Shown: in pieces, positions 1 to 64,000 of the stretch
How positions within the stretch are numbered: the stretch's first letter is position 1
Layout: each line of letters begins with the position of its first letter
Assembly: GCF_001693815.1 (NCBI RefSeq)
Contig: NZ_MBQD01000024.1
Coordinates: forward strand, 154,189 to 218,188
Origin: Tessaracoccus lapidicaptus
GTDB lineage: Bacteria > Actinomycetota > Actinomycetes > Propionibacteriales > Propionibacteriaceae
Length of the DNA stretch: 64,000 bases
Direction of reading: 5' to 3'
Notes under the pieces: model-generated
Database searches by the model: none
Told to the model about the DNA's origin: nothing
Seen by the model: the letters and a program-made list of their open reading frames with translations, nothing else
Position numbers and translations under genes: made by a program

Positions 1-1838
1 AAGAACGTCCGGTCCTGGGGGCGCTTGTAGTCGTCCAGGTCCTCGTTGCCGGAGTCGCCCGCCACGTACATGACGGCCGTGGAGATCTGCCGGGTGTACC
101 CGACGAACCAGGCGGACGTGATGTCGTCGTCGACGCCGTTGGTGCCGGTCTTGCCGGCGACGGGGCGGCCGAGCTCGGCGGCGCGGCGGCCCGTGCCCTC
201 CTGCACCACGGACGTCAGGGCGTCGGTGACGTTCGCGGCGACGTTGCGCTCGATGGTCTGCTCGGGGGTCGCCTCGGCCTCGTACAGCACCTGCCCGTTA
301 CGGTCCTCGACCCGGGCCACCATATGCGTGGTGTGGCGCTGTCCGCCGTTGGCGAGGGTCGCGTACGCGTTGGCCATGTTCAGCGGGCTCACCTCGGCGG
401 CGCCGAGCGCGATGCGGTTGTTGGCGTCCCAGCCGCGGCTACGGGGCGCGCCCGCGTCGTTGGCGGCCTTGATGACCTCGTTGGGCCCGTCGGGGATCTG
501 CTCGGTCATGTCGACGAACGCGGTGTTGATCGACTCGGCGGTCGCCTGCCGCAGCGTCACGGGTCCGTACTCCCACCCGAACTCGTTGCGGACGGTCTTG
601 GTGTCGCCACGTGGGGTGAAGGTGTCGCCGTTGAACAGCGAGTTCAGCGAGAATCCGTTGCGCAGGCCCGCGATGGTGGCGAACGTCTTGAACGTCGAAG
701 CCGCCGGCCGGTCGGTCGTGGCCCAGTTGCGGGAGCTCGAGACGTAGTCGCGGCCGCCGTACATGGCCAGCACCGCGCCGCTGCCCGTGTCGACGGAGGC
801 GATGGCGGCGTGCAGCTGAGCCGCGTCGGGCGAGCCGTCGGCGTCCGCGGCGGCCTGGGCGGTGTACTTCTGCGCGGTCGCGATGGCGGCGGTCTGCATG
901 GTCTTGTCGAGCGTGGTCACGACCTTGAGGCCGCCGCCCTGGATCTCGGCCTCCGTGAAGCCCTGCGCGATCAGTTCGTCCTCGACCGACTTGATGAGGA
1001 AGCCCTTCGGGCCGCCATAGCGGTCGTTGACCGGAACCTCGGGGAACTCCGGCAGCTGCGCGGAGGCGCGGGTGTGCTCAGCGTCCGTGATCACGCCCAT
1101 CTCGAGCATGCCGTCGAGCACGTAGCGGTAGCGACCCAGGAGCCGCTCCACCTTCTCGGGGCCGCCCGACGGGTTGAACCCGGCCGGGTTGTTGAGGATG
1201 GCGGCGAGGGCGGCCGCCTCGTCGACGGTGAGGTCCTTGGCGTCCTTGAGGAAGTAGGACTTCGCGGCGGCCTGGATGCCGTACGCGCCGCGGCCGAAGT
1301 AGATGGTGTTGAGGTAGCCCTCGAGGATCTCCTCCTTGGGCATCTCGCGGCCGATCTTGATGGCGAGGAAGAGCTCCTTGACCTTGCGCGACAGGCGCTG
1401 CCCGGAGTCGAGGTAGAGGATCTTGATGTACTGCTGCGTGATGGTGGAGCCACCCTGCAGCTCGCCGCCCGTCGCGATCGACACGGCGCTGCGCGCGATG
1501 CCGGAGATCGAGAAGCCGGGGTCCTCCCAGAACGACCGGTTCTCCGCCGCGATGACGGCGTCCTTCATCACCTGAGGCATGTCGGCGAAGTCGAGCGTCA
1601 CGCGGTTCTGCACGGCGAGCGACCCCAGCTGGTTGCGCCCGTCGTTGTAGTAGAGAAACGTGGTGTTGGTCTGGAAGTCCGCGTTGGGGTCTGGCAGGTC
1701 CGTCGACGAATAGAGATAGGCGAAGGCACCGAGCCCGGAGAGGCCGAGGATGATGAACGTCACGAGCGCGCCGATGCCGATGCGCTTCCAGATCCGCGAC
1801 TTCTTCCCCGCCGCCCGCTTCGCCTTCGTCCTAGCCAT
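1..1838 (-). CDS. Bifunctional penicillin-binding protein (class A), C-terminus cut by window edge
   Basis: Class A PBP that polymerises glycan strands (GT51) and cross-links peptides (transpeptidase) at the outer face of the membrane. The first 612 residues are visible. A basic N-terminus is followed by one membrane segment (about residues 18-43), then a GT51 domain with the AENRSFWEDPGFS motif and the GGSTITQQ stretch. The transpeptidase domain has STFK (Ser near residue 381), SINTAF (near 436) and GKTGT (near 563). The ATG at 1838 has AGAGGA a few bases upstream. The frame is still open at base 1, so the C-terminus lies outside the window. Family assignment is firm; I cannot tell which paralogue this is (ponA1- or ponA2-like). 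Confidence 0.93.
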   Translation of the reverse strand, partial: MARTKAKRAAGKKSRIWKRIGIGALVTFIILGLSGLGAFAYLYSSTDLPDPNADFQTNTTFLYYNDGRNQLGSLAVQNRVTLDFADMPQVMKDAVIAAENRSFWEDPGFSISGIARSAVSIATGGELQGGSTITQQYIKILYLDSGQRLSRKVKELFLAIKIGREMPKEEILEGYLNTIYFGRGAYGIQAAAKSYFLKDAKDLTVDEAAALAAILNNPAGFNPSGGPEKVERLLGRYRYVLDGMLEMGVITDAEHTRASAQLPEFPEVPVNDRYGGPKGFLIKSVEDELIAQGFTEAEIQGGGLKVVTTLDKTMQTAAIATAQKYTAQAAADADGSPDAAQLHAAIASVDTGSGAVLAMYGGRDYVSSSRNWATTDRPAASTFKTFATIAGLRNGFSLNSLFNGDTFTPRGDTKTVRNEFGWEYGPVTLRQATAESINTAFVDMTEQIPDGPNEVIKAANDAGAPRSRGWDANNRIALGAAEVSPLNMANAYATLANGGQRHTTHMVARVEDRNGQVLYEAEATPEQTIERNVAANVTDALTSVVQEGTGRRAAELGRPVAGKTGTNGVDDDITSAWFVGYTRQISTAVMYVAGDSGNEDLDDYKRPQDRTF

Positions 1839-1923
1839 GCACGTCCTCTACGGTCTCGTGGGTGACGAGCCGCGGCTGCAGCTCGTCCGAACCATCCCGC
1901 GCCGGGACGGGCGCGGATCCCCT

Positions 1924-1950
1924 CCAGCGTAAGCGGCGCCGCCACGCTGG
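1924..1950. other. Stem-loop between PBP gene and small membrane gene
   Basis: CCAGCGT and ACGCTGG form a 7-bp stem whose loop contains GGCGCC. No U-run follows on either strand, so terminator function is doubtful. It lies just downstream of the frameshifted small gene and upstream of the PBP start. Confidence 0.25.
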
Positions 1951-1966
1951 CCAAAGACGGCCGCGC

Positions 1967-2183
1967 TCAGTAGGGGTTGAACATGACGTGGATGATCACG
2001 TACACCCATGCCCCGACGACTCCGGCGCCCACCTGCAGACCCACCCACGTCGGCCGGCGCCGGTCGCCGCGACGCAGCGGCCAGCACGCCCCCGGCGATG
2101 CCGGTGACGGTGTCGACCATGTATAGCCCCTGCGAGTCGAACTCGCCGGCGGCGGCCTGGGCCTCCATGAGTCGCTTGACCAT
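1967..2183 (-). pseudogene. Small membrane protein gene with an apparent frameshift
   Basis: An ATG at 2183 is preceded by a good GGAGGA site and reads MVKRLMEAQAAAGEFDSQG, then a hydrophobic stretch (TGIAGGVLA). Near base 2085 the frame loses sense, while the neighbouring frame continues with LRRGDRRRPTWVG, a second hydrophobic helix (GAGVVGAWVYVIIHV) and a stop after MFNPY. Removing one base joins the two halves into a two-helix protein of about 71 residues. This could be a genuine pseudogene, a sequencing error or a +1 shift. It lies between two envelope genes on the same strand. I do not recognise the family. Confidence 0.5.
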
Positions 2184-2252
2184 GGGTCCTCCGACCACGA
2201 GTAGTACCGACAACGCAAACCTCACGGCCCCCCGAGGCGGCGTTTCGCCAGG

Positions 2253-3140
2253 TCAGACGCCGGGACGTGCCCCCGGAACGCCCGGGAGGATGGGTCCGCG
2301 CACCCCCTCGGCCGCCAACGCCCGCAGGGCACGGGCCCGGGCCTCGCGCATGGGTCCCCACTGCTGGTCCGGGCCGGTCTTGAGCAGGATCTTCAGCACC
2401 ATGGTGCCCTCGCTCATGGAGTCGACGCCCAGAACGGTGGGGTTCTCCAACAACACCTCGGACCACTCGGGCTCCTCCGCCATGGTCCCGACGGCGGCCC
2501 GCAGCACGGACTGTACGCGCTCCGGGTCCTCGTCGATGGCGACTGGGACCTCGACGATCGCCGTCGAGTAGCCCTGGGAGACGTTGCCGAGCGTGAGGAT
2601 CTCGCCGTTGCGGACGTACCAGACCGTCCCGGAGGGGTCGCGCAGCTTCGTGACGCGCAGCGTCACCTCCTGCACCGTCCCCTTGAGGTCGCCGACGTGG
2701 ATGAGGTCACCGACGCCGAATTGGTCCTCGGCCAACATGAAGATGCCGGAGAGGTAGTCCTTGACCAGGGACTGCGCCCCGAAACCGAGCGCGACCCCGC
2801 CGACGCCGGCCGACGCGATGAGCGGGCCCATGGGGACCCCGAATGTCGCGAGGATCGTGAGCACGACCACGAGGATGAGCACGACGTCGACGACGTTGCG
2901 CAGCAACGATCCCAGCGTCTCGACGCGCTGCCGGTGCCGCTCGGCGCTGAGGCCTCCCGCGCGGGCGAGGATCGAGCGGGCCTTGGCACCCAGGTCGCCG
3001 TTGCGGTCCCGCCCGCGCTCGACCAGTGCGGCCACGGAGCGGCGGATCACGTGCCGCAGCACCAGGCGCGTCAGCAACGCGACCACGATGACGATGACGC
3101 TCAGCAGCAGCTTCTCCCAGATGTCAGCCATAGCGCCCAT
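2253..3140 (-). CDS. Mechanosensitive channel, MscS family
   Basis: Small-conductance mechanosensitive channel of about 295 residues in the cytoplasmic membrane, releasing solutes on hypo-osmotic shock. The first helix is near residues 8-25 and two further hydrophobic segments lie near 80-125. The pore-helix region reads ASAGVGGVALGFGAQSLVKD, the Gly/Ala-rich TM3 typical of MscS, and is followed by the beta domain with VGDLIHVGDLKGTVQEV. I chose the ATG at 3140 (MGAMADIW); the ATG at 3131 is an alternative, and no clear ribosome site separates them. The gene is divergent from cca, so the short gap must hold both promoters. Confidence 0.9.
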   Translation of the reverse strand: MGAMADIWEKLLLSVIVIVVALLTRLVLRHVIRRSVAALVERGRDRNGDLGAKARSILARAGGLSAERHRQRVETLGSLLRNVVDVVLILVVVLTILATFGVPMGPLIASAGVGGVALGFGAQSLVKDYLSGIFMLAEDQFGVGDLIHVGDLKGTVQEVTLRVTKLRDPSGTVWYVRNGEILTLGNVSQGYSTAIVEVPVAIDEDPERVQSVLRAAVGTMAEEPEWSEVLLENPTVLGVDSMSEGTMVLKILLKTGPDQQWGPMREARARALRALAAEGVRGPILPGVPGARPGV

Positions 3141-3163
3141 GATGGCGCACGACGGCGACGACG

Positions 3164-3169
3164 TAGACT
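3164..3169 (+). promoter_or_regulatory. -10 element TAGACT for leaderless cca
   Basis: TAGACT is followed by 8 nt and then the GTG at 3178. That spacing puts the transcription start on or next to the start codon, as in actinobacterial leaderless genes. Confidence 0.5.
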
Positions 3170-3177
3170 TCTCGCTT

Positions 3178-4620
3178 GTGCCGAGCCTGACCCATACGCA
3201 GACCAACGCGATGCATGAACTGCTGCGCATCGCGCCGGTGATCGACGACCTCGGCCGGCTCTTCCGCGACGCCGGCCACGAGCTCTACCTGGTGGGGGGT
3301 TCTGTCCGCGACGCGCTCCTCGGGAGCCTGGGCCACGATCTCGACTTCACGACCTCGGCCAGCCCGGACCAGACGCACGACCTGCTGCGCCGGTTCACGC
3401 CGTCGACGTGGGACATCGGGCGCGACTTCGGCACCATCGGCGCCCTCAAGCGCGCCGAGGACCAGGAGTGGCAGATCGAGATCACCACGTTCCGGGCCGA
3501 CATCTATCGCAGCGAGTCACGCAAGCCGGAGGTCGCCTTCGGCGACACGATCGACGGCGACCTCGTGCGCCGCGACTTCACCGTCAACGCCATGGCCGTC
3601 GACGTCACCACCCGCACCTTCGTCGACCCCTACGGGGGCCTCGGCGACCTGGCCGACGGCATCCTGCGCACCCCGTCCACCCCGGAGCACTCGTTCTCGG
3701 ACGACCCGCTGCGGATGATGCGCGCGGCGCGCTTCGCCTCGCGGCTCGGCTTCCAGGTGGCGCCCGAGGTGGTGCGCGCCATGACGGAGATGGCCGAGCG
3801 CATCCAGATCGTGTCCGCGGAACGGATCCAGGCGGAGTTGTCGGGCCTGCTACTCACGGACTCGCCGCGAGTGGGGCTGGACCTGCTGGTGAGCACGGGC
3901 ATCGCGGACCTGATCCTGCCTGAGCTGCCGGCTCTGCAGCTGGAGCTCGACGAACACGCCCGCCACAAGGACGTCTACCAGCACACGCTGACGGTGCTGG
4001 ACCAGGCGATCGAGTTGGAGAAGGCCCGGGGACACGCGCCAGACCTCGTCAACCGGCTCGCGGCGCTGCTGCACGACATCGGCAAGCCCGCCACCCGGCG
4101 CTTCGAGGGCCCGAAGGTGACGTTCCACCACCACGACATCGTGGGCGCGAAGCTGGCCACCAAGCGGCTCAAAGCCCTCAACTTCCCCACGCAGGTGGTC
4201 AAGTCGGTGGCGAAGCTCATCGAGCTGCACCTGCGGTTCCACGGCTACTCCGAGGGCGCCTGGACCGACTCCGCGGTGCGCCGCTACGTGCGCGACGCCG
4301 GCGACGAGCTGGAGCGCCTCCACATGCTGACCCGCGCGGACTGCACGACCCGCAACCGGCAGCGCGCCACCCGGCTGCGCCGCGCCTACGAGGAGTTGGA
4401 GTGGCGCATCGACGAGCTCGCCTCGCAGGAGGAGCTGGCCGCGCTGCGCCCGCACCTCGACGGCACCGAGATCATGGCTGTGCTGGGCATCGGTCCCGGG
4501 CGGGTCGTGGGCGAGGCGTACGCCTTCCTGCTGGAGCACCGGACCGAGCACGGCCCGGTCGCGCACGACGAGGCGGTCGAGCTGCTGCGCCGGTGGTGGG
4601 CCGATCGCGGCGAGCGGTGA
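3178..4620 (+). CDS. cca: CCA tRNA nucleotidyltransferase
   Basis: Adds or repairs the 3'-CCA end of tRNA using CTP and ATP. The protein is 480 residues. The nucleotidyltransferase core has GGSVRDALLG (near residue 40) and the metal pair in HDLDF (near 54), followed by RRDFTVNAMA. The middle has the tRNA-binding region DDPLRMMRAARFASRLGF. An HD domain follows (LLHDIGKP near 300, then HHHD). I chose the GTG at 3178 because a TAGACT box lies 8 nt upstream and because mycobacterial homologues have a short N-terminal extension; the ATG at 3211 is the alternative. The order cca-DUF6049-murJ matches the conserved Rv3907c-Rv3909-Rv3910 neighbourhood. Confidence 0.93.
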   Translation: MPSLTHTQTNAMHELLRIAPVIDDLGRLFRDAGHELYLVGGSVRDALLGSLGHDLDFTTSASPDQTHDLLRRFTPSTWDIGRDFGTIGALKRAEDQEWQIEITTFRADIYRSESRKPEVAFGDTIDGDLVRRDFTVNAMAVDVTTRTFVDPYGGLGDLADGILRTPSTPEHSFSDDPLRMMRAARFASRLGFQVAPEVVRAMTEMAERIQIVSAERIQAELSGLLLTDSPRVGLDLLVSTGIADLILPELPALQLELDEHARHKDVYQHTLTVLDQAIELEKARGHAPDLVNRLAALLHDIGKPATRRFEGPKVTFHHHDIVGAKLATKRLKALNFPTQVVKSVAKLIELHLRFHGYSEGAWTDSAVRRYVRDAGDELERLHMLTRADCTTRNRQRATRLRRAYEELEWRIDELASQEELAALRPHLDGTEIMAVLGIGPGRVVGEAYAFLLEHRTEHGPVAHDEAVELLRRWWADRGER

Positions 4621-4645
4621 CGGCCGCCGCCGCGGCGGCGGCATC

Positions 4646-4651
4646 TACGAT
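4646..4651 (+). promoter_or_regulatory. -10 element TACGAT for leaderless DUF6049 gene
   Basis: TACGAT is followed by 6 nt and the GTG at 4658, so a leaderless transcript is predicted even though cca ends only 38 bases upstream of that GTG. Confidence 0.5.
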
Positions 4652-4657
4652 GGGACG

Positions 4658-6553
4658 GTGATGGTCGGTCGGTGGGTGCGCGCGCTGCTCGTCGCGACCC
4701 TCCTCGCAGTGACCGGGCTGGCCCTGCCGCGACCCGCCGCCGCGGCGGGCGACCTCCTCGAGGTGGAGCTCACCGCCGTGTCGACCCCCACCCTGAACCT
4801 GTCGGACCCGACACAGGTCGTGGAGCTTTCCGGGACGCTCACCAACGTCTCCACCGAACCCATCCGCTACGTCAACGTGCACTTCTGGCGGCTGAGCACC
4901 GCCCTCACGACGCCGGCTCAGCTCGACGCGGCCGTCGCGGAGGTCCCGCTCGGGGCCCGTCTGGTCGACGAGGCCGCGGGGAACCTGCACATCCTCACCC
5001 GCGAGGACGAGTTCGCGCCCGGGCAGCGGGCGGACTTCCAGGTCCGCGCCACCGTCGCGCAGCTCACCACCGGCCAGTACGCCTTCCCGCGTGACGAGGC
5101 GGCCTACCTCCTCGGCGTGCAGGTCCGTGGGATCCCCGCCTCCGGCGGGAACCAGGTCGTCGGGGAGGACCAGGTCGTCGTGGCCGCGACGACGACGCAG
5201 CCCGAGGTCAGCACCGTCGTGGAGCTCACCGCGCCGCCGTCGTGGCTTCCCACCGGCGAATTCCTCGACGACTCCCTCACCGACGAGCTCTCCGGCCGGC
5301 TCGACACGCTGCTGACCAGCGCTGAGCGCGACGGCGTGGTGGCGGCCGTGGACCCGGCGCTTCTCGAGGCGGTGACCCGGATGGCCGACGAGCACGTAGT
5401 CGCCGGCGTCGGCCGGTCCGGCAGCGGGGTCGCGCTGCGCTGGGCGGACCGCGTCGCGGCGCTGGCCGCCGCGGACCGGCTGTGGCGGCTCCCCTACGGC
5501 GACCCGGACCTGGTCCGCGCGCGGGCCACGGAGCGCCTCGAGCAGGTGTGGGCGGCCGCCGACACCGCGACCCCTGCGCCCTGGCGCGACCTGCCGCTCG
5601 CGGCGATCGTCGGTGCAGGTGCCGACGCAGGGCTGATCGCCGCCCTGACGGGGGCGGACACCGTCGTGGTCGTCGGCGCCGACGGCGCCACGGCCGGCTC
5701 GCCGGCGGTGCTGGGCGCCGGATCCTCCGCCACGGTGGCCGCGCTGCCCGAGGGGGTCCGAGCCGGCCGCATGGTGGCCGACGCCCTCGTGGCGGACGCC
5801 CCGCCCCTGCGGCTGGTCACCACGGAGGCGGAAGCGGCCCTCGACGCCGCCGCCGACGACGCCCTGCGACGCATCCGGCCCGCGGCCCCCGAGGACTCGA
5901 CGATCACCTGGCCCGCCGCGGCCGCCACCGAGCCGTGGCCGGCCCTCGCGGAGGCGCTCGACGAAGCGGGCGACACCGCGGAGTTCCGGCGCGAACTCAT
6001 GGGGGCCGAGGAGCCCGCCGACCTGACCCGCCTGACCGCCCTGTCCTTCTCGTCGGGGTTCCGGGCCGAGGCCGACGCCGTCACCTACGTCGCCGCCACC
6101 ACCCCCGCCCGCGTGGACGCCTCCCGCATCACCCTGAAGGCGGCGCAGTCCTTCGTCATGGGATCGCGCACCAACACGTTCCCGGCCACCGTCACCAACG
6201 GGCTCGGCATCCCGATCCAGGTGCGGATCGAGTTCGCCTCCGACGCGCCGCAGCGCATCCGCGTCCCCGCCGTGGGGCCGGTCACCGTCGCGCCCGGCGA
6301 GTCGGCCACCGTCGACATCACTCCGGAGGCCTCCGCGAACGGCGTCACGATCGTGCGCGCCCAGTTGACCACGATCGACGGCACTCCCCTTGGGGCGCCG
6401 GTGCCGATCGAGATCACGGCCACCGACTTCGGGCGCGTCGGCTGGATCATCATCGTCGTATCGGGTGCAGTGGTGGTCGGGGGCACCGCCCTGCGCATCC
6501 GAGCCGTGCAGCGCGAACGGGCCTTGAAGGAGAACCGTGAGTCAAGTCAGTAG
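4658..6553 (+). CDS. DUF6049 family exported membrane protein
   Basis: Actinobacterial envelope protein of 631 residues found between cca and murJ (the Rv3909 position). It has an N-terminal signal peptide ending near AAAAG. The large extracytoplasmic part opens with an Ig-like region (VVELSGTLTNVSTEPIRYVNVH) and ends with a second beta-rich domain (about residues 490-585). One C-terminal helix (WIIIVVSGAVVVGGTAL) anchors it, followed by a short basic tail. It probably works with MurJ in envelope assembly; this is inferred from context and the molecular role is not known to me. The start is GTG-ATG; the GTG fits the TACGAT box. Its 3' end overlaps murJ by 17 nt, which suggests translational coupling. 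Confidence 0.85.
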   Translation: MMVGRWVRALLVATLLAVTGLALPRPAAAAGDLLEVELTAVSTPTLNLSDPTQVVELSGTLTNVSTEPIRYVNVHFWRLSTALTTPAQLDAAVAEVPLGARLVDEAAGNLHILTREDEFAPGQRADFQVRATVAQLTTGQYAFPRDEAAYLLGVQVRGIPASGGNQVVGEDQVVVAATTTQPEVSTVVELTAPPSWLPTGEFLDDSLTDELSGRLDTLLTSAERDGVVAAVDPALLEAVTRMADEHVVAGVGRSGSGVALRWADRVAALAAADRLWRLPYGDPDLVRARATERLEQVWAAADTATPAPWRDLPLAAIVGAGADAGLIAALTGADTVVVVGADGATAGSPAVLGAGSSATVAALPEGVRAGRMVADALVADAPPLRLVTTEAEAALDAAADDALRRIRPAAPEDSTITWPAAAATEPWPALAEALDEAGDTAEFRRELMGAEEPADLTRLTALSFSSGFRAEADAVTYVAATTPARVDASRITLKAAQSFVMGSRTNTFPATVTNGLGIPIQVRIEFASDAPQRIRVPAVGPVTVAPGESATVDITPEASANGVTIVRAQLTTIDGTPLGAPVPIEITATDFGRVGWIIIVVSGAVVVGGTALRIRAVQRERALKENRESSQ

Positions 6554-9500
6554 CACCAAGAAGCTGGTCGGCGCGGGCGCCATCATGGCGTCGGGAACGA
6601 TGATCTCGCGCGTCCTCGGCGTCATCCGCGTGATGCTCATCGCGTTCATCCTCGGCAACGGCACGCGCCAGGCCGACATGCTGGGCCTGGCCACCATGGT
6701 GCCCAACTCGCTCTACATCCTGTTCGCCGGCGGCGCCCTCAACACCGTGCTGGTGCCGCAGATCGTCCGCGCCATCAAGAACGACGACGACGGCGGCGAG
6801 GCGTACACCAACCGCATCATGACGGCCTTCATGCTGATCGTCACGGCCGTCGCGGTCGTGGTGACCATCGCCGCGCCGGTGGTGACCGCCATCTACACCT
6901 CCGAGGAGTGGCGCCAGCCCGGGCTGTCGGCGCAGTACGCGTCGATGATCGCGCTGACGTACCTGACCCTCCCGCAGATCTTTTTCTACGGGGCGTTCTT
7001 CCTGCTGGGCCAGGTGCTCAACGCGCGTGACAAGTTCGGTCCCATGATGTGGGCGCCCATCGCCAACAACGTGATCTCGATCATCGTGCTCGGGCTGTAC
7101 TTCGTCGTCTGGGGCAACGGCCAGGACCACGGCGGCGCGTTCACCACTCCCCAGGTGCTGGTCCTCGGCCTGGGCTCCACCCTCGGGATCGCGGCCCAGA
7201 CGCTCGTCATGCTGCCGTACGTCCGGCGGGTCGGCTTCCGGATCCGCCCGCGCTTCGATCTCAAGGGCACCGGGCTCGGCCACACGTTCGCGCTCACCAA
7301 GTGGACCATGGGGTTCGTCGCGGTCAACCAGGTGTCGCTCATGGTCGTCAACCGCCTGGCCACCTCCGCCACCGCGGGCGGCCACGGCGCCGGCGTCACG
7401 GTGTACGCCAACGCCCATCTGCTGTGGATCCTCCCGCACTCCCTCATCACGGTGTCCCTCGCCACAGCGATGCTGCCCAACGCCTCCCGGCTGGCCGCGC
7501 AGGGCGACCTCGACGGCGTCGCGGCGGAGTTCACCAAGACGGTGCGGCTGGCGCTGGTGGCGATCGTGCCCGCGACCGTCGCCTTCATCGCGCTCGCGCA
7601 GCCCATGGCGGGACTGCTGTTCGGCCACGGCACCGGCGCCGAGGATGCGGGCTGGATCGCGTGGGCCCTCATGGCCTTCGCGCTCGGGCTCATCCCGTTC
7701 ACGCTGCAGTTCGTGTGCCTGCGCACCTTCTACGCCCTGGAGGACACCCGCACGCCGTTCTTCCTGCAGATCGTCATCGCCGGCCTGAACATCGTGGGCG
7801 CGATCGCGCTGGTGTGGGCGGTCGGGTCCGACGAGTGGATCGCCGCGGCACTGGCGCTGGCCTACTCGCTGGCCTACCTCATCGGGGTCGGCGTGACCTG
7901 GCGCACGCTGCACTCCAGGGTGCCGGGACTCGACGGCCGAGCCCTGGCCCTGCACCTGGTGCGGCTGCTGCTGGGGGCCGCCATCGGTGGCGCCGCGGCG
8001 TACGCGGCGGCCCGGTGGCTGACCGACGTCATCGAGCAGCGGATCCTCGGGCAGATCGCCGCCATAGCGGCGGGCGGGCTGCTGATCCTCGGCGGTTTCC
8101 TGCTGGTGGGCAAGCTCCTGCACGTCAAGGAGTTGGCCAGCCTGTCGGAGCTCGTGGGGAGCCGGTTCGGGCGGCGGAGGCCGGTCACGGAACCGGCCGA
8201 CGACGCCGTCGTGGCAGTGCCGCGCGGCTCGTCGCACCCGTCGGACGACTACCCGACAGACGTCCTTCCCGCAGTCCGCGCCGACATGATCGACTCCTTC
8301 GACACCGGCCCGGCCACCGTGGTGCGCAACCGCCCCCTGGTGGGCGACCACCGGTTCCCCGGCCCCAGCGCGGCGGAGCCCGACCCCTGGGCGGATGCCC
8401 CCGACGCGTGGACCCGCGAGCCCGACGCGTGGGACGAGGAGCCGGATGACGCCGTCGCCGGCGGATCACCGGCGGAGGCTGAGGCGCCGATGGGCGCGGA
8501 CCCGGTGGATCTGCCCCCGGTCGCGGCCGGGCTCGCCGACGAGCCGACGGGCGCGCTGGACCTGCCCGGGCTGTTCCGCGAGGAGCCGGCCGTGGGCGCC
8601 GTCGAGGCGGGCACGCTGCTCAGCACCCGCTACGAGCTGGTGGAGGCGCTGGGTGACAGCGCGGGCTCCGGCACGTGGCGCGCCCACGACCAGGTGCTCT
8701 CCCGGGACGTGGTGGTCCACGTCGTGGCCCCCGGCGACCCGCGCATCCCCGACCTGATGCTCGCCGCGCGCAAGGGCGCGGTGGCCACGGACTCCCGTTT
8801 CCTCCGCGTCCTGGACGCTGATGAGGTAATCGACCCCGACATGGGGGTGGGTGCCTTCGTCGTGCGCGAGTACGCGCCCGGCCGCTCCCTCACCGAGCTG
8901 CTGGCCGCGGGGCCGCTCAGCGCCCTGGAGGCCGCCCACATCGTGCGCGAGCTCGCTGACGCGCTGGTCGCCGTGCACGCCCAGGGGCTGTTCCACGAGC
9001 GGATCTCGCCCGACGCCGTCATCATCACGACGGCAGGGGCGGTGCGGCTCGGGGGCTTCGGCGTCGACGCCGCCCTCACCCGGGGCGACGGGCCGGAGTC
9101 GGCATGGTCGACGCGGGAGCGCTCGGACGTCGTGGGGCTCGCCGCGCTGCTGTACGCGTCCCTCGTGCGCCGCTGGCCCGGGGGCGCGGCGTTCGGCATG
9201 CCGCCCGCCCCCATCGTCGCGGGGGAGACGGCGCCGCCCCACCAGGTGCAGGCCGGGATCTCGCCGGCACTGGACCGGATCTGCACCGCAGCCCTGACCC
9301 AGCGCGGGTCCGCGGGGGATCCGCGGATCACGTCGGTGGCGCAGCTCGCCGACGCGCTGTCCGCCGTGCTCGGCACCGCCAACGCGTCGCCGGACCTTGA
9401 GGAACGGGTCCGAGCCCTGGATGCCGCCGACCCGGGCACCGCCACCGCCCCCCGCGCGGCCGCCGCCACGGCCATCTGGACGCCGGTGCGCGAGCAGCGT

Positions 9501-10244
9501 ATCGCCGAGGTGCCGCCCGCAGCCCCGGCGGCCGGGGCGGGACTGCCGGTCGACGATGCCGCTGCCCGGCGCGCGGCGGCCGCCCCCACCACGGCGGACG
9601 GGGACGAGGACCAGGGCCGTACCCGGCGCGGTCTTATCGCGTTGCTGGCGCTCCTGGCCCTGATCGCCGTCGCCTCGCTCATCGCCCTGTGGACCGGCGG
9701 CGGCGACCCCGGCACGAGCCCGACGTCGTCGCAGTCGGCGAGCGGCTCCCCCACGGAGGGGTCGACGGCCTCCGGCTCGCCCAGCGCGGCGGCGCCCACG
9801 ATCACGTCGGTCACGGACTTCGATCCCGAGGCCGACGGCGGCAACGCCGAGGAGAACCCGGACCGGGTGGCCAACGTCATCGACGGCGACCCCGAGACCA
9901 CCTGGGTAACCATGCGGTACCTGCGCCGCCCGGACATGGGCGGGCTGAAGCCGGGCGTCGGCCTGGTGCTGGACCTGGGTGAGGCGCGGACCGTGACGTC
10001 GGCGACCGTCTCGCTGGTCGGGGGTCCGACCGCCGTCGAACTGCGGGTGCCCGCCGGCTCCGAGCCGTCCACACGGACGGAGCAGGACTGGACCGTCGTC
10101 GGGTCCGACGACGGAGCCAGCGGGGCGGCGACCATCGCGCTGGAGGCGCCCACGGACACGCGCTACCTCATGGTGTACGTGACGAACCTGCCGGAGGTCG
10201 AAGGCGGCTACCGCGCCGAGATCGCCGAGATCACGCTGCAGTAG
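6537..10244 (+). CDS. murJ: Lipid II flippase MurJ with pseudokinase and discoidin-like tail
   Basis: Flips lipid II across the cytoplasmic membrane. The protein is 1235 residues, about twice the length of a bare MurJ. Residues 1-540 form the multi-helix MVF transporter (GTMISRVLGVIRVMLIAF at the start). An acidic linker follows, then a kinase-like domain at about 690-960. Its catalytic residues are gone: the HRD loop reads HER, DFG reads GFG, and the VAIK lysine region reads VVVHVV. It should therefore be a pseudokinase like that of mycobacterial MviN, which binds the forkhead protein FhaA when phosphorylated. One helix near 1030 leads to an outside discoidin-like domain (VANVIDGDPETTWVT). 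The GTG start lies inside the DUF6049 end. Confidence 0.93.
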   Translation: MSQVSSTKKLVGAGAIMASGTMISRVLGVIRVMLIAFILGNGTRQADMLGLATMVPNSLYILFAGGALNTVLVPQIVRAIKNDDDGGEAYTNRIMTAFMLIVTAVAVVVTIAAPVVTAIYTSEEWRQPGLSAQYASMIALTYLTLPQIFFYGAFFLLGQVLNARDKFGPMMWAPIANNVISIIVLGLYFVVWGNGQDHGGAFTTPQVLVLGLGSTLGIAAQTLVMLPYVRRVGFRIRPRFDLKGTGLGHTFALTKWTMGFVAVNQVSLMVVNRLATSATAGGHGAGVTVYANAHLLWILPHSLITVSLATAMLPNASRLAAQGDLDGVAAEFTKTVRLALVAIVPATVAFIALAQPMAGLLFGHGTGAEDAGWIAWALMAFALGLIPFTLQFVCLRTFYALEDTRTPFFLQIVIAGLNIVGAIALVWAVGSDEWIAAALALAYSLAYLIGVGVTWRTLHSRVPGLDGRALALHLVRLLLGAAIGGAAAYAAARWLTDVIEQRILGQIAAIAAGGLLILGGFLLVGKLLHVKELASLSELVGSRFGRRRPVTEPADDAVVAVPRGSSHPSDDYPTDVLPAVRADMIDSFDTGPATVVRNRPLVGDHRFPGPSAAEPDPWADAPDAWTREPDAWDEEPDDAVAGGSPAEAEAPMGADPVDLPPVAAGLADEPTGALDLPGLFREEPAVGAVEAGTLLSTRYELVEALGDSAGSGTWRAHDQVLSRDVVVHVVAPGDPRIPDLMLAARKGAVATDSRFLRVLDADEVIDPDMGVGAFVVREYAPGRSLTELLAAGPLSALEAAHIVRELADALVAVHAQGLFHERISPDAVIITTAGAVRLGGFGVDAALTRGDGPESAWSTRERSDVVGLAALLYASLVRRWPGGAAFGMPPAPIVAGETAPPHQVQAGISPALDRICTAALTQRGSAGDPRITSVAQLADALSAVLGTANASPDLEERVRALDAADPGTATAPRAAAATAIWTPVREQRIAEVPPAAPAAGAGLPVDDAAARRAAAAPTTADGDEDQGRTRRGLIALLALLALIAVASLIALWTGGGDPGTSPTSSQSASGSPTEGSTASGSPSAAAPTITSVTDFDPEADGGNAEENPDRVANVIDGDPETTWVTMRYLRRPDMGGLKPGVGLVLDLGEARTVTSATVSLVGGPTAVELRVPAGSEPSTRTEQDWTVVGSDDGASGAATIALEAPTDTRYLMVYVTNLPEVEGGYRAEIAEITLQ

Positions 10245-10256
10245 CGGCCGCCGCGC

Positions 10257-12422
10257 TCACCCGCCCAGCACCTCGCCGAGGTCGTAACTCACGGGCTCAT
10301 CGAGCTGGGCATACGTACACGACTTCGGCTCCCGGTCGTCGCGCCAGCGCACGAACTGCGCGGTGTGCCGGAACCGGTCGCCCTCCATGTGGTCGTAGCG
10401 CACCTCGACGACCCGCTCGGGCCGCAGCGGCGTGAACGACAGGTCCTTCTTCGCGTTCCAGCGCGAGTGTGCGGCCGCCGTCGGCGTCCGGGGGAACGAC
10501 TGGTCGCGGTTGTCCGGCGACGTCTCCTCCGGCTGCGCCCAGGCCCACGGATGGTCCTCGAACGTCGTGACCAGGGGCTGCAGCTCGGCGAACAGCTCGC
10601 GCCTGCGCTCCATCGGGAAGGCCCCGATGACGCCCACGGAGTTGAGGACACCGTCGTCGGTGTAGAGCCCGAGGAGCAGGGAGCCGATGGCGTCGGACTC
10701 GCCGCGGTAGAGCCGGTAGCCCGCCACCACACAGTCCGCGGTCCGCTCGTGCTTGTACTTGCTCATCACGCGCTTGTCCTCGACGTACGGCTCGCCGAGC
10801 GGCTTGGCGACGATCCCGTCCAGCCCGGCGCCCTCGAACTGCTCGAACCACTGCTCCGCGACGGCGGGATCGAGCGTCGCGCGCGTGAGGTGGATGGGCG
10901 CCTCGGCGTCGGCCAGGGCCTTTTCCAGTGCCGCGCGGCGCTCCCGGAAGGGCCGCTCGACGAAGTTCTCCTGCCCGAGCGCCAGCAGGTCGAACGCGAC
11001 GAAACTCGCGGGCGTGGCCTCGCTGAGCTTCTTGATCCGCGACGCGGCTGGGTGGATGCGCTGCTGGAGGAGGTCGAAGTTGAGCCGGTCTCCCGTGGTG
11101 GGATCGACGAGGATGATCTCGCCGTCGATGACCGAGTGGTCGGGGAAGTTGTCGACGACGGCGCGGACGATCTCGGGGAAGTAGCGGGTCATGGGGCGCG
11201 AGTTGCGCGACCCGATCTCCACCTCGTCGCCGGACCGCCAGATGATGGAGCGGAACCCGTCCCACTTCGGCTCGTAGAGGAAGTCGCCGGTGGGCAGCTT
11301 CTTGACCGCCTTCGCCAGCATGGGGCCGTAGGGCGGCGCGATGGCGGTGCCCCACTCGGCGTCGCGTTCGGCCTTCGGCGCCAGGTAGTCGTCGTCGGCG
11401 CGATCGGAGCGGCGCTTGCTGGGCGGCACGCGCGGCGGTTCGCCGGGCATCTTGGGATAGTCGGGCGGGAAGTTCAGCTCCCCCAGCCCGCGCTCCAGGT
11501 CCGCCTCCCACAGGGCGAGCGCGCCGGCGACGTCGCCCGGCTCGTCGTCGATGTCGCTCCACGGGCACGGCCTGCGCCGCAGCAACGCGGGGACGGTCCG
11601 GAGGGTGAGGTCGCGGGGGTGGGCGTCGGGCAGCTCGTCCCAGGACAGCGGCGTCGACACGGGCGCCCCGGGCAGCGGGCGGGGCGAGTAGGCCGCGGCG
11701 ATGGTGCGGTCGCGGTTGGCCTGGTTGAAGTCGACGAAGACCCGCTCGCCGCGCTCCTCCTTCCACCACGACGTCGTGACCAGCTCAGGCATGCGGCGCT
11801 CCAGCTCCCGCGCGATCCCGATGACGCCGTGCCGGACGTCCTGGAACTCGTGCGTCGGCCGGATGCGGGCGTAGACGTGGACACCCCGGTTTCCGGAGGT
11901 CTTGGCGTAGGCCGTGAGGCCCGCCTCCGCCATGACGTCGCGGAGGGCGAGCGCGGCGGTGACGGCGTCGTGGAAGTCGCGGCCGGGCTGCGGGTCCAGG
12001 TCGATGCGCAGCTCGTCGGGGTTGTCGAGCTCGGGCGTGCGCACCGGCCACGGGTGGAAGGTCAGCGTGCCCATCTGCGCGGCCCAGACGAGGTCCGCCG
12101 GCTCGTCGAAGACCAGCTGCTCGTGTCGTCGGCGGGACGGATAGGTGCACATCACGCGACGCAGATGGTCCGGAGCGCCCTGGGGCGGGCGCTTGGAGAA
12201 GAACTCCTCGCCGTCGATGCCCTCCGGGAACCGCTGCAGGGTCATGGGGCGGTCGCCGTTGAGGTGGAGGAACTGGTCGGCCACCGTGAGGAGGTAGTCG
12301 GCGAGGTCGCGCTTGGTGACGGGGGCGCCGTCGGCCATCCCGGCGCCGGGCCACAGTTCCTTGTCGGGCGACGTCATGCGCACCTCGTGCTCGCCTGCCC
12401 GGATGACTACGTGCTCCGCCAT
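10257..12422 (-). CDS. ligD: ATP-dependent DNA ligase LigD (polymerase-ligase form)
   Basis: Non-homologous end-joining ligase of 721 residues. The N-terminal half is the LigD primase-polymerase domain (SPDKELWPGAG near the start, metal-binding RIDLDPQPGRDF, FVDFNQANRDRTIAAAYS). The C-terminal half is the ATP-dependent ligase, with the nucleotidyl lysine in EPKWDGFRS (near residue 384), VIDGEIILVD and the motif V region KYKHERTADCVV, then an OB domain. The 3'-phosphoesterase module found in many LigD proteins is absent: only about 50 linker residues lie between the two domains. No ku gene is seen in this window. It converges on murJ with 12 bases between stops. Confidence 0.92.
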   Translation of the reverse strand: MAEHVVIRAGEHEVRMTSPDKELWPGAGMADGAPVTKRDLADYLLTVADQFLHLNGDRPMTLQRFPEGIDGEEFFSKRPPQGAPDHLRRVMCTYPSRRRHEQLVFDEPADLVWAAQMGTLTFHPWPVRTPELDNPDELRIDLDPQPGRDFHDAVTAALALRDVMAEAGLTAYAKTSGNRGVHVYARIRPTHEFQDVRHGVIGIARELERRMPELVTTSWWKEERGERVFVDFNQANRDRTIAAAYSPRPLPGAPVSTPLSWDELPDAHPRDLTLRTVPALLRRRPCPWSDIDDEPGDVAGALALWEADLERGLGELNFPPDYPKMPGEPPRVPPSKRRSDRADDDYLAPKAERDAEWGTAIAPPYGPMLAKAVKKLPTGDFLYEPKWDGFRSIIWRSGDEVEIGSRNSRPMTRYFPEIVRAVVDNFPDHSVIDGEIILVDPTTGDRLNFDLLQQRIHPAASRIKKLSEATPASFVAFDLLALGQENFVERPFRERRAALEKALADAEAPIHLTRATLDPAVAEQWFEQFEGAGLDGIVAKPLGEPYVEDKRVMSKYKHERTADCVVAGYRLYRGESDAIGSLLLGLYTDDGVLNSVGVIGAFPMERRRELFAELQPLVTTFEDHPWAWAQPEETSPDNRDQSFPRTPTAAAHSRWNAKKDLSFTPLRPERVVEVRYDHMEGDRFRHTAQFVRWRDDREPKSCTYAQLDEPVSYDLGEVLGG

Positions 12423-12568
12423 GGGCCCAGGCTAGTCGCGGACCCGCCGACGCCGGGCCGCTCCCGCAACACCGGCCCCCGTCGTCGCTCCGCCGCCGCC
12501 CCGCCGCCCCGCCGGCCGCCACGCGGCGCCGCCGCGGCCGCCCCCCGCTGTGCCGCCGCCGCCCCCAC

Positions 12569-12727
12569 CAGCACGACACGCCGTCGAACTCCGCCCTCGA
12601 CGCCGTACGCGCGCCCCGGCGGTGAGTAGGCCTGCTATTCGTGCTGCGGGTTGCGGGATCGACGCCTCCGGCGTCGGCTTCGAGACTCGCCCGGGTGCTC
12701 CGCACCGGGCGCGACCTCAGCGAACGG
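12569..12727 (+). repeat. 159-bp composite repeat, copy 1
   Basis: The unit opens with CAGCACGACACGCCGTCGAA, contains TCGTGCTG (the inverse of its first 8 bases), the hairpin GACGCCTCCGGCGTC and an imperfect GCCCGGGTGC/GCACCGGGC hairpin, and closes with GCGACCTCAGCGAACGG. Two further copies of exactly the same length follow. Bases 12423-12568, upstream of ligD, are GC-rich and show nothing recognisable. Confidence 0.85.
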
Positions 12728-12730
12728 ACC

Positions 12731-12889
12731 AGGCACGACACGCCGTCGAACTCCGCCCTCGACGCCGCAGGCAAGCCCCGGTGGGGCGTAGGCCTGCTAT
12801 TCGTGCTGTGGGGTGCGGGATCGACGCCTCCGGCGTCGGCTTCGAGACTCGCCCGGGTGCTCCGCACCGGGCGCGACCTCAGCGAACGG
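12731..12889 (+). repeat. 159-bp composite repeat, copy 2
   Basis: Same 159-bp unit, 3 bases after copy 1, with a degenerate first few bases (AGGCACGACACGCC) and small differences in the centre. The hairpin core and the closing GCGACCTCAGCGAACGG are conserved. Confidence 0.85.
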
Positions 12890-12930
12890 ACCAGGCACGA
12901 CCCCCGCCACCGTCGCGCGGCCACCTACAC

Positions 12931-13089
12931 CAGCACGACACGCCGTCGAACTCCGCCCTCGACGCCGTACGCAAGCCCCAGCGGTGAGTGAGCCTGCTAT
13001 TCGTGCTGAGGGTTGCGGGATCGACGCCTCCGGCGTCGGCTTCGAGACTCGCCCGGGTGCTCCGCACCGGGCGCGACCTCAGCGAACGG
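12931..13089 (+). repeat. 159-bp composite repeat, copy 3
   Basis: Third copy, 41 bases after copy 2, again exactly 159 bp and starting with intact CAGCACGA. Its last bases overlap the first unit of the 24-bp tandem array. Confidence 0.85.
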
Positions 13090-13238
13090 ACCAGGCACGA
13101 CCTCAGCGAACGGAAAGGGCGCGACCTCAGCGAACGGAAAGGGCGCGACCTCAGCGAACGGAGAGGCCGCGACCTCAGCGGACGGGGCGGGCGCGACCTC
13201 AGCGAACGGGCCGGGCGCGACTTCAGCTAACCAGCGGG
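13071..13238 (+). repeat. 24-bp tandem array (7 units)
   Basis: Seven head-to-tail units of 24 bp with consensus GCGCGACCTCAGCGAACGGA plus four variable bases. The last unit is decayed. There are no spacers, so this is not a CRISPR. The same 16-mer GCGACCTCAGCGAACG closes the 159-bp repeats and occurs again around the HNH gene. The array lies downstream of the glpK terminator. Confidence 0.85.
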
Positions 13239-13267
13239 CTGAACTCAGCGAACGCACCGACGCGAAA

Positions 13268-13289
13268 GGGCGCCGGTCTCCCGGCGCCC
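13268..13289 (-). terminator. Rho-independent terminator of glpFK
   Basis: On the minus strand a perfect 9-bp stem (GGGCGCCGG, loop GAGA, CCGGCGCCC) is followed by TTTCG. It lies 26 bases past the glpK stop. Confidence 0.7.
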
Positions 13290-13315
13290 CTCCGTGTGGC
13301 AACGTCAGTTGCGGA

Positions 13316-14833
13316 TCACTCCTTGACGTCCTCGTCGACCCAGTCGAAGGTCCGCGTGACGGCCTTCTTCCAGTTGCGGAACAGGCGATCCCGCTCGGTC
13401 TCGTCGACCTTGGGCGTCCAGCGCTTGTCCTCGGCCCAGTTGTCGATGACGTCCTGCTCGCCCTGCCAGTACCCGGTGGCGATGCCGGCCGCGTAGGCCG
13501 CACCCAGAGCCGTGGTCTCCGCGACGACGGGGCGAACCACGTCGACGCCGAGCTGATCGGCCTGGAACTGCATCAGGGTCTCATTGGCGGTCATGCCGCC
13601 GTCGACCTTGAGCTCGGCGAGCTTCACGCCCGAGTCCGCCTCCATGGCTTCCAGCACCTCACGCGTCTGGTAGGCGGTGGCCTCCAGGACGGCGCGGGCG
13701 ATGTGGCCGCGGTTGACGTAGCGGGTCAGACCGACGAGCGCGCCGCGGGCGTCGGACTTCCAGTACGGAGCGAACAGGCCCGAGAACGCGGGCACGAAGT
13801 ACGCGCCGCCGTTGTCCTCGACCGTGGCCGCCAGTTCCTCGACCTCGGGGGCCGAGCTGATCATCTTCAAGTTGTCGCGGAGCCACTGCACCAGCGAGCC
13901 GGTGACCGCGATCGAGCCCTCAAGGGCGTAGATGGCGGGCTTGTCGCCGATCTTGTAGCACACGGTGGTGAGCAGGCCGTTCTTCGACGGAACGATCTCC
14001 TCGCCGGTGTTGAGCAGCATGAAGTTGCCGGTGCCGTACGTGTTCTTCGCCATGCCGGGCTCGAAGCAGGCCTGGCCGAAGGTGGCCGCCTGCTGGTCGC
14101 CCAGGATGCCCGCGATCGGGACGTCGGGCAGCATGCCGCTCGAGCGGCCCACGCCGTAGACCTCGGCGGAGCTCTTGATCTCGGGGAGCATCGACATGGG
14201 GATGGTCATGTCGGCCGCGATGTCGGCGTCCCAATCGAGGGTCTTGAGGTCCATGAGCATGGTGCGGGAGGCGTTGGTGACATCGGTCACGTGCACGCCG
14301 CCGTCGACGCCGCCGGTCATGTTCCACAGCACCCAGGTGTCCATGGTGCCCATGACGAGGTCGCCGGCCTCGGCGCGCTCGCGGGCGCCCTCGACGTTGT
14401 CGAGGATCCACTTGACCTTCGGGCCACAGAAGTAGGTGGCCAGGGGCAGACCGACGCGGTCCTTGTACTTGTCCTGGTCACCGCCGCCGAGCTCGTCGAC
14501 GATCTTCGCGGTGCGGGTGTCCTGCCAGACGATGGCGTTGTAGACGGGCTCGCCGGTCTTCTTGTCCCACACGACGGTGGTCTCGCGCTGGTTGGTGATG
14601 CCCACGGCAGCGATCTGCTGGTGGTTTATCGAGGCGCCGCTGAGGGCCTCGGCGACGACGGCGCGGACGTTGTCCCACACCTCGACGGGGTTGTGCTCCA
14701 CCCAGCCGGCCCGCGGGAAGATCTGCTCGTGCTCCTTCTGGCCCACGGAGACGATCTTGCCGCTGTGGTCGAAGATGATGGCGCGGGAGCTCGTGGTCCC
14801 CTGGTCGATTGCGAGAACGTACTTGTCAGCCAT
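13316..14833 (-). CDS. glpK: Glycerol kinase
   Basis: FGGY-family kinase, 505 residues, full length: glycerol + ATP to glycerol 3-phosphate in the cytoplasm. The N-terminus has the phosphate-binding [13 protein letters not shown] loop. Typical family segments follow: [18 protein letters not shown] text, GVTNQRETT-like [13 protein letters not shown], and [12 protein letters not shown] in the C-terminal lobe, plus [18 protein letters not shown]. It lies directly downstream of glpF (24 bases), so the pair is one operon for glycerol uptake and trapping. A strong stem-loop terminates it. No glpD is present nearby. Confidence 0.96.
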
Positions 14834-14857
14834 TACTTACTCAAATCCTTTCGAGAA

Positions 14858-15631
14858 TCAGACTGCGGGGAGGAGGACGCCGGCCAGCAGACCGGCGAGG
14901 ACGCCACCGATGATGGGGCCGACGACCGGAACCCAGGAGTAGCCCCAGTCCGAGCTGCCCTTGCCCTTGATGGGGAGGATGGCGTGCACGATGCGCGGGC
15001 CGAGGTCACGCGTCGGGTTGATGGCGTAGCCGGTGGGGCCACCGAGGCTCGCGCCGATGCCGACGATGAGGACCGCGACACCGAAGGCGCCGAGCCAGCC
15101 GAGGTTGGCCGGGTCGGTGCCGCCGGCACCGGTGAAGTTGCCAGCGCCCAGGATCACGAACACGAGGACGAAGGTGGCGATGGCTTCAGTGACGACGTTC
15201 ATCGCGTAGTTGCGGATGCCGGGGCCGGTGGAGAACACCGCGAGCTTGAGGGCCGGATCCGGCTCCTCGTCGAAGTGGTCCTTGTACGCCAGCCAGCAGA
15301 GGACGGCACCGATCATGGCACCGACGAGTTCGGCGGCCAGGTAGACGACGGTGGACGCGGCCGTGACCTCAACACCGGCTGCGTAGGTGTCGGACCCCGA
15401 GGCGAGGAGGCCGAGCGTGACGGCGGGGTTCAGGTGACCGCCGGACTTGTACGAGACCAGGACGCCGGCGAAAACCGCGATACCCCAGCCCCAGTTGATG
15501 AAGAGGAATCCCTGACCGTTGCCCTTGGTCTTGGTGAGGATCGCGTTGGCGACCACACCTCCACCGAGCAGCAGCAGCATCGCTGATCCCACGACTTCCG
15601 AGAGGAAGACAACACCCAAGGAGGTTTCCAT
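14858..15631 (-). CDS. glpF: Glycerol facilitator / aquaglyceroporin (MIP family)
   Basis: Channel for passive glycerol entry, 257 residues with six hydrophobic helices. The first half-helix has the canonical NPA (GGHLNPAVTLG). The second reads GYAINPTRDLGPR, with NPT where most relatives have NPA; the Asp after Arg, common in glycerol channels, is kept. The ATG at 15631 has GGAGTGAGGG just upstream. It is the first gene of a glpF-glpK operon, which supports glycerol as substrate. The promoter region contains several perfect palindromes, so a dedicated repressor is likely. Confidence 0.92.
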   Translation of the reverse strand: METSLGVVFLSEVVGSAMLLLLGGGVVANAILTKTKGNGQGFLFINWGWGIAVFAGVLVSYKSGGHLNPAVTLGLLASGSDTYAAGVEVTAASTVVYLAAELVGAMIGAVLCWLAYKDHFDEEPDPALKLAVFSTGPGIRNYAMNVVTEAIATFVLVFVILGAGNFTGAGGTDPANLGWLGAFGVAVLIVGIGASLGGPTGYAINPTRDLGPRIVHAILPIKGKGSSDWGYSWVPVVGPIIGGVLAGLLAGVLLPAV

Positions 15632-15646
15632 CCCTCACTCCGTTCC

Positions 15647-15660
15647 TGACAGCCTTGTCA
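15647..15660. promoter_or_regulatory. Palindrome TGACA-N4-TGTCA in glpF leader
   Basis: A perfect 5-4-5 palindrome lies 16 bases upstream of the glpF start. It could be an operator or a small leader hairpin. Confidence 0.35.
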
Positions 15661-15665
15661 GATCG

Positions 15666-15681
15666 GCGTCATCTGTGACGC
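15666..15681. promoter_or_regulatory. Palindrome GCGTCA-N4-TGACGC upstream of glpF
   Basis: A perfect 6-4-6 palindrome in the glpF promoter region, about 35 bases from the start codon, positioned where a repressor would block transcription. Confidence 0.4.
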
Positions 15682-15725
15682 ATGACTCTTGACGACCCGT
15701 TGGCCGCCAGCCCTAGCCAACTCCG

Positions 15726-15766
15726 GGTTGCACGTCGGTGCAACCTGCATGCACGATCGTGCAACC
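15726..15766. promoter_or_regulatory. Tandem operator upstream of glpF
   Basis: Two related palindromes: GGTTGCAC-GTCG-GTGCAACC (15726-15745, perfect 8-4-8) and TGCACGATCGTGCA (15750-15763), the latter continuing into AACC. Aligned on the shared TGCACG...GTGCAAC core they are 21 bases apart, two helical turns, so two dimers would sit on the same face of the DNA. The regulator is not in the window. Confidence 0.6.
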
Positions 15767-15837
15767 CGGGGTTGGATGCGTGCACTTCGAACCGGGTCTC
15801 GCCCGAAGCCCACTGTCCGGGCTCACTTCCGTTAACC

Positions 15838-18342
15838 TCAGACGGTGGATACCGTCGCCGCGCGGCGACGGAACTGCTCTGCCGTGAGCCGGCGTCGCGC
15901 GGACACCGCGAGCACGGACGCGCCGAGCGTGACGACCGCCATCAGCACGGCGGTCGCGGCCAGCCCGATCTCACCGGAGCCGCCCCCCAGCCAGGCCCGA
16001 ACCAGCAGCACACCGTTATGCAGGGGCGAGACGAACGTCACGGGCGCGAGCCACGACACGGCCGACGACAGCCCGAGCGCCACCGTCACGACGAGCAGCA
16101 GCACGGAGATCGCCCGGCCCGCGTGGCCGAACCAGCCGGCGAGGGCGTGGTTGGCGAATACGAACGACGCACCCATGACGGTCAGCAGCGCGGCCAGCGC
16201 GAGCGTGGTCACGAACCCGGCCTCCAGGACCACGCCCCCGACGAGCCCGAGCACGACGCCCTGGGCCGCGACCACCGCGAGCGGCAGCCACATGGTGCGG
16301 GCCCACAGCACGACGCTCGGCGCCCGCGACGACACCACGTCCCGCGGCACCGGCCGGGCCACGACCCACGCACCCAGCGCCCCGAGCCACAGCGCGGAGA
16401 CCAGGAGCAGCGTCACGGCGGGGACGCGGGAGGACTGGACGAGGTCGTCGGCGCGGTCCACGGGGGACGCGGCGACGGTGGCCAGCCGTTCGCGGTCCGC
16501 GGCCGAGTAGCTGGGCACCTGCTCCGCGCCCTTGGCGAGCTCGGTGGCGAAGGTGTCGACGCCGTCGTCGAGCTGCGCCGCGCCGTCGGCGAGCTGGGCG
16601 AGGCCGTCCGCGAGCTGCGCCGTGCCGTCCGACGCGGACGCGACACCCTCGGTGTACTGCGTGACGCCGGCGGCGAACGTCGCGGCGCCGGTCTCCAGCT
16701 GTCCGACGCCGTCGCTCAGTTGGCCGGCCCCGGTGGCGAGCTCCGAGGCGCCGTCGGCGAGCTGGTCCGCGCCGTCGCTGAGCTGGGCCACACCGGCGGG
16801 GAGGGAGCCGATCTCCTCGTCGAGCTGCTGGATGCCCGCGTTGAGCTGGGTCGCGCCCGACGAGATGGCCGGGGCGTTGTCGACGATGGGCTGGGCCTCG
16901 GTGGCGAGGGTGTCCGCCCCGTCGCGCAGCTGGGTGAGCCCGGCCTTGAGCGTGCCGAGCTGGGCCTCCGTCTGGGCGGGGAGCTCCGTCACGAGCTGGT
17001 CGACCCCGTCGGACAGCTGCCCGGCCCCCACGGCCAGCGCCTCGGCACCCTGGACCAACGACAGTCCCGTGGTGGGGTCGGGGGTGTTGAGCGCGGCGGA
17101 GGCCGCCCCGGTCCCGGCCTGGAAGCCGGCGCCCACGCCCGCCGCCGCGCCGGCGGCGAAGGTCTGCGCGAGCATCTCGCACGTCGCCGGATCGGCGACC
17201 GGGCACTCGAATCCGGCCGCGATCTGGCCCGAGATGGCGGTGACCTGCGCGGGGGCCGGCACGGCGCCCGAGGCGAAGCCCTGCATGGCCGCGTCGACCT
17301 GCCCGATGCCGCCCGACACACCCTCCGCGCCCGCCGCGACACCGGCCGCGCCGTCGGCCAGCTCCTGCAGCTGCGAGAAGTCCTGCGGCTGGTCCAGGCC
17401 TGCGACCACCCGATCGAGGCCGTCGCGCAGCTGCGCCACGCCGCCGATGGCCTGCGCTGCGCCGTCGGCGAACTGCGGCAGGCCGCCCAGCAATCGGTCC
17501 GCGCCGTCGGCCAGCTGTCCGACCCCGTCGACGAGTTCCGGCGTCTGGGCCGCGAACTGGTCGACGCCGTCGGCGTACTGCCGCATGCCGGACGCGAGCT
17601 GGCCGGCGCCGTCGGCGAGCTGCGCCGCGCCGTCGCCCAGCTCCCCGACCCCGAGGACGAGCTGGTCCCCGCCGTCGGCGAGGCGCGGCCCGTTGTCGGC
17701 AAGCAGCGTCATGCCGTCGGCGAGCTGGTTGGCCCCCTGCGACGCCTCGAGGGTGCCGTCGGCGAGCTGGCCCGACCCGTCCGCGAGCTGGCGCGCGCCG
17801 TCGACGATGGTGGTGAACTGTTCGCCCACGGTGTTGAAGCCGACGTAGATGCCGTCAAGGTAGCCCTCGGTGAGCGTGTCGTTGATGGTCTCGGTGGCGA
17901 GGCGGGCCACCTGTTGCGCCAGCTGGGCGTCGGTCACGGGAGCGTTGTCGCTCACCTCGACGTCGATGGTGGCCTGCTGCGCCTGCGCGGCGTCGTTGGC
18001 GGAGAAGGAGGTCGCGGCGGCGGAGAAGCCCTCCGGGATGGTCACGACGGCGGCGAACTCCCCCGAGCGAAGCCCCGCGGCGGCGCCGGGGACGTCGGCG
18101 AGGGTCCAGGACACGTTCTCGCCGTCGCGTTCGAGCATGGCGGCGGCGAGCTGGCGGCCCATGGGGATGAGCTGCCCGTCCACCGTGACGGCCTCGTCGA
18201 GGTTGACGACCGCGGCGTCGATCCGCTCGGCGTCCGGCCGGGTGAGGCCGATGAGCGCCGCCACCGTGAGGAGGGGGATGAGCGCCAGGGCGATGATCGC
18301 CGGCCAGGTGACGCGGCGTCCGGACTGGGTTTCGGGGGTCAT
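15838..18342 (-). CDS. YhgE/Pip family membrane protein (ABC-2-like)
   Basis: Membrane protein of 834 residues. One N-terminal helix (WPAIIALALIPLLTVAALIG) precedes a very long extracytoplasmic region, and about five helices close the protein, the usual YhgE/Pip plan. Between about residues 190 and 600 the chain is built of repeats such as QLADGADQLADGASEL, each near 7-8 residues, predicting a long helical or coiled rod outside the membrane. The ATG overlaps the stop of the upstream MMPL gene (ATGA), so the two are translationally coupled. It is probably part of an export or envelope-spanning assembly with the MMPL pump. Substrate unknown. Confidence 0.85.
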   Translation of the reverse strand: MTPETQSGRRVTWPAIIALALIPLLTVAALIGLTRPDAERIDAAVVNLDEAVTVDGQLIPMGRQLAAAMLERDGENVSWTLADVPGAAAGLRSGEFAAVVTIPEGFSAAATSFSANDAAQAQQATIDVEVSDNAPVTDAQLAQQVARLATETINDTLTEGYLDGIYVGFNTVGEQFTTIVDGARQLADGSGQLADGTLEASQGANQLADGMTLLADNGPRLADGGDQLVLGVGELGDGAAQLADGAGQLASGMRQYADGVDQFAAQTPELVDGVGQLADGADRLLGGLPQFADGAAQAIGGVAQLRDGLDRVVAGLDQPQDFSQLQELADGAAGVAAGAEGVSGGIGQVDAAMQGFASGAVPAPAQVTAISGQIAAGFECPVADPATCEMLAQTFAAGAAAGVGAGFQAGTGAASAALNTPDPTTGLSLVQGAEALAVGAGQLSDGVDQLVTELPAQTEAQLGTLKAGLTQLRDGADTLATEAQPIVDNAPAISSGATQLNAGIQQLDEEIGSLPAGVAQLSDGADQLADGASELATGAGQLSDGVGQLETGAATFAAGVTQYTEGVASASDGTAQLADGLAQLADGAAQLDDGVDTFATELAKGAEQVPSYSAADRERLATVAASPVDRADDLVQSSRVPAVTLLLVSALWLGALGAWVVARPVPRDVVSSRAPSVVLWARTMWLPLAVVAAQGVVLGLVGGVVLEAGFVTTLALAALLTVMGASFVFANHALAGWFGHAGRAISVLLLVVTVALGLSSAVSWLAPVTFVSPLHNGVLLVRAWLGGGSGEIGLAATAVLMAVVTLGASVLAVSARRRLTAEQFRRRAATVSTV

Positions 18343-20999
18343 GCCCTGGTCTCCTCGTGGGCGGCCGACGGCGCCGCGAAGACGCCGTCGAGCTGGTGGT
18401 CGGTGAGGTGGTCCTCGACGGCGGCGCAGAGGACGACGGCGCCGTCGGCGCGGACGCGGTCCATGAGCGAGTCGAGCGCGGCGTGCGCCTCGGGGGAGGT
18501 GATGAGATCGACCGAGTCGATGAAGACGACCTTGCCCGGGCGCATGGCGGCCAGCGCCCGCGCCGGGTCGTCGACGTGGGCGAGGTCGAGGTAGCTGACG
18601 CGGCGCCGGGCCGCCCCCGCGGCCTCGGGCAGCAGGGCTCCGGCGACTCGGGCGCGCCCCCCAGTGGTCTCGAGCCGCCCGCTCAGCGCGAGCGCGGCGC
18701 CCGTGCGGGCCCCGGTGGGGCCCACCATGCCGATGACGTTGCCCGGCACGAGCCGCAGGTCGAGCGGTCCGACGACGCCGGCGACGGCGAGTTGGTCGGC
18801 GAACAGGACGGACCCGTCGCCGGGCCAGTCCTTGAGGGCCATCTCGGTGCTGAGCACCTCCCCCTCGACGTCGAACGTGGGAAGGATGCGGTCCAGCCAG
18901 GCCGGCAGCCACCAGGCCTTCTCGCCCAGCAGCGTCAACACGGCGGGGACCAGCGTCATCCGGACGAGGAAGGCGTCCACCGCGACCCCGACCGCGAGTG
19001 CGAACGCGATGGCCTTGATGGCACCCATCCCCTCGGGGACGAAGAACGCGAAGACGGCGATCATGATGACGGCGGCCGCCATGACGACGGGCCCGGAGGC
19101 GACGAAGCCGCCCCGGATGGCCTCGAGCGGACTCTTGCCGTGCACGTACTCCTCGCGCATGCGGCTGACGAGGAAGACCTCGTAGTCCATCGCGAGACCG
19201 AACAGGATGCCCATGAGCAGGATCGGCAGGAAGGAGATCACGGGCATGGGCCGCTCGAGGTTCACGACCTCCTTGGCGACGCCGAAGTTGAACACGAGAG
19301 CGGTGGCGCCGAACGCGGCGCCGACGCTGAGCAGGTAGCCAACGGTCGCCTTGATGGGGACCCAGACCGACCGGAAGACGGCCGCGAGCAGCACCAGGGA
19401 CAGCCCCACCACGAGCACGCCGAACGGCAGCAGGGCCGCGGTGAGCTTCTCGCTGATGTCGATCTGGACCGCGGTGAGGCCCGTGACGTCGGTTTCGACG
19501 CCGTACTCGGCGAGCCAGTGGTCCTGGCGCTCCATCAGCGCCCGGACGAGGTCGGCGGTGGCCGGATCGTCGGGGCCGGACTCGGGGACGACCTGGATGA
19601 GGCCGGTGTCGGCGTTCTGGTTGGGCGTGGCGAGCGGGACCTGGGCGACGCCGTCGATGCCCTCGATGTCGTCCTTGAGGCTGGCCATCAGCCCGAGGGG
19701 GTCGGTGGAGCCGATGATGTCGGCGGTGACGATGAGCGGGCCGTTGACGCCGGGCCCGAAGTGCTCGCTCAGCAGGTCGTAGGCGATGCGGGCGGGCTGA
19801 TCCGGGCGCTGCTGGCCGGCGTTCGGCAGCGACACCTGCAGCCCCAGGACCGGCAGGGTCAGCGCCACCAGGGCGGCCACCACCGTGACGATCGTGGCGA
19901 CGGGGTGCGTGGTCGTCACGCCGACCCACCAGGCGAACAGCCCGGTACGCCCGGGACGCTTCGCCGCGCCGGCGGCACGAGGCTTGGGCCGCATCCGCTC
20001 CCCCAGCAGGCCCATGAGCGCGGGCAGGAAGGTGAGCGCGATGACCACCGCGACCGCCACCGTGACGGCGGCGAAGATGCCCATGACGGTGAGGAACGGG
20101 ATGTTGGCCACCCCGAGCCCGAGCAGCGCGATGAACACCGTGAGCCCGGCGAACACCACGGCCGATCCCGAGGTCCCGACGGCGCGGCCCGCCGACTCCT
20201 CGGGGTCCAGCCCGTCGCGGAGCTGGTCGCGGTGCCGCGACAGGATGAACAGCGCGTAGTCGATGCCGACCGCGAGGCCGAGCATGACCGACAGCAGCGG
20301 CGTGGTGGAGTTGATGTCGAAGATGCGCGTGAGCAGCAGCATGAGCGCCATCGCGATGCCGACACCCGTCACGGCGGTCAGCAGCGGCAGGCCAGCGGCG
20401 ATGAGCGAGCCGAGCACCACGGCCAGCACCACGAGCGCGATGATGAGGCCGATGCCCTCGATGATGCTGAGGTGCGGCAGTTCGATGTTGTACGCCTCAC
20501 CGCCCATGCTCACCTGCGTGCCCGCGGGCATGGCGGCCTCGAGGTCCTCGGCGACGTCGGTGATGGGCGCGAGCTGCTCCTCCGTCGGTGCCTCGCCCCC
20601 GAAGTCGAGGCTGAGCTGGATGATGGCGGCCCGGCCCGAGTCCGAGATCAGCCCGTCGACGTACTCGTTCCACGGCGACGTCGCGGCCTCCACCATCGGC
20701 AGGTCGTCGAAGTCGGCGACGGCGGCCTCGATCTGCTCGCGGGACTCGGCCACCTGCTGCCCCTCGGGGGCCACCACGACGGCGAGCGCGGACAGCGCCG
20801 CGCCCTGCGGGAACGTCATGCGCAGCTTGTCGAGCGCCTCCTGGGACCGCGACGACGGGATCTCGAAGGCGTTGTTGAACGACCCCATCCACAGGCCGGC
20901 GGAGACCCCGAGCAGCGCCAGCAGCGACAGCCACAGCGCGATGACGGTGAGGCGCCGCCGGTAACACCAGCGGCCGACGGCATACAGCCAAGCAGACAT
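18339..20999 (-). CDS. MMPL/RND family transporter with degenerate ABC-ATPase-like C-terminus
   Basis: Proton-driven RND-type exporter of 886 residues. It has two sets of transmembrane helices, each preceded by a large outside loop, and the signature LGLAVGIDYALFILSRHRDQL in the first half; its second-half counterpart is LFGLAMDYEVFLVSRMREEY. After the last helix (near residue 690) about 190 residues follow that look like an ABC nucleotide-binding domain: GNVIGMVGPTGARTGAAL in the Walker A place (near 760, key Lys missing) and KVVFIDSVDLI in the Walker B place. This tail is not part of a normal MMPL protein. The gene is divergent from a TetR gene, its likely regulator, and coupled to the YhgE/Pip gene. 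Confidence 0.88.
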   Translation of the reverse strand: MSAWLYAVGRWCYRRRLTVIALWLSLLALLGVSAGLWMGSFNNAFEIPSSRSQEALDKLRMTFPQGAALSALAVVVAPEGQQVAESREQIEAAVADFDDLPMVEAATSPWNEYVDGLISDSGRAAIIQLSLDFGGEAPTEEQLAPITDVAEDLEAAMPAGTQVSMGGEAYNIELPHLSIIEGIGLIIALVVLAVVLGSLIAAGLPLLTAVTGVGIAMALMLLLTRIFDINSTTPLLSVMLGLAVGIDYALFILSRHRDQLRDGLDPEESAGRAVGTSGSAVVFAGLTVFIALLGLGVANIPFLTVMGIFAAVTVAVAVVIALTFLPALMGLLGERMRPKPRAAGAAKRPGRTGLFAWWVGVTTTHPVATIVTVVAALVALTLPVLGLQVSLPNAGQQRPDQPARIAYDLLSEHFGPGVNGPLIVTADIIGSTDPLGLMASLKDDIEGIDGVAQVPLATPNQNADTGLIQVVPESGPDDPATADLVRALMERQDHWLAEYGVETDVTGLTAVQIDISEKLTAALLPFGVLVVGLSLVLLAAVFRSVWVPIKATVGYLLSVGAAFGATALVFNFGVAKEVVNLERPMPVISFLPILLMGILFGLAMDYEVFLVSRMREEYVHGKSPLEAIRGGFVASGPVVMAAAVIMIAVFAFFVPEGMGAIKAIAFALAVGVAVDAFLVRMTLVPAVLTLLGEKAWWLPAWLDRILPTFDVEGEVLSTEMALKDWPGDGSVLFADQLAVAGVVGPLDLRLVPGNVIGMVGPTGARTGAALALSGRLETTGGRARVAGALLPEAAGAARRRVSYLDLAHVDDPARALAAMRPGKVVFIDSVDLITSPEAHAALDSLMDRVRADGAVVLCAAVEDHLTDHQLDGVFAAPSAAHEETRA

Positions 21000-21027
21000 C
21001 CAGGGGGCCCGATCCGTAGAGTGAGGG

Positions 21028-21044
21028 GAAGCGCGTTACGCTTC
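21028..21044. promoter_or_regulatory. Candidate TetR operator between MMPL and TetR genes
   Basis: GAAGCG-CGTTA-CGCTTC is a perfect 6-5-6 palindrome in the 104-base divergent gap. On the minus strand a TATCCT box (21050-21045) lies immediately upstream of it, so a bound repressor would cover the MMPL transcription start. Confidence 0.5.
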
Positions 21045-21103
21045 AGGATACAACTATGCATCGGACGTCCCGAACCGCATGAATCGGCGCTGATCGGAGG
21101 ACC

Positions 21104-21694
21104 ATGTCGGAACCCACGCGACGCCGCGAGGACACCCGGCGACGGCTGGTGCAGGCCGCGATCGAGGAGTTCAGCCGGCGCGGGATCGACGCCACCAGCG
21201 TCGAGCACCTGTGCCAGGCGGCCGGGTTCACGCGGGGGGCGTTCTACTCCAACTTCGCGACCAAGGACGACCTGTGCGTCGAGATCATGCGCCACGTCGC
21301 GGAGGACCAGGTGGAGCTCTACGGCTCGGCGCTGGCCGACCTGCCGCGGGAGATGACCACCGACGAGATCGTGGTCGGCATCCTCAGCGTCAACCGCACC
21401 AGCCCGGACCTGCTGCGCACCCTCATGGAGATTGAGCTGCGCGCGTACCGCGACCCGGAGTTCCGGGCCCGCATCGAGGAGGTCCGCGGCGACGTGTGGC
21501 CGCGCTACGTCGAGCTCGTCGAACGCGCCGCGGACCGGGCGGGCCTCGAATTCCTCATCGACACGGAGGAACTGCTGCTCATCTTCGAGGCGATCTGGCA
21601 CTTCCCCCGGACGGCGGCCAGCGACCAGCCGGACCTGCGCAACCACCTCATCGGGACAGCGGCCCGGCACCTCACCAGGAAGAAGGCGTCGTGA
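21104..21694 (+). CDS. TetR family transcriptional regulator
   Basis: DNA-binding repressor of 196 residues. The N-terminal TetR helix-turn-helix is clear: RRRLVQAAIEEFSRRGIDATSVEHLCQAAGFTRGAFYSNFATKDDL. The C-terminal ligand domain is unrecognised beyond being helical. CGGAGG lies 3 bases before the ATG. It is divergent from the MMPL-YhgE operon with a palindrome between them, so it most likely controls that operon and itself. Its stop overlaps the GTG of the following MBL-fold gene (GTGA). Confidence 0.9.
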   Translation: MSEPTRRREDTRRRLVQAAIEEFSRRGIDATSVEHLCQAAGFTRGAFYSNFATKDDLCVEIMRHVAEDQVELYGSALADLPREMTTDEIVVGILSVNRTSPDLLRTLMEIELRAYRDPEFRARIEEVRGDVWPRYVELVERAADRAGLEFLIDTEELLLIFEAIWHFPRTAASDQPDLRNHLIGTAARHLTRKKAS

Positions 21695-22314
21695 GCACCA
21701 CCGTCAGCCGGCTCGTCACGGCCGGGAACTTCGATCCCGTCGGCCCGCCCGTCCACGAGAACAACGTGTGGATCGTGGGCGACGACAAGCACGTCGTCGT
21801 CATCGACCCCGCGCACGACGCCGACGCCGTCGCGTTCGCCGTCGAGGACCGCATCGTCACCGCGATCCTGCTCACCCACGGCCACTGGGACCATGTCCGG
21901 GCGGCGCTGGCGGTGGCCGCCGAGCTCGGCGCGCAGGTGCACCTCAACCCTGCCGACCTGTTCCTCTGGCGCGAGGAGCACGGCGACGCCGAGTTCGAGC
22001 CGCTCCTCGACGGGGACGTGTTCCGCGCCGGCGGGGTCGTCCTCGAGGCGCGGCACACGCCCGGCCACACCCCCGGGTCGACGTCGCTCGTCGCCGAGGA
22101 CCTGGGGTGCGTGTTCACCGGAGACACCCTCTTCCAGGGCGGCCCCGGGGCCACGCGCTGGCACTACTCGGACTTCGGCACGATCATCGAGTCGATCGAG
22201 TCGCGGCTCTTCACCCTCCCCGACGCCACCACCGTCCACACCGGGCACGGCCCCTCCACCACCATCGGCGCCGAGCGGCCGCACCTGGCCGAGTGGATCC
22301 GCCGCGGCTGGTGA
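21691..22314 (+). CDS. MBL-fold metallo-hydrolase
   Basis: Hydrolase of 207 residues with the metallo-beta-lactamase fold, resembling the short glyoxalase II / YcbL-type enzymes. Metal ligands visible: THGHWDH (HxHxDH) near residue 63, the later His in HTPGHTPGS, the bridging Asp in FTGDTLF and the final His in VHTGHGPST. No domain besides the MBL fold fits in this length. Likely a cytoplasmic thioester or lactone hydrolase; substrate not deducible. The GTG start overlaps the tetR stop, so the two are co-translated. Confidence 0.88.
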   Translation: MSTTVSRLVTAGNFDPVGPPVHENNVWIVGDDKHVVVIDPAHDADAVAFAVEDRIVTAILLTHGHWDHVRAALAVAAELGAQVHLNPADLFLWREEHGDAEFEPLLDGDVFRAGGVVLEARHTPGHTPGSTSLVAEDLGCVFTGDTLFQGGPGATRWHYSDFGTIIESIESRLFTLPDATTVHTGHGPSTTIGAERPHLAEWIRRGW

Positions 22315-22344
22315 CCCCTCGCTCCCGCCCACCCCCGTCCGCCA

Positions 22345-22350
22345 TAGGAT
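22345..22350 (+). promoter_or_regulatory. -10 element TAGGAT of galE
   Basis: TAGGAT lies 31 bases before the galE ATG, leaving a short leader that contains the ribosome site GGAAGGGAA. Confidence 0.45.
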
Positions 22351-22381
22351 GAGAGGCGAGCACTGGGATGGAAGGGAACCT

Positions 22382-23371
22382 ATGAAGGTCTTGATCACCG
22401 GCGGCGCCGGGTACATCGGCAGCACCGTGGCCTCGGCGTGCGAGGACGCCGGCCACGAGGTCGTCATCCTCGACGACTTCTCCACCGGTCGCCGCGAGTT
22501 CGTGCGAGACCGGGCCGTGTACGAGGGCGATTTCGCCGACGAGGCTCTCCTGGGCCGGATCTTCGCCGAGCATGCCATCGACGCCGTCGTGCACTGCGCC
22601 GCGAAGATCGTGGTGCCGGAGTCGGTCGAGATGCCACTGGACTATTACGAGAACAACGTGGCCAAGACCATCACCCTCCTGCGCGCCATGGACCGGGCCG
22701 GCGTGCACCGCTTCCTGTTCTCCTCCTCGGCGTCGATCTACGCCCCCGACGAGAACTTCGTCGTCACCGAGGCCTCCCCGCTGTCGCCCGGCTCCCCCTA
22801 CGCGCGCACCAAGTACATGGTCGAGATGATCCTCGAGGACTACACCAAGGCCTCGGACATGAAGGTCCTGTCGCTGCGCTACTTCAACCCCATCGGCACC
22901 GACCCGCAGCTGCGCTCCGGCCAGCAGCTCGAGAAGCCCAGCCACGTGCTGGCCAAGCTGCTGGAGGCCTGGAGCAAGGGCGAGACGTTCACCGTCACCG
23001 GCGTCGAGTGGCCCACGCGCGACGGCTCCGGCATCCGTGACTTCATCCACGTGTGGGACCTGGCGCAGGCGCACGTCGCCGCGCTGGAGGGCTTCGACAA
23101 GGCCACCGCCGAGTCGTCCTACGAGGTGTTCAACATCGGTACCGGCAACGGCGTCACCGTCAAGGAACTGGCCGCCTCGTTCGAGGAGATCTCCGGCGAC
23201 CCGCTGAAGGTCACCTACGGTCCCCCGCGGCCGGGCGACGTCGCGGGCGTGTACACCGTGTCGTCGAAGGCCAAGGACGTCCTCGGGTGGGAGGCGAAGC
23301 TCACCGAGCAGGAGGCCGTCCGCGACGCCATCGCATGGCTGCCGGTCCGCAAGGAGATGCTCGGCTACTGA
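22382..23371 (+). CDS. galE: UDP-glucose 4-epimerase (GalE-like SDR)
   Basis: NAD-dependent extended short-chain dehydrogenase of 329 residues that interconverts UDP-glucose and UDP-galactose. GGAGYIGS (residues 7-14) binds NAD, SSSASIYAP carries the catalytic Ser, and YARTKYMVE the YxxxK pair. NPIGTDPQLRSGQQLEKPSHVLAKLLE and a late IRDFIHVWDLAQAHV are typical of GalE. The ATG follows GGAAGGGAACCT. Related UDP-sugar epimerases cannot be excluded, but the full length and motif set favour GalE. It has its own promoter and is probably transcribed alone. Confidence 0.85.
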   Translation: MKVLITGGAGYIGSTVASACEDAGHEVVILDDFSTGRREFVRDRAVYEGDFADEALLGRIFAEHAIDAVVHCAAKIVVPESVEMPLDYYENNVAKTITLLRAMDRAGVHRFLFSSSASIYAPDENFVVTEASPLSPGSPYARTKYMVEMILEDYTKASDMKVLSLRYFNPIGTDPQLRSGQQLEKPSHVLAKLLEAWSKGETFTVTGVEWPTRDGSGIRDFIHVWDLAQAHVAALEGFDKATAESSYEVFNIGTGNGVTVKELAASFEEISGDPLKVTYGPPRPGDVAGVYTVSSKAKDVLGWEAKLTEQEAVRDAIAWLPVRKEMLGY

Positions 23372-23404
23372 GCAGCGCTCCGGCGCCGCCCCAGCAGGGG
23401 TCGA

Positions 23405-23530
23405 TCAGTGGGGGTCGGTCGCCTCGGCCCAGAGCTCGCGGCGGCGGGCGGCCTCGCGGCGGTCGATGATGGTCGACACCGTCGTGATGGCCACGAGGAT
23501 CCCCAGCAGCCAGAACACCTTGCGCAACAT
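23405..23530 (-). CDS. DLW-39 family micro-protein (41 aa)
   Basis: A 41-residue protein starting MLRKVFWLLGILVAITTVS: one N-terminal helix, then a charged segment (DRREAARRRE) and the ending LWAEATDPH. The (D/E)LWAEATD ending after a single helix is the hallmark of the actinobacterial DLW-39 family, whose function is unknown. In mycobacteria such a gene is near gyrA; here it lies between galE and a histidine kinase gene on the opposite strand. It is too short for most ORF callers. Confidence 0.75.
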   Translation of the reverse strand: MLRKVFWLLGILVAITTVSTIIDRREAARRRELWAEATDPH

Positions 23531-23649
23531 GGGGCCCACTCTAGGCGCAGCTCGGTCTGTCGCGGCAGGGCCGCCGGCGTCAGACCCCGGGGGTGCCGCG
23601 GGGCGAGGATCGACGCCGCCGGTCTGATCCCGCGATGCGCGACGCGCCC

Positions 23650-23655
23650 TAGGCT
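23650..23655 (+). promoter_or_regulatory. -10 element TAGGCT of the histidine kinase gene
   Basis: TAGGCT is followed by 9 nt and the ATG at 23665. No ribosome site is visible, so a leaderless or near-leaderless mRNA is likely. Confidence 0.4.
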
Positions 23656-23664
23656 GGGCGCATC

Positions 23665-24876
23665 ATGGTGAACCTGCAGTGGTCGCGCGACGGCCGCACC
23701 CTCTTGGGCGACGGCGCCCTCGCGCTGGCCTTCGCCGTCGCGACGGTGCCGCCGCTGCTGGTGAACGAGGACTCCGAGTTCGTCATGCGCTCGCTGCCCT
23801 GGTCGCTGCTGATGTGCGGCGCGCTGCTGCTGCGCCGGATGGCCCCGCTGGCGGCTCTGACCGCCGTGGGGGCCGCCGGGGTGGGGATGGCAGCCATGCT
23901 CAGCACCCCGGTCCCGGCGATCCTCGCGGTTCCGGTCGTCGTGTACTGCGTCGGGCGCTACCAGCGGATGTCGGCGGTGTTCCCCGTCGCTGCGCTCGGG
24001 GTCGCGGGCTCCCTCGCCGGCCCGATCACGTGGACCGCGGGCATCCCCGACCCCTACCGCGTGCTGGGCACCACGCTGCTGGTCCTCCTCTGCGCCGCCA
24101 TCGTCGCGCTGGCCTACCTGTGGGGCCGGTTCCTGCGCGAGCGCGCGCTGACGCAGTCGTTGGACCGGGAGATCGTCACCGAACGCTTCTCGGCGGCCCA
24201 GCGCTCGGCCGAGCAGGAGTTGGAGCTGGCGGAGCGCCGCGCGCGGGCCGGGGTGGCCCAGGAGTTGCACGACGTGCTCGCGCACTCGCTGTCGGTGATC
24301 GTGGTGCAGGCCGAAGGGGCGCGGGCGCTCACCGCGAAGCGGCCCGAGGCGGCCGCCGAGGCCCTCGACGTCATCGCAGACACGGGGCGCACCTCCATCG
24401 CGGAGGTGCGCCGCATCGTCGCGCTCATGCGCGGCGACGACGAGGCGGCCGCCTTCGGTCCCTCGCCGTCGTTGGCGGAGATCCCTGGGCTGGTGGACTC
24501 CGCCGGCGGACGGATCACGCTGACGGTCGAGGGGCCGACGCCGATCGTGCCCGAGTCGCTGGGGCTCACGGCGTTCCGCGTGATGCAGGAGGCCATCACC
24601 AACGTGCTCAAGCATGCCGGGCCCACCGCGACCGCGGAGGCGCGCGTCGCGTACGCCACGGAGCACGTCGAGCTGCTGGTCCGCGACGACGGCATCGGGA
24701 GCCTGTCGCGGCCGGACGGCACGGGCTCGGGGCTGCGCGGCATGCGCGAGCGCGTCGTGGCGATGGGCGGCGAGTTCCGCGCCGGCCCCCGCCCGGGCGG
24801 TGGCTACGAGGTCTGGGCGCGGCTGCCGATGCCGAACCAGTTGGGGAAGAGCTGGCTGAGAGGGGCCACCACATGA
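23665..24876 (+). CDS. Sensor histidine kinase (NarL-partner, HisKA_3 type)
   Basis: Two-component sensor of 403 residues. The N-terminal third is hydrophobic with about five helices and almost no outside loop, so the signal is probably sensed in or at the membrane. The dimerisation domain has QELHDVLAHSLSVI with the phosphorylated His at residue 202. The HATPase_c domain follows (MQEAITNVLKHA as N-box, DDGIG, then GSGLRGMRERV as G-box). Its stop overlaps the start of the response regulator gene (ATGA), making a cognate pair. The signal and targets cannot be read from the sequence. Confidence 0.93.
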   Translation: MVNLQWSRDGRTLLGDGALALAFAVATVPPLLVNEDSEFVMRSLPWSLLMCGALLLRRMAPLAALTAVGAAGVGMAAMLSTPVPAILAVPVVVYCVGRYQRMSAVFPVAALGVAGSLAGPITWTAGIPDPYRVLGTTLLVLLCAAIVALAYLWGRFLRERALTQSLDREIVTERFSAAQRSAEQELELAERRARAGVAQELHDVLAHSLSVIVVQAEGARALTAKRPEAAAEALDVIADTGRTSIAEVRRIVALMRGDDEAAAFGPSPSLAEIPGLVDSAGGRITLTVEGPTPIVPESLGLTAFRVMQEAITNVLKHAGPTATAEARVAYATEHVELLVRDDGIGSLSRPDGTGSGLRGMRERVVAMGGEFRAGPRPGGGYEVWARLPMPNQLGKSWLRGATT

Positions 24877-25526
24877 TCCGGGTGCTGTTGGCCGACGACC
24901 AGGCCCTGGTCCGCAGCGGGTTGCGGATGCTCATCGACTCCGCCGACGACATGGAGACCGTCGGCGAGGCGGACAACGGCCGCGACGCCGTCGCGATGGT
25001 GCGGACGCGCCGCGTCGACGTCGTGCTGATGGACATCCGCATGCCCGTGATGGACGGCACCGAGGCCACCCGGCAGATCACCGCGCTCGGCGGTGAGACG
25101 AAGGTGCTGGTCCTCACCACGTTCGATCTCGACGAGTACGTCTTCGCCGCGATCCGCGGCGGAGCGAGCGGGTTCCTGCTCAAGGATGCGCACCCCGACG
25201 AGCTGCTCGGAGCCATCCGGGCGGTCGCCGACGGCGACGCCGTCGTGGCGCCGTCGGCCACCCGGCGCCTGCTCGACCGGTTCGCGCCGCTGCTCCCCCG
25301 CACCACGGCCGGCCCCGACCAGCGGCTGGACGTGCTCACCGACCGCGAGCGCGAGGTGCTGCAGGAGGTGGCCCGCGGCGCCAACAACGCCGAGATCTCC
25401 GAGCGGCTCTACATGGCCGAGGGCACCGTCAAGACGCACATCGGCCGCCTGCTCAGCAAGCTGGGCGCCCGCGACCGGGTGGGCCTGGTCCTCATCGCGC
25501 ACGAGTGCGGGCTGCTCGACGGCTGA
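24873..25526 (+). CDS. LuxR/NarL family response regulator
   Basis: DNA-binding response regulator of 217 residues paired with the upstream kinase. The receiver domain has the acidic pair ADD (residues 7-9), the phospho-acceptor Asp54 in VLMDIRMP, and the conserved Thr and Lys (VLTTFDLDEY, FLLKDA). The C-terminal LuxR helix-turn-helix reads LTDREREVLQEVARGANNAEISERL through VKTHIGRLLSKLGARDR. The start overlaps the kinase stop by 4 nt. Confidence 0.95.
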   Translation: MIRVLLADDQALVRSGLRMLIDSADDMETVGEADNGRDAVAMVRTRRVDVVLMDIRMPVMDGTEATRQITALGGETKVLVLTTFDLDEYVFAAIRGGASGFLLKDAHPDELLGAIRAVADGDAVVAPSATRRLLDRFAPLLPRTTAGPDQRLDVLTDREREVLQEVARGANNAEISERLYMAEGTVKTHIGRLLSKLGARDRVGLVLIAHECGLLDG

Positions 25527-25539
25527 GGGGCCGTCAGCC
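25521..25539. terminator. Stem-loop at convergent gene ends
   Basis: GGCTGA and TCAGCC pair across a 7-base loop and include the stop codons of both converging genes. The stem is only 6 bp and lacks a U-run. Similar weak CTGA/TCAG stems occur at two other convergent junctions (33823-33837 and 40879-40894). Confidence 0.35.
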
Positions 25540-26859
25540 CAGGAGGTCCGCGGTCCCCCGCTCGAGATCCCCCGGGGCGAGGCGGGCCGCGCCGGCCAGC
25601 ATCGCGGCGGCGGCCGCGAGGTAGCCGGCCGCGACCGCCAGGAACGCCGGCGCGCTCAGGCCCGTGGGCGGCAGCGCGACGATCGCCACGAGCCCGGCCG
25701 CGACGAAGGCCGCGTTGTAGGCCATGTCGTAGAACGTGAACGCGCGGCCCTTGAACTGCTCCTCGACGTGGGCCTGGACGACGGTGTCGACGCAGATCTT
25801 CACCGACTGCACCACGAGCCCGACGGCGAAGCCCGCGGCGAAGATCACCGGCCGGGCGGTCGTGAACGCGATACCGGCCGACACGACCGCCCCGACGGTC
25901 AGCAGCAGCACGCTCGCGCGGCGCAGCCCGAGCACCCGCACCAGCGCCGGCACCACGGGCGCCGCGAGGACGAACCCGGCCCCCGTCAGGAGCCCCCACA
26001 CCGTGAGGTCCGCCAGTGCGTCGCCCGGGCGATCGGCCGGATGCCAGAGGTGGCGGGCCGCGAGGATCACCGCGACGCTGTACAGGCCGAACAGCAGCCG
26101 GGTCGCCGCCATCACCGTGAGCGCCAGCACGGAGGCCGGGCGGGCGCGGAGGTGCCGCGCCGCTTCCGCCAGCCCTGCCGCGACCGTGCGGATGCGCGGA
26201 GCCTCGCCGACCACGTCGGGCCCGAGCGCACCGCGTGGGAAGCCGCGCGCGATCGACACGGAACCCAGGAACAGCGCGGCCGCGATGGCGAAGACGACGG
26301 CGTCGGCCTGGTGTGCCGGCAGGACGCCACCGAGCAGGGCGCGGGTCGCGAACCCGAGCACCGCCCCGACGACGACGCCGAGCGGACCCACCGTCGGGAG
26401 GATCGACGACGCGGTCAGGTACTCATCCGGCTCGACGGTGTGCTGCAGCCCCGCCGACAGCCCGGCAAGCATGAAGCGGTTGATGCTCATCGCCACGAGC
26501 AGCGCGGCGTAAAGCGCCGCGGCCCACGCCCCCGTCGTCGAGCCGGTGGCGATGATCACGCCGATAAGGGCCGCGAGCACGGTCCGCGCCAGGTCCGAGT
26601 ACAGGGCGACGTCGCGGCGCGGCCAGCGGTCCAGCAGCGGCGACACGAACGGCCCGACGAGCGTGAACGGCAGCAGCGTGAGGGCGAGGACGCCCGCGAT
26701 GGCCGCCGCCGACGGCTGGGACTGCGGGGAGAACAGGATGTAGGAGGCCATGCCGACCTGCAGCGTGCCGTCGGCCGCCTGGCTGACCGTCCGCAGCCAG
26801 AGGAGCCGCCGGAACGGGGCGTGGTGCCAGAGCCGCCGGAGCGCGGCGACCATCCGCAT
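25534..26859 (-). CDS. MFS transporter
   Basis: Major facilitator of 441 residues with about twelve hydrophobic helices. The loop between helices 2 and 3 reads PLLDRWPRRDVALYSDLART, matching the MFS GxLaDRxGRR-type loop. The overall pattern resembles the MFS_3 / enterobactin-exporter-like group (MFS with an N-terminal FRRLLWLRTVSQAADG). Substrate cannot be predicted. Its start is 15 bases downstream of the terC stop, so it is probably co-transcribed with terC from the minus strand. Confidence 0.85.
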   Translation of the reverse strand: MRMVAALRRLWHHAPFRRLLWLRTVSQAADGTLQVGMASYILFSPQSQPSAAAIAGVLALTLLPFTLVGPFVSPLLDRWPRRDVALYSDLARTVLAALIGVIIATGSTTGAWAAALYAALLVAMSINRFMLAGLSAGLQHTVEPDEYLTASSILPTVGPLGVVVGAVLGFATRALLGGVLPAHQADAVVFAIAAALFLGSVSIARGFPRGALGPDVVGEAPRIRTVAAGLAEAARHLRARPASVLALTVMAATRLLFGLYSVAVILAARHLWHPADRPGDALADLTVWGLLTGAGFVLAAPVVPALVRVLGLRRASVLLLTVGAVVSAGIAFTTARPVIFAAGFAVGLVVQSVKICVDTVVQAHVEEQFKGRAFTFYDMAYNAAFVAAGLVAIVALPPTGLSAPAFLAVAAGYLAAAAAMLAGAARLAPGDLERGTADLLG

Positions 26860-26874
26860 GGCGCGGGAACTCGG

Positions 26875-28065
26875 TCAGCGCCGGGTGGCGTCCGCGTGCA
26901 TGCGGTGCGCCTTGTCCACCAGCCAGGCGGCGCCCGACTCCTCCATGAGCTCGATGACCTTCTCCTGGTCGAACTTCGTGAGGGTCGCCTCGGCGTCCAG
27001 CATGCGCTGGTAGTTGGCCTCGCGCTCGGCCTCGACGCCGTGGTACTCGGTGTGGACGTAGCCGTACGCCAAGCGGTGGATGGTGTTGATCGCCGTCTTG
27101 AGCTTGCCGGTGGGGCTGAAGATCGACGCGACGACCGTCACCACCAGGATGCCGAGGATGACGCTCAGCGACAGCCCGATCTCGATCTCATAGACGTTGA
27201 CGTGCTCGCCGTCGTTGATGAACGGCAGGTTGTTCTCGTGGAGCGCGTGGAGGATGAGCTTGATGCCGATGAAGCCGAGGATGAGCGACAGCCCGTACTT
27301 GAGGTAGACGAGCCGGTCCAGCAGGCCGTCGATGAGGAAGTACAGCTGACGCAGCCCCATGAGGGAGAACGCGGTGGCCGTGAAGACGATGAACACGTTC
27401 GTGGTGAGGCCGTAGATCGCGGGGATGGAGTCCAGCGCGAAGAGGATGTCGGTGCCGCCGATGGCGATCATGACCAGAAGCATGGGCGTCAGGACGCGGC
27501 GGCCGTTCTCGACCGTGAACAGCTTGTCGCCGTCGTAGTGGTCCGTGGTCCGCAGATACTTCTTGGCCAGCCGGATGATGAAGTTGTCGGCGCCCTCCTC
27601 CTCGCCGTCCTTCTCGGGCGCCAGCAGTTTGCCGGCGGTGACGATGAGGATGAGGCCGAACAGGTAGAACGTCCAGGAGAACGTCTCGATCATCGCCTTG
27701 CCGGCGAAGATGAACGCGGTCCGCGCGATGAGCGCGAACACGATGCCGAACAACAGGACCTTCTGCTGGTCCTCGCGAGGCACGGCGAAGCTGGACATGA
27801 TGATGAGGAACACGAACAGGTTGTCGACCGACAGCGCCTTCTCCGTGATGTATCCGCCGAAGTACTCCGCGCCCATCTGGGCGCCGCCGAAGACCCACAC
27901 CATCACGCCGAACAGCAGCGCCAGGCCGACGTAGATGGCCGACCAGACCGCGGCTTCCCGCAGCGTCGGCGTGTGCGCCTTACGGACGTGGAAGAAGAAG
28001 TCGAATGCGAGGAGGCCGAGGATGACGACGACCGTGATCGCCCAGACCCACAGGGGTACGTTCAA
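26875..28065 (-). CDS. TerC family integral membrane protein (Alx-like)
   Basis: Membrane protein of 396 residues with seven or more helices and the TerC signature around EKALSVDNLFVFLIIMSSFAVP; the two acidic residues in that motif are conserved and thought to bind metal. Relatives act in manganese export or were first linked to tellurite resistance. The C-terminal 60 residues are a charged cytoplasmic extension. The start is a TTG at 28065 (MNVPLWVW), with AGGAG 10 bases upstream. I looked for a manganese (yybP-ykoY) riboswitch in the 165 bases upstream and saw none. Confidence 0.9.
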   Translation of the reverse strand: MNVPLWVWAITVVVILGLLAFDFFFHVRKAHTPTLREAAVWSAIYVGLALLFGVMVWVFGGAQMGAEYFGGYITEKALSVDNLFVFLIIMSSFAVPREDQQKVLLFGIVFALIARTAFIFAGKAMIETFSWTFYLFGLILIVTAGKLLAPEKDGEEEGADNFIIRLAKKYLRTTDHYDGDKLFTVENGRRVLTPMLLVMIAIGGTDILFALDSIPAIYGLTTNVFIVFTATAFSLMGLRQLYFLIDGLLDRLVYLKYGLSLILGFIGIKLILHALHENNLPFINDGEHVNVYEIEIGLSLSVILGILVVTVVASIFSPTGKLKTAINTIHRLAYGYVHTEYHGVEAEREANYQRMLDAEATLTKFDQEKVIELMEESGAAWLVDKAHRMHADATRR

Positions 28066-28204
28066 CGTGAAACAGCTCCTATGTCGAGACCGGCGCGCGC
28101 CGAGGCGGACAGCCTCCAGGCACCTTCCCAGGGTACCGGCGCCGGGAAGAGCGACAAACCTCGTCCGGGCCCCGCGCCTCCCCTGGCTTGTCGGGGCCGC
28201 CTTG

Positions 28205-28210
28205 TAGCCT
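28205..28210 (+). promoter_or_regulatory. -10 element TAGCCT of the lipoprotein PBP gene
   Basis: TAGCCT lies 20 bases before the ATG at 28231; the leader contains AGGAGG (28221-28226). Confidence 0.45.
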
Positions 28211-28230
28211 GGGGCCGAACAGGAGGTCTG

Positions 28231-30135
28231 ATGCGACGACTACTGGCGACGCTGCTGGTCACTGCCCTGACGCTCGTGGGTTGCGCCCCCGGCCCGGACT
28301 CACCGGAGCCGTCGCCGAGCGACTCGGCGGTGACTCGCGACGACCTGCCCGCGGCGGACGACGCCGTGGCCGCGCTGGCGGCTGCCCTCGCCGCGCAGGA
28401 CGTGTCCGCGCTGCCGATGGTGCGCCCGGCCGCCGACGCGCAGGCGGACCTGACGGAGATCTTCGCCGGCATGGACGGCATCGTCCCTGCGGTCACCGCC
28501 GGGCCCATCGCGTACGAGGCCACCGACGACGTCGCTGTCGCCACGCTGACCATGGACTACCCGCTCGGCGTCGACGGCTGGACCTACACCACGGAGGCCC
28601 GGTTCCGGTACGCGGGCGACCAGTGGCGCGTGGACTGGGAGCCGACGATCGTCCATCCGGACCTCACGCCGCAGACCAGGCTCCGGCACACCCGCCAGGA
28701 GGCCAAGCGCGCCCCGATCAACGACCGCGAGGGCATCGCGATCGTCGAGGAGGGGGCCATGTACGAGGTCGGCCTGGACAAGGGCGCCGTCGATCAGGCC
28801 GAGTGGGAGACCGCCGCCGCGGACCTGGCCGCGCTGCTGAAGGTGGACGCCGCCGCCTACACGCGCAAGGTCCTGGCCAACGGCCCCAAGGCGTACGTGG
28901 TCGCCGCGACGATGCTGCAGGCCGAGATCCCGGCCACCATCACGACGGTCCCCGGCGTCCTGGTCCGGGAGATCTCCGCCATCATCGGGCCGGGCGGGTC
29001 GTTCGCGGCGCCGCTCCTGGGCAGCGTCGGGGCACCGACCGCGGAGATGATCGCCGAGTCCGAGGGCACGCTGACCGAGCTGGACCGCGTCGGCCTGAGC
29101 GGCCTGCAGTCCCGCTACGACGAGCAGCTCCGCGGGGTGCCGGGCATCCGGATCGACGCCGTCGCACGCAAGTCCGCCGCCGGGGCCAGCGCATCCCCGG
29201 TGCCCGAGACGACGCTCTTCCAGCAGGACCCGAGCGTCGGCACGGGCATCACGCTGACCCTGGACCGGGATCTGCAGTCGAAGGCCGAGGAGATCCTGAG
29301 CGGCCAGGCGGGCATGGCCGCGCTCGTGGTGCTGTCGGTGGCGGACGGCGCGGTGCTCGCCGCCGCCCAGTCACCGGCCGGGGGCACCTATCCGCACGTG
29401 ACCTTCGGCAAGTACGCGCCCGGCTCCACCTTCAAGGCCGTCTCGGCCCTGGCGATGCTCCGGTCCGGGATGACGCCCACCTCCACCGTCAACTGCGCCC
29501 CGTCGCTGACCGTGGGCAGCTACACCTTCGGCAACTACTCCGGCTACCCGTCGAGTGCCCTGGGCCGCATCCCGCTCACCACAGCGTTCGCGCAGTCGTG
29601 CAACACGGCGTTCGCGGCCGCCGCGTCGTCGATCACCGGCGAGCAGCTCCACGCGGCGGCGGGGTCGCTGGGGGTGGGCACGGACTACGACGTCGGCTTC
29701 ACGTCCAACTTTGGCACCGTCGAGCCGGGGAACTCGATCGACCGGGCGGCGTCGATGATCGGTCAGGGGCAGGTCACCATGTCGCCGCTCGGCATGGCCA
29801 CCGTGGCCGCCTCGATCGCGGCAGGAAAGACAACGCTGCCGTGGCTCGTGCAGGGCACGCAGGCCTCCCCGACGGCTGCTCCGCTCAGCGCCGCCGAGGC
29901 GCAGGGGCTGCGCACCATGATGGAGGCGACGGTGTCATCCGGCACCGGGCGCTCGCTGCAGGGCCTCATGAAGGGCGCCAAGACGGGCACCGCCCAGTGG
30001 GGCGAGACGGGCAAGCTGCAGACCAGCGCCTGGATGATCGCCTACAACGACACATACGCCGTCGCGTCCTTCGTCGAGGTCGGCGACTCGGGCGGCACCA
30101 CGGCGGCGCCGCTCATCACGGCGCTGTTCCGCTGA
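28231..30135 (+). CDS. Lipoprotein penicillin-binding transpeptidase (MecA_N plus transpeptidase)
   Basis: Class B-like PBP of 634 residues that cross-links peptidoglycan outside the membrane. The N-terminus is a lipoprotein signal with lipobox LVGC. An NTF2-like MecA_N domain follows (DVAVATLTMDYPLGVDGWTY, WRVDWEPTIVHPDL), then a dimerisation-type region and the transpeptidase domain: STFK in APGSTFKAVS (Ser near residue 406), SCN in FAQSCNTAF and KTG in GAKTGTAQW. Anchoring by a lipid rather than a helix is unusual among PBPs but known for this subgroup. AGGAGG precedes the ATG by 4 bases. MecA_N is also found in many beta-lactam-sensitive PBPs, so resistance cannot be inferred. Confidence 0.92.
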   Translation: MRRLLATLLVTALTLVGCAPGPDSPEPSPSDSAVTRDDLPAADDAVAALAAALAAQDVSALPMVRPAADAQADLTEIFAGMDGIVPAVTAGPIAYEATDDVAVATLTMDYPLGVDGWTYTTEARFRYAGDQWRVDWEPTIVHPDLTPQTRLRHTRQEAKRAPINDREGIAIVEEGAMYEVGLDKGAVDQAEWETAAADLAALLKVDAAAYTRKVLANGPKAYVVAATMLQAEIPATITTVPGVLVREISAIIGPGGSFAAPLLGSVGAPTAEMIAESEGTLTELDRVGLSGLQSRYDEQLRGVPGIRIDAVARKSAAGASASPVPETTLFQQDPSVGTGITLTLDRDLQSKAEEILSGQAGMAALVVLSVADGAVLAAAQSPAGGTYPHVTFGKYAPGSTFKAVSALAMLRSGMTPTSTVNCAPSLTVGSYTFGNYSGYPSSALGRIPLTTAFAQSCNTAFAAAASSITGEQLHAAAGSLGVGTDYDVGFTSNFGTVEPGNSIDRAASMIGQGQVTMSPLGMATVAASIAAGKTTLPWLVQGTQASPTAAPLSAAEAQGLRTMMEATVSSGTGRSLQGLMKGAKTGTAQWGETGKLQTSAWMIAYNDTYAVASFVEVGDSGGTTAAPLITALFR

Positions 30136-30151
30136 GGCCGCACCGTGGCCG

Positions 30152-30526
30152 TCAGAGCGACGGCGCCGGTCCTGCCTTGCGGGCGCCGTCGTCGCGTCCG
30201 CCGTCGAGGCGTTTGAGGCCGACGACGCACGCGACGATCCCGGCCAGGAACAGCGCCTTCAGCCAGGACAGGGCCTCCGCGCCGATCGCGACCGAGTACC
30301 CAACCGTGAGCACGGTGCCGACGCTGGTCCAGACGGCGTACGCGGTGCCGGTCGGGATGTGGCGCATGGCGTAGGCGAGGCCGACGGTGGACAGCGCCGT
30401 CGCCACGACGAACACGACGGTGGGCAGCGGACGCGTGAAGCCCTCGCTGGCGGAGAGCGCGTTGGCCCACACCGCCTCCAGGACGGAGCTGACGAGCAGG
30501 GCCGGCCAGGCCCCCCGGGCGGTCAT
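30152..30526 (-). CDS. SMR family efflux subunit, second of a pair
   Basis: Small multidrug resistance protein of 124 residues with four helices. The conserved membrane Glu is in VSSVLEAVWANALSAS, and GTAYAVWTSVG is the SMR signature. It has a charged C-terminal tail of about 18 residues (RLDGGRDDGARKAG) that its partner lacks. Its ATG overlaps the stop of the partner gene (ATGA), so the two are made together and probably form an asymmetric dimer, as in YkkCD- or EbrAB-type pairs. Substrate (guanidinium or lipophilic cations) cannot be decided. Confidence 0.9.
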   Translation of the reverse strand: MTARGAWPALLVSSVLEAVWANALSASEGFTRPLPTVVFVVATALSTVGLAYAMRHIPTGTAYAVWTSVGTVLTVGYSVAIGAEALSWLKALFLAGIVACVVGLKRLDGGRDDGARKAGPAPSL

Positions 30527-30837
30527 GCGACCACCTTCAGCCCCACCACGCAGGTGACGATGCCGACCAGGAGGAGCACTTTGGCCAGGCTGACCGGCTC
30601 CACGCGCGTGAGCATGGCCCAGGCGACGGTGAGCGACGCCCCCGTCGCGGTCCAGACCGCGTAGGCGGTGCCGGTCGGGAGGGTGTTCAGCGCGATCCCC
30701 AGGCCCACGAGGCTGAGGACGGCCCCGACGACGAAGACGACGGTGGGGAGGGGGCGGCGTAGGCCGTCGGAGCGGCCGAGGGCCGTGGCCCAGACGGCCT
30801 CGAGGACGCCCGAGCCGAGGAGGATGACCCAATCCAT
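30523..30837 (-). CDS. SMR family efflux subunit, first of a pair
   Basis: SMR protein of 104 residues, four helices, membrane Glu in LGSGVLEAVWATALGRS and the GTAYAVWTATG signature. It is about 20 residues shorter than its partner, with only a two-residue tail after the last helix. Such length asymmetry is common in obligate SMR heterodimers with opposite membrane orientation. The upstream region holds the 19-bp GACGCCTGCC repeats; I found no guanidine riboswitch there. Confidence 0.9.
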   Translation of the reverse strand: MDWVILLGSGVLEAVWATALGRSDGLRRPLPTVVFVVGAVLSLVGLGIALNTLPTGTAYAVWTATGASLTVAWAMLTRVEPVSLAKVLLLVGIVTCVVGLKVVA

Positions 30838-30865
30838 GACAAGTTCCCTTTCCAGCCGTGGTTCT

Positions 30866-31034
30866 GACGCCCGCCTTAGCTCCCGACGCCTGCCTTGCGT
30901 CCGACGCCTGCCTTAGCTCTTGACGCCTGCCCTACAGACCAGGCAGGTGCACGGAATCCAGGCGTGCGGAAGACGCCTGCGATGGAGCGCAGGCTCCCAA
31001 ACATAAGGCAGGCGCCCCGACGGGAGGCAGGCGC
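30866..31034 (+). repeat. 19-bp GACGCCTGCC repeats, direct and inverted
   Basis: GACGCCYGCC occurs at 30866, 30885, 30903 and 30922 (18-19 base spacing), each followed by a T-rich linker. Inverted copies GGCAGGCGC lie at 31007 and 31026. The array fills the gap between the SMR pair and the LLM gene. The same unit forms an array after panB at the end of the window. Confidence 0.75.
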
Positions 31035-31091
31035 GGTTGACGGGTGGGCTAGGCTGGGGATAGTTGATCTCTCAATCTTCGCGAGGACCCC

Positions 31092-32132
31092 ATGGACATC
31101 GAGCGGCTCGAATTCGGCATCGACACCTTCGGCGACGTCACCGAGGGCCCGGACGGCGCCCTCCTCCCCCACGATCAGGTCATCCGCAACGTGGTCGCCG
31201 AGGCAGTCCTCGCCGACGAGGTGGGCCTGGACGCGATCGGCGTCGGGGAGCACCACCGCGAGGATTTCGCCATCTCCGCGCCCGACATGGTGCTCGCCGG
31301 CATCGCCACCCGCACGACGCGCCTGAAGCTCGCCACGGCCGTGACCGTCCTGTCCTCCGACGACCCGGTGCGCGTCGTGGAGCGGTTCGCCACGCTCGAC
31401 GCGCTGAGCGGGGGCCGCGCCGAGCTCATCGCGGGCCGCGGCTCGTTCATCGAGTCCTTCCCACTGTTCGGCTACGACCTCCAGGACTACGAGGCCCTCT
31501 TCGAGGAGAAGCTCGCCATGCTCGCGCAGCTGATCCAGGGCGGCCGCCAGACCTGGCAGGGCCAGCTCACGCAGAGCCTCGACGACGTCGAGCTGTTCCC
31601 CCGCCTCGCGAGCACCCCGTTGACGACGTGGGTCGCCGTCGGCGGCAGCCCGCAGTCGGTGCTCCGCGCCGCGCACTACGGGCTCCCGCTGATGCTCGCG
31701 ATCATCGGCGGCCCGGTGGACCGGTTCGCTCCCTTCGCCGACCTGCATCGCCGCGCGCTCGAGGAGCTCGGCAAGGAGCCGCAGCCGATCGGCTGGCACT
31801 CGTACGGGCACCTCGCCGCCACCGACGACGCCGCGCGCGAGCGGATGTTCCGGCCCTGGCTGGAGCAGACCTCCAAGATCGGGCGCGAGCGGGGCTGGGG
31901 GCGCATGTCCCGCGACCACTTCGACGAGGAGGCCGACCACGGCGCCATGGCGGTCGGCTCGCCGGAGACGGTGGCGGCGAAGATCGCCCACGGCTTCCGG
32001 ACCCTGGGCGCGCAGCGGTTCCAGCTCAAGGTCTCCACCGGCCGCCTGTCGCACGAGGCGATCCTCGACACCATCGGCCTCTACGGCACCGAGGTGGTCC
32101 CTCTGGTGAAGGACATGCTCTCGGGCAGTTGA
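31092..32132 (+). CDS. LLM class flavin-dependent oxidoreductase
   Basis: Luciferase-like monooxygenase-fold protein of 346 residues, a cytoplasmic FMN- or F420-using oxidoreductase. Typical segments: EAVLADEVGLDAIGVGEHHREDFAISAP near the N-terminus, TRLKLATAVTVLSSDDPVRVVERFATLDALSGGRAELIAGRGS in the middle, and WVAVGGSPQSVLRAAHYGLPLM. Substrate and cofactor cannot be told apart by eye. GAGGACCCC precedes the ATG; a TAGGCT box lies at 31050-31055. Confidence 0.88.
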   Translation: MDIERLEFGIDTFGDVTEGPDGALLPHDQVIRNVVAEAVLADEVGLDAIGVGEHHREDFAISAPDMVLAGIATRTTRLKLATAVTVLSSDDPVRVVERFATLDALSGGRAELIAGRGSFIESFPLFGYDLQDYEALFEEKLAMLAQLIQGGRQTWQGQLTQSLDDVELFPRLASTPLTTWVAVGGSPQSVLRAAHYGLPLMLAIIGGPVDRFAPFADLHRRALEELGKEPQPIGWHSYGHLAATDDAARERMFRPWLEQTSKIGRERGWGRMSRDHFDEEADHGAMAVGSPETVAAKIAHGFRTLGAQRFQLKVSTGRLSHEAILDTIGLYGTEVVPLVKDMLSGS

Positions 32133-32147
32133 CGGGCGGCCCGCTGG

Positions 32148-32153
32148 TAGCGT
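32148..32153 (+). promoter_or_regulatory. -10 element TAGCGT for leaderless DUF885 gene
   Basis: TAGCGT, then 7 nt, then the ATG at 32161: textbook leaderless spacing, and no ribosome site is present. Confidence 0.55.
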
Positions 32154-32160
32154 CGACGGC

Positions 32161-33825
32161 ATGACCACTCGCACGCCCACCCCGCTGGACCAGGTCGCCG
32201 ACGCCTACGTCGACACGCTCGTCCGCCTCAGCCCCATCGTCGCCACCCACATCGGCGCGCCGGGGCACGACCACGAACTCGACGACTTCTCCCCCGCCGG
32301 CATGGCGGCCAAGGCCGACGCCGCCCGGGAGGCGCTGCGTCAGGTCGAGGCGACTGAGATCGTCGACGACGTCGACCGGGTGACCGCCGCCGCGATGCGG
32401 GAACGGCTGGGCCTCGACGTCGAGCTCTTCGAGGCCGGCGAGGACTACGCGCAGCTGAACAACATCGCGTCGCCGCTGCAGGGGATCCGCGACATCTTCG
32501 ACCTCATGCCCACGGCCACGACCGACCATTGGGAGGTCATCGCGGCCCGGATGGGTGCCGTGCCCGCGGCGGTCGACGGCTACATCGAGTCCCTGCGCCT
32601 CGCGGTCGATGAGGGCCCCGCCCCGGCCGTCCGGCAAATGGAGATCGGCATCGCGCAGGCGGAGGAGCTCGCCGGGGAGGGGTCCTTCTGGCGCACGTTC
32701 GGTGCGTCCGCCGACCTCCCCGAATCGCTGGCCGCCGCGCTGGCCGCCAACGCCGACGGGGCGCGCGCGGCGTACGCCCGGCTCGCGGAGGCGCTGCGCG
32801 ACCTGGCGCCACGCGCCCCGAAGGCCGACGGCGTCGGCCGCGATCGGTACCAGCTGCTGTCGCGACAGTTCCTGGGCGCGACCATCGACCTCGACGAGAC
32901 CTACGAGTGGGGCCGCGAGGAGCTGGCCCGCATCGTCGCCGAGCAGGACGAGGTCGCCCATCAGCTCTACGGCGACGGGACTACCGCCGACGAGGCCATG
33001 CGGCGGCTCGACGAGGACGTCAACCGCCGGCTGCACGGCACGGACGCGCTGCAGCGCTGGATGCAGGAGACCTCGGACGCCGCCATCGCGGCCCTGGCCG
33101 GGACGCACTTCGACATCGCCGACCCGATCCGCACCCTCGAGTGCTGCATCGCCCCGACGCAGAACGGCGGCATCTACTACACCGGCCCCACCGACGACTT
33201 CTCCCGCCCCGGGCGCATGTGGTGGTCCGTGCCGCCGGGCGTCGAGGACTTCGGCACCTGGCGGGAGAAGACGACTGTCTACCACGAGGGCGTGCCGGGG
33301 CACCATCTGCAGATCGCGCAGGCGACGTACCTGTCCGGGCAGCTGAACCGCTGGCGCAGCCTCATCTGCTGGGTGTCGGGACACGGTGAGGGCTGGGCGC
33401 TGTACGCGGAGCGCCTGATGGAGCAGCTCGGCTTCCTGGACGACCCGGGCGACCGGATGGGGATGCTGGACGCCCAGCGCATGCGGGCCGCCCGAGTGGT
33501 CCTCGACATCGGCGTGCACCTCGGCAAGCCCGCCCCCGACGAGTGGGGCGGCGGCACCTGGGACGGCGACAAGGCGTGGCCGTTCCTCAAGGCCAACGTC
33601 AACATGGCCGAGGAGTTCGTGCGCTTCGAGCTGGACCGCTACCTGGGGTGGCCGGGCCAGGCGCCGGCGTACAAGGTCGGGCAGCGGCTGTGGGAGCAGG
33701 CGCGAGACGAGGCCGCGGCGCGGGCCGGGGCGGCATTCGACCTGCGGAACTTCCACCGTCGGGCCCTCGATCTCGGCTCCGTAGGCCTGGACGTCCTGCG
33801 CGACGCACTCCGCCACACAGCCTGA
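32161..33825 (+). CDS. DUF885 family putative metallopeptidase
   Basis: Protein of 554 residues of the DUF885 family, which has an M32/M3-like zinc peptidase core. The metal motif appears as VYHEGVPGHHLQ (near residue 375), with a second acidic site in GHGEGWALYAERLM about 40 residues on. Earlier text (ECCIAPTQNGGIYYTGPTDDFSRPG) is typical of the family. There is no signal peptide, so it is cytoplasmic. Peptide substrates are unknown. It follows the LLM gene closely but has its own leaderless promoter. Confidence 0.88.
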   Translation: MTTRTPTPLDQVADAYVDTLVRLSPIVATHIGAPGHDHELDDFSPAGMAAKADAAREALRQVEATEIVDDVDRVTAAAMRERLGLDVELFEAGEDYAQLNNIASPLQGIRDIFDLMPTATTDHWEVIAARMGAVPAAVDGYIESLRLAVDEGPAPAVRQMEIGIAQAEELAGEGSFWRTFGASADLPESLAAALAANADGARAAYARLAEALRDLAPRAPKADGVGRDRYQLLSRQFLGATIDLDETYEWGREELARIVAEQDEVAHQLYGDGTTADEAMRRLDEDVNRRLHGTDALQRWMQETSDAAIAALAGTHFDIADPIRTLECCIAPTQNGGIYYTGPTDDFSRPGRMWWSVPPGVEDFGTWREKTTVYHEGVPGHHLQIAQATYLSGQLNRWRSLICWVSGHGEGWALYAERLMEQLGFLDDPGDRMGMLDAQRMRAARVVLDIGVHLGKPAPDEWGGGTWDGDKAWPFLKANVNMAEEFVRFELDRYLGWPGQAPAYKVGQRLWEQARDEAAARAGAAFDLRNFHRRALDLGSVGLDVLRDALRHTA

Positions 33826-33832
33826 GCCTGCG

Positions 33833-34597
33833 TCAGCGGCCGAGAGCGACGGCGCCGGTCAGGAACTCGCGCCATCCGTCCGGGGTGGCCAGCGGGACGG
33901 TGATGCCCAGTTCGCGCTGGACGGACCGGACCGCTGACTTCGTGGCGTCGTCGTAGCGGCCCGTCGCCTCGACGTCGCGGCCGAACACGAAGCGCAGCAC
34001 GCCCTGCACGAGGTCGACCTGGGTCCGCGACCCCTCCCGCAGCGACGCGGCGTCGTAGCCGTTGACGCCGTTGTCGATGTGGATGTGGTTGTGGTGTTGC
34101 GCGTTGTACCGGTAGGTCAGCGTGTAGGTGAACCGCGACGCGACGGAGGCCGCGAGCCGCCAGTACCCGCGCAACTCGGCCGGGTCGTCACCCCACTGGT
34201 CGTAGCGGCAGGAGACGACGCCGCCCTCGTGCGTCAGCGTCGCGAAGTCGAAGGCCCGACCCGCCGCATGCCAGGAGTCGCACTTGTCGACGAACGCACC
34301 ATAGGTCGACACGCCGGTCAGCGGGCCCAGCCCGCTCGCGGCGGCCCACCCGGCTGCCCAGTCCTCCAAGGCCTCGACGAACTGCGGGTCCGCCCGGAAC
34401 GACTGAGGGGTGCCCGTCACCTCGTAGGACAGCGGGGCCCCGCCCAGCGTCGAGAACGTCACCAGCGACTCGGGGCTGCGGCATCCGCCCACGCCACTGA
34501 GATCGATGGGCACGTCGGGCACGGAGAGCGACCCGTCGTCGCCGCACCCGGCCAGCGGCACGGTGGCGGCGCCAAGGAGGAAGGCACGCCGACGCAT
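33833..34597 (-). CDS. Extensin-like / D,D-carboxypeptidase-type lipoprotein
   Basis: Exported protein of 254 residues. The signal peptide starts MRRRAFLLGAATVPLAGC, with a lipobox and an RRR run that would also permit Tat export. The central domain resembles the extensin-like carboxypeptidase fold of LAS enzymes: WHAAGRAFDF and the metal motif HHNHIHIDNG. The C-terminal 60 residues (RYDDATKSAVRSVQRELG) look like a peptidoglycan-binding helical domain. It probably trims or binds cell-wall peptides outside the membrane. It converges with the DUF885 gene with only 7 bases between. Confidence 0.78.
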   Translation of the reverse strand: MRRRAFLLGAATVPLAGCGDDGSLSVPDVPIDLSGVGGCRSPESLVTFSTLGGAPLSYEVTGTPQSFRADPQFVEALEDWAAGWAAASGLGPLTGVSTYGAFVDKCDSWHAAGRAFDFATLTHEGGVVSCRYDQWGDDPAELRGYWRLAASVASRFTYTLTYRYNAQHHNHIHIDNGVNGYDAASLREGSRTQVDLVQGVLRFVFGRDVEATGRYDDATKSAVRSVQRELGITVPLATPDGWREFLTGAVALGR

Positions 34598-34622
34598 GCC
34601 TCGATGGTATGCGCGCTCCCGA

Positions 34623-35108
34623 TCAGCTCACGGTGAGCGTCGACGCCCAGGCCCGGACGGCGTCGAGGTCCAGGTGATCCTGCGTCGGCTTCTGCATGGT
34701 GCGCAGGAACAGCCGGCGCCACCAACTGATGTGCTCCGGCACGAACCGGCCGGCGAAGGACTCGCTCGCGGACGCGCGCACGCGCTCGGCCACGGACCGG
34801 TTGTAGGCGAGGGAGTCGTCGCGCTTGGCCGGGTCGGCCGCGTTGAGGCAGGCGTTGAACACCGCCACCCGCGCCGTCCGCAGCGCGCCGGCCTCGGCGG
34901 CCAGCCACGACGTCGCCTCCGGGTACCACGATCCGGCATTGATGCCGCTGCCGACGACGACCAGCTCGGCGCCGTCGACGCCTGGCTTCGACTTCAGATC
35001 AGCCACGCGCACCGCGTGCCCCGAGGCGCGCAGCACCTCACCGACCGTCTCGGCGATGTCGCGCGCCGCACCACCACGGGTCGCGTACGCGACCAGAACC
35101 CTGCCCAT
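34623..35108 (-). CDS. Flavodoxin-domain protein
   Basis: Flavodoxin-like protein of 161 residues, cytoplasmic. The FMN phosphate loop is replaced by YATRGGAARDIAETVGEVL, close to the protoporphyrinogen-oxidase-like (HemG/flavodoxin_5) pattern; the second flavin loop reads VVVGSGINAGSWYPEA. The last third contains SWWRRLFLRTMQKP. I chose the ATG at 35108 (MGRVLVAYATRGG) because a TACCGT box lies exactly 7 nt upstream; the GTG at 35117 would begin inside that promoter. Role uncertain: redox carrier or haem-related. Confidence 0.8.
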   Translation of the reverse strand: MGRVLVAYATRGGAARDIAETVGEVLRASGHAVRVADLKSKPGVDGAELVVVGSGINAGSWYPEATSWLAAEAGALRTARVAVFNACLNAADPAKRDDSLAYNRSVAERVRASASESFAGRFVPEHISWWRRLFLRTMQKPTQDHLDLDAVRAWASTLTVS

Positions 35109-35115
35109 GCGAGAC

Positions 35116-35121
35116 ACGGTA
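35116..35121 (-). promoter_or_regulatory. -10 element TACCGT for leaderless flavodoxin gene
   Basis: On the minus strand TACCGT, 7 nt, ATG at 35108. It also decides the start codon of the gene. Confidence 0.5.
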
Positions 35122-35186
35122 GCCGTGGGCCCGCAGGACGCTTCGGGTGGGGTCGGCCAATTTATCCAACGGGCTGTGCTAATGCC

Positions 35187-35789
35187 TCAGTCGAAGATCG
35201 GATCCACCGTACGGGTGCGCTTGAGTTCGAAGAAGCCCGGGTAGGCGGTGACCTTGACGAACCCGTCGAACAGTTCGCCGGCCTCTTCGCCCTTCGGCGC
35301 CGGGGAGATGACAGGGCCGAACAGGCTCATGCCGTTGACGCGGATCACGGGGGTGCCGACCTCGTCGCCCACCGGATCCATGCCCTCGTGGTGCGAGCGG
35401 CGCAGGTCGTCGTCGATGGCGTCGGTCTGCGCGATGTCGAGGATGTCCGCGTCGGCGCCGACGGCTGCCAGCGCAGCCGCGACCGGCTCCGGACCGACCT
35501 CCTGCTCGCCGGGGTGGAAGCGGGTGCCGAGCTCGGTGTAGAAGTCGCGCAGCACGTCGGAGCCGTGGCGCTGCTCGACCAGCAGCGCGGCGCGGGCCGG
35601 CATCCAGGCGTTGTCGAGGAAGGCGCGGTAGCCCGCGGGGAGGTCGCGGCCGTCGTTGAGGACGGACAGGCTCATGACGTGGAAGGTCACCTTCACGTCG
35701 CGGACCTTCTCCACCTCGAGCATCCAGCGGGAGGTCATCCAGGCCCACGGGCAGACGGGATCGAACCAGAAGTCAACGTCAGTCGTCAT
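35187..35789 (-). CDS. DsbA-like thioredoxin-fold protein, Rv2466c (mycothiol nitroreductase) family
   Basis: Thioredoxin-fold protein of 200 residues. It matches the actinobacterial Rv2466c family along its length: [26 protein letters not shown] at the start, [22 protein letters not shown] in the middle and [15 protein letters not shown] at the end. Rv2466c uses a CPWC centre with mycothiol; here the site reads CPWA, so the second Cys is missing and only a monothiol mechanism is possible. Cytoplasmic, no signal peptide. It starts 22 bases after the symporter gene on the same strand and may be co-transcribed with it. Confidence 0.85.
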
Positions 35790-35811
35790 GGTCCCATCTC
35801 AGCACATCCCG

Positions 35812-37047
35812 TCAGGCGGCGGCCCGGACCGCCGCCTCGTCGCCGAGCTCGTCGCGGTGCTTCGACCGCGACACCCACTTGTCGACGATCGCCGCCAGCG
35901 CGCCGTCGCCCGTCACGTTGGTGGCGGTGCCGAACGAGTCGATGGCGATGTAGGCCGCGATCATCAGGCCGACCTGGGCCTCGGAGAAGCCGAGCATCGT
36001 CGAGAGCAGTCCCGCCGCGGTCATGATCGCGCCGCCGGGAACACCAGGGGCGGCGACCATCATGACGCCCAGCATCATGACGAAGCCGATCATCACGCCG
36101 ACGTTGATCTCCATGCCGGCCAGCATCATCACCGCCATCGAGAAGCACGTGATCTTGATGGTCGATCCGGCCAGGTGGATGGTGGCGTTGAGCGGGATCG
36201 CGAAGGCCGCCACGGGCTGCGAGACGCCCATCTTGATCGCCTGGCGCAGCGTGACCGGGATCGTCGCGGCCGACGACGACGTGCCCAACGCGGTGGCGTA
36301 CGCAGGCAGCATGGTGACGAGCATCTTGATGGGGTTCTTGCCCGTGATGACACCCGCGACCGTGTACTGCAGCAGCAGCATGATCCACGTGAGGATGAAC
36401 ACGAACACCACGACGCCGAGGAAGGTGGCGATGACGGTGGCCACCTGGCCGCCCTGGGTCATGTTGAGGAAGATGCCGAAGATGTAGATGGGCAGCAGCG
36501 GGATGAGGATCTTCTGGATGACGAGGTTGATCACCTCGCGGAACTCGAGGAAGCCCCGCTGCAGCGAGTCTCCCTGGATGACGGTCATCGCCACGCCGAC
36601 GATGAACGCCAACACCAGCGCCGACATGACGCCGAACAGCGGCGGGATCTCCAGCGAGAAGTACGGGGCGAGCAGCGCCTCGTCCGGGTTGGTGAGCGAC
36701 GGCGCCCCGCCCTCCGGGAGCACACGGGGCAGGACGATCAGCGACGTGCTGAGCCCGAGGAATCCGGCCAGCAGCGTCGATGAGTACGCCAGCGCGGCCG
36801 TGATGGCCAACCACCGGCCGGCCCCGCGGCCGAGCTCGGCGATCGCCGGGGCGATGAGGCCCAGGATGATCAGGGGGATGGCGAAGCCCAGGAACTGGCC
36901 GAACACGCCGTTGAACGTGACGAAGACCCTGGTCAGCCAGTCCGGGAAGAAGTTCCCGAACAGCACGCCGAGCGCGATCGCGACGACGATCTGGGGCAGG
37001 AGCCCGAACGTGAACTTCTTCTTCTGGGCGGCAGCGGCTGTGCTCAT
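35812..37047 (-). CDS. Dicarboxylate/amino acid:cation symporter (DAACS family)
   Basis: Sodium- or proton-coupled carrier of 411 residues for dicarboxylates or amino acids in the cytoplasmic membrane. The family hairpin HP1 shows as TALGTSSSAATIPVTL (serine-rich). The ion/substrate region reads FAIPLNATIHLAGSTIKIT, where the common NMDG/NLDG is replaced by NATI. HP2 appears as APGVPGGAIMTA and the last helix region as IDSFGTATNVTGDGALAAIVDK. The changed region prevents naming the substrate; SstT- and GltP-like proteins are the closest I can suggest. Confidence 0.88.
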   Translation of the reverse strand: MSTAAAAQKKKFTFGLLPQIVVAIALGVLFGNFFPDWLTRVFVTFNGVFGQFLGFAIPLIILGLIAPAIAELGRGAGRWLAITAALAYSSTLLAGFLGLSTSLIVLPRVLPEGGAPSLTNPDEALLAPYFSLEIPPLFGVMSALVLAFIVGVAMTVIQGDSLQRGFLEFREVINLVIQKILIPLLPIYIFGIFLNMTQGGQVATVIATFLGVVVFVFILTWIMLLLQYTVAGVITGKNPIKMLVTMLPAYATALGTSSSAATIPVTLRQAIKMGVSQPVAAFAIPLNATIHLAGSTIKITCFSMAVMMLAGMEINVGVMIGFVMMLGVMMVAAPGVPGGAIMTAAGLLSTMLGFSEAQVGLMIAAYIAIDSFGTATNVTGDGALAAIVDKWVSRSKHRDELGDEAAVRAAA

Positions 37048-37095
37048 GCGCGCAAACTTAACCCAGCACCGCCGCCATCGCGCAGCCGAGGCCCG

Positions 37096-37872
37096 CTAAC
37101 GCAGCAGCTCGCGGGCCACGGCGAGGGCCTGCCGGACGTAGCCCCCACGGAAGAGGACGACGTGGACGAGCAGCATGTGGAACTGATGCAGCGGCACGCG
37201 AGCCGGCCATCCGTCGGCCAACGGGCTGACCTCGTGGTAGCCCGCGACGGTGTCGGCGAGGTGCGGGGAGCCGAACAGCGCGAGCTCGGCGAGGTCGGTC
37301 TCGGCGTGGCCGCCGTTGGCGCACGGATCGATGAGGGTGCCGACCCCGTCGGCGGTCCACACGACGTTGCCGCCCCAGAGGTCGCCGTGGATCCGGGCGA
37401 CGGGGCCGCACAGCGCGGGTTGCGACGAGTCGAAACGGCCCGTGGCGACGGCGTCGCAGGCGTGGTGCAGCAGCGCGGCGTCATCGGCGTCCAGCCAGGG
37501 CGCCATCGCGACGTAGGGCCGGAGCCTCCCCTCGGCGTAGTACTCGCCGAAGGTGTCCCACACCGGCTCCGCGGCGGCGGGCGTGCCGAGGTTCGCCGTC
37601 GACAGGTGCGCGGGGTCCAGCCCGGGTGGGGCCTCGCCCCACCACCTCGCCCCGGCGGCGTGGGTGCGGGCCAGTCTGCGGCCGAACTCGGCGGCGTCGG
37701 CCCGCGACGGGTGCCCGGTACTCAGCAGGACCGTCTCCAGCCACGTCTCCCCGGACCCGGCGAGTTCCGCGACGGCGGCGCCGCCGTCAGCCTCGGCCTC
37801 CGCGAGCCAGCGCAGGCTGGCGACCTCGGTGGCGATCGCGCGCCGACTGCCCGTCTTGCGGAAGGTGCTCAC
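37096..37872 (-). CDS. Fructosamine kinase family protein
   Basis: Aminoglycoside-phosphotransferase-fold kinase of 258 residues in the fructosamine-3-kinase group, which phosphorylates sugars attached to protein amines so that they fall off. Visible motifs: catalytic loop RIHGDLWGGNVVW and metal-binding LIDPCANGGHAETDLAELALFG; the N-lobe has TEVASLRWLAEAE. The GTG start at 37872 overlaps the stop of the sirtuin gene (GTGA). Joined to a deacylase, it suggests a protein-repair pair, by inference. Confidence 0.86.
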   Translation of the reverse strand: MSTFRKTGSRRAIATEVASLRWLAEAEADGGAAVAELAGSGETWLETVLLSTGHPSRADAAEFGRRLARTHAAGARWWGEAPPGLDPAHLSTANLGTPAAAEPVWDTFGEYYAEGRLRPYVAMAPWLDADDAALLHHACDAVATGRFDSSQPALCGPVARIHGDLWGGNVVWTADGVGTLIDPCANGGHAETDLAELALFGSPHLADTVAGYHEVSPLADGWPARVPLHQFHMLLVHVVLFRGGYVRQALAVARELLR

Positions 37873-38813
37873 GTGAGCAGCTCCGCCCACCGCGTGAGCA
37901 CGTCCTCCAGCCGGCCGTGGATGCGCAGGGTGGCCAGGTCGTCCCCGCGGGTCGCGCCGTCGTTGGCGATGACGACATCCCTGCCGTGCTGCGCGGCGCG
38001 GCGCACGAACCTCAGTCCGCTCATCACCGACAGGCTCGAGCCGAGCACCAGCAGCACAGCGGCGTCCTCGAGCATGGCCCAGGCCCGCTCGACGACGCCC
38101 CGGTCGGCGTTCTCGCCGAAGAACACGACCTCCGGCTTGAGCATGCCGCCGCAGCGCGGGCAGGCGGGGTAGCGGAAGTCCTCGGTGCGGTCCACCTCGG
38201 CGTCGCCGTCGGGTGCGGTGCGGGTCTCCTCGGCGAGGGCGTCGAGCCGGCGCGCCACCTCGGGGTTGAGCGCCAGCAGCTCATCCTGCAGCCGCCCGCG
38301 GTCCAGCACCGCCCGGCAGCCGAGGCACACGACGCGGGCCAGGTTGCCGTGCAGGTCGAGGACCGGCCGCGACCCCGCCGCCTGGTGCAGCCCGTCGACG
38401 TTCTGCGTCACGACGCCGGTGAGCGGCGTCAGGTCGCCCATCTGGGCCAGCGTGAGGTGGGTGTGGTGCGGCCGGGCGCGCTCGAACCACCGCCAGCCGA
38501 CGGTGCTGCGGGCCCAGTAGCGACGTCGGCTGAGGTCCGATCCCACGAACTCCTGGTAGGTCATGGGCGAGCGCGGGACGGCGTCGCGGCCGCGGTAGTC
38601 GGGCAGGCCGGCCCCCGTCGACATGCCCGCCCCGGTCAGCACCATGGTGGGGCGGCCGCGGAACAGCTCGGCGGCCGCGACCAGGTCCTCCTCCGGCGAG
38701 GTCCGGCCGAACCCACCCGTCCCCGGCCCCCACGAGGGCAGCGATGGCAGCGCGACGCCGTCCGCGGCGGTGCGGAACCAGCCGCCGACGTCGGGGATCG
38801 GTGCGCTACTCAT
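37869..38813 (-). CDS. NAD-dependent protein deacylase (sirtuin)
   Basis: Sir2-family enzyme of 314 residues that removes acyl groups from lysine using NAD. GAGMSTGAGLPDYRG (near residue 60) binds NAD, TQNVDGLH gives the catalytic region with HG (DLHGNL) as general base, and four zinc cysteines come as CLGC and CPRC. GSSLSV and the late NDG close the NAD site. The roughly 45-residue N-terminal extension is without known motifs. TACGCT lies 7 nt upstream of the ATG, so the mRNA is likely leaderless. It is followed by the coupled fructosamine kinase gene. Confidence 0.92.
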   Translation of the reverse strand: MSSAPIPDVGGWFRTAADGVALPSLPSWGPGTGGFGRTSPEEDLVAAAELFRGRPTMVLTGAGMSTGAGLPDYRGRDAVPRSPMTYQEFVGSDLSRRRYWARSTVGWRWFERARPHHTHLTLAQMGDLTPLTGVVTQNVDGLHQAAGSRPVLDLHGNLARVVCLGCRAVLDRGRLQDELLALNPEVARRLDALAEETRTAPDGDAEVDRTEDFRYPACPRCGGMLKPEVVFFGENADRGVVERAWAMLEDAAVLLVLGSSLSVMSGLRFVRRAAQHGRDVVIANDGATRGDDLATLRIHGRLEDVLTRWAELLT

Positions 38814-38820
38814 CGCCCCC

Positions 38821-38826
38821 AGCGTA
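38821..38826 (-). promoter_or_regulatory. -10 element TACGCT for leaderless sirtuin gene
   Basis: Minus strand TACGCT, 7 nt, ATG at 38813. The divergent DUF808 gene has its own TAGACT at 38837-38842 (plus strand), so two promoters sit back to back. Confidence 0.5.
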
Positions 38827-38872
38827 GAGGGGACCCTAGACTCGTCCCGGTATCAGGTGAGAGGGGAACCCC

Positions 38873-39805
38873 ATGGCCGGCGGCCTTGCAGCACTACTCG
38901 ACGACGTGGCGGCCATCGCCCGGGCCGCGGCGGCCTCCGTCGACGACATCGCCGCAGCGGCGGGTAAGGCGTCGACCAAGGCGATGGGTGTGGTGGTCGA
39001 TGACGCGGCCGTGACGCCGCGCTACGTCGACGGCTTCACCCCGGACCGCGAGCTGCCGGTGATCTGGAAGATCGCCAAGGGGTCGCTCCGCAACAAGCTG
39101 CTGTTCATCCTCCCCGCCATCCTGCTGCTCAGCCAGTTCCTGCCCTGGCTGCTCACCCCCCTCCTGATGCTCGGCGGCCTCTATCTCTCGTACGAGGGGG
39201 CCGAAAAGATCTGGGAGGCCGTCAGCGGCCACTCGAAGGTCAAGGAGGCCCCCGCCGCGATCAAGGGCCCCAACCACGAGGACACCATGGTGAGCGGGGC
39301 CATCCGCACCGACTTCATCCTGTCGGCCGAGATCATGGTGATCTCGCTCAACGAGATCGCCGACGTCGGCTTCTGGATGCGGGCGCTGACCCTCGTCGTC
39401 GTCGCGATCGGCATCACCGCACTCGTCTACGGCGCCGTCGCGCTCATCGTGAAGATGGACGACGCGGGCCTGCACATGGCGGCGAACCCGTCGACCAAGC
39501 GCCTCGGCGAGCTGCTGGTCAAGGCCATGCCGATCGTCATGAAGGTGCTCTCCACGGTGGGCATCGCCGCGATGCTGTGGGTCGGCGGCCACATCCTGCT
39601 GGTCGGCATCCACGACCTCGGCTGGACGCCCATGTACGACCTGGTGCACCACTGGGAGGTCGCGGCCACCGAGGCGGCCGGCGGGTTCGTCGGCTGGCTG
39701 GTCAACACGCTCGCCTCCGCGCTGCTCGGCATCATCGTGGGTGCCATCGCCGTGGTCGTCATGCACCTCATCCCGCGGAAGAAGTCCCATGCCGACGCCC
39801 ACTGA
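38873..39805 (+). CDS. DUF808 family membrane protein (YedI-like)
   Basis: Integral membrane protein of 310 residues. The start MAGGLAALLDDVAAIARAAAASVDDIAAAA and LGGLYLSYEGAEKIWE are typical of DUF808/YedI proteins. Six or so helices occupy residues 75-300, and the C-terminus is basic with histidines. Function unknown. GAGAGGGGAA precedes the ATG; a TAGACT box is at 38837. Its last 17 bases overlap the next gene, implying coupling with the oxidoreductase. Confidence 0.85.
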   Translation: MAGGLAALLDDVAAIARAAAASVDDIAAAAGKASTKAMGVVVDDAAVTPRYVDGFTPDRELPVIWKIAKGSLRNKLLFILPAILLLSQFLPWLLTPLLMLGGLYLSYEGAEKIWEAVSGHSKVKEAPAAIKGPNHEDTMVSGAIRTDFILSAEIMVISLNEIADVGFWMRALTLVVVAIGITALVYGAVALIVKMDDAGLHMAANPSTKRLGELLVKAMPIVMKVLSTVGIAAMLWVGGHILLVGIHDLGWTPMYDLVHHWEVAATEAAGGFVGWLVNTLASALLGIIVGAIAVVVMHLIPRKKSHADAH

Positions 39806-40883
39806 GCCGGTCCGATTCGCCATCGTCGGATCGGGATGGCGCACCCGCTTCATGCTGCGGCTCGCCGCGGCCGCGCCCGAGCGGCTCCGCGTGGTCGCGC
39901 TCGTGGCGCACTCCGACTCCTCGGCCGCGCGGCTGGCCGCCGACTGGCCGGGCATCCCCGTGGTCCGCACGCTCGACGACGCCCTGGCCCACGCCCCGGA
40001 GTTCGTCGTCGCGGCCGTGACGTGGGAGGCGATGCCGACGGTCGTGGCCGGCCTCGTGGAGCGCGGCGCCCGCGTGCTCGCGGAGACGCCGCCGGCCCCG
40101 ACCCTCGACGGGTTGCGCGCGCTGTGGGCCGCGGTCGGGGACTCGGGTCTCGTGCAGGTGGCCGAGCAGTACCTGCTGATGCCCGGGCACGCGGCCCGCG
40201 CCGCCGTCGTGGCCTCTGGGGCGATCGGAACGCCGACGTCGGTGCAGGTCGCCTCCACTCACCTGTACCACGCGACGTCGATGATCCGCGGGCTCCTCGG
40301 CGTGGGCATGGCGGCAGCGACGGTGACCGCGCGGTCGTTCGCGGCGCCGCTGACCGACCCGCTGTCCCCCGCCGGGTGGGCGGAGGATCCGCGCCCGGTG
40401 TCGCGGAGCACCACCATCGCGACCATCGACTTCGGCGAGGGGCGGATGGGCCTGTATGACTTCGTCGAGAACCAGTGGTGGAACCCCCTGTTGTCGCGGC
40501 GGATCGTCGTGCGCGGCACGCACGGGGAGATCGCCGACGACGTGGTGCGGCGCTGGGCCGACGGCGACGTCGTCGTGTCGCCGCTGTCCTACCGCCGCAC
40601 CGGCGTCGACCTCAACCTGGAGGGCAACGACCTGGTGTCGGTGTCGTTCGAGGGGTCCGTGGTGTACCGCAACGCCTGGGCGGGGTCGCGGATGTCGGAG
40701 GACGACATCGCGGTGGCGCAGATCCTCGCCGACACCGGCGCCTGGGCCCGGGGCCACGGCCCGGCGCCCTATCCCCTGGCCGACGCATGCCAGGACCACG
40801 CGCTGGGGCTGGCGATCGAGGAGTCGGCCCGGACGGGCGCAGACGTCCGGGTGTCCCCGGACGTCTGGTCGTCCGCCGGCTGA
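39789..40883 (+). CDS. Gfo/Idh/MocA family oxidoreductase
   Basis: NAD(P)-dependent dehydrogenase-like protein of 364 residues. The Rossmann N-terminus has VRFAIVGSGWRTRFMLRLAAAAP. The usual EKP motif region reads VLAETPPAPTLDGLRALW, so the conserved Lys of EKP is absent. The C-terminal alpha/beta domain includes EQYLLMPGHAARAAVV. Sugar or inositol derivatives are common substrates for the family; the real one is unknown. The ATG lies within the end of the DUF808 gene. Confidence 0.8.
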   Translation: MPTPTEPVRFAIVGSGWRTRFMLRLAAAAPERLRVVALVAHSDSSAARLAADWPGIPVVRTLDDALAHAPEFVVAAVTWEAMPTVVAGLVERGARVLAETPPAPTLDGLRALWAAVGDSGLVQVAEQYLLMPGHAARAAVVASGAIGTPTSVQVASTHLYHATSMIRGLLGVGMAAATVTARSFAAPLTDPLSPAGWAEDPRPVSRSTTIATIDFGEGRMGLYDFVENQWWNPLLSRRIVVRGTHGEIADDVVRRWADGDVVVSPLSYRRTGVDLNLEGNDLVSVSFEGSVVYRNAWAGSRMSEDDIAVAQILADTGAWARGHGPAPYPLADACQDHALGLAIEESARTGADVRVSPDVWSSAG

Positions 40884-40889
40884 GGCGGG

Positions 40890-42482
40890 TCAGCGGCGCG
40901 GGCCGCGCCCACCGCCGCCCATGCCGCCGGTCGCGGTGCCGGCCGTCGCCGTCGTGGACTGGCCGTCGACGACGATCGCGTACTCCTCACCGGCGGCGAT
41001 CCCCGCTCCGGAGTAGACGACGTTGGCGAAGTCCTTCGCAGCGGTGAACTCGGCGACGACGTCAGAGCCCGAGAGGATCTGGATCGTCGCCCCGGCCGGA
41101 CCCGACGTCTGCGCCTGGATCCAGCCCTGTGTCGACTCGGCGTCCGGGGCCTCCGCCATCCCGGCCGAGCCGACCGCCAACAGCGTCCCGCCGGTCACGA
41201 GGAACGTGCCGTTGACGTCGAGCGCGCCGTTGCCGTCGGTGAGCGGCCCGTGCACGACGACGGTCCCGCCCGCGATCTCCGCGCTGCCGTTGGAGTCGAA
41301 CCCGTCGCCACCGGCGTCGATGGTCAGGCTGCCGCCGGTGACGAGCGCCAGCCCGTCGACGACGCCGCCGCCCGGCCCTCCGCCCATCTGCGGGGCGGTG
41401 TCGGAGGTCGTCGAGCCCGCGGAGACGTTCAGGCCGTCGTCCTCGGCCGTGATCTCGACCGTGCCGCCGGTCAGGGCGAGGTACTGCGCCTCGAGGCCCT
41501 CGTAGGAGCGGGTCACGGTGACGTCGCCGCCGCCGATGACGAGGCTGAACTCGGCGTGGACGCCGTCGTCGAGCGCGTCGACCTGGACGGCCCCGCCGGA
41601 GATGATGACGTCGGTGGCGGCGTCGAAGCCGTCCGTGCCGGCGCTGAGGGTCAGCGTCCCGCCGGAGATGTCGATGAAGCCCGAATCGGCCTCGGTGTCG
41701 TTGGTCGACTTCAGCGCGTCGCCGCCGGCGTCGACCGTGACGGCGCCGCCCGTGACGGCGAGGTGGTCCTTGCCGCGGATGCCGTCGTCGGCCGCCTCGA
41801 CCGACAGGGTGCCGCCGCTGATCACCAGGCCGTCGACGCTGGCGATGCCGTCCTGGCTGCGGCCCGTGACGGTGAGCGAGCCGGCGCCGCCGATGGTGAG
41901 GTCGGACGTGGAGTAGAGCGCGGCGTTGGGAGCGTTCTCGCCGGTGTCGGCATAGGTCGCGGCGTCGGTGAGGGAGTTGGTGCTGCCCTCGGCAAGGACG
42001 ACCACCGCCTCGCCCGCGTCCACGACCGAGATCGCCGGTCCGGTGCCGGACGTGATGTCGGCGCCGGAGAGGACGAGCTTCACCTCGTCGTCGGAGGCGG
42101 AGTCCACGACGACCTGCCCGTCGAGGGTGCCCGTGAGGACGTAGGTCCCGCCGGTGGTGATCGTGACGGTGGCGCCGTCGACGGTGGCGCCCCCACCCTC
42201 GACGGCAGCGGAGTCGCCGGTGAGCGTGACGGTCGTGGCGGACGCGGCCTCCCACGTGGTGTCGGCGGCGTCCGGGGTCGCGTTCGCGGCACGCGCCTCG
42301 TCGACGGTGAGCGCCGCGTTCCCAGTGGCGGTCGTGACGGTCGCGGCGGACGTCGACGCGGATGAGGCGGCGGAGACGGTACCGGCCGCGGCCGTGCTCT
42401 CCACTCCGGTGGCGCCGCAGCCGACGAGGAGGGCGCCGACGGCGAGCGAGGACAGGCTGACGAGGATGGATCGGGGTTTCAC
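40890..42482 (-). CDS. Carbohydrate-binding beta-helix lipoprotein (Cthe_2159-like)
   Basis: Exported lipoprotein of 530 residues, lipobox LLVGC. After a Ser/Thr/Ala-rich linker come many beta-strand turns with repeated text such as LVISGGTLSVEAADDGIRGKD and GGTLTLSAGTDGFDAATD, matching the right-handed parallel beta-helix of the Cthe_2159 (DUF4352-unrelated) polysaccharide-binding family. The C-terminus is Gly/Arg-rich (GGMGGGGRGPRR). It is the last gene of an operon with a DUF4956 and a VTC-domain protein, an association seen elsewhere together with CotH kinases; no CotH gene is found here. Confidence 0.82.
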   Translation of the reverse strand: MKPRSILVSLSSLAVGALLVGCGATGVESTAAAGTVSAASSASTSAATVTTATGNAALTVDEARAANATPDAADTTWEAASATTVTLTGDSAAVEGGGATVDGATVTITTGGTYVLTGTLDGQVVVDSASDDEVKLVLSGADITSGTGPAISVVDAGEAVVVLAEGSTNSLTDAATYADTGENAPNAALYSTSDLTIGGAGSLTVTGRSQDGIASVDGLVISGGTLSVEAADDGIRGKDHLAVTGGAVTVDAGGDALKSTNDTEADSGFIDISGGTLTLSAGTDGFDAATDVIISGGAVQVDALDDGVHAEFSLVIGGGDVTVTRSYEGLEAQYLALTGGTVEITAEDDGLNVSAGSTTSDTAPQMGGGPGGGVVDGLALVTGGSLTIDAGGDGFDSNGSAEIAGGTVVVHGPLTDGNGALDVNGTFLVTGGTLLAVGSAGMAEAPDAESTQGWIQAQTSGPAGATIQILSGSDVVAEFTAAKDFANVVYSGAGIAAGEEYAIVVDGQSTTATAGTATGGMGGGGRGPRR

Positions 42483-42510
42483 TGTGGGTTTCCTTTGTTC
42501 GTCCGGATGG

Positions 42511-43260
42511 TCAGGCGGCGAGGTCGGCCCGGCTCAGGAGCCGGTGCCACCGGTTGTGCGGGAGGCTCGGGCGCAGGGCGGCGAGTCCGGTGGCGTACTT
42601 GGACACGGCGACGGGTCGGTGTCCGCGCCGCCAGAGCACGTGGTCGGCGGACGAGGGCCCGGCGCCGGACTTGGTCTCGACGATCACGACGCCGGGCGCG
42701 GTGCGGGTGCGGCCGGTGGCCCTGTCGCGCCATGTCAGCGCAGAGTCGACGGTGGCGCGGGAGGCGCCGTCGGGCATGAGCAGCGTGGTGCGCAGGTAGT
42801 CGACGTCGAGGGTGGGTGTGAGGGCGCCGTCGAGTTGGATCCGGTCCTCGGAGAGGGCGCCGTCGACGAAGCCCAGTCCATCGGCGTCGATCCTGTCGGC
42901 CGGCCCCGACCACGGGAGGCGTCGCTTGACCGTGGCGTCGCCGCGCCGGGTTTTGACCTCCAGGAAGCACTCGCCGCTGTCGACGTAGGTGCGGGTGCGC
43001 ACCTTGTAGCGGCGCCGTCTGCGGTGTGCCGTGCCCAGGTAGCAGGCGAGGTCGGGGGTGTCGAAGTACGTGGAGCGGTAGGCGAACGTGCGTGCGCCGT
43101 CGATCTCGAGGACCCGGGTCGCATGCGGCAGCGCGGCGAGCACGGCGTCGGCTGCGCTGGCGGCGAGGACGTACTTGCGGTCGACCCGCGTCAGGAGCGC
43201 GGCGGCCCGGTTGAGGTCGTCGAGCGTGACCGGGGCGCGATCGACGACGGCGATGCTCAT
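42511..43260 (-). CDS. VTC domain protein (polyphosphate polymerase-like)
   Basis: Protein of 249 residues with the VTC catalytic fold (a triphosphate-tunnel barrel). Basic and acidic tunnel residues are visible in VDRKYVLA, FAYRSTYFDTPDL, YKVRTRTYVDSGECFLEVKTRRG and VIVETKSG. In yeast the related domain makes polyphosphate from ATP; in bacteria the function of short VTC proteins is unproven. No membrane segment is present; the upstream DUF4956 protein supplies the membrane part. Its ATG overlaps the DUF4956 stop (ATGA). Confidence 0.88.
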   Translation of the reverse strand: MSIAVVDRAPVTLDDLNRAAALLTRVDRKYVLAASAADAVLAALPHATRVLEIDGARTFAYRSTYFDTPDLACYLGTAHRRRRRYKVRTRTYVDSGECFLEVKTRRGDATVKRRLPWSGPADRIDADGLGFVDGALSEDRIQLDGALTPTLDVDYLRTTLLMPDGASRATVDSALTWRDRATGRTRTAPGVVIVETKSGAGPSSADHVLWRRGHRPVAVSKYATGLAALRPSLPHNRWHRLLSRADLAA

Positions 43261-43829
43261 CGGGCCACCGCCAGGGCCGGGCGGCGGGAGGCGGCGCGGT
43301 AGCGGACATCGACGGTGGTGGTGTCATTGACGAAGTCGAGCCGCTGGACGGCGAGGTGTTTGACAGTGCCGCCGAGGCGGCCCTCCAGATAGTCCACCAG
43401 GGCAGCCCGGTCGGTGAGGGCGCGATCGACGACGACGACCTCGCGGAGGTAGCCGCGCAGGAGCAGCGGATGGTCAGCGACGAACATGGCTGCGAGCACC
43501 GTGGCCATGAGGCTGAGCGCCATGACGGGCTCGGAGCCAAGGCCGCTCAGCAGGCCGAGAGCCAGCGCGGAGAAGTAGTAGGCGATCTCGTGCTGAGCGA
43601 GTTCGTCGGACCGTAGTCGGATGATCGACAGGACGCCGAAGAGCCCGAGGCCCAGGCCCGCGCCGACCGCCGTCGACAGGAGCACGGAGCTGACCGCCAT
43701 GATGCCGAGGTTGACGCCGAGGTAGGCCACGACGAGGTCGCGGCGCCCGTGGCGGGGGAAGTAGAGCCCCAGCGTGAGGATCGCGATGGCGGCGACGTTG
43801 GCCAGATACAGCAGGGCGGTGGTGGACAC
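43257..43829 (-). CDS. DUF4956 family membrane protein
   Basis: Membrane protein of 190 residues with about four helices in the first 110 residues (VLLSTAVGAGLGLGLFGVLSIIRLRSDEL is the family-typical segment) and a cytoplasmic ferredoxin-like C-terminal domain ending YRAASRRPALAVAR. The DUF4956-VTC pairing is conserved in many bacteria. It opens a three-gene operon with the VTC protein and the beta-helix lipoprotein. It starts at 43829, 28 bases after an upstream GGAG-like site is not evident; the GTG start has only GAGTTCC-like text, so the ribosome site is weak. Confidence 0.85.
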   Translation of the reverse strand: MSTTALLYLANVAAIAILTLGLYFPRHGRRDLVVAYLGVNLGIMAVSSVLLSTAVGAGLGLGLFGVLSIIRLRSDELAQHEIAYYFSALALGLLSGLGSEPVMALSLMATVLAAMFVADHPLLLRGYLREVVVVDRALTDRAALVDYLEGRLGGTVKHLAVQRLDFVNDTTTVDVRYRAASRRPALAVAR

Positions 43830-43914
43830 GGGGAACTCCTCGGATCGGCGGGTGGTGGTGAGTACATTCCGCCAGCCGAATCTGTGGGGTGTCTGTGCCC
43901 GTCCTGCTGCGCCG

Positions 43915-44040
43915 CTATGAGTGTCGGCTCACCGTCGCGCGAGGCGTTCGGGATCGGAAGAGATGGGCCGGGTCGTAGTGCGCCTTGACGTCGGCCAGCC
44001 GCTCCTCATTGGCACCGCGGGTCGCTTCCCAAACGAGACG
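43915..44040 (-). pseudogene. C-terminal remnant of a FAD-linked (BBE-type) oxidase
   Basis: On the minus strand an open stretch reads RLVWEATRGANEERLADVKAHYDPAHLFRSR and then stops at 43915. The NEERLADVKAHYDPAHLFR pattern is the classic berberine-bridge (BBE) tail of FAD-binding PCMH oxidases. Everything upstream of it is gone, replaced by the promoter of the TspO-like gene. Only this tail of about 40 residues survives, so it is a relic. Confidence 0.6.
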
Positions 44041-44082
44041 ATGTTGTATAAGCTTTGTTCAAGCTTGATGAGAGGGGCTCCC

Positions 44083-44913
44083 ATGACCAGCACCACCGAC
44101 CGCATCCGACAGGTGGTCGTCACCGCCAGCGCGGTGTTCATGATCATCGGGTCCCTGTTCGGGATCGGGGTGATCGGCACTCGCGTCGAGGAGAGCGCCG
44201 GCGGCAGCCTCTCCGCGACCGCCACGCTCGTCGCCCCGGCGGTGAGCGCGTTCTCGATCTGGTCGGTCATCTACATGGGGCTCATCGCCTACGTGGTGTG
44301 GCAGTGGCTGCCGGCCAACGCGGCCACCCCTCGCGCCAGGGCCATCGGGTGGCTCGCCGCGTGGTCGATGGTGCTCAACGCCTCCTGGCTGCTGGTGACC
44401 CAGGTCGGCCAGCTGTGGCTGAGCGTCGTCGTGATCGTCGCGCTCGCGCTGGTGCTGGGGACGCTGGTGCGACGGCTGACGGTGATCGCGCCCCGGTCGT
44501 CCCGCGGGTGGATCGACGCCGAGCGCGTCGTCGTCGACGGCACCTTCGGGCTCTACCTCGGCTGGGTGTCGGTGGCCACCATCGCGAACATCACCGCGAC
44601 CCTCGTCGCGGCGGGCGTGGACCCCGGCCGCCCCGCCTCGGAGTTCTTCGCGGTCGCGGTGCTCGTGGTGGCGGCGGTGCTCGGGGTGATCCTCGCCCGC
44701 ACCCTCGGCGGGCGGCTCGCCGTCGCGGCGGCCATGGCGTGGGGCCTGAGCTGGATCGCGGTCGGCCGGATCACGGACGCCCCTGAATCGCTGCCCACCG
44801 GCATCGCGGCGGCGGTGGCCGCCGTGGTCGTCGTCGGCGCGGCCCTGGCCGTCCGGTTCGGGCCCGAGGCGCTCGGCGCGTCGCGGCGCCGGCCTGCCGC
44901 GGCCCGCGGCTAG
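44083..44913 (+). CDS. TspO/MBR-like tryptophan-rich membrane protein
   Basis: Membrane protein of 276 residues with seven or eight helices; tryptophans at FSIWSVIYMGLIAYVVWQWLP and LYLGWVSVATIANITAT recall the TspO/MBR family (tryptophan-rich sensory protein), although it is longer than the usual five-helix form. Role unknown, perhaps tetrapyrrole or stress sensing. The ATG at 44083 follows GAGAGGGG. Upstream, TATAAGCTTTGTTCAAGCTTGA holds two AAGCTT palindromes 11 bases apart that could bind a regulator. Confidence 0.72.
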   Translation: MTSTTDRIRQVVVTASAVFMIIGSLFGIGVIGTRVEESAGGSLSATATLVAPAVSAFSIWSVIYMGLIAYVVWQWLPANAATPRARAIGWLAAWSMVLNASWLLVTQVGQLWLSVVVIVALALVLGTLVRRLTVIAPRSSRGWIDAERVVVDGTFGLYLGWVSVATIANITATLVAAGVDPGRPASEFFAVAVLVVAAVLGVILARTLGGRLAVAAAMAWGLSWIAVGRITDAPESLPTGIAAAVAAVVVVGAALAVRFGPEALGASRRRPAAARG

Positions 44914-44917
44914 TCCT

Positions 44918-44934
44918 CCGCTCCGGCAGAGCGG
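44918..44934. terminator. Stem-loop between convergent TspO-like and LAL genes
   Basis: CCGCTC-CGGCA-GAGCGG forms a 6-bp stem in the 45-base convergent gap. There is no U-run, so efficiency is uncertain. Confidence 0.35.
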
Positions 44935-44958
44935 CCACGGCCGGCCCCAGAGTTCGGG

Positions 44959-47883
44959 CTACTCGTCGGGCACCTGGGCTGCGAGCACCGCGGCTTCCGT
45001 CCGGCTGGCGACCCCGAGCTTGCGCAGGATGGCAGACACGTGGACGCTGGCGGTCTTCTCGCTGATGAACAGCCGACGCCCGATCTGGCGATTGGTGAGG
45101 CCCTCCGCGACCAGCCGGAGGACCTGCCGTTCCCGGTCGGTGAGATGCGGAACAAGGCCGGCGGCAGAGGTGCGGGCCGGTGCGTCGAGCATGTGGGCCC
45201 GGGCCAGCACGTCTCTCACCCTGCGCAGCGTGAAGAGATCCTCGATCCGCTCCGCCCAGTCGGCAGCGGCGCCCAGGGTGAGGGCGGCCTCCCCGCGCTC
45301 TCCGGCCAGCAGTTCGGCCTCCCCGAGGCGGTACAGCGCGTCCGAGTGATACTGAGCGGGGACCCGTCCGCGGGCCGCCGCCTCGACAGCTGCCCGCCAC
45401 GCGGCCAGGTCCGTCCCGGTGCCGGCGGGCCCGGAGAGCCGGGCGTCGACCATGGCTCGCCAGTCACCCGCGACCTCCCAGATGCTGAGCCGGTCCAAGG
45501 CCTCGCGCAGCGTCGCCTCGGCGTCGGGGTAGGGCGCCGGTTCGCCCGCGAGCAGGACCTCAGCATGATCGCGGCGCAGCGCTGCGAGTACCTCGGCACC
45601 CAGCACCAGCAGCCTGAGCGCGGCGCGGCTGGCAACATTCCGTGGAGCCGCCCAAACCTGCTCAACCTGAGTCCAGGCCCGCGGGAGATCACCCAGCGCG
45701 AGAGCGACGGCGCCCACCGTCCGCGCCGCGGTCAAGGCCCCCGTGGAACTCCGTCGGGCGCCGTCGATCGCCTCGGCATGCCGGGCCAGCAGCTCGTCCG
45801 CGGCGACGGCCTGATCACGGAGACGGAGGATGTCGGCCTGCGCGAGTCGGCAGTAGCCGCTGACGAAAGCCCAGGGTCCCAGCGCGATGAGGGCCTGCCC
45901 CACGCGTTCGGCCTCCGCCAGGTTGCCCAGATCGATGTGGATGTTCATGACGTGCAACGAGATCGCGCTGCCCCAGCTGCGCTGCTTCCAGGTGTCCCGT
46001 GCGAGGCCGAGGGCGGCCCGACCCTCCTCCAGGGCTTCGCGGTGCCGCCCGACGAGCCGCAACAGCTCAAGGCGCAACCCAGCGGCGCGCAGCACGTTGA
46101 CCGGGTCGTCGTCCATGGCCATGGCCTCCGCCAAACCGTCGAGGGCCGCGTCGACGTCGCCCGCGGCGCCACGGATGGAGGCGATGGACGTGAGCACCCT
46201 GACCAGCTCAGCTCTGGCCTTGGACGCGATGGGTTCCGGCGGTCCACGGTCAAGGAGGCTCCTGGCTCCGTCCAGGGCCTCGTGGAGCCGACTCCACCCC
46301 ACCTCGGCGTCCCCGTAGAAGGCCTGCACGATGCCGAGACCGCAGGTCACCCGCACCCGGGCCAGCCGATCGAGGTCGTCGGTGTCCGGACGCAGTTCGG
46401 CATAGGCAGCCTCCGCGAGGTCGCAGATCCCCGGCAGCCCGAGACCCTGCGCGAAGATGGTCTGCTCATGCAGGAGCAACGCCCGGCTGCGGTGGTCGTC
46501 GGGGTCGCAGCGGCCGAGTTCGCGCTGCAGCAGGGCGAGAGACCGCGGGTCCGCCGTCTCCATATAGGAGGCCGCGACCTCGAGGACGAAGTCGACCCGA
46601 TCGCTGCCGACCAGGGTGGCCGCATCCTCCACCTCGGGCCAGAGGTCGAGGACCTGCTCCCCGAACCGGGCCGCGCTGGCGAGGGCCGCCGTCGCCTTGG
46701 CGTCGCGTGTGGCCTGCACCAGCGCCGTGAACGCCCGCCGCACGTCCCCCACGGCTGCCCAGTGGTGCGCAATCTGCGCCGCGGTTCCCGGCTCCCCCGC
46801 CGCTTCGAGGGCCTCCGCATACCGGGCGTGGAACCGGGCACGCTCGCCCGGCAGCACCTGCCCTTCGACGGCCTCCTGGGTCAGCGCGTGCCGGAAGGAG
46901 TAGGAGGCAGACTGCGTCGTGAGGATGTTCGCGGCGATTGCTTCCCGGAGAGCCGAGTCCAGCTCGGCGCTGCTGCGGTCGTACACGGCCTCGAGCAGGC
47001 GATGCGTGACCGACAGCCCGCCCACCGCGGCCATCCGCAGCATCGCCTGTGCCCCCTCGCTCACCGAGTCATAACGGGCCAGCACCACATCGCGCAGCGA
47101 CTCCGGCAGAGCTCGGCCCTCGAGCGCAAGCAACTCCTCGACCAGGAACGGCACACCGTCGCTGCGGCGCAGGAGCTCATCGATGTCGACGGCGTCGTCC
47201 CGACCCCGGATGTGCGCGACCTGCGCGGCGACCTCGGCCCGGTCCAGTCGGCTCAGTTCGAGGCGGAAGACGTGGCGCATCCGCTCCAGCTCAACCAGGA
47301 AGGTCCGCAGCGGCGTGGCGCGCGACACGCCGTCGGTGCGGCAGCTGAGCGCGAGCATGATGCGACCCTCGCGGATGCGCCCCACGACCCCTCGCAGCAG
47401 GTCCAGCGTGGCGGCGTCGGCCCAGTGCAGATCCTCCAGCACCACGAGAATGGGGGTGACCCGCGAGAGGCCCACCAGGGCTCCCCTGACGGCCTCATGC
47501 ATCCGGTCGCGGGCAGGTGCGTCTGTTGCTCCGTCGCCCAATTCCGGGAGAAGTGTCGTAAGCGTCGCGAGGTGTTCATCCCCGACGGCATCGCGGAAGG
47601 AGTCGGCCCCGAAGTCCTGCACCAGGTCGCGTAGCGCGTCGCGGACGGGCTCGAACGGCGTCCCGAGGGCGCCGAGGTCGACGCACTGACCGACGGCAAC
47701 GGCCGCGTCAGGGCGCAGTTGGTCGGCGAACTCACGCAGCAGGCGGGTTTTGCCGATTCCCGCCTCGCCGGTCACAACGACGCCCCTGGGGGTGTTGCGC
47801 CTGGATGCGGCGAAGATGTCGTGCAGACGCACCAGCTCTGGGGCTCTGCCGACTATGAACGGGCTGACCGAGGAGTCCGTCAT
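44959..47883 (-). CDS. Large ATP-binding LuxR-type regulator (LAL family)
   Basis: Transcription activator of 974 residues. The N-terminal AAA/NACHT-like module has the Walker A GEAGIGKTRLL (residues 38-48) and a Walker B ILVVLEDLHWADAATLDLL. A long middle of TPR-like helical repeats follows (about residues 330-880). The C-terminal LuxR helix-turn-helix reads LTDRERQVLRLVAEGLTNRQIGRRL (from about residue 912). LAL proteins respond to small ligands and often control sugar use or secondary metabolism; the target here is unknown. The nearest neighbours are the 70-residue protein and the FAD/Rieske gene. Confidence 0.92.
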   Translation of the reverse strand: MTDSSVSPFIVGRAPELVRLHDIFAASRRNTPRGVVVTGEAGIGKTRLLREFADQLRPDAAVAVGQCVDLGALGTPFEPVRDALRDLVQDFGADSFRDAVGDEHLATLTTLLPELGDGATDAPARDRMHEAVRGALVGLSRVTPILVVLEDLHWADAATLDLLRGVVGRIREGRIMLALSCRTDGVSRATPLRTFLVELERMRHVFRLELSRLDRAEVAAQVAHIRGRDDAVDIDELLRRSDGVPFLVEELLALEGRALPESLRDVVLARYDSVSEGAQAMLRMAAVGGLSVTHRLLEAVYDRSSAELDSALREAIAANILTTQSASYSFRHALTQEAVEGQVLPGERARFHARYAEALEAAGEPGTAAQIAHHWAAVGDVRRAFTALVQATRDAKATAALASAARFGEQVLDLWPEVEDAATLVGSDRVDFVLEVAASYMETADPRSLALLQRELGRCDPDDHRSRALLLHEQTIFAQGLGLPGICDLAEAAYAELRPDTDDLDRLARVRVTCGLGIVQAFYGDAEVGWSRLHEALDGARSLLDRGPPEPIASKARAELVRVLTSIASIRGAAGDVDAALDGLAEAMAMDDDPVNVLRAAGLRLELLRLVGRHREALEEGRAALGLARDTWKQRSWGSAISLHVMNIHIDLGNLAEAERVGQALIALGPWAFVSGYCRLAQADILRLRDQAVAADELLARHAEAIDGARRSSTGALTAARTVGAVALALGDLPRAWTQVEQVWAAPRNVASRAALRLLVLGAEVLAALRRDHAEVLLAGEPAPYPDAEATLREALDRLSIWEVAGDWRAMVDARLSGPAGTGTDLAAWRAAVEAAARGRVPAQYHSDALYRLGEAELLAGERGEAALTLGAAADWAERIEDLFTLRRVRDVLARAHMLDAPARTSAAGLVPHLTDRERQVLRLVAEGLTNRQIGRRLFISEKTASVHVSAILRKLGVASRTEAAVLAAQVPDE

Positions 47884-47947
47884 ACCTCATGGTGTCACAG
47901 GGACCACGCCCCCACCAGGGTGCGCCGACGCGGCCCTGGCACGCGGG

Positions 47948-48160
47948 TCAGGTCCCGCTGAGGGCGGTGTGATGCCCGGGGAGCCGCATGCCGCGGAAGA
48001 CGTCCATCACGCCCTCCCACCAGGACCAGTGATGATCCGGGCCGGGCTCGGCGAGGCGGTTGCGTTCGGCGATGATTCTGCGCACCTCCGCGTCCATGGC
48101 CACGCCGTCGGCGCGGTCGCGGTACACAGTTGATGCGAGGTTGACGTCGAGTTGCGACAT
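47948..48160 (-). CDS. Hypothetical 70-residue protein
   Basis: Small acidic-basic mixed protein starting MSQLDVNLASTVYRDRADG, with a Trp-rich centre (DHHWSWWEGVMDVFRGMRLPG). No signal peptide or membrane helix, and no family I recognise. AAAGGAG precedes the ATG at a good distance, which supports translation. It lies just upstream of the LAL gene on the same strand (65 bases away) and just downstream of a strong nested inverted repeat, so it may be part of the LAL regulon. Confidence 0.65.
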   Translation of the reverse strand: MSQLDVNLASTVYRDRADGVAMDAEVRRIIAERNRLAEPGPDHHWSWWEGVMDVFRGMRLPGHHTALSGT

Positions 48161-48211
48161 TGCTGGGCTCCTTTGGCTCGTCCCCCCGACGGGGCCATGA
48201 CCCAACAGTGC

Positions 48212-48287
48212 GCCCTAAGGGGGCCCGGCCACATCAGGCATCTGCCCTATGCGCCATGCCTGGCGGGCGGCACGCACTCCTTAGGGC
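48212..48287. promoter_or_regulatory. Nested inverted repeat in front of the 70-aa gene
   Basis: Outer arms GCCCTAAGG (48212-48220) and CCTTAGGGC (48279-48287) are a perfect 9-bp match. Inside them CAGGCAT (48235-48241) and ATGCCTG (48256-48262) form a perfect 7-bp match. It lies in the 158-base gap between the FAD/Rieske stop and the 70-aa gene, and could be a structured leader, a terminator or a double operator. Confidence 0.6.
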
Positions 48288-48318
48288 ATCGCACCTTTCC
48301 GCCTTGAGCGCGAGCGGG

Positions 48319-49821
48319 TCACTCGACGCCCGGGAGGTCGGCCACGGCCGGGCCCTCGAGGAGCGCGCCGTCGGGCGCGAACCGCGACCCGTGCAGCGGG
48401 CAGTCCCACGACTTCTCCGCGTCGTTCCATCGGACCACCCCGCCGAGGTGCGTGCAGATGCCGGACACCCGGCAGGTGACGCCGTCGACGGTGGAGACGG
48501 CCTCGGGGACGCCGCGCGGCCCGCGGCCCACGACCCCCTCACCCTCGGCCGGCGGCTCGTCGGGCAGCCCACCCACCTCGGCCTGCACCCAATCCTTCGC
48601 GAGCGTGGCGGCCACCTTGGCATTCGGCGCCAGCGCGCTGAGCAGCGTGGACGACGTCGGCGTGCGCTCGGCGAGCACGTCGGCCCACGGCATCGATCCG
48701 TCGAGCAGCCGGCCGCTCAGCATCAGCGCGGCCGCGACCCCGTTGGTCATGCCCCACTTGTTGTACCCCGTCGCCACGAAGATGCGGCCCTCCCCGCGCG
48801 GAAGCTCACCGACGTAGGGGACGCGATCCACGGCCCGGTAGTCCTGCGCGGACCAGGCGTGAGTGGGCTCGGCGCCCGGGAAGTGCTCGGCGGTCCACCG
48901 CCGCAGGTCGGCGACGGCGGCGGCCTCGGAGTCTGTCCGGCCCACGACGTGCCCGTTGCCGCCGACCATGAGAAGTTCCCCGTCGACGACGGGCACCGTC
49001 CGCAGCGACCGGCCGGGGCCGTCGACGCTCAGGTACATCCCCTGCGGGATGGCGCCCGGGACCCGGTAGGTGGTGGCGTAGGAGCGGTGCGGCTCCAGCT
49101 TCGCGAAATAGCCCCCGCGGTCCAGGATCGGGGTGCCGGTGGCGAGGATCAGCTGGTCGGCCTCGAGGCCGCCCGCGGTGGTGCTCACGTTCACCGAGGA
49201 GTCCACCTCGGCGTCGGTGACCCGGACGCCCTCGATGACGACCCCACCGTGCTCGACAAGGTCCTCGAGGAGAGCGTCGAGCACGACCAGCGGATGAATC
49301 TGCAGCTGGTCGGGCAGGGCGAGTGCACCGGAGACGTCGAAGGGCAGCCCGGTGTCGGTGGTCCACGTGACGCCGGTCAGCCCGGCGGCGCGGCAGGCCG
49401 CGAGCTCGTCCTCGAGCGTGCTCACGCCGTCGCCCCCGAAGGCGAACGTGTAGGCGGTGCGGCGCTGGAACTCGATGTCGCGCTCCTCCAGGAAGCGCGC
49501 GAGCCACGCCTGGGCCTCGCGGTTGCCGTCGACGTACGCGGCCAGCACCTCGTCACTCTGATGAGACCGGATGTCCGACAAGGTGCTGCCCTGCAGCAGC
49601 GACACCTTCGCGGTGGTGTTCCCCGTGGCGACGGCACCGACGCTGCGGGCCTCGACGACAGCGACCCGGTGCCCGGCGCGGGCGAGGAGCGCCGCGGTGG
49701 CGAGACCGGTCAGGCCGGCGCCGGCGACGACCGTGTCGAAGCGGCTCCCCTCAGGGAACGGCCGGGCTGCGACGTGCGGCGCGGGATGGGTGGCGAACCA
49801 GACAGACGTCATCGACTCCAT
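48319..49821 (-). CDS. FAD-dependent oxidoreductase with C-terminal Rieske domain
   Basis: Two-domain redox enzyme of 500 residues. The N-terminal DAO/FAD part has VVAGAGLTGLATAALLARAGHRVAVVEA (residues 31-58) and a late GRIFVATGYNKWGMTNGVAAALML. The C-terminal 75 residues are a Rieske [2Fe-2S] domain with CTHLGG and CPLHGSRF (ligand pairs C-H and C-H). This fusion is found in many actinobacteria and cyanobacteria; the substrate is unknown. Possible starts are ATG 49821 (MESMTSVW) and 49812. It follows the SRPBCC gene by 9 bases and is likely co-transcribed with it. Confidence 0.9.
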   Translation of the reverse strand: MESMTSVWFATHPAPHVAARPFPEGSRFDTVVAGAGLTGLATAALLARAGHRVAVVEARSVGAVATGNTTAKVSLLQGSTLSDIRSHQSDEVLAAYVDGNREAQAWLARFLEERDIEFQRRTAYTFAFGGDGVSTLEDELAACRAAGLTGVTWTTDTGLPFDVSGALALPDQLQIHPLVVLDALLEDLVEHGGVVIEGVRVTDAEVDSSVNVSTTAGGLEADQLILATGTPILDRGGYFAKLEPHRSYATTYRVPGAIPQGMYLSVDGPGRSLRTVPVVDGELLMVGGNGHVVGRTDSEAAAVADLRRWTAEHFPGAEPTHAWSAQDYRAVDRVPYVGELPRGEGRIFVATGYNKWGMTNGVAAALMLSGRLLDGSMPWADVLAERTPTSSTLLSALAPNAKVAATLAKDWVQAEVGGLPDEPPAEGEGVVGRGPRGVPEAVSTVDGVTCRVSGICTHLGGVVRWNDAEKSWDCPLHGSRFAPDGALLEGPAVADLPGVE

Positions 49822-49830
49822 GACCCATCA

Positions 49831-50268
49831 TTACCCGCCGTCCAGCAGTTTAGACAGCATTCTGCGGTATCCCTCGCGCAGTATCCGGGCGGCGACGGGC
49901 TGGAGGGATCGCGGCAGCCAGGGGATCTCGACCGTCTGCTCCCACCGGACGCGGCTGCCGGTCGCGGCGGGGGTGACGGTGATGTTGATGGCGCCGGCGA
50001 TGATGCGACCCTCCTTGACGATGCGCGCCGCGGGAGGATCAAAGGAGAGTGACAGGATCCGCATCGGATCGTCGAAACCCACCCGTCCGACGGCGGTTCG
50101 GCCCACGAATGTGAGTCCTGTCGCGAGCCCGTCCGGGGCCACCGCCGGCGTGACCGTGGTGAGCGGGATGAGGCGGGAGTGGGCGCGGAGATCCAGTACC
50201 CGGCGCAGCGCCTCGTCCGGCGGGCAGGAAGCGGGCAGGTCGACGACGAACGCTGCGGTGCGGGACAT
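49831..50268 (-). CDS. SRPBCC family protein
   Basis: Small START/Bet v1-fold protein of 145 residues (polyketide cyclase-like). The fold is suggested by the opening AAFVVDLPASCPPDEALRRVLDLRAHSRLIPLT, strands such as WEQTVEIPWLP, and a long C-terminal helix REGYRRMLSKLLDGG. It would bind a hydrophobic ligand in the cytoplasm. A TAGCAT box 6 nt upstream of the ATG indicates a leaderless mRNA. The downstream FAD/Rieske gene probably belongs to the same transcript. Confidence 0.82.
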   Translation of the reverse strand: MSRTAAFVVDLPASCPPDEALRRVLDLRAHSRLIPLTTVTPAVAPDGLATGLTFVGRTAVGRVGFDDPMRILSLSFDPPAARIVKEGRIIAGAINITVTPAATGSRVRWEQTVEIPWLPRSLQPVAARILREGYRRMLSKLLDGG

Positions 50269-50274
50269 GTCGCC

Positions 50275-50280
50275 ATGCTA
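50275..50280 (-). promoter_or_regulatory. -10 element TAGCAT for leaderless SRPBCC gene
   Basis: Minus strand TAGCAT, 6 nt, ATG at 50268. Confidence 0.5.
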
Positions 50281-50382
50281 TGTGCGCGGGCCGGGCCGGA
50301 TCGGGTTTCGGGGAACGGAAGGGGGGTACGGGGAAGAGGTGGGGCCCGACCGGACCCCCAACTCAGTGAGGAGGAGAAAACG

Positions 50383-50778
50383 ATGCATCTCGAGATGCTG
50401 CGAAGCCACCCGATCACCACCCCCGATGTCTCCGCGGTGGGCGATGCGCTCGCCGCCTTGGCCGAGTGTGCCCAGGTGTGCACGCTGTGCGCCGATGCCT
50501 GCCTGGCGGAGGACATGGTCGCTGACCTGCGCGCCTGCATCCGGCTGAACCAGGACTGCGCGGACGTCTGCGCCACCGCCGAGCGGGTCGTCGCCCGCCG
50601 AGTGGCCGGCGACGACGCCGTCGTGGACGCCGTGCTGCGCGCGTGCGTCGCGGCATGCTCCGCATGCGCCACCGAGTGCGAGCGGCACGCCGACATGCAT
50701 GAGCACTGCAGGATCTGCGCCGAGGCGTGCCGGAAGTGCGAGGAGGCGTGCACGCGCCTTCTCGGTGCCGCGGCCTGA
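50383..50778 (+). CDS. Four-helix-bundle copper-storage-like protein (Csp/DUF326)
   Basis: Protein of 131 residues with 16 cysteines, mostly as CxxxC pairs along helices: CAQVCTLCADAC, CIRLNQDCADVC, CVAACSACATEC and CRICAEACRKCEEAC. This is the Csp pattern, in which a tetramer of four-helix bundles stores many Cu(I) ions inside. No signal peptide is visible, so it is of the cytosolic Csp3 type. A strong GAGGAGGAG ribosome site precedes the ATG. I looked for a CsoR-like operator upstream but could not identify a convincing one. A stem-loop terminator follows. Confidence 0.88.
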   Translation: MHLEMLRSHPITTPDVSAVGDALAALAECAQVCTLCADACLAEDMVADLRACIRLNQDCADVCATAERVVARRVAGDDAVVDAVLRACVAACSACATECERHADMHEHCRICAEACRKCEEACTRLLGAAA

Positions 50779-50789
50779 TTCAGTCGGCA

Positions 50790-50825
50790 CGAGCCGGCCG
50801 AGCTGATTGCAGCCCGGCCGGCTCG
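50790..50825. terminator. Terminator stem-loop between csp-like and acyl-CoA dehydrogenase genes
   Basis: CGAGCCGGCC and GGCCGGCTCG form a perfect 10-bp stem with a 16-base loop, 12 bases past the csp-like stop and in a convergent gap, so it may serve both strands. Confidence 0.6.
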
Positions 50826-50877
50826 GCTGCGTCCTGGGCGGACTAATGGCGGCGTGGCTTCCTGGGCTCAGCGACCG

Positions 50878-52812
50878 TCAGGTCGGGCGGGGGACCCGAC
50901 GTCGGACGTCCTCGGCGGTCGAGGGCCCGGGGGTCCAGGCCGCGACCCACGGCAGATCGTCGGCGATGTGCAGGACTCCCTCCTCGAGCGACGTGTGGTG
51001 TCCGTCCAGCACGCGACGTGCCAGGCGGCGATCGCTGCGGTCCGAGTTGTGCCACAGCTCACCGAACAGCGCGTCCACCCGTACCCGTGCCTGCTCGCAG
51101 AACGCGGCCGCGAGTTCCACGCCGTCGGGATGGGAGTCGCGCTCGGCGGTGGCCCGCACGCACGACGCGGCTATCGCGAACAACTCGGCGCCGATGTCGA
51201 CGATCCGGCCCAGGTACGCCTGTCGATGCTCCAACCTGCCTTGCCAGCGTGCCATCCCGGCGAAGGTCGCCCTGGCGAGACGGCGGGCGGCACGCTCGAC
51301 GTAGCGCAGATGCTCCGCCAGCGGTCCGTGCTCGCGGTATGCCCCGGGTACCGTCCCCGCGCCGACAGCGAGCATCGGCAGCCACCTGGCATAGAAGGCC
51401 GACGCCCGCGCCACGGCCTCCGCCCGCGCACGCGTGGACGCCTCCGGGTCGATGATCTCGCCGGCCACCTCGAGGTGGACGTCGACGGCCTCGCGGGCGA
51501 TGAGGAGGTGCATGATCTCGGTGGATCCCTCGAAGATGCGATTGATGCGCATGTCGCGCATGAGTTGCTCAACTTCCGCGGGACGTTCACCGCGCGCCGC
51601 CAGCGACTCGGCCGTCTCGTACCCACGGCCTCCGCGGATCTGGACGAGGTCGTCGACGACGCGCCACCCCATCTCGGAGGCATACAGCTTCACCAGGGCG
51701 GCCTCGATGCGGATGTCGTTGGCGTCGTCGTCGGCCAACATGCTGGCCAGATCGAGCATCGACTCCATGCCGTACGTGGTGGCCGCGATGAACGCGATGC
51801 GGGTGGCGATGGCCTCGTGGTCTCCCACGCGCTGACCCCACTGGACCCGCTCCCCCGCCCAGCCGCGCGCCACGTGCAGCGACCACTTCGCCGCCCCCAC
51901 GCACATGGCGGGCAGCGACAGCCGGCCGGTGTTGAGCGTGGCCAGCGCGATCTTCAAGCCCTTGCCGACGGCGCCCAGCACATTGTCCGCGGGGACCCGC
52001 ACCTGATGGAAGCGGATGAGCGCGTTCTCGATCCCGCGGAGACCGACGAACGCGTTGCGCCGCTCGACGGTGATGCCGGGCGAGTCCGCCTCGACGACGA
52101 ACGCGGTGATGCCGCCCCTCTTGTCGGCGGTGGCCGGAACGCGGGCGAGCACGACGTAGAGGCTGGCGATGGTGCCGTTGGTGGCCCAGAGCTTCACGCC
52201 GTCGAGGACGTAGGAGTCGCCGTCGAGCGTGGCTGTGGTGGCGAGGCGGGCGGGATCCGATCCGACGTCGGGCTCCGTCAACAGGAAGGCGGAGATCTCA
52301 TCGGCGGCCACCCGCGGGAGGTACTCGTCCTTCTGGGCGGTGGTGCCGAACATCTTGACCGGTTGGGGCACGCCGATGGACTGGTGCGCGGAGAGCGTCG
52401 CGGCGACCGCGGGGTTGGCCGACCCGATCAGCGTGAGCGCCTTGTTGAAGTAGTACTGGCTCAGACCCTGACCTCCGTACGGCTCGGGAACCTTCATCCC
52501 GAAGGCGCCGATGTCGGCGAGCTCGGCGAACGTCTCGTCGGGGATGCTGGCATCGCGCTCGATGCGGGCGCCGTCGATTCGGCGGCACACGTCCTCGACC
52601 CGCTTGAGGTACGGCTCGCCTTTCGCCTTGGCCTCCGGGCTGGGTGTGGGCCAAGGCTCGATGAGGTCCAGCCGCAGCCTGCCGAGGAAGAGCTCCTTGC
52701 CGAAGCTGGGCTTCGTCCACTCGGTTTGTCGTGCCGCCTCCGCAACGGTGCGGGCCTCGCGGGCGCTGGGGCCGTGGGTGGGCGTGGATGTGGGGTGAGT
52801 CGCGGTGCTCAT
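50878..52812 (-). CDS. Acyl-CoA dehydrogenase family protein
   Basis: FAD enzyme of 644 residues, first step of fatty-acid beta-oxidation or a related CoA-ester oxidation. Substrate/FAD segments: FLLTEPDVGSDPARLATTA, KLWATNGTIASLYVVLAR, and RINRIFEGSTEIMHLLIAREAV near residue 440; ENALIRFHQVRVP and QIRGGRGYETA are also family-typical. The extra C-terminal 180 residues are helical, as in long-chain types. I chose the ATG at 52812 (MSTATHP) because GGAGGG lies 4 bases before it; 52857 would add 15 residues. Acyl length cannot be deduced. Confidence 0.9.
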   Translation of the reverse strand: MSTATHPTSTPTHGPSAREARTVAEAARQTEWTKPSFGKELFLGRLRLDLIEPWPTPSPEAKAKGEPYLKRVEDVCRRIDGARIERDASIPDETFAELADIGAFGMKVPEPYGGQGLSQYYFNKALTLIGSANPAVAATLSAHQSIGVPQPVKMFGTTAQKDEYLPRVAADEISAFLLTEPDVGSDPARLATTATLDGDSYVLDGVKLWATNGTIASLYVVLARVPATADKRGGITAFVVEADSPGITVERRNAFVGLRGIENALIRFHQVRVPADNVLGAVGKGLKIALATLNTGRLSLPAMCVGAAKWSLHVARGWAGERVQWGQRVGDHEAIATRIAFIAATTYGMESMLDLASMLADDDANDIRIEAALVKLYASEMGWRVVDDLVQIRGGRGYETAESLAARGERPAEVEQLMRDMRINRIFEGSTEIMHLLIAREAVDVHLEVAGEIIDPEASTRARAEAVARASAFYARWLPMLAVGAGTVPGAYREHGPLAEHLRYVERAARRLARATFAGMARWQGRLEHRQAYLGRIVDIGAELFAIAASCVRATAERDSHPDGVELAAAFCEQARVRVDALFGELWHNSDRSDRRLARRVLDGHHTSLEEGVLHIADDLPWVAAWTPGPSTAEDVRRRVPRPT

Positions 52813-52898
52813 GATGCCCTCCAGGGAACCCATTCCACGATACTCCTGGACTGACATTCACACTTGATCCCGTGTGTGGGGAGCAGCGGCCCCGCCGG

Positions 52899-53512
52899 TT
52901 CCTGAGGTCGCGCCTATCCGTTCGCTGAGGTCGCGCTCGCCCGTTCGCTGAGGTCGCGCCTATCCGTTCGCTGAGGTCGCGCCCGGTGCGCAGCACCCGG
53001 GCGAGTCTCGAAGCCGACGCCTTCCCGTTCGCTGAGGTCGCGCCCGACGGCGGAGCCGTCCGGGTGAGTCTCGAAGCCGACGCCGCAGGCGGCGATCTCC
53101 CAACCCCATCCTCTGAGGGTGTGGGGAGCCGTGACCCGACGCTCGGGCGGCCCTTGACGCCGGGTGCCCTGTTCGGCTGACCGACTGGCTGGGGTTGAGC
53201 AGTCGAGGCCGCCCGAGCGTCGGGTCCCGTCTCCCCCCACTGGTTGCACCCGTGGCGTGGCTGGGTCCGGTGGCGGCCCGGCGGGGCGGCCCTGGCACAG
53301 GTTCGTCTAGGCGGGACGCCAGCTGGGTGACCCTCGGGTTGGGCATCACTGCGCATTGCCGCCCCAACGTCCCACCCCCTCGCGGGAATCCCCAGCGACG
53401 CTGAGGTCGCGACCCCCCGCTCGCTGAGGTCGCGCCACCCGTTCGCTTATGTCGCGCCCGACGGCGGAGCCGTCCGGGCGAGTCTCGAAGCCGACGCCGT
53501 AGGCGTCGATCC
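52899..53512 (-). repeat. Left inverted arm flanking the HNH gene
   Basis: Built of the dispersed repeat in reverse orientation: several CGTTCGCTGAGGTCGCG units (52918 onward), hairpin cores at 52965-53095 and 53440-53512, and between them about 340 bases that match the right arm inverted. Example: GCAATGCGCAGTGATGCCCA is found on its minus strand near 53340-53370 and on the plus strand near 55283. No convincing gene lies in this stretch (52813-53525). Confidence 0.75.
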
Positions 53513-53525
53513 CCCTGGGTGCGGG

Positions 53526-54974
53526 TCAGGTGCCGTCGCCCCAGATGGCGGCGGAGCGGCGAATGAGGTCGCCCAGGACCGACCGGTCGGCGGCTGACGA
53601 CTCCGTCTCGGGATGGTCGACGTCAGGTGGGTCGGTGTCTGGCGGGTCGTCGTCTGGGCCCGGTGGTGCCCCGGCGCGGATCTGTTGGAGTCGGAAGCGT
53701 CGGTGTTGCCGTGGTCGTCGGGCGGGGTCGATGTGTCGGGGTGGGGTGAACCACGGCAGCCCGGTCACCGGATCCAGATCCACCCGCCACTGCGATTGCT
53801 CCGACTGCAGAGGATCCGGTTCCACCAGGCGGTGATGGTGCGGGCAGAGCAGTACCCCGTTTCCTAGCCGGGTGTCCCCGCCCTGCCACCAGGGGACGAT
53901 GTGATGCGCCTCACAGCAGGCCGGGGTGGCGGTGCAGCCGGGGAACGCGCACCCACCGTCGCGCTGCAGCAAAGCAGTACGCAGGCCGGGAGTGAACGTG
54001 CGGTAGGTGCGCCCGACATCCAGCAGCCGGGATGGCCCGCCCAACACGACGGGGATGATCCCGGCGTCACAGGCCAGGCGGCGCACTTCGCCGGCGGACA
54101 GGCCGTCGACGTCGTCGACACCGATCAAGCCGACCTTTCCGAGGCCGGTGGTGAGGGTGTCGAGGTCGAGGGTGACGTGCACCTGCGGCCGATCCCCACC
54201 ATGCCTGGGCAGCGTTCCGGTGTTGGCGGCTTTCTGGGTCAGCAGGACCAGCGCATCCGCGCGACGCGCGTCCCGTGACGCGGCCTCACCGGCGGCGGTG
54301 CAGCCGGAGGCGTCGGGCATCAGCGCGTCCAACTGCGCGGTCAACAGTGCCGCATCCGCGACCGGCAACTGTCCGGTGATGCTCATCGACCCGTGGTAGT
54401 CCGGCGCCAGGCGCAGGAACCTGCCCCGATGCGCCGCCGCTTCCTCCCGCGCCAAGCGCTTCGCGTCATCCGCGTCCGATGCGTCCGGGTCGATGATCTC
54501 CACCAGACGCGCCGCCAACACTCGCAACTCGGACGGGCCGAGGGTGTCGACGTGGGCGAGGATCTCCTCCTCGCAGCGCGTCAGCTCCGCCCGGGTCAAT
54601 CGCCCGGGCAGCTTCCGCAGACCGGCGACGATGGCGTCGGCCTGCGCCAACGAAATCGAGCCGTCGTTCAAGGCTGCGCCGATCAGCGGGAAGCGGTCGC
54701 ACAGGTCCTGCGCGAGCCGGAGGCTCGCGGTGGCTTGGGCGGGGGTGGTGCGCACCGACTGCCGCACCCCGTCGATCACGGCCTCCGCGGCGGCGAGTTT
54801 CGCCTCATGGAGCAGGTGGAGGCGGAGTCCGGCGAGCTGGGCTTCGGCTTCGGTGACCGCGGCGACGAGGCCGGAGAGGCGGTCTGCTGGGGTGTCGTCG
54901 GTGGTAAGTGACAGCGCGGCGTCCCAGAGTGCAGCGATGGATCGCTGCATCTGCTCGCGCATCGAATCACTCAT
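53526..54974 (-). CDS. DUF222 / HNH endonuclease family protein
   Basis: Protein of 482 residues in the multi-copy actinobacterial DUF222-HNH family (the 13E12-repeat proteins of mycobacteria). The first 330 residues are the helical DUF222 region (AEAQLAGLRLHLLHEAKLAAAEAVIDGV). The HNH nuclease follows: CAFPGCTATPACCEAHHIVPWWQGGDT and NGVLLCPHHHRLVEPD, with zinc cysteines present. The Pro/Asp-rich C-terminus is DDDPPDTDPPDVDHPE. I chose the ATG at 54974 (MSDSMREQ); the longer reading would run into the repeat. The gene is bracketed by long inverted arms, so it may belong to a mobile cassette. Activity is unproven for the family. Confidence 0.88.
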   Translation of the reverse strand: MSDSMREQMQRSIAALWDAALSLTTDDTPADRLSGLVAAVTEAEAQLAGLRLHLLHEAKLAAAEAVIDGVRQSVRTTPAQATASLRLAQDLCDRFPLIGAALNDGSISLAQADAIVAGLRKLPGRLTRAELTRCEEEILAHVDTLGPSELRVLAARLVEIIDPDASDADDAKRLAREEAAAHRGRFLRLAPDYHGSMSITGQLPVADAALLTAQLDALMPDASGCTAAGEAASRDARRADALVLLTQKAANTGTLPRHGGDRPQVHVTLDLDTLTTGLGKVGLIGVDDVDGLSAGEVRRLACDAGIIPVVLGGPSRLLDVGRTYRTFTPGLRTALLQRDGGCAFPGCTATPACCEAHHIVPWWQGGDTRLGNGVLLCPHHHRLVEPDPLQSEQSQWRVDLDPVTGLPWFTPPRHIDPARRPRQHRRFRLQQIRAGAPPGPDDDPPDTDPPDVDHPETESSAADRSVLGDLIRRSAAIWGDGT

Positions 54975-55028
54975 GTGAACTATTCTTGCCGGGGCCACTG
55001 ACAATTTCTGATCGGCGGTTCGGTCACG

Positions 55029-55615
55029 GATCGACGCCTGCGGCGTCGGCTTCGAGACTCGCCCGGACGGCTCCGCCGTCGGGCGCGACCTCAGCGAACG
55101 ATGCCGGCTCAACCTCAGGAGCGGTGGTCAGGAGATCGACGCCTACGGCGTCGGCTTCGAGACTCGCCCGGACGGCTCCGCCGTCGGGCGCGACCTCAGC
55201 GAACGAGTGGTCGCGACCTCAGCGAACGGGGTCGGCGCGACCTCAGCCAGCGGGTCCGCGAGGGGGTGGGACGGTGGGGCGGCAATGCGCAGTGATGCCC
55301 AACCCGACGATCACCCAACTGGCGTCCCGCCCAGACCAACCCGACCCAAGGCCGCCCCACCGGCACGCCCCCGAACCCGGCCACGCCACCGCCCGAACCA
55401 GTGTGGGGAGACGGGAACCGACGCTCGGGCGGCCTCGGCTACTCAACCCCAGCCAGTCGGTCACCTGAACAGACCACCCGTCCACAAGTGCCGCCCGAGC
55501 GTCGGGTCACGGCTCCCCACACCAGCAGCGGACGGGGTTGAGGGATCGACGCCTACGGCGTCGGCTTCGAGACTCGCCCGGGTGCTCCGCCGTCGGGCGC
55601 GACCTCAGCGAACGG
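55029..55615 (+). repeat. Right inverted arm flanking the HNH gene
   Basis: Forward-oriented counterpart of the left arm: hairpin cores at 55029-55100, 55134-55205 and 55544-55615, GCGACCTCAGCGAACG units near 55190-55250, and between them about 300 bases that pair with the left arm (for example GACGCTCGGGCGGCC near 55420 and its inverse near 53200). Bases 54975-55844 contain no convincing gene. Confidence 0.75.
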
Positions 55616-55649
55616 GTGGGCGCGACCTCAGCGAGCGGGCCGCCGACAC

Positions 55650-55809
55650 CAGCACGACACGCCGTCGAACTTCGCCATGAACGCCCTCAACCGCCCCCGA
55701 GCCCGAGTTTGGCTGCTATCCGTGCTGCGCTCGGGGGATCGACGCCTGCGGCGTCGGCTTCGAGACTCGCCCGGACGGCTCCGCCGTCGGGCGCGACCTC
55801 AGCGAACGG
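55650..55809 (+). repeat. 159-bp-type composite repeat, copy 4
   Basis: Begins CAGCACGACACGCCGTCGAA like the three copies near 12.6-13.1 kb, contains CCGTGCTG and the GACGCCTGCGGCGTC hairpin core, and closes with GCGACCTCAGCGAACGG. It is followed by two more short units and abuts the end of the 291-residue gene. Confidence 0.8.
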
Positions 55810-55844
55810 GGGGCGCGACCTCAGCGAACGGTGCAGGTGCGACC

Positions 55845-56720
55845 TCAATTAGCGGGGGCGGGCGGGGCGTCGAAGAAGCGGGCGTCGCGCGCGTATGCCC
55901 GAAAGAACGCGAAGATGAACCCCATCCGCTCCTCGTAGCACTCCCACGTCGTCGCCTCGCTCCCCACCACCTCCCCAGCGACCGCATGGTCGAACCGCGC
56001 CGCGAGCTCACACAGCTCCACCTGCCGCAGGTGCTCCAGGACTGCCGGGAATCGCGCGCCGCCCAGATACGACGGCGCGGGCACCTCACGGCACACATCG
56101 AGGGGCCCGTCGGGGGTGACCACGTCCACGAACCTGGTCACGATCCGCCCGAACAGCCCACCCAACGGCATCGCGTCGTCGATCAGCGCGTCCGCGATCC
56201 ACTGCTCGTGCGCCGCCACCCGCACGTTGCCCAACAGCATCAGCTCCGCGACCGCCCGGTCTGCCTCCTCGTCCAGTTCCTCGGCCGCCGCGAGGGCCCG
56301 CAACTCGAGCGCGGACTGGTAGGCCGCCATCGCCGCGCCGAGGTCGGGGGCGTCGTCGAACAGCGGGTCCGCGACCGCCACCTCCAGCGCCGTCCGGGTG
56401 GGCCTACCTGCCCGGGACACCTCGTCGAGCCACCGCACGAATCGGGGTGCGACGTCGGCGATGATCGTCCGGTTGCCCTCCGCGACCGCACCCGAGGCGC
56501 CGGGGTCCAGCCCGAGCGGCAGCCCTTCCCTGCGGATGACGCGGCCTGCCGAGGCGCTGGCCCACGCCCCGAACGCCAGCCAGTTGACGTCGCTGCGGCC
56601 CGTGAGGTCCGCGACGGCGAGCGCCAGGTCGCGGTAACAGGCGGTGATGGCGGTGTTGCGGACCACGGGGTCGGCGATCGCGACGACTGCGGCCACGGCC
56701 CGCTGCGACGGATACGACAT
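55845..56720 (-). CDS. Unknown 291-residue protein of the sheath operon
   Basis: Soluble, mostly helical protein without signal peptide. The start is MSYPSQRAVAAVVAIADPVVRN. The segment DVNWLAFGAWASASAGRVIRREG looks like a conserved family core (NW..F..WAS..AG..IR.E), and the middle is rich in Ala/Glu/Asp helices. The C-terminus has TTWECYEERMGFIFAFFRAYARD. I do not recognise the family. It starts 2 bases after the sheath stop, so it is translated with the sheath and ends within dispersed repeats. A structural, assembly or effector role in the sheath system is conceivable but not shown. Confidence 0.75.
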   Translation of the reverse strand: MSYPSQRAVAAVVAIADPVVRNTAITACYRDLALAVADLTGRSDVNWLAFGAWASASAGRVIRREGLPLGLDPGASGAVAEGNRTIIADVAPRFVRWLDEVSRAGRPTRTALEVAVADPLFDDAPDLGAAMAAYQSALELRALAAAEELDEEADRAVAELMLLGNVRVAAHEQWIADALIDDAMPLGGLFGRIVTRFVDVVTPDGPLDVCREVPAPSYLGGARFPAVLEHLRQVELCELAARFDHAVAGEVVGSEATTWECYEERMGFIFAFFRAYARDARFFDAPPAPAN

Positions 56721-56722
56721 GG

Positions 56723-57805
56723 CTACCCCTGGGTCTGGAAGGTCAACCGGTGAACGTCGAACTCGGCCGGCCGCATGGTCGCGAGGTAGATCTCCACCAC
56801 CAGCCGGCCGTCCTGCAGGTCCGCGTGAGTCATCGTCTCGCCGAGCCCGCACCGCGCCCCGTAGGCGTCCTGGGGCCGGTCACCTGGGAACGCTCCGGCC
56901 CGCCACAGCTCGTTGAGGAAGCTCTCTACGAGCTGCTTGACGAGCAGCCAGAGAGGGGCCTCGTTGGGCTCGAACACGACGAACTCCAGGCCCGCGGCCA
57001 GCGAACCGAGCACGTGGTCGGTGAGCCGCCGCATCGGGAGGTAGCGACGGGCTGGCTCCGCGCTGTCGGCCCCTGCGAGCGTCCGCGCGCCCCACACCAG
57101 CCGCCCCCGGCCGGGGAACTCGCGCATCGCATTGACCCCGGCCTGGACCAGCGCCTCGTTGGCGACGTCGTCGAGCGCCTCCGTGAAACCGTCCAACCCG
57201 TGAAGCGAGACACCGGCCGGCGCCTTCCAGAACCCGCGCTCCGCGTCGGTGCGCGCGATCACGCCCGCGACAACGCCCGATGGCGGGACCGCGACCCCGC
57301 CAGTAACGAGCCAGGGATGGTACACCGCCGCGCGCTCCCGGTGTGGGCCGGTCTGGCGTGCGGCCGCGCCCGCGCCGTCGTTGAATGGTCCGGGCGGGAG
57401 GTCGAGGACGAGCACGGCGCGCCAGGACGCGCAGAGGGCGAGGGCGGTGCTCACCTGGAGGTGGTGGTCCGCCGTCAGGCCTGGGACCGCGAGGACCGTG
57501 ATGCCGGAGTCGGCCAGTGCGTGGACCCCTCCTCCCGCGCCCGGGACGAGATGATCCGGGGCAGGCGACGCCGCCCGCACCACCGTCAACCGCGTGCCGC
57601 CGTTGACGAAGAACAGGTCGACGGCGTGTCCGAGGGGCCGCCCGGGGTCCAGGGTGGGGCCGAAGATGGCGTGGTACTCCCCGTCGCTGGTCACGACGAC
57701 CGGGGTGTCAACGGGCCCGGCGTCGCAGGCGCCGACGAAGCCGGTCACGGACGCGGGCAGCGGCCGGATGGAGCGGGCCGCGGGGATCTCCTCGACGTAG
57801 GGCAT
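56723..57805 (-). CDS. Contractile-tail sheath protein, orphan (eCIS/phage type)
   Basis: Protein of 360 residues resembling the sheath of R-type pyocins, Afp/PVC injection systems and myophages. The N-terminus reads MPYVEEIPAARSIRPLPASVTGFVGACDAGPV and is followed by the strand-turn FFVNGGTRLTVVRA, as in Afp-type sheaths. The C-terminal contractile domain reads FVVFEPNEAPLWLLVKQLVESFLNELWRAG and GRLVVEIYLATMRPAEFDVHRLTF. The two ends normally interlock neighbouring subunits, and both are present. No tube, baseplate, spike, tape-measure or AAA gene is found in 64 kb. It starts 4 bases after the lipoprotein stop and 2 bases before the next gene. Confidence 0.88.
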   Translation of the reverse strand: MPYVEEIPAARSIRPLPASVTGFVGACDAGPVDTPVVVTSDGEYHAIFGPTLDPGRPLGHAVDLFFVNGGTRLTVVRAASPAPDHLVPGAGGGVHALADSGITVLAVPGLTADHHLQVSTALALCASWRAVLVLDLPPGPFNDGAGAAARQTGPHRERAAVYHPWLVTGGVAVPPSGVVAGVIARTDAERGFWKAPAGVSLHGLDGFTEALDDVANEALVQAGVNAMREFPGRGRLVWGARTLAGADSAEPARRYLPMRRLTDHVLGSLAAGLEFVVFEPNEAPLWLLVKQLVESFLNELWRAGAFPGDRPQDAYGARCGLGETMTHADLQDGRLVVEIYLATMRPAEFDVHRLTFQTQG

Positions 57806-57809
57806 GCGG

Positions 57810-59171
57810 TCATCCCCCCGGGGTGGGCGACGGCGACTCCGAGCCGGTGCGACCCCGCGCCAACGCGCACTCGTTGTCGGTGAGGGTGGGGGCGGCGGTG
57901 TCCGTGACGACGATCCCGAAGTCGACGTCCTCGCACACGACGCCTGCCAGCGCGCCGGTGGCGGTTCCGCCGACGATCACCGCTGCCCGGCTCGACCCCG
58001 CGATGGTGGCGCCCTCGACCACTGGGGCCGCGGCGCCCTCCACCTGGAGGCCGACCTCCCCGCCGTCGATCCGCAGGTCCAGCAGCGTGGGCCGGGCCGA
58101 CTCCGCGACCGCGATCCCCACCGTGTTGCCCGAGAAGATCCCGCCCGACAGGGAGCCGTCGGAGTCGCCGAGGAAGCACACGCCGCACTCGCCGTTTCCG
58201 ATCAGGTCGACGTCCGTCACGCTGACGCGGTGCGCGCCGGCGACGGCGAGCCCCGCCCAGGCGTTGTCGCGGAGGGTGACGTCGGTGGCCTCGAAGGTGG
58301 TGCGACGCTCCGCTTCGCTGTCGCCGCCGACGAGCATGACCCCGGCTCCGCCGCCCGTGTCGTCCGGGCGCCCGCCGGACACGGTGACGTGCGCGAGCGC
58401 CAGCGTGGCCGCCCCTCCCGCGACGACGCCGGAGCCGGGGACCGCGGGGTCGCGGTTCAGCGTGAGGGAGTCGAGGGTGACGGGCTCCGCGGTCGCGATG
58501 AGGATGGCTGCCTCCGGCGCGGCGGACGTCAGCACGGTGGCCTCCTCACCCTCGCCGAGCAGCGTGACGGAGCTGAGGATGACCAGCGGTTGGGCGAGCG
58601 TGAAGGTCCCCTCGCTGAGCAGGAGCGTCGATCCGGACGGCACCTCCGCGAGTGCGGTGGCCAGGTCCTCGTCGGGGAACACCGCCCGGCGCACGGGCAG
58701 TTCGGGGATCCGGCCGTCGAGTCCCGCGACCAGACGCGCCCGCACCGCCTCCGCCAGCGGTGATTCCGCCCTCACGTCGTCGATGCCGGCGTCGACGTCG
58801 GCGCGCATCTGGGCGGCCGCGCAGCGACGCTCCTCAACGGCGTCGCGGACCTCGGCCAGCGCGTCCTGGATTTCGTCGCCCTCGGCGGGCTGGACCGTGG
58901 CGGTCGGGGTGGCTGAGGGCGTCGCGGTGAGCGTTGGGGTCGGCGACGGGGCGGGAGAGGCGGCGCGATCGTCGTAGGAGTCCACCACCTGCTGGAGGGC
59001 CGCGCCGACGGTGGCCGCGAGATCCTGGCACCGCCGCTCCGGCCATGCGGACGACGACGGAGACTGCGACGGCGAGGGCGACGGGCTGGGCGGGGAGGAC
59101 GGGGCGGAGGTGCAGCCGATCAGGACACACGACGCGAGGATCGACGTCGCCAGTCCCACAACGGCCTTCAT
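57810..59171 (-). CDS. Right-handed beta-helix lipoprotein, first gene of the sheath operon
   Basis: Exported lipoprotein of 453 residues with lipobox LIGC and a Ser/Pro-rich linker. A second Pro/Thr linker lies near residues 70-95 (SPTPTLTATPSATPTATV), after a short helical part (CQDLAATVGAALQQVVDSYDD). From about residue 165 the chain is a pectate-lyase-like parallel beta-helix: LLLSEGTFTLAQPLVILSSVTLLGEG, then turns such as SGVVAGGAATLALAHVTVSGG. No catalytic residue set of pectinases is evident. A surface-binding or adhesive role is inferred. It is leaderless (TAGCGT 6 nt upstream). Its C-terminal 59 residues recur as a fragment at 60212-60391. Confidence 0.83.
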   Translation of the reverse strand: MKAVVGLATSILASCVLIGCTSAPSSPPSPSPSPSQSPSSSAWPERRCQDLAATVGAALQQVVDSYDDRAASPAPSPTPTLTATPSATPTATVQPAEGDEIQDALAEVRDAVEERRCAAAQMRADVDAGIDDVRAESPLAEAVRARLVAGLDGRIPELPVRRAVFPDEDLATALAEVPSGSTLLLSEGTFTLAQPLVILSSVTLLGEGEEATVLTSAAPEAAILIATAEPVTLDSLTLNRDPAVPGSGVVAGGAATLALAHVTVSGGRPDDTGGGAGVMLVGGDSEAERRTTFEATDVTLRDNAWAGLAVAGAHRVSVTDVDLIGNGECGVCFLGDSDGSLSGGIFSGNTVGIAVAESARPTLLDLRIDGGEVGLQVEGAAAPVVEGATIAGSSRAAVIVGGTATGALAGVVCEDVDFGIVVTDTAAPTLTDNECALARGRTGSESPSPTPGG

Positions 59172-59177
59172 GCGCTC

Positions 59178-59183
59178 ACGCTA
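59178..59183 (-). promoter_or_regulatory. -10 element TAGCGT of the sheath operon
   Basis: Minus strand TAGCGT, 6 nt, ATG at 59171. It probably drives the lipoprotein, sheath and 291-residue genes together. Confidence 0.5.
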
Positions 59184-59223
59184 CAGGCCGCTCCCCCACC
59201 ACGGAGGCAAGTGATCAGGAGGG

Positions 59224-59796
59224 TCACTTCTTCTTGGGGGGCTTCGTCGGCACCGGCTCTGTCGGCACCGGCTCTGTCGGCTCCGGCTCCGGGTCTGTCG
59301 GCACGGGGTCGGTCGGGTCCGGATCCGTCGGGAGGGGATCGGTCGGCACCGGGTCGGCCGGCACGGGATCCGTCGGGACGGGCTCGGTCACCGTTCCCTC
59401 CGGCGCGGTCCAGCCGTCGGTGCGGATCCGCACGGAGTCGTACGACGCGGTCGCGGACCCCACCACCAAGCCGACCCGGCCATCGGCCAGAGCCGCGCTG
59501 TACGCCATCGACCGGACGAACGATCCGTTCAGCTCCAACGACACCGATGCGCCCTTGATGGTCACGACCATCGTGTAGTCGGCACCCGCGACGAGCACCT
59601 GGCTGACGGTCTGGTCGATGGACCACGAGCCTCGGGTGACGTGCCCGAAGATCACGGTCTGGGTCGTGACGTCGAGAACGATGAACTTGAACTCGTCGAG
59701 GCTGTAGAAGTCGTAGACGAGACCGGCGATGCCGCCCTCGGCGATCCGCAGGCTGAGACCGCCGCCGACGACGAGACCCGCTTCGCCGACGTCACC
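59224..59796 (-). pseudogene. Truncated exoprotein: ConA-like domain with Pro/Thr/Asp repeat tail
   Basis: An open frame of 190 codons without a plausible start. It opens abruptly with VGEAGLVVGGGLSLRIAEGG, then FYSLDEFKFIVLDVTTQTVIFGH and DGRVGLVVGSATASYDSVRIR, which is the shape of the lectin/ConA-like domain repeated in very large adhesin-like exoproteins. A repetitive tail of TDPVP-type units follows and the chain ends KPPKKK. Only the C-terminal end of the original gene seems to remain. A GTG at 59655 could restart translation, but a secretion signal is absent. Confidence 0.6.
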
Positions 59797-59895
59797 TCAC
59801 TGGGCGTCGACGAACACATCGTGCGCCACGAGGCGCTGTTGTATCGGATGGAGGTGGGAGACCTGCATTGGTTGGCCGTCGTAGCGGCCAAGTGA
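59779..59895 (+). pseudogene. Short C-terminal-like fragment of an unidentified gene
   Basis: Plus-strand text FADVTSLGVDEHIVRHEALLYRMEV ends in a stop after VVAAK. It looks coding but has no proper beginning. The GVDEH-I-RH pattern weakly recalls ISL3-type transposases; I cannot confirm it. Confidence 0.25.
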
Positions 59896-60205
59896 AGCTG
59901 ACGGCAGCCTGTCCTGGGGGAACGCCTGGGGTGGGTGGGAGCAGCCGTGACAAAGTCAGGACGGTCCAGTACTACCGGATGGGCCGTGTCTGGTGAGCAA
60001 GACGGGAAGGTGTACGAGAGGAACCGGTGTCGTAAAGCCTCTTAATCGTCGCCCAGCTCTAACCCGGTGGATCGGGGCTGGTTTGCGGTGCGTAACCGCT
60101 TGTCGGGGCCGTCGCTGATGGTCGTGGCGGGTGGGGAACTGTCGGAACGGTGGTATGTGTCGGGTACGGACCCTCAGCCAGCGGGAAGGGGCGCTTCGCG
60201 CCGCA
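59896..60205. other. 310-base stretch without a recognised gene
   Basis: Lower in GC than its surroundings and without a coding frame I trust on either strand. Contains CGTAAAGCCTCTTAATCG and several short GT-rich stretches. It could be the remains of an insertion sequence or an intron, or a non-coding RNA. I see no proof for any of these. Confidence 0.3.
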
Positions 60206-60211
60206 GCGGGC

Positions 60212-60391
60212 TCAACCAGCGGGGGTGGGTGAGGGCGACGGGGAGCCGATGCTGCCCCGGGCCGGCGCGCACTGGTTGTCGGTCAGAGTGGGCGCGGCCG
60301 TGTCCGTGACCACGATCGCGTAGTCCACGTCCTTGCACACCACCGACACCAGCTCCCCCGTGGCCGTCCCCCCGACGATCACTGCGGCCCT
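60212..60391 (-). pseudogene. Duplicated C-terminus of the beta-helix lipoprotein
   Basis: Reads RAAVIVGGTATGELVSVVCK, then DVDYAIVVTDTAAPTLTDNQC, and ends SPSPSPTPAG before a stop. It matches the last 59 residues of the lipoprotein at 57810-59171 with about three quarters of positions identical. The rest of the copy is missing: upstream of 60391 the sequence switches to an unrelated domain. Confidence 0.8.
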
Positions 60392-60625
60392 GATGGTGCC
60401 GTCGGGGTGCCCGACGCGGTGAGGGCGCCGTCGGCTGCGGTCCACGACCCGGTCTGCACGTCGTCGACCAGGCCCGGGCCGTCGTCGAAGGACTCGGTCA
60501 CGTCCAGCGTGATCTGCGGCGGCAGGACCGCGACGGACACGCTGTCGAACTTGCCGCGCGCCTGGTTGGAGCCCACGCCGACGAAGCCCTTGTTGAGACC
60601 GACCGCGACGCCGTCGATGATCGCG
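60392..60625 (-). pseudogene. Fragment of a ConA-like exoprotein domain
   Basis: Minus-strand frame reading TAIIDGVAVGLNKGFVGVGS, NQARGKFDSVSVAVLPPQ and ITLDVTESFDDGPGLVDDV. The VGLNKG-VGVGS-ARG-FD-V-V-VLPPQ pattern is the end of the same repeated domain type as at 59224-59796. It is open at both ends and fused to the lipoprotein fragment. Confidence 0.55.
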
Positions 60626-60750
60626 GTGCTCGGTCAGCAGCTCACCGCGGACCTCGCCTTCACCAAGACCGGCAGCGGCTTCACCGTCGCGGTCGCGCAC
60701 CTCGGCATGGTCTTCACCGCCGGCGGTGCCACGCTCGCCACCTTCACCGG
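60626..60750 (+). pseudogene. Oppositely oriented exoprotein fragment
   Basis: Plus-strand text IAVLGQQLTADLAFTKTGSG followed by FTVAVAHLGMVFTAGGATLATFTGT looks like one more domain of a large repetitive exoprotein. It ends exactly where a piece of the dispersed repeat begins (GCACGACACGCCATCGAACT at 60750). Bases 60770-60884 hold nothing recognised apart from the following gene's leader. Confidence 0.45.
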
Positions 60751-60884
60751 CACGACACGCCATCGAACTGCCTCCCGGACCCCGCAGATGGCGCCGAGAG
60801 CGAACTGCGCCGGACATGGGTGCTGCCCTCGAACCACCCTCAACTACAGTTGCCACACCCCGTCCCCCAGCTTTCGGAGAAGCG

Positions 60885-61622
60885 ATGCACACTCCCCCGA
60901 CGCGCCCGCGGGTCGCCGTCGTCGGCCGCGGCCGGCTGGGGTCCGCGCTCGTCCCGGCGCTCCGCGACGCGGGCTGGACCGTCGACGGTCCCCTCGGCCG
61001 CGACACCGCCCCGGACGGCGCCGACGTCGTCCTCCTCTGCGTACCGGACCGGGAGATCGCGACGGCGGCCGCTGCCCTCCCTCCCCGAAACGGTGTCCTC
61101 GTGGGCCACTGCTCGGGCGCCACCCCGCTCACCGCGCTGGCCCCGCACGAGGCGTTCGGCCTCCACCCACTGATGACCATCCCCGCCGGCGCCCCCACCC
61201 GCTTCGACGGCGCGACGGCGGGCGTCGCGGGCACCACCGCCCACGCCCTTGCCACGGCGCAGGACCTGGCCACCTCGCTCGGCATGCTGCCGTTCACCCT
61301 CGACGACGGCGCCCGCCCCGCCTACCACGCGGCGGCCTCCGTCGCGTCGAACTACCTGCTCACCGTTGAGGACCTGGCCGAGCGCCTCGCCGCCGTCGCA
61401 GGCGTCCCCCGTCAGGCCCTCGTCCCCCTGGTGCGTGCCACCGTCGACAACTGGGCGGCCCACGGCGCCGCGCGGGTCCTTACCGGCCCGATCGCGCGGA
61501 GCGACACCGCGACGGTCGCCCGGCAGCGCGCCGCCGTCGAAGCTGTGAGCCCCGCGGACCTGGACCTGTTCGACACCCTCGCGGCCGCCACCGGCCGCCT
61601 CGCCGGAAGGGGCGCCGCATGA
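60885..61622 (+). CDS. DUF2520 Rossmann-fold protein of the pantothenate operon
   Basis: Protein of 245 residues with a Rossmann N-terminus (RVAVVGRGRLGSALVPALRDAG) and an F420-reductase/ketopantoate-reductase-like fold (DUF2520). In mycobacteria the same gene (Rv3603c) precedes panC. A ketopantoate reductase or related role is suspected by context, since no panE or ilvC is nearby, but it is not shown. GGAGAAGCG precedes the ATG at 60885. Its stop overlaps the panC start (ATGA). Confidence 0.85.
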   Translation: MHTPPTRPRVAVVGRGRLGSALVPALRDAGWTVDGPLGRDTAPDGADVVLLCVPDREIATAAAALPPRNGVLVGHCSGATPLTALAPHEAFGLHPLMTIPAGAPTRFDGATAGVAGTTAHALATAQDLATSLGMLPFTLDDGARPAYHAAASVASNYLLTVEDLAERLAAVAGVPRQALVPLVRATVDNWAAHGAARVLTGPIARSDTATVARQRAAVEAVSPADLDLFDTLAAATGRLAGRGAA

Positions 61623-62461
61623 GGATCGTCCGCACCGTAGCCGAGCTCCGCGCCGCCCTCCGCGACGCCGGCCGCGTCGGCTTCGTCCCCACCATGGGCG
61701 CCCTCCACGACGGGCACCTCTCGCTCATCCGCGCGGCCCGCGCCGCCGTCGATACCGTCGTGACAAGCGTCTTCGTCAACCCGATGCAGTTCAACGACGC
61801 CCGCGACCTCGAGGCCTACCCCCGCGACGAGGCCCGCGACGCCGACCTCGCCGCATCCGCCGGCACCGACGTCCTCTTCGTGCCCTCCCCCGCCGAGATG
61901 TACCCCGACGGCTACGCCACCACCGTCAGCGTCCGTGGCGTCAGCGAGCCCCTCGAGGGTGCGCACCGGGGGGCCATCCACTTCGACGGCGTCGCAACCG
62001 TCGTCGCGAAGCTCCTCATCGCCGTGGCGCCCGACGTGGCGTACTTCGGGCAGAAGGACGCCCAGCAGGTCGCGGTTGTGCGGCGGCTGGTCGCTGATCT
62101 GGGGTTGCCCGTGGAGATCGCGGTCGTCCCGATCGTCCGGGAACCCGACGGCCTGGCGATGTCCAGTCGCAACGTCCGGCTGAGCGCGGCGGACCGGCCC
62201 CGGGCCCTCGCGCTCAAGGCCGGCCTCGACGCCGTCGCCGCGGCCCTGTCTGGGGGCGCCGCCGCACGCGACGCCGAGCGACGAGGCGCCGACGTCATGC
62301 GGCAGCAGGGCGTTGACCCGGAGTACCTCGCGCTCGTCGACCCCGCGACGTTCGCGCCGGCCGACGACCTCACCCGCCCGACCCTCGCCGTCGTCGCCGC
62401 CCACGTGGGCGACGTGCGGCTCATCGACAACCTGACCATCCCCGCCCGCGAGGAGGCCTGA
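61619..62461 (+). CDS. panC: Pantoate--beta-alanine ligase
   Basis: ATP-dependent ligase of 280 residues that joins pantoate and beta-alanine to give pantothenate. The nucleotidyl-transferase signature [19 protein letters not shown] (HDGH as the HxGH motif) lies near residue 22, and [41 protein letters not shown] and MSSRNVRLS follow as expected. It overlaps DUF2520 by 4 bases and panD by 1 base. Confidence 0.96.
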
Positions 62462-62862
62462 TGCAGCGCATCATGTTGAAGTCCAAGATCCACCGCGCCA
62501 CGGTGACCGACGCCGACCTGCACTACGTCGGCTCGATCACCATCGATCCCGAGCTGCTGAAAGCCGCCGACATCCTCGAGTACGAGCAGGTCAGCGTCGT
62601 CAACGTCGACAACGGCGCCCGGTTCGAGACCTACACCATCGCCGGCGAGCCCGGCTCGGGCCAGATGAAAGTCAACGGTGCGGCGGCCCGCCTGGTCCAC
62701 CGCGGCGACACCATCATCGTCATCTCGTACGGCCAGTACGAGGGCCCGGAGATCGCGTCGCACGAACCCGTCGTCGTGCACGTCGAGCGCGGCACGAACG
62801 CGATCGTCGAGGTCGACGCCGAGGTCGCAACGCTGCTCACCGAGCTCCCCGACCAGCGCTGA
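62461..62862 (+). CDS. panD: Aspartate 1-decarboxylase precursor
   Basis: Pyruvoyl enzyme of 133 residues that makes beta-alanine from aspartate. Self-cleavage occurs at Gly24-Ser25 (HYVGSITID), where the serine becomes the pyruvoyl group. Lys9 and Tyr58-type residues are present ([24 protein letters not shown]). The start overlaps the panC stop by one base. Beta-alanine thus feeds PanC directly. Confidence 0.96.
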
Positions 62863-62870
62863 GGCCGCCG

Positions 62871-63755
62871 ATGTCCGCCCGACCCCCGGTCCGCACCGCC
62901 GCCCACGGCCCCGCGCCCGTGACCCTCGCCGCCCTCGCGGCGAAGAAGCGCGCCGGCGAGAAGATCGTCATGGTCACTGCCTACGACTACCCGGGCGCGC
63001 TGGCGGCTGAAGAGGCTGGCGTCGACATCGTCCTCGTCGGCGATTCCGGCGCGATGACGGTACTCGGGTACCCCGACACCAATGAGGTGAGCGTCGACGA
63101 GATGCTCATGCTCACCGCCGCCGTGCGCCGCGGACTGCAGGCGCCGCTGCTGGTGGGAGACCTGCCGTTCGGGTCGTACGAGGACTCCGACGAGCAGGCC
63201 GTCGCGACCGCGCGCCGGTTCGTCGACGAGGCGGGCTGCGACGCCGTCAAGCTGGAGGGTGGAGGGCCCGGGTCGGTGTCGCGGGTGCGGGCGATCATCG
63301 CGGCGGGGATCCCGGTCATGGGGCACGTGGGCCTGACGCCGCAGTCAGCGGCCGAACTGGGCGGCTTCAAGGCGCAGGGCCGGACCGCGGAGTCCGCCCG
63401 TCGCGTGGCCGGCGAGGCGCTGGCCCTGCAGGATGCCGGGTGCTTCGCCGTCGTGTTCGAGGCGATCCCGGCGGCCGTCGCGGAGACGATCGTGGGGTCG
63501 ATGACGGCGGTGGTCATCGGCATCGGCGCCGGCCCCACCGTCGACGGTCAGGTGCTCGTGCTGCACGACCTGCTCGGCATGTCGTCGGGCGGCTCGGCGC
63601 GCTTCGTCAAGCGTTACGCCGACCTGCACACCGCGACCGTTGAGGGCCTGGCCACGTTCGCCGCGGAGGTCCGCGACGGCACCTACCCGGCGCCGGAGCA
63701 CTGCTACGGCATCCCCGACGACGAGTTGGCCGCCTTCCTCACTGTCCCCCGCTGA
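62871..63755 (+). CDS. panB: 3-methyl-2-oxobutanoate hydroxymethyltransferase
   Basis: Cytoplasmic enzyme of 294 residues producing ketopantoate from alpha-ketoisovalerate and methylene-tetrahydrofolate. Motifs: MVTAYDYPGALAAEEAGVDIVLVGDS (metal-binding Asp), VKLEGGGPG (catalytic region), PVMGHVGLTPQS and the late EAIPAAVAETI, IGIGAGPTVDGQVLVLHDLLG. Eight bases after panD, it completes the panC-panD-panB operon. Its stop codon is already part of the following repeat array. Confidence 0.96.
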   Translation: MSARPPVRTAAHGPAPVTLAALAAKKRAGEKIVMVTAYDYPGALAAEEAGVDIVLVGDSGAMTVLGYPDTNEVSVDEMLMLTAAVRRGLQAPLLVGDLPFGSYEDSDEQAVATARRFVDEAGCDAVKLEGGGPGSVSRVRAIIAAGIPVMGHVGLTPQSAAELGGFKAQGRTAESARRVAGEALALQDAGCFAVVFEAIPAAVAETIVGSMTAVVIGIGAGPTVDGQVLVLHDLLGMSSGGSARFVKRYADLHTATVEGLATFAAEVRDGTYPAPEHCYGIPDDELAAFLTVPR

Positions 63756-63761
63756 CGCCCT

Positions 63762-63866
63762 GGCGCCTGCCCCGGTCCCGACGCCTGCCCCCCGTCCGGA
63801 CGCCTGCCCCCCCGTCCCGACGCCTGCGCCCCGTCCCGACGCCTGCCTTCCTTCGCGACGCCTGCT
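63762..63866 (+). repeat. 19-bp GACGCCTGCC tandem array after panB
   Basis: Units at 63762, 63780, 63799, 63819, 63838 and 63857, 18-20 bases apart, consensus GACGCCTGCC plus a pyrimidine-rich linker often ending GTCCC. The same unit is found at 30866-31034. It might terminate or protect the pan mRNA. Confidence 0.75.
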
Positions 63867-63868
63867 CT

Positions 63869-64000
63869 CTAGTTGTACTGACCGGACAGGTTGGTCGAGG
63901 GATTGTGACGACACGATCTGAGTAGACGTGAGAAGGAGGACCCCCCGCGGTTGAGTGGAACTGCTCAAGGTATCCGCTCTCCAGGAAGGTCCTCCCGTGT
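63869..64000 (+). mobile_element. Probable left end of an IS481-like element (cut by window edge)
   Basis: The repeat array stops at CTAG (63869-63872), followed by TTGTACTGACCGGACAGG. Actinobacterial IS481 members insert at CTAG and have ends of this kind. Near the window edge GAGAAGGAGGACC and then AGGTCCTCCCGTGT lead to a GTG at 63997, where a transposase start would fit. The transposase itself is outside the window, so this rests on the end sequence only. Confidence 0.4.

What the first reader, a model, noticed from the sequence alone, without database searches (positions are those of the whole stretch)
55845..59171. Minimal operon with an orphan contractile sheath, a beta-helix lipoprotein and an unknown protein
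Three genes with 4- and 2-base gaps encode a surface lipoprotein with a parallel beta-helix, a complete contractile-tail sheath and a soluble protein with an NW..F..WAS..AG..IR.E core. Known contractile injection systems need a tube, baseplate, spike, and usually an AAA protein; none is nearby. A sheath without a tube suggests a non-injection use, such as a surface filament, a cell-bound scaffold or a sheath repurposed for adhesion. The sheath keeps both its N-terminal and C-terminal interlocking parts, so it is not an obvious relic.
Basis: partly seen in the sequence, partly recalled or inferred. Interest (0 to 1): 0.85.

Follow-up and report, generated by a model that had tools for sequence, protein, structure and literature searches.

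The report
Tubeless sheath from collapsed injection machine
This bacterium carries a single sheath gene from a phage-tail-like injection machine, although searches of its genome found no tube, baseplate-wedge or cap gene; the sheath belongs to a family in which most members are joined to a piece of the machine's ATPase that lacks the ATP-binding motif, and it likely serves a job inside the cell that does not involve injection.

Summary
In detail: a lipoprotein, a 360-aa contractile sheath and a 291-aa protein lie head to tail (gaps 4 and 2 bases). The genome has one sheath and no detectable tube, gp25 or Pvc16 cap. The trio is not a conserved unit: I found the full order only here; sheath + 291-aa recurs in Tessaracoccus MC1679, and two relatives have the lipoprotein with no sheath beside it.

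The sheath belongs to one clade (53 of 93 tree rows) seen in Tessaracoccus/Arachnia, Ornithinimicrobium and Serinicoccus. Of 14 genomes carrying it, 10 lack tube, gp25 and cap; in 4 these lie on other contigs. Forty of 52 members match Pfam AAA: a C-terminal piece of the injection-system ATPase without Walker A. Three carry a cupin instead; the window's protein has neither. Selection is purifying (dN/dS 0.24-0.41 in the 27 comparable pairs), yet the N-terminal interlocking arm motif is mostly gone (3 of 53 versus 29 of 35).

Best reading: an injection-system locus collapsed and the sheath was kept as a non-injecting intracellular protein. Function is inferred, not shown.

The parts
57810..59171 (-). 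Beta-helix lipoprotein, 453 aa, ends 4 bases before the sheath start; not conserved beside the sheath
56723..57805 (-). Orphan contractile sheath, 360 aa (PF04984); member of the lone-sheath clade, without the C-terminal AAA+ piece that most relatives carry
57764..57805 (-). Shortened N-terminal arm of the sheath (residues 1-14, MPYVEEIPAARSIR); the PGV part is missing compared with most other sheaths
56721..56730 (-). Place where MC1679 carries about 110 more codons (linker + AAA+ piece); here the frame stops and the 291-aa gene follows after 2 bases
   Evidence: DNA compared with L031:
55845..56720 (-). 291-aa all-helical protein, remote relative of DUF2515; follows the sheath here and in Tessaracoccus MC1679

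Best explanation
The window encodes a lone sheath protein of a single clade within the contractile-injection-system sheaths, in a genome where no tube, gp25 or cap gene was found; it likely arose when an injection-system locus collapsed, and likely now works as a self-contained, non-injecting protein inside the cell. Shown: the clade, carrier genomes without those other parts, the AAA+ piece without Walker A in most relatives and its absence here, purifying selection on the sheath, loss of the N-terminal arm motif in most members, and a surplus of changed positions in the assembly domain (domain I). Inferred: a deletion running from the end of the sheath gene across tube and cap genes into the middle of the AAA+ gene made the original fusion, and this lineage later lost the piece. 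Inferred: the protein would still self-associate through its remaining domain I and C-terminal arm into rings or short non-contractile polymers, serving as an intracellular scaffold whose C-terminal tail can be swapped (AAA+ remnant, cupin, nothing). The partner or cargo is unknown; the 291-aa protein is the best candidate, in this genus only.
For: One sheath and no PF06841 tube, PF04965 wedge or PF14065 cap in the own genome (3.09 Mb, completeness given as 100); the tube search does find tubes in relatives G022 and G011, added for comparison. Of 14 genomes with a clade member, 10 have none of the three; in the other 4 the tube, wedge and cap are on other contigs than the orphan. The clade (52 aligned rows + P0104) is on one branch with SH-aLRT 100, length 0.85. 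A PF00004 match in 40 of 52 at E up to 1e-3, for P0049 aligned to residues 448-529 of an intact 635-aa eCIS AAA+ of G063 at 61%; Walker A pattern in 0 of 52 tails. Cupin in 3 of 52, one subclade. dN/dS 0.24-0.41 in 27 of 78 pairs (those with pN under 0.25) of 13 coding sequences. N-arm motif 3 of 53 versus 29 of 35; conserved positions lost: N-arm 4 of 5, domain I 23 of 57, domain II 10 of 76. In Serinicoccus G063 the eCIS order sheath, tube, cap, AAA+ on one strand would allow fusion by one deletion. P0205 is a second, separate sheath-AAA fusion with a changed Walker A (GGSSTGRT). FV3 gp053 still forms polysheaths after removal of up to 25 N-terminal residues (abstract of PMC6357053).
Against: No function, binding or assembly was shown. 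Loss of the N-arm and of domain I residues could equally mean that it no longer assembles. The AAA+ piece is looser than the sheath (pN/pS 0.33-0.91 in the AAA-bearing pairs) and frays in Serinicoccus, is absent here, and one of 14 genomes (L044) has a split, frameshifted copy, so slow decay is not excluded. In the three other eCIS-bearing genomes the AAA+ gene lies before the sheath, which does not fit a one-deletion origin. The control clade (Streptomyces) also loses more in domain I than in domain II (5 of 52 versus 0 of 56, p 0.026), and orphans are more distant (38% versus 49% identity to the rest), so part of the domain I surplus is ordinary. G011 has a tube but no Pvc16_N match, so absence of the cap marker alone is weak; the gp25 search did not include G022 or G011.
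Confidence: 0.42

Rival explanations
1. Slow relic: the gene is what remains of a lost injection-system locus and has no present function; it persists because decay is slow.
For: The AAA+ piece frays in Serinicoccus and is absent here; L044 is frameshifted; patchy distribution, 3 of 36 same-genus genomes; neighbours not conserved.
Against: dN/dS 0.24-0.41 across genera and unbroken frames in 13 of 14 genomes; domain II no less conserved in orphans than in the comparison sheaths, though that set is more diverse; cupin swap at the C-terminus.
Confidence: 0.28
2. Chain terminator: a sheath subunit with a C-terminal but no full N-terminal arm, plus a dead AAA+ piece, would cap or poison the assembly of contractile tails made in the same cell (own or incoming injection systems, contractile phages).
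For: Both halves come from the machine and both lack a part that looks needed to continue (N-arm motif 3 of 53; Walker A 0 of 52 tails). Patchy, unlinked single gene, as accessory genes often are.
Against: 10 of 14 carriers lack the tube, gp25 and cap markers; sheaths in the phage collection are under 60% identical in all 83 records with a match, the ten listed 23-29%; this genome's copy and P0048 have no AAA+ piece and keep YVEE.
Confidence: 0.12
3. Surface scaffold or filament: lipoprotein, sheath and 291-aa protein act together at the cell surface.
For: Tight gene spacing in this genome.
Against: Three-gene order seen only here; lipoprotein without an adjacent sheath in G003 and G019; no signal peptide on the sheath by eye; the AlphaFold model of relative P0049 is a plain sheath fold plus tail.
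Confidence: 0.05
4. The rest of a working injection system is present but scattered or in assembly gaps.
For: The assembly is in 27 contigs.
Against: Three separate marker families absent here and in 9 further carrier genomes; the same tube search finds tubes in 6 of the 18 genomes searched, including G022 and G011.
Confidence: 0.04

Closest known systems
Streptomyces coelicolor cytoplasmic contractile injection system sheath (PDB 8bky, 8bl4, 9gtp, 9gts)
   Same: Best fold match of the P0049 model (Foldseek E 1e-25, TM by target length about 0.8); second and third best sequence matches of the window protein; actinobacterial
   Different: There the sheath is one of many genes with tube, baseplate, cap and AAA+; here it stands alone, with a shortened N-arm
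eCIS AAA+ ATPase (Cis15; Afp15 and Pvc15 are recalled names)
   Same: The C-terminal piece of most clade members; in the example P0049 61% identical over 82 residues to G063's intact protein
   Different: Only a middle piece with pore loop and Walker B; no Walker A, and it stops before the sensor and arginine-finger part (motif names recalled); fused to a sheath; absent in the window protein
P0205, a 587-aa metagenomic sheath-AAA fusion
   Same: Sheath followed by an eCIS-type AAA+ domain with a changed Walker A
   Different: Full N-arm and nearly whole AAA+ core; placed with ordinary sheaths in the tree, so a separate event; one sequence on a short contig
Polysheaths formed by a sheath protein alone (phage FV3 gp053, PMC6357053, abstract)
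   Same: A sheath assembling without tube or other tail proteins
   Different: Recombinant product of a phage protein, not a naturally lone gene

Membership tests
Extracellular/cytoplasmic contractile injection system (eCIS) | Sheath | tested here: met
   PF04984 above cut-off; CIS sheaths are the best structures
Extracellular/cytoplasmic contractile injection system (eCIS) | Inner tube (PF06841) in the genome | tested here: not met
   0 matches in own genome; found in comparison genomes G022, G011
Extracellular/cytoplasmic contractile injection system (eCIS) | Baseplate wedge gp25 (PF04965) | tested here: not met
   0 in own genome; found in 4 of 14 clade genomes
Extracellular/cytoplasmic contractile injection system (eCIS) | Pvc16_N cap (PF14065) | tested here: not met
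   0 in own genome; found in 4 of 14 clade genomes and G022, not in G011
Extracellular/cytoplasmic contractile injection system (eCIS) | AAA+ ATPase of the eCIS kind | tested here: not met
   P0049 (sheath + AAA piece) matches only the sheath in the own genome; separate AAA matches appear in G063, G066, G068, G071 and a broken one in G065
Phage_sheath_1 (PF04984) protein family | Profile score above curated cut-off | tested here: met
   43 bits against 31.4
Contractile sheath, assembly features | N-terminal interlocking arm (PGVYVEE) | tested here: not met
   Window keeps YVEE without PGV; motif in 3 of 53 clade members versus 29 of 35 comparison sheaths
Contractile sheath, assembly features | C-terminal end around PAEF | tested here: met
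   P[AG]E[FY] in 48 of 53 clade members; PAEF or PAEY in 35 of 35 comparison sheaths
Contractile sheath, assembly features | Self-assembly into a helical sheath | not testable with these tools
   needs purified protein
AAA+ ATPase (clade members' tails) | Walker A motif | tested here: not met
   0 of 52 tails
Prophage or phage tail | Close relative in viral records | tested here: not met
   11 stretches matched a pattern, none confirmed; 83 phage records, all under 60% identity, listed ones 23-29%
DUF2515 (291-aa protein) | Profile score above curated cut-off | tested here: not met
   13 bits against 24.3 for the window protein; 31 of 46 members match at E up to 1, best 3.5e-5

The most novel reading that the evidence does not exclude
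A contractile sheath has been domesticated by cells that discarded the rest of the machine: a natural, tubeless sheath protein that builds a non-injecting intracellular structure and displays exchangeable C-terminal modules, born from the collapse of an injection-system operon into a sheath-dead-ATPase fusion, an event that happened at least twice.
Probability: 0.3. Interest if true: 0.8.

Novelty: new variant of a known kind. Interest (0 to 1): 0.6.

Why it matters
Sheath proteins are treated as parts that make sense only around a tube, and a large survey of injection systems discarded candidates lacking tube, baseplate or initiator genes (PMC12210884, passages), so lone sheaths would not be seen. 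A selected, tubeless sheath lineage would show that the sheath fold has a use of its own, and it gives a natural test of which residues serve assembly (domain I, N-arm) and which the fold. The recurring fusion to an ATPase piece without a working Walker A touches the open question of what the eCIS AAA+ protein does (called of unknown function in PMC10020575, passages).
Full report
What is there. On the minus strand lie a 453-aa beta-helix lipoprotein (57810-59171), a 360-aa contractile sheath (56723-57805) and a 291-aa protein (55845-56720), separated by 4 and 2 bases. The sheath scores above the Pfam cut-off and matches solved contractile-injection-system sheaths at both ends of its length.

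Is it an orphan? The own genome (3.09 Mb, 27 contigs, completeness listed as 100) holds one sheath match, and no match to the tube family PF06841, the baseplate wedge PF04965 or the cap family PF14065. The tube search finds tubes in relatives G022 and G011, beside their sheaths; the cap search finds one in G022 but not in G011, so that marker alone is weaker.

Is the trio a unit? No. Of 60 relatives searched, 3 of 36 same-genus genomes (own included) carry a sheath of this kind: this one, G030 and G007. In MC1679 the sheath is followed after 8 bases by the 291-aa homologue, near the same four neighbours (pantothenate genes by eye). In G007 the two are on different contigs. The 291-aa family occurs in 7 of 116 relatives, all of the same genus, and in 3 of 14 genomes with the orphan sheath. 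In G019 a broken lipoprotein abuts the 291-aa gene and no sheath is found. In G003 the lipoprotein is unbroken, about 54 kb from the 291-aa gene and far from the one sheath place of that genome. All three genus members with the orphan sheath also have the 291-aa family, against 4 of the other 33 (hand count, taking the same 36 genomes to lie in both; about 0.005 by chance, relatedness not corrected), so a link between those two within the genus is possible.

The clade. The closest homologues of the sheath form one clade. With 93 rows, 53 (52 aligned rows plus P0104, which I had first put among the others) sit on one branch with SH-aLRT 100 and length 0.85. Fourteen close loci come from Tessaracoccus, Arachnia, Ornithinicoccus, Serinicoccus, Ornithinimicrobium and two MAGs labelled Actinomycetales and Acidobacteria; two further hits, in Paractinoplanes, are remote. 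Their neighbours within the fetched 10 kb (less for L038, L040 and L042) show no shared set across genera beyond the cases named. Of 14 genomes searched (the own genome and 13 of those 14), tube, wedge and cap are each found in the same 4, G063, G066, G068 and G071, and always on other contigs than the orphan. A fifth, G065, has another sheath and a broken AAA stretch but none of the three markers. So 10 of 14 carry the orphan without these parts.

The tail. Forty of 52 aligned members match Pfam AAA at E up to 1e-3, and 3 match a cupin. By motif, 45 of 52 keep the ETEK and/or Walker B signature in the tail. The piece of the example P0049 matches residues 448-529 of the intact 635-aa eCIS ATPase of G063 at 61% identity, starting after Walker A and stopping before the sensor and arginine-finger part (these motif names are recalled). 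No tail holds a Walker A pattern; the only match, in P0079, lies inside the sheath part. In AlphaFold's model of P0049 the sheath part is confident and the tail moderately so (pLDDT 47-86 in blocks of ten), beta-alpha-beta-alpha-beta, after a low-confidence linker. Foldseek puts Streptomyces coelicolor injection-system sheaths first. In this genome the piece is missing: the DNA runs from CAGACCCAG to the stop and into the 291-aa gene, where MC1679 has about 110 further codons. That it was lost, and not never gained, is inferred from its close relatives.

Selection and anatomy. By Nei-Gojobori, the sheath part shows dN/dS 0.24-0.41 in the 27 of 78 pairs with pN under 0.25; the closest pair (L034/L035, dS 0.19) gives 0.33. 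The AAA+ piece is looser (pN/pS 0.33-0.91) and frays in Serinicoccus. Compared with 35 other sheaths, orphans mostly lack the N-terminal PGVYV motif (3 of 53 against 29 of 35), while the PAEF end is mostly kept. Of positions conserved in the other sheaths, orphans lose 4 of 5 in the N-arm, 23 of 57 in the C-terminal part of domain I, and 10 of 76 in domain II (Fisher 9e-5). The Streptomyces control clade loses 0 of 2, 5 of 52 and 0 of 56 (p 0.026) and is closer to the rest (49% against 38% identity), so a milder bias is ordinary. The domain borders are mine, set after the diffocin sheath. Domain I carries sheath assembly in solved relatives (PMC6088184, passages), and its attachment helix contacts the tube (PMC8894135, passages). 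This fits a protein freed from the tube, but could also mean weaker assembly. A phage sheath keeps assembling after removal of up to 25 N-terminal residues (PMC6357053, abstract), so arm loss alone does not exclude polymers.

Origin. In G063 the injection-system order is sheath, tube, cap, AAA+ on one strand within about 7 kb, so one deletion could make the fusion. In G066, G068 and G071 the AAA+ gene lies before the sheath, which does not fit. A separate fusion, P0205 (587 aa, full N-arm, nearly whole AAA+ with Walker A changed to GGSSTGRT), groups with ordinary sheaths, suggesting that such fusions arise repeatedly; it is one metagenomic sequence on a short contig.

What it does. Not shown. 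I commit to a self-contained, non-injecting intracellular scaffold (0.42), with slow relic (0.28) and chain terminator (0.12) as main rivals. The surface-filament idea has little support.

Novelty. The sheath fold is known; the lone, tail-swapping, N-arm-poor clade is a new variant of it. My paper searches listed no description of it by title or abstract, but they cover only an open subset, and one survey excluded incomplete clusters by design (PMC12210884, passages).

Noticed in passing
window 60215-60400 (-): A second copy of the last 62 residues of the lipoprotein (77% identical), upstream of the trio: leftover of a partial duplication.
   Followed up: partly
window 59224-59655 (-): 143-aa open frame with a proline/threonine-rich end that looks like the tail of a larger laminin-G-like protein by eye; no Pfam match.
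   Followed up: no
window 52895-53515 and 55016-55856: Dispersed repeats around GGGCGCGACCTCAGCGAACG (the six commonest 16-base words of this stretch occur 14 to 16 times in the window, both strands together), also in longer 78-90-base copies.
   Followed up: partly
L080 (G003, closed genome) and L083 (G011): Other lone sheaths (516 and 506 aa) outside the orphan clade, with no tube beside them; G003 has no tube family match, while G011 has sheath and tube together on another contig. Lone sheaths may be commoner than one clade.
   Followed up: partly
L039, L040 (Ornithinimicrobium cavernae and a MAG): Sheath with a small cupin domain at its C-terminus in place of the AAA+ piece.
   Followed up: partly
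L044 (Ornithinimicrobium sp. CNJ-824): Orphan sheath split over two overlapping frames: frameshift or sequencing error.
   Followed up: no
window 55845-56720 (-): 291-aa family: confident all-helical model without a clear solved relative, weakly related to DUF2515.
   Followed up: partly
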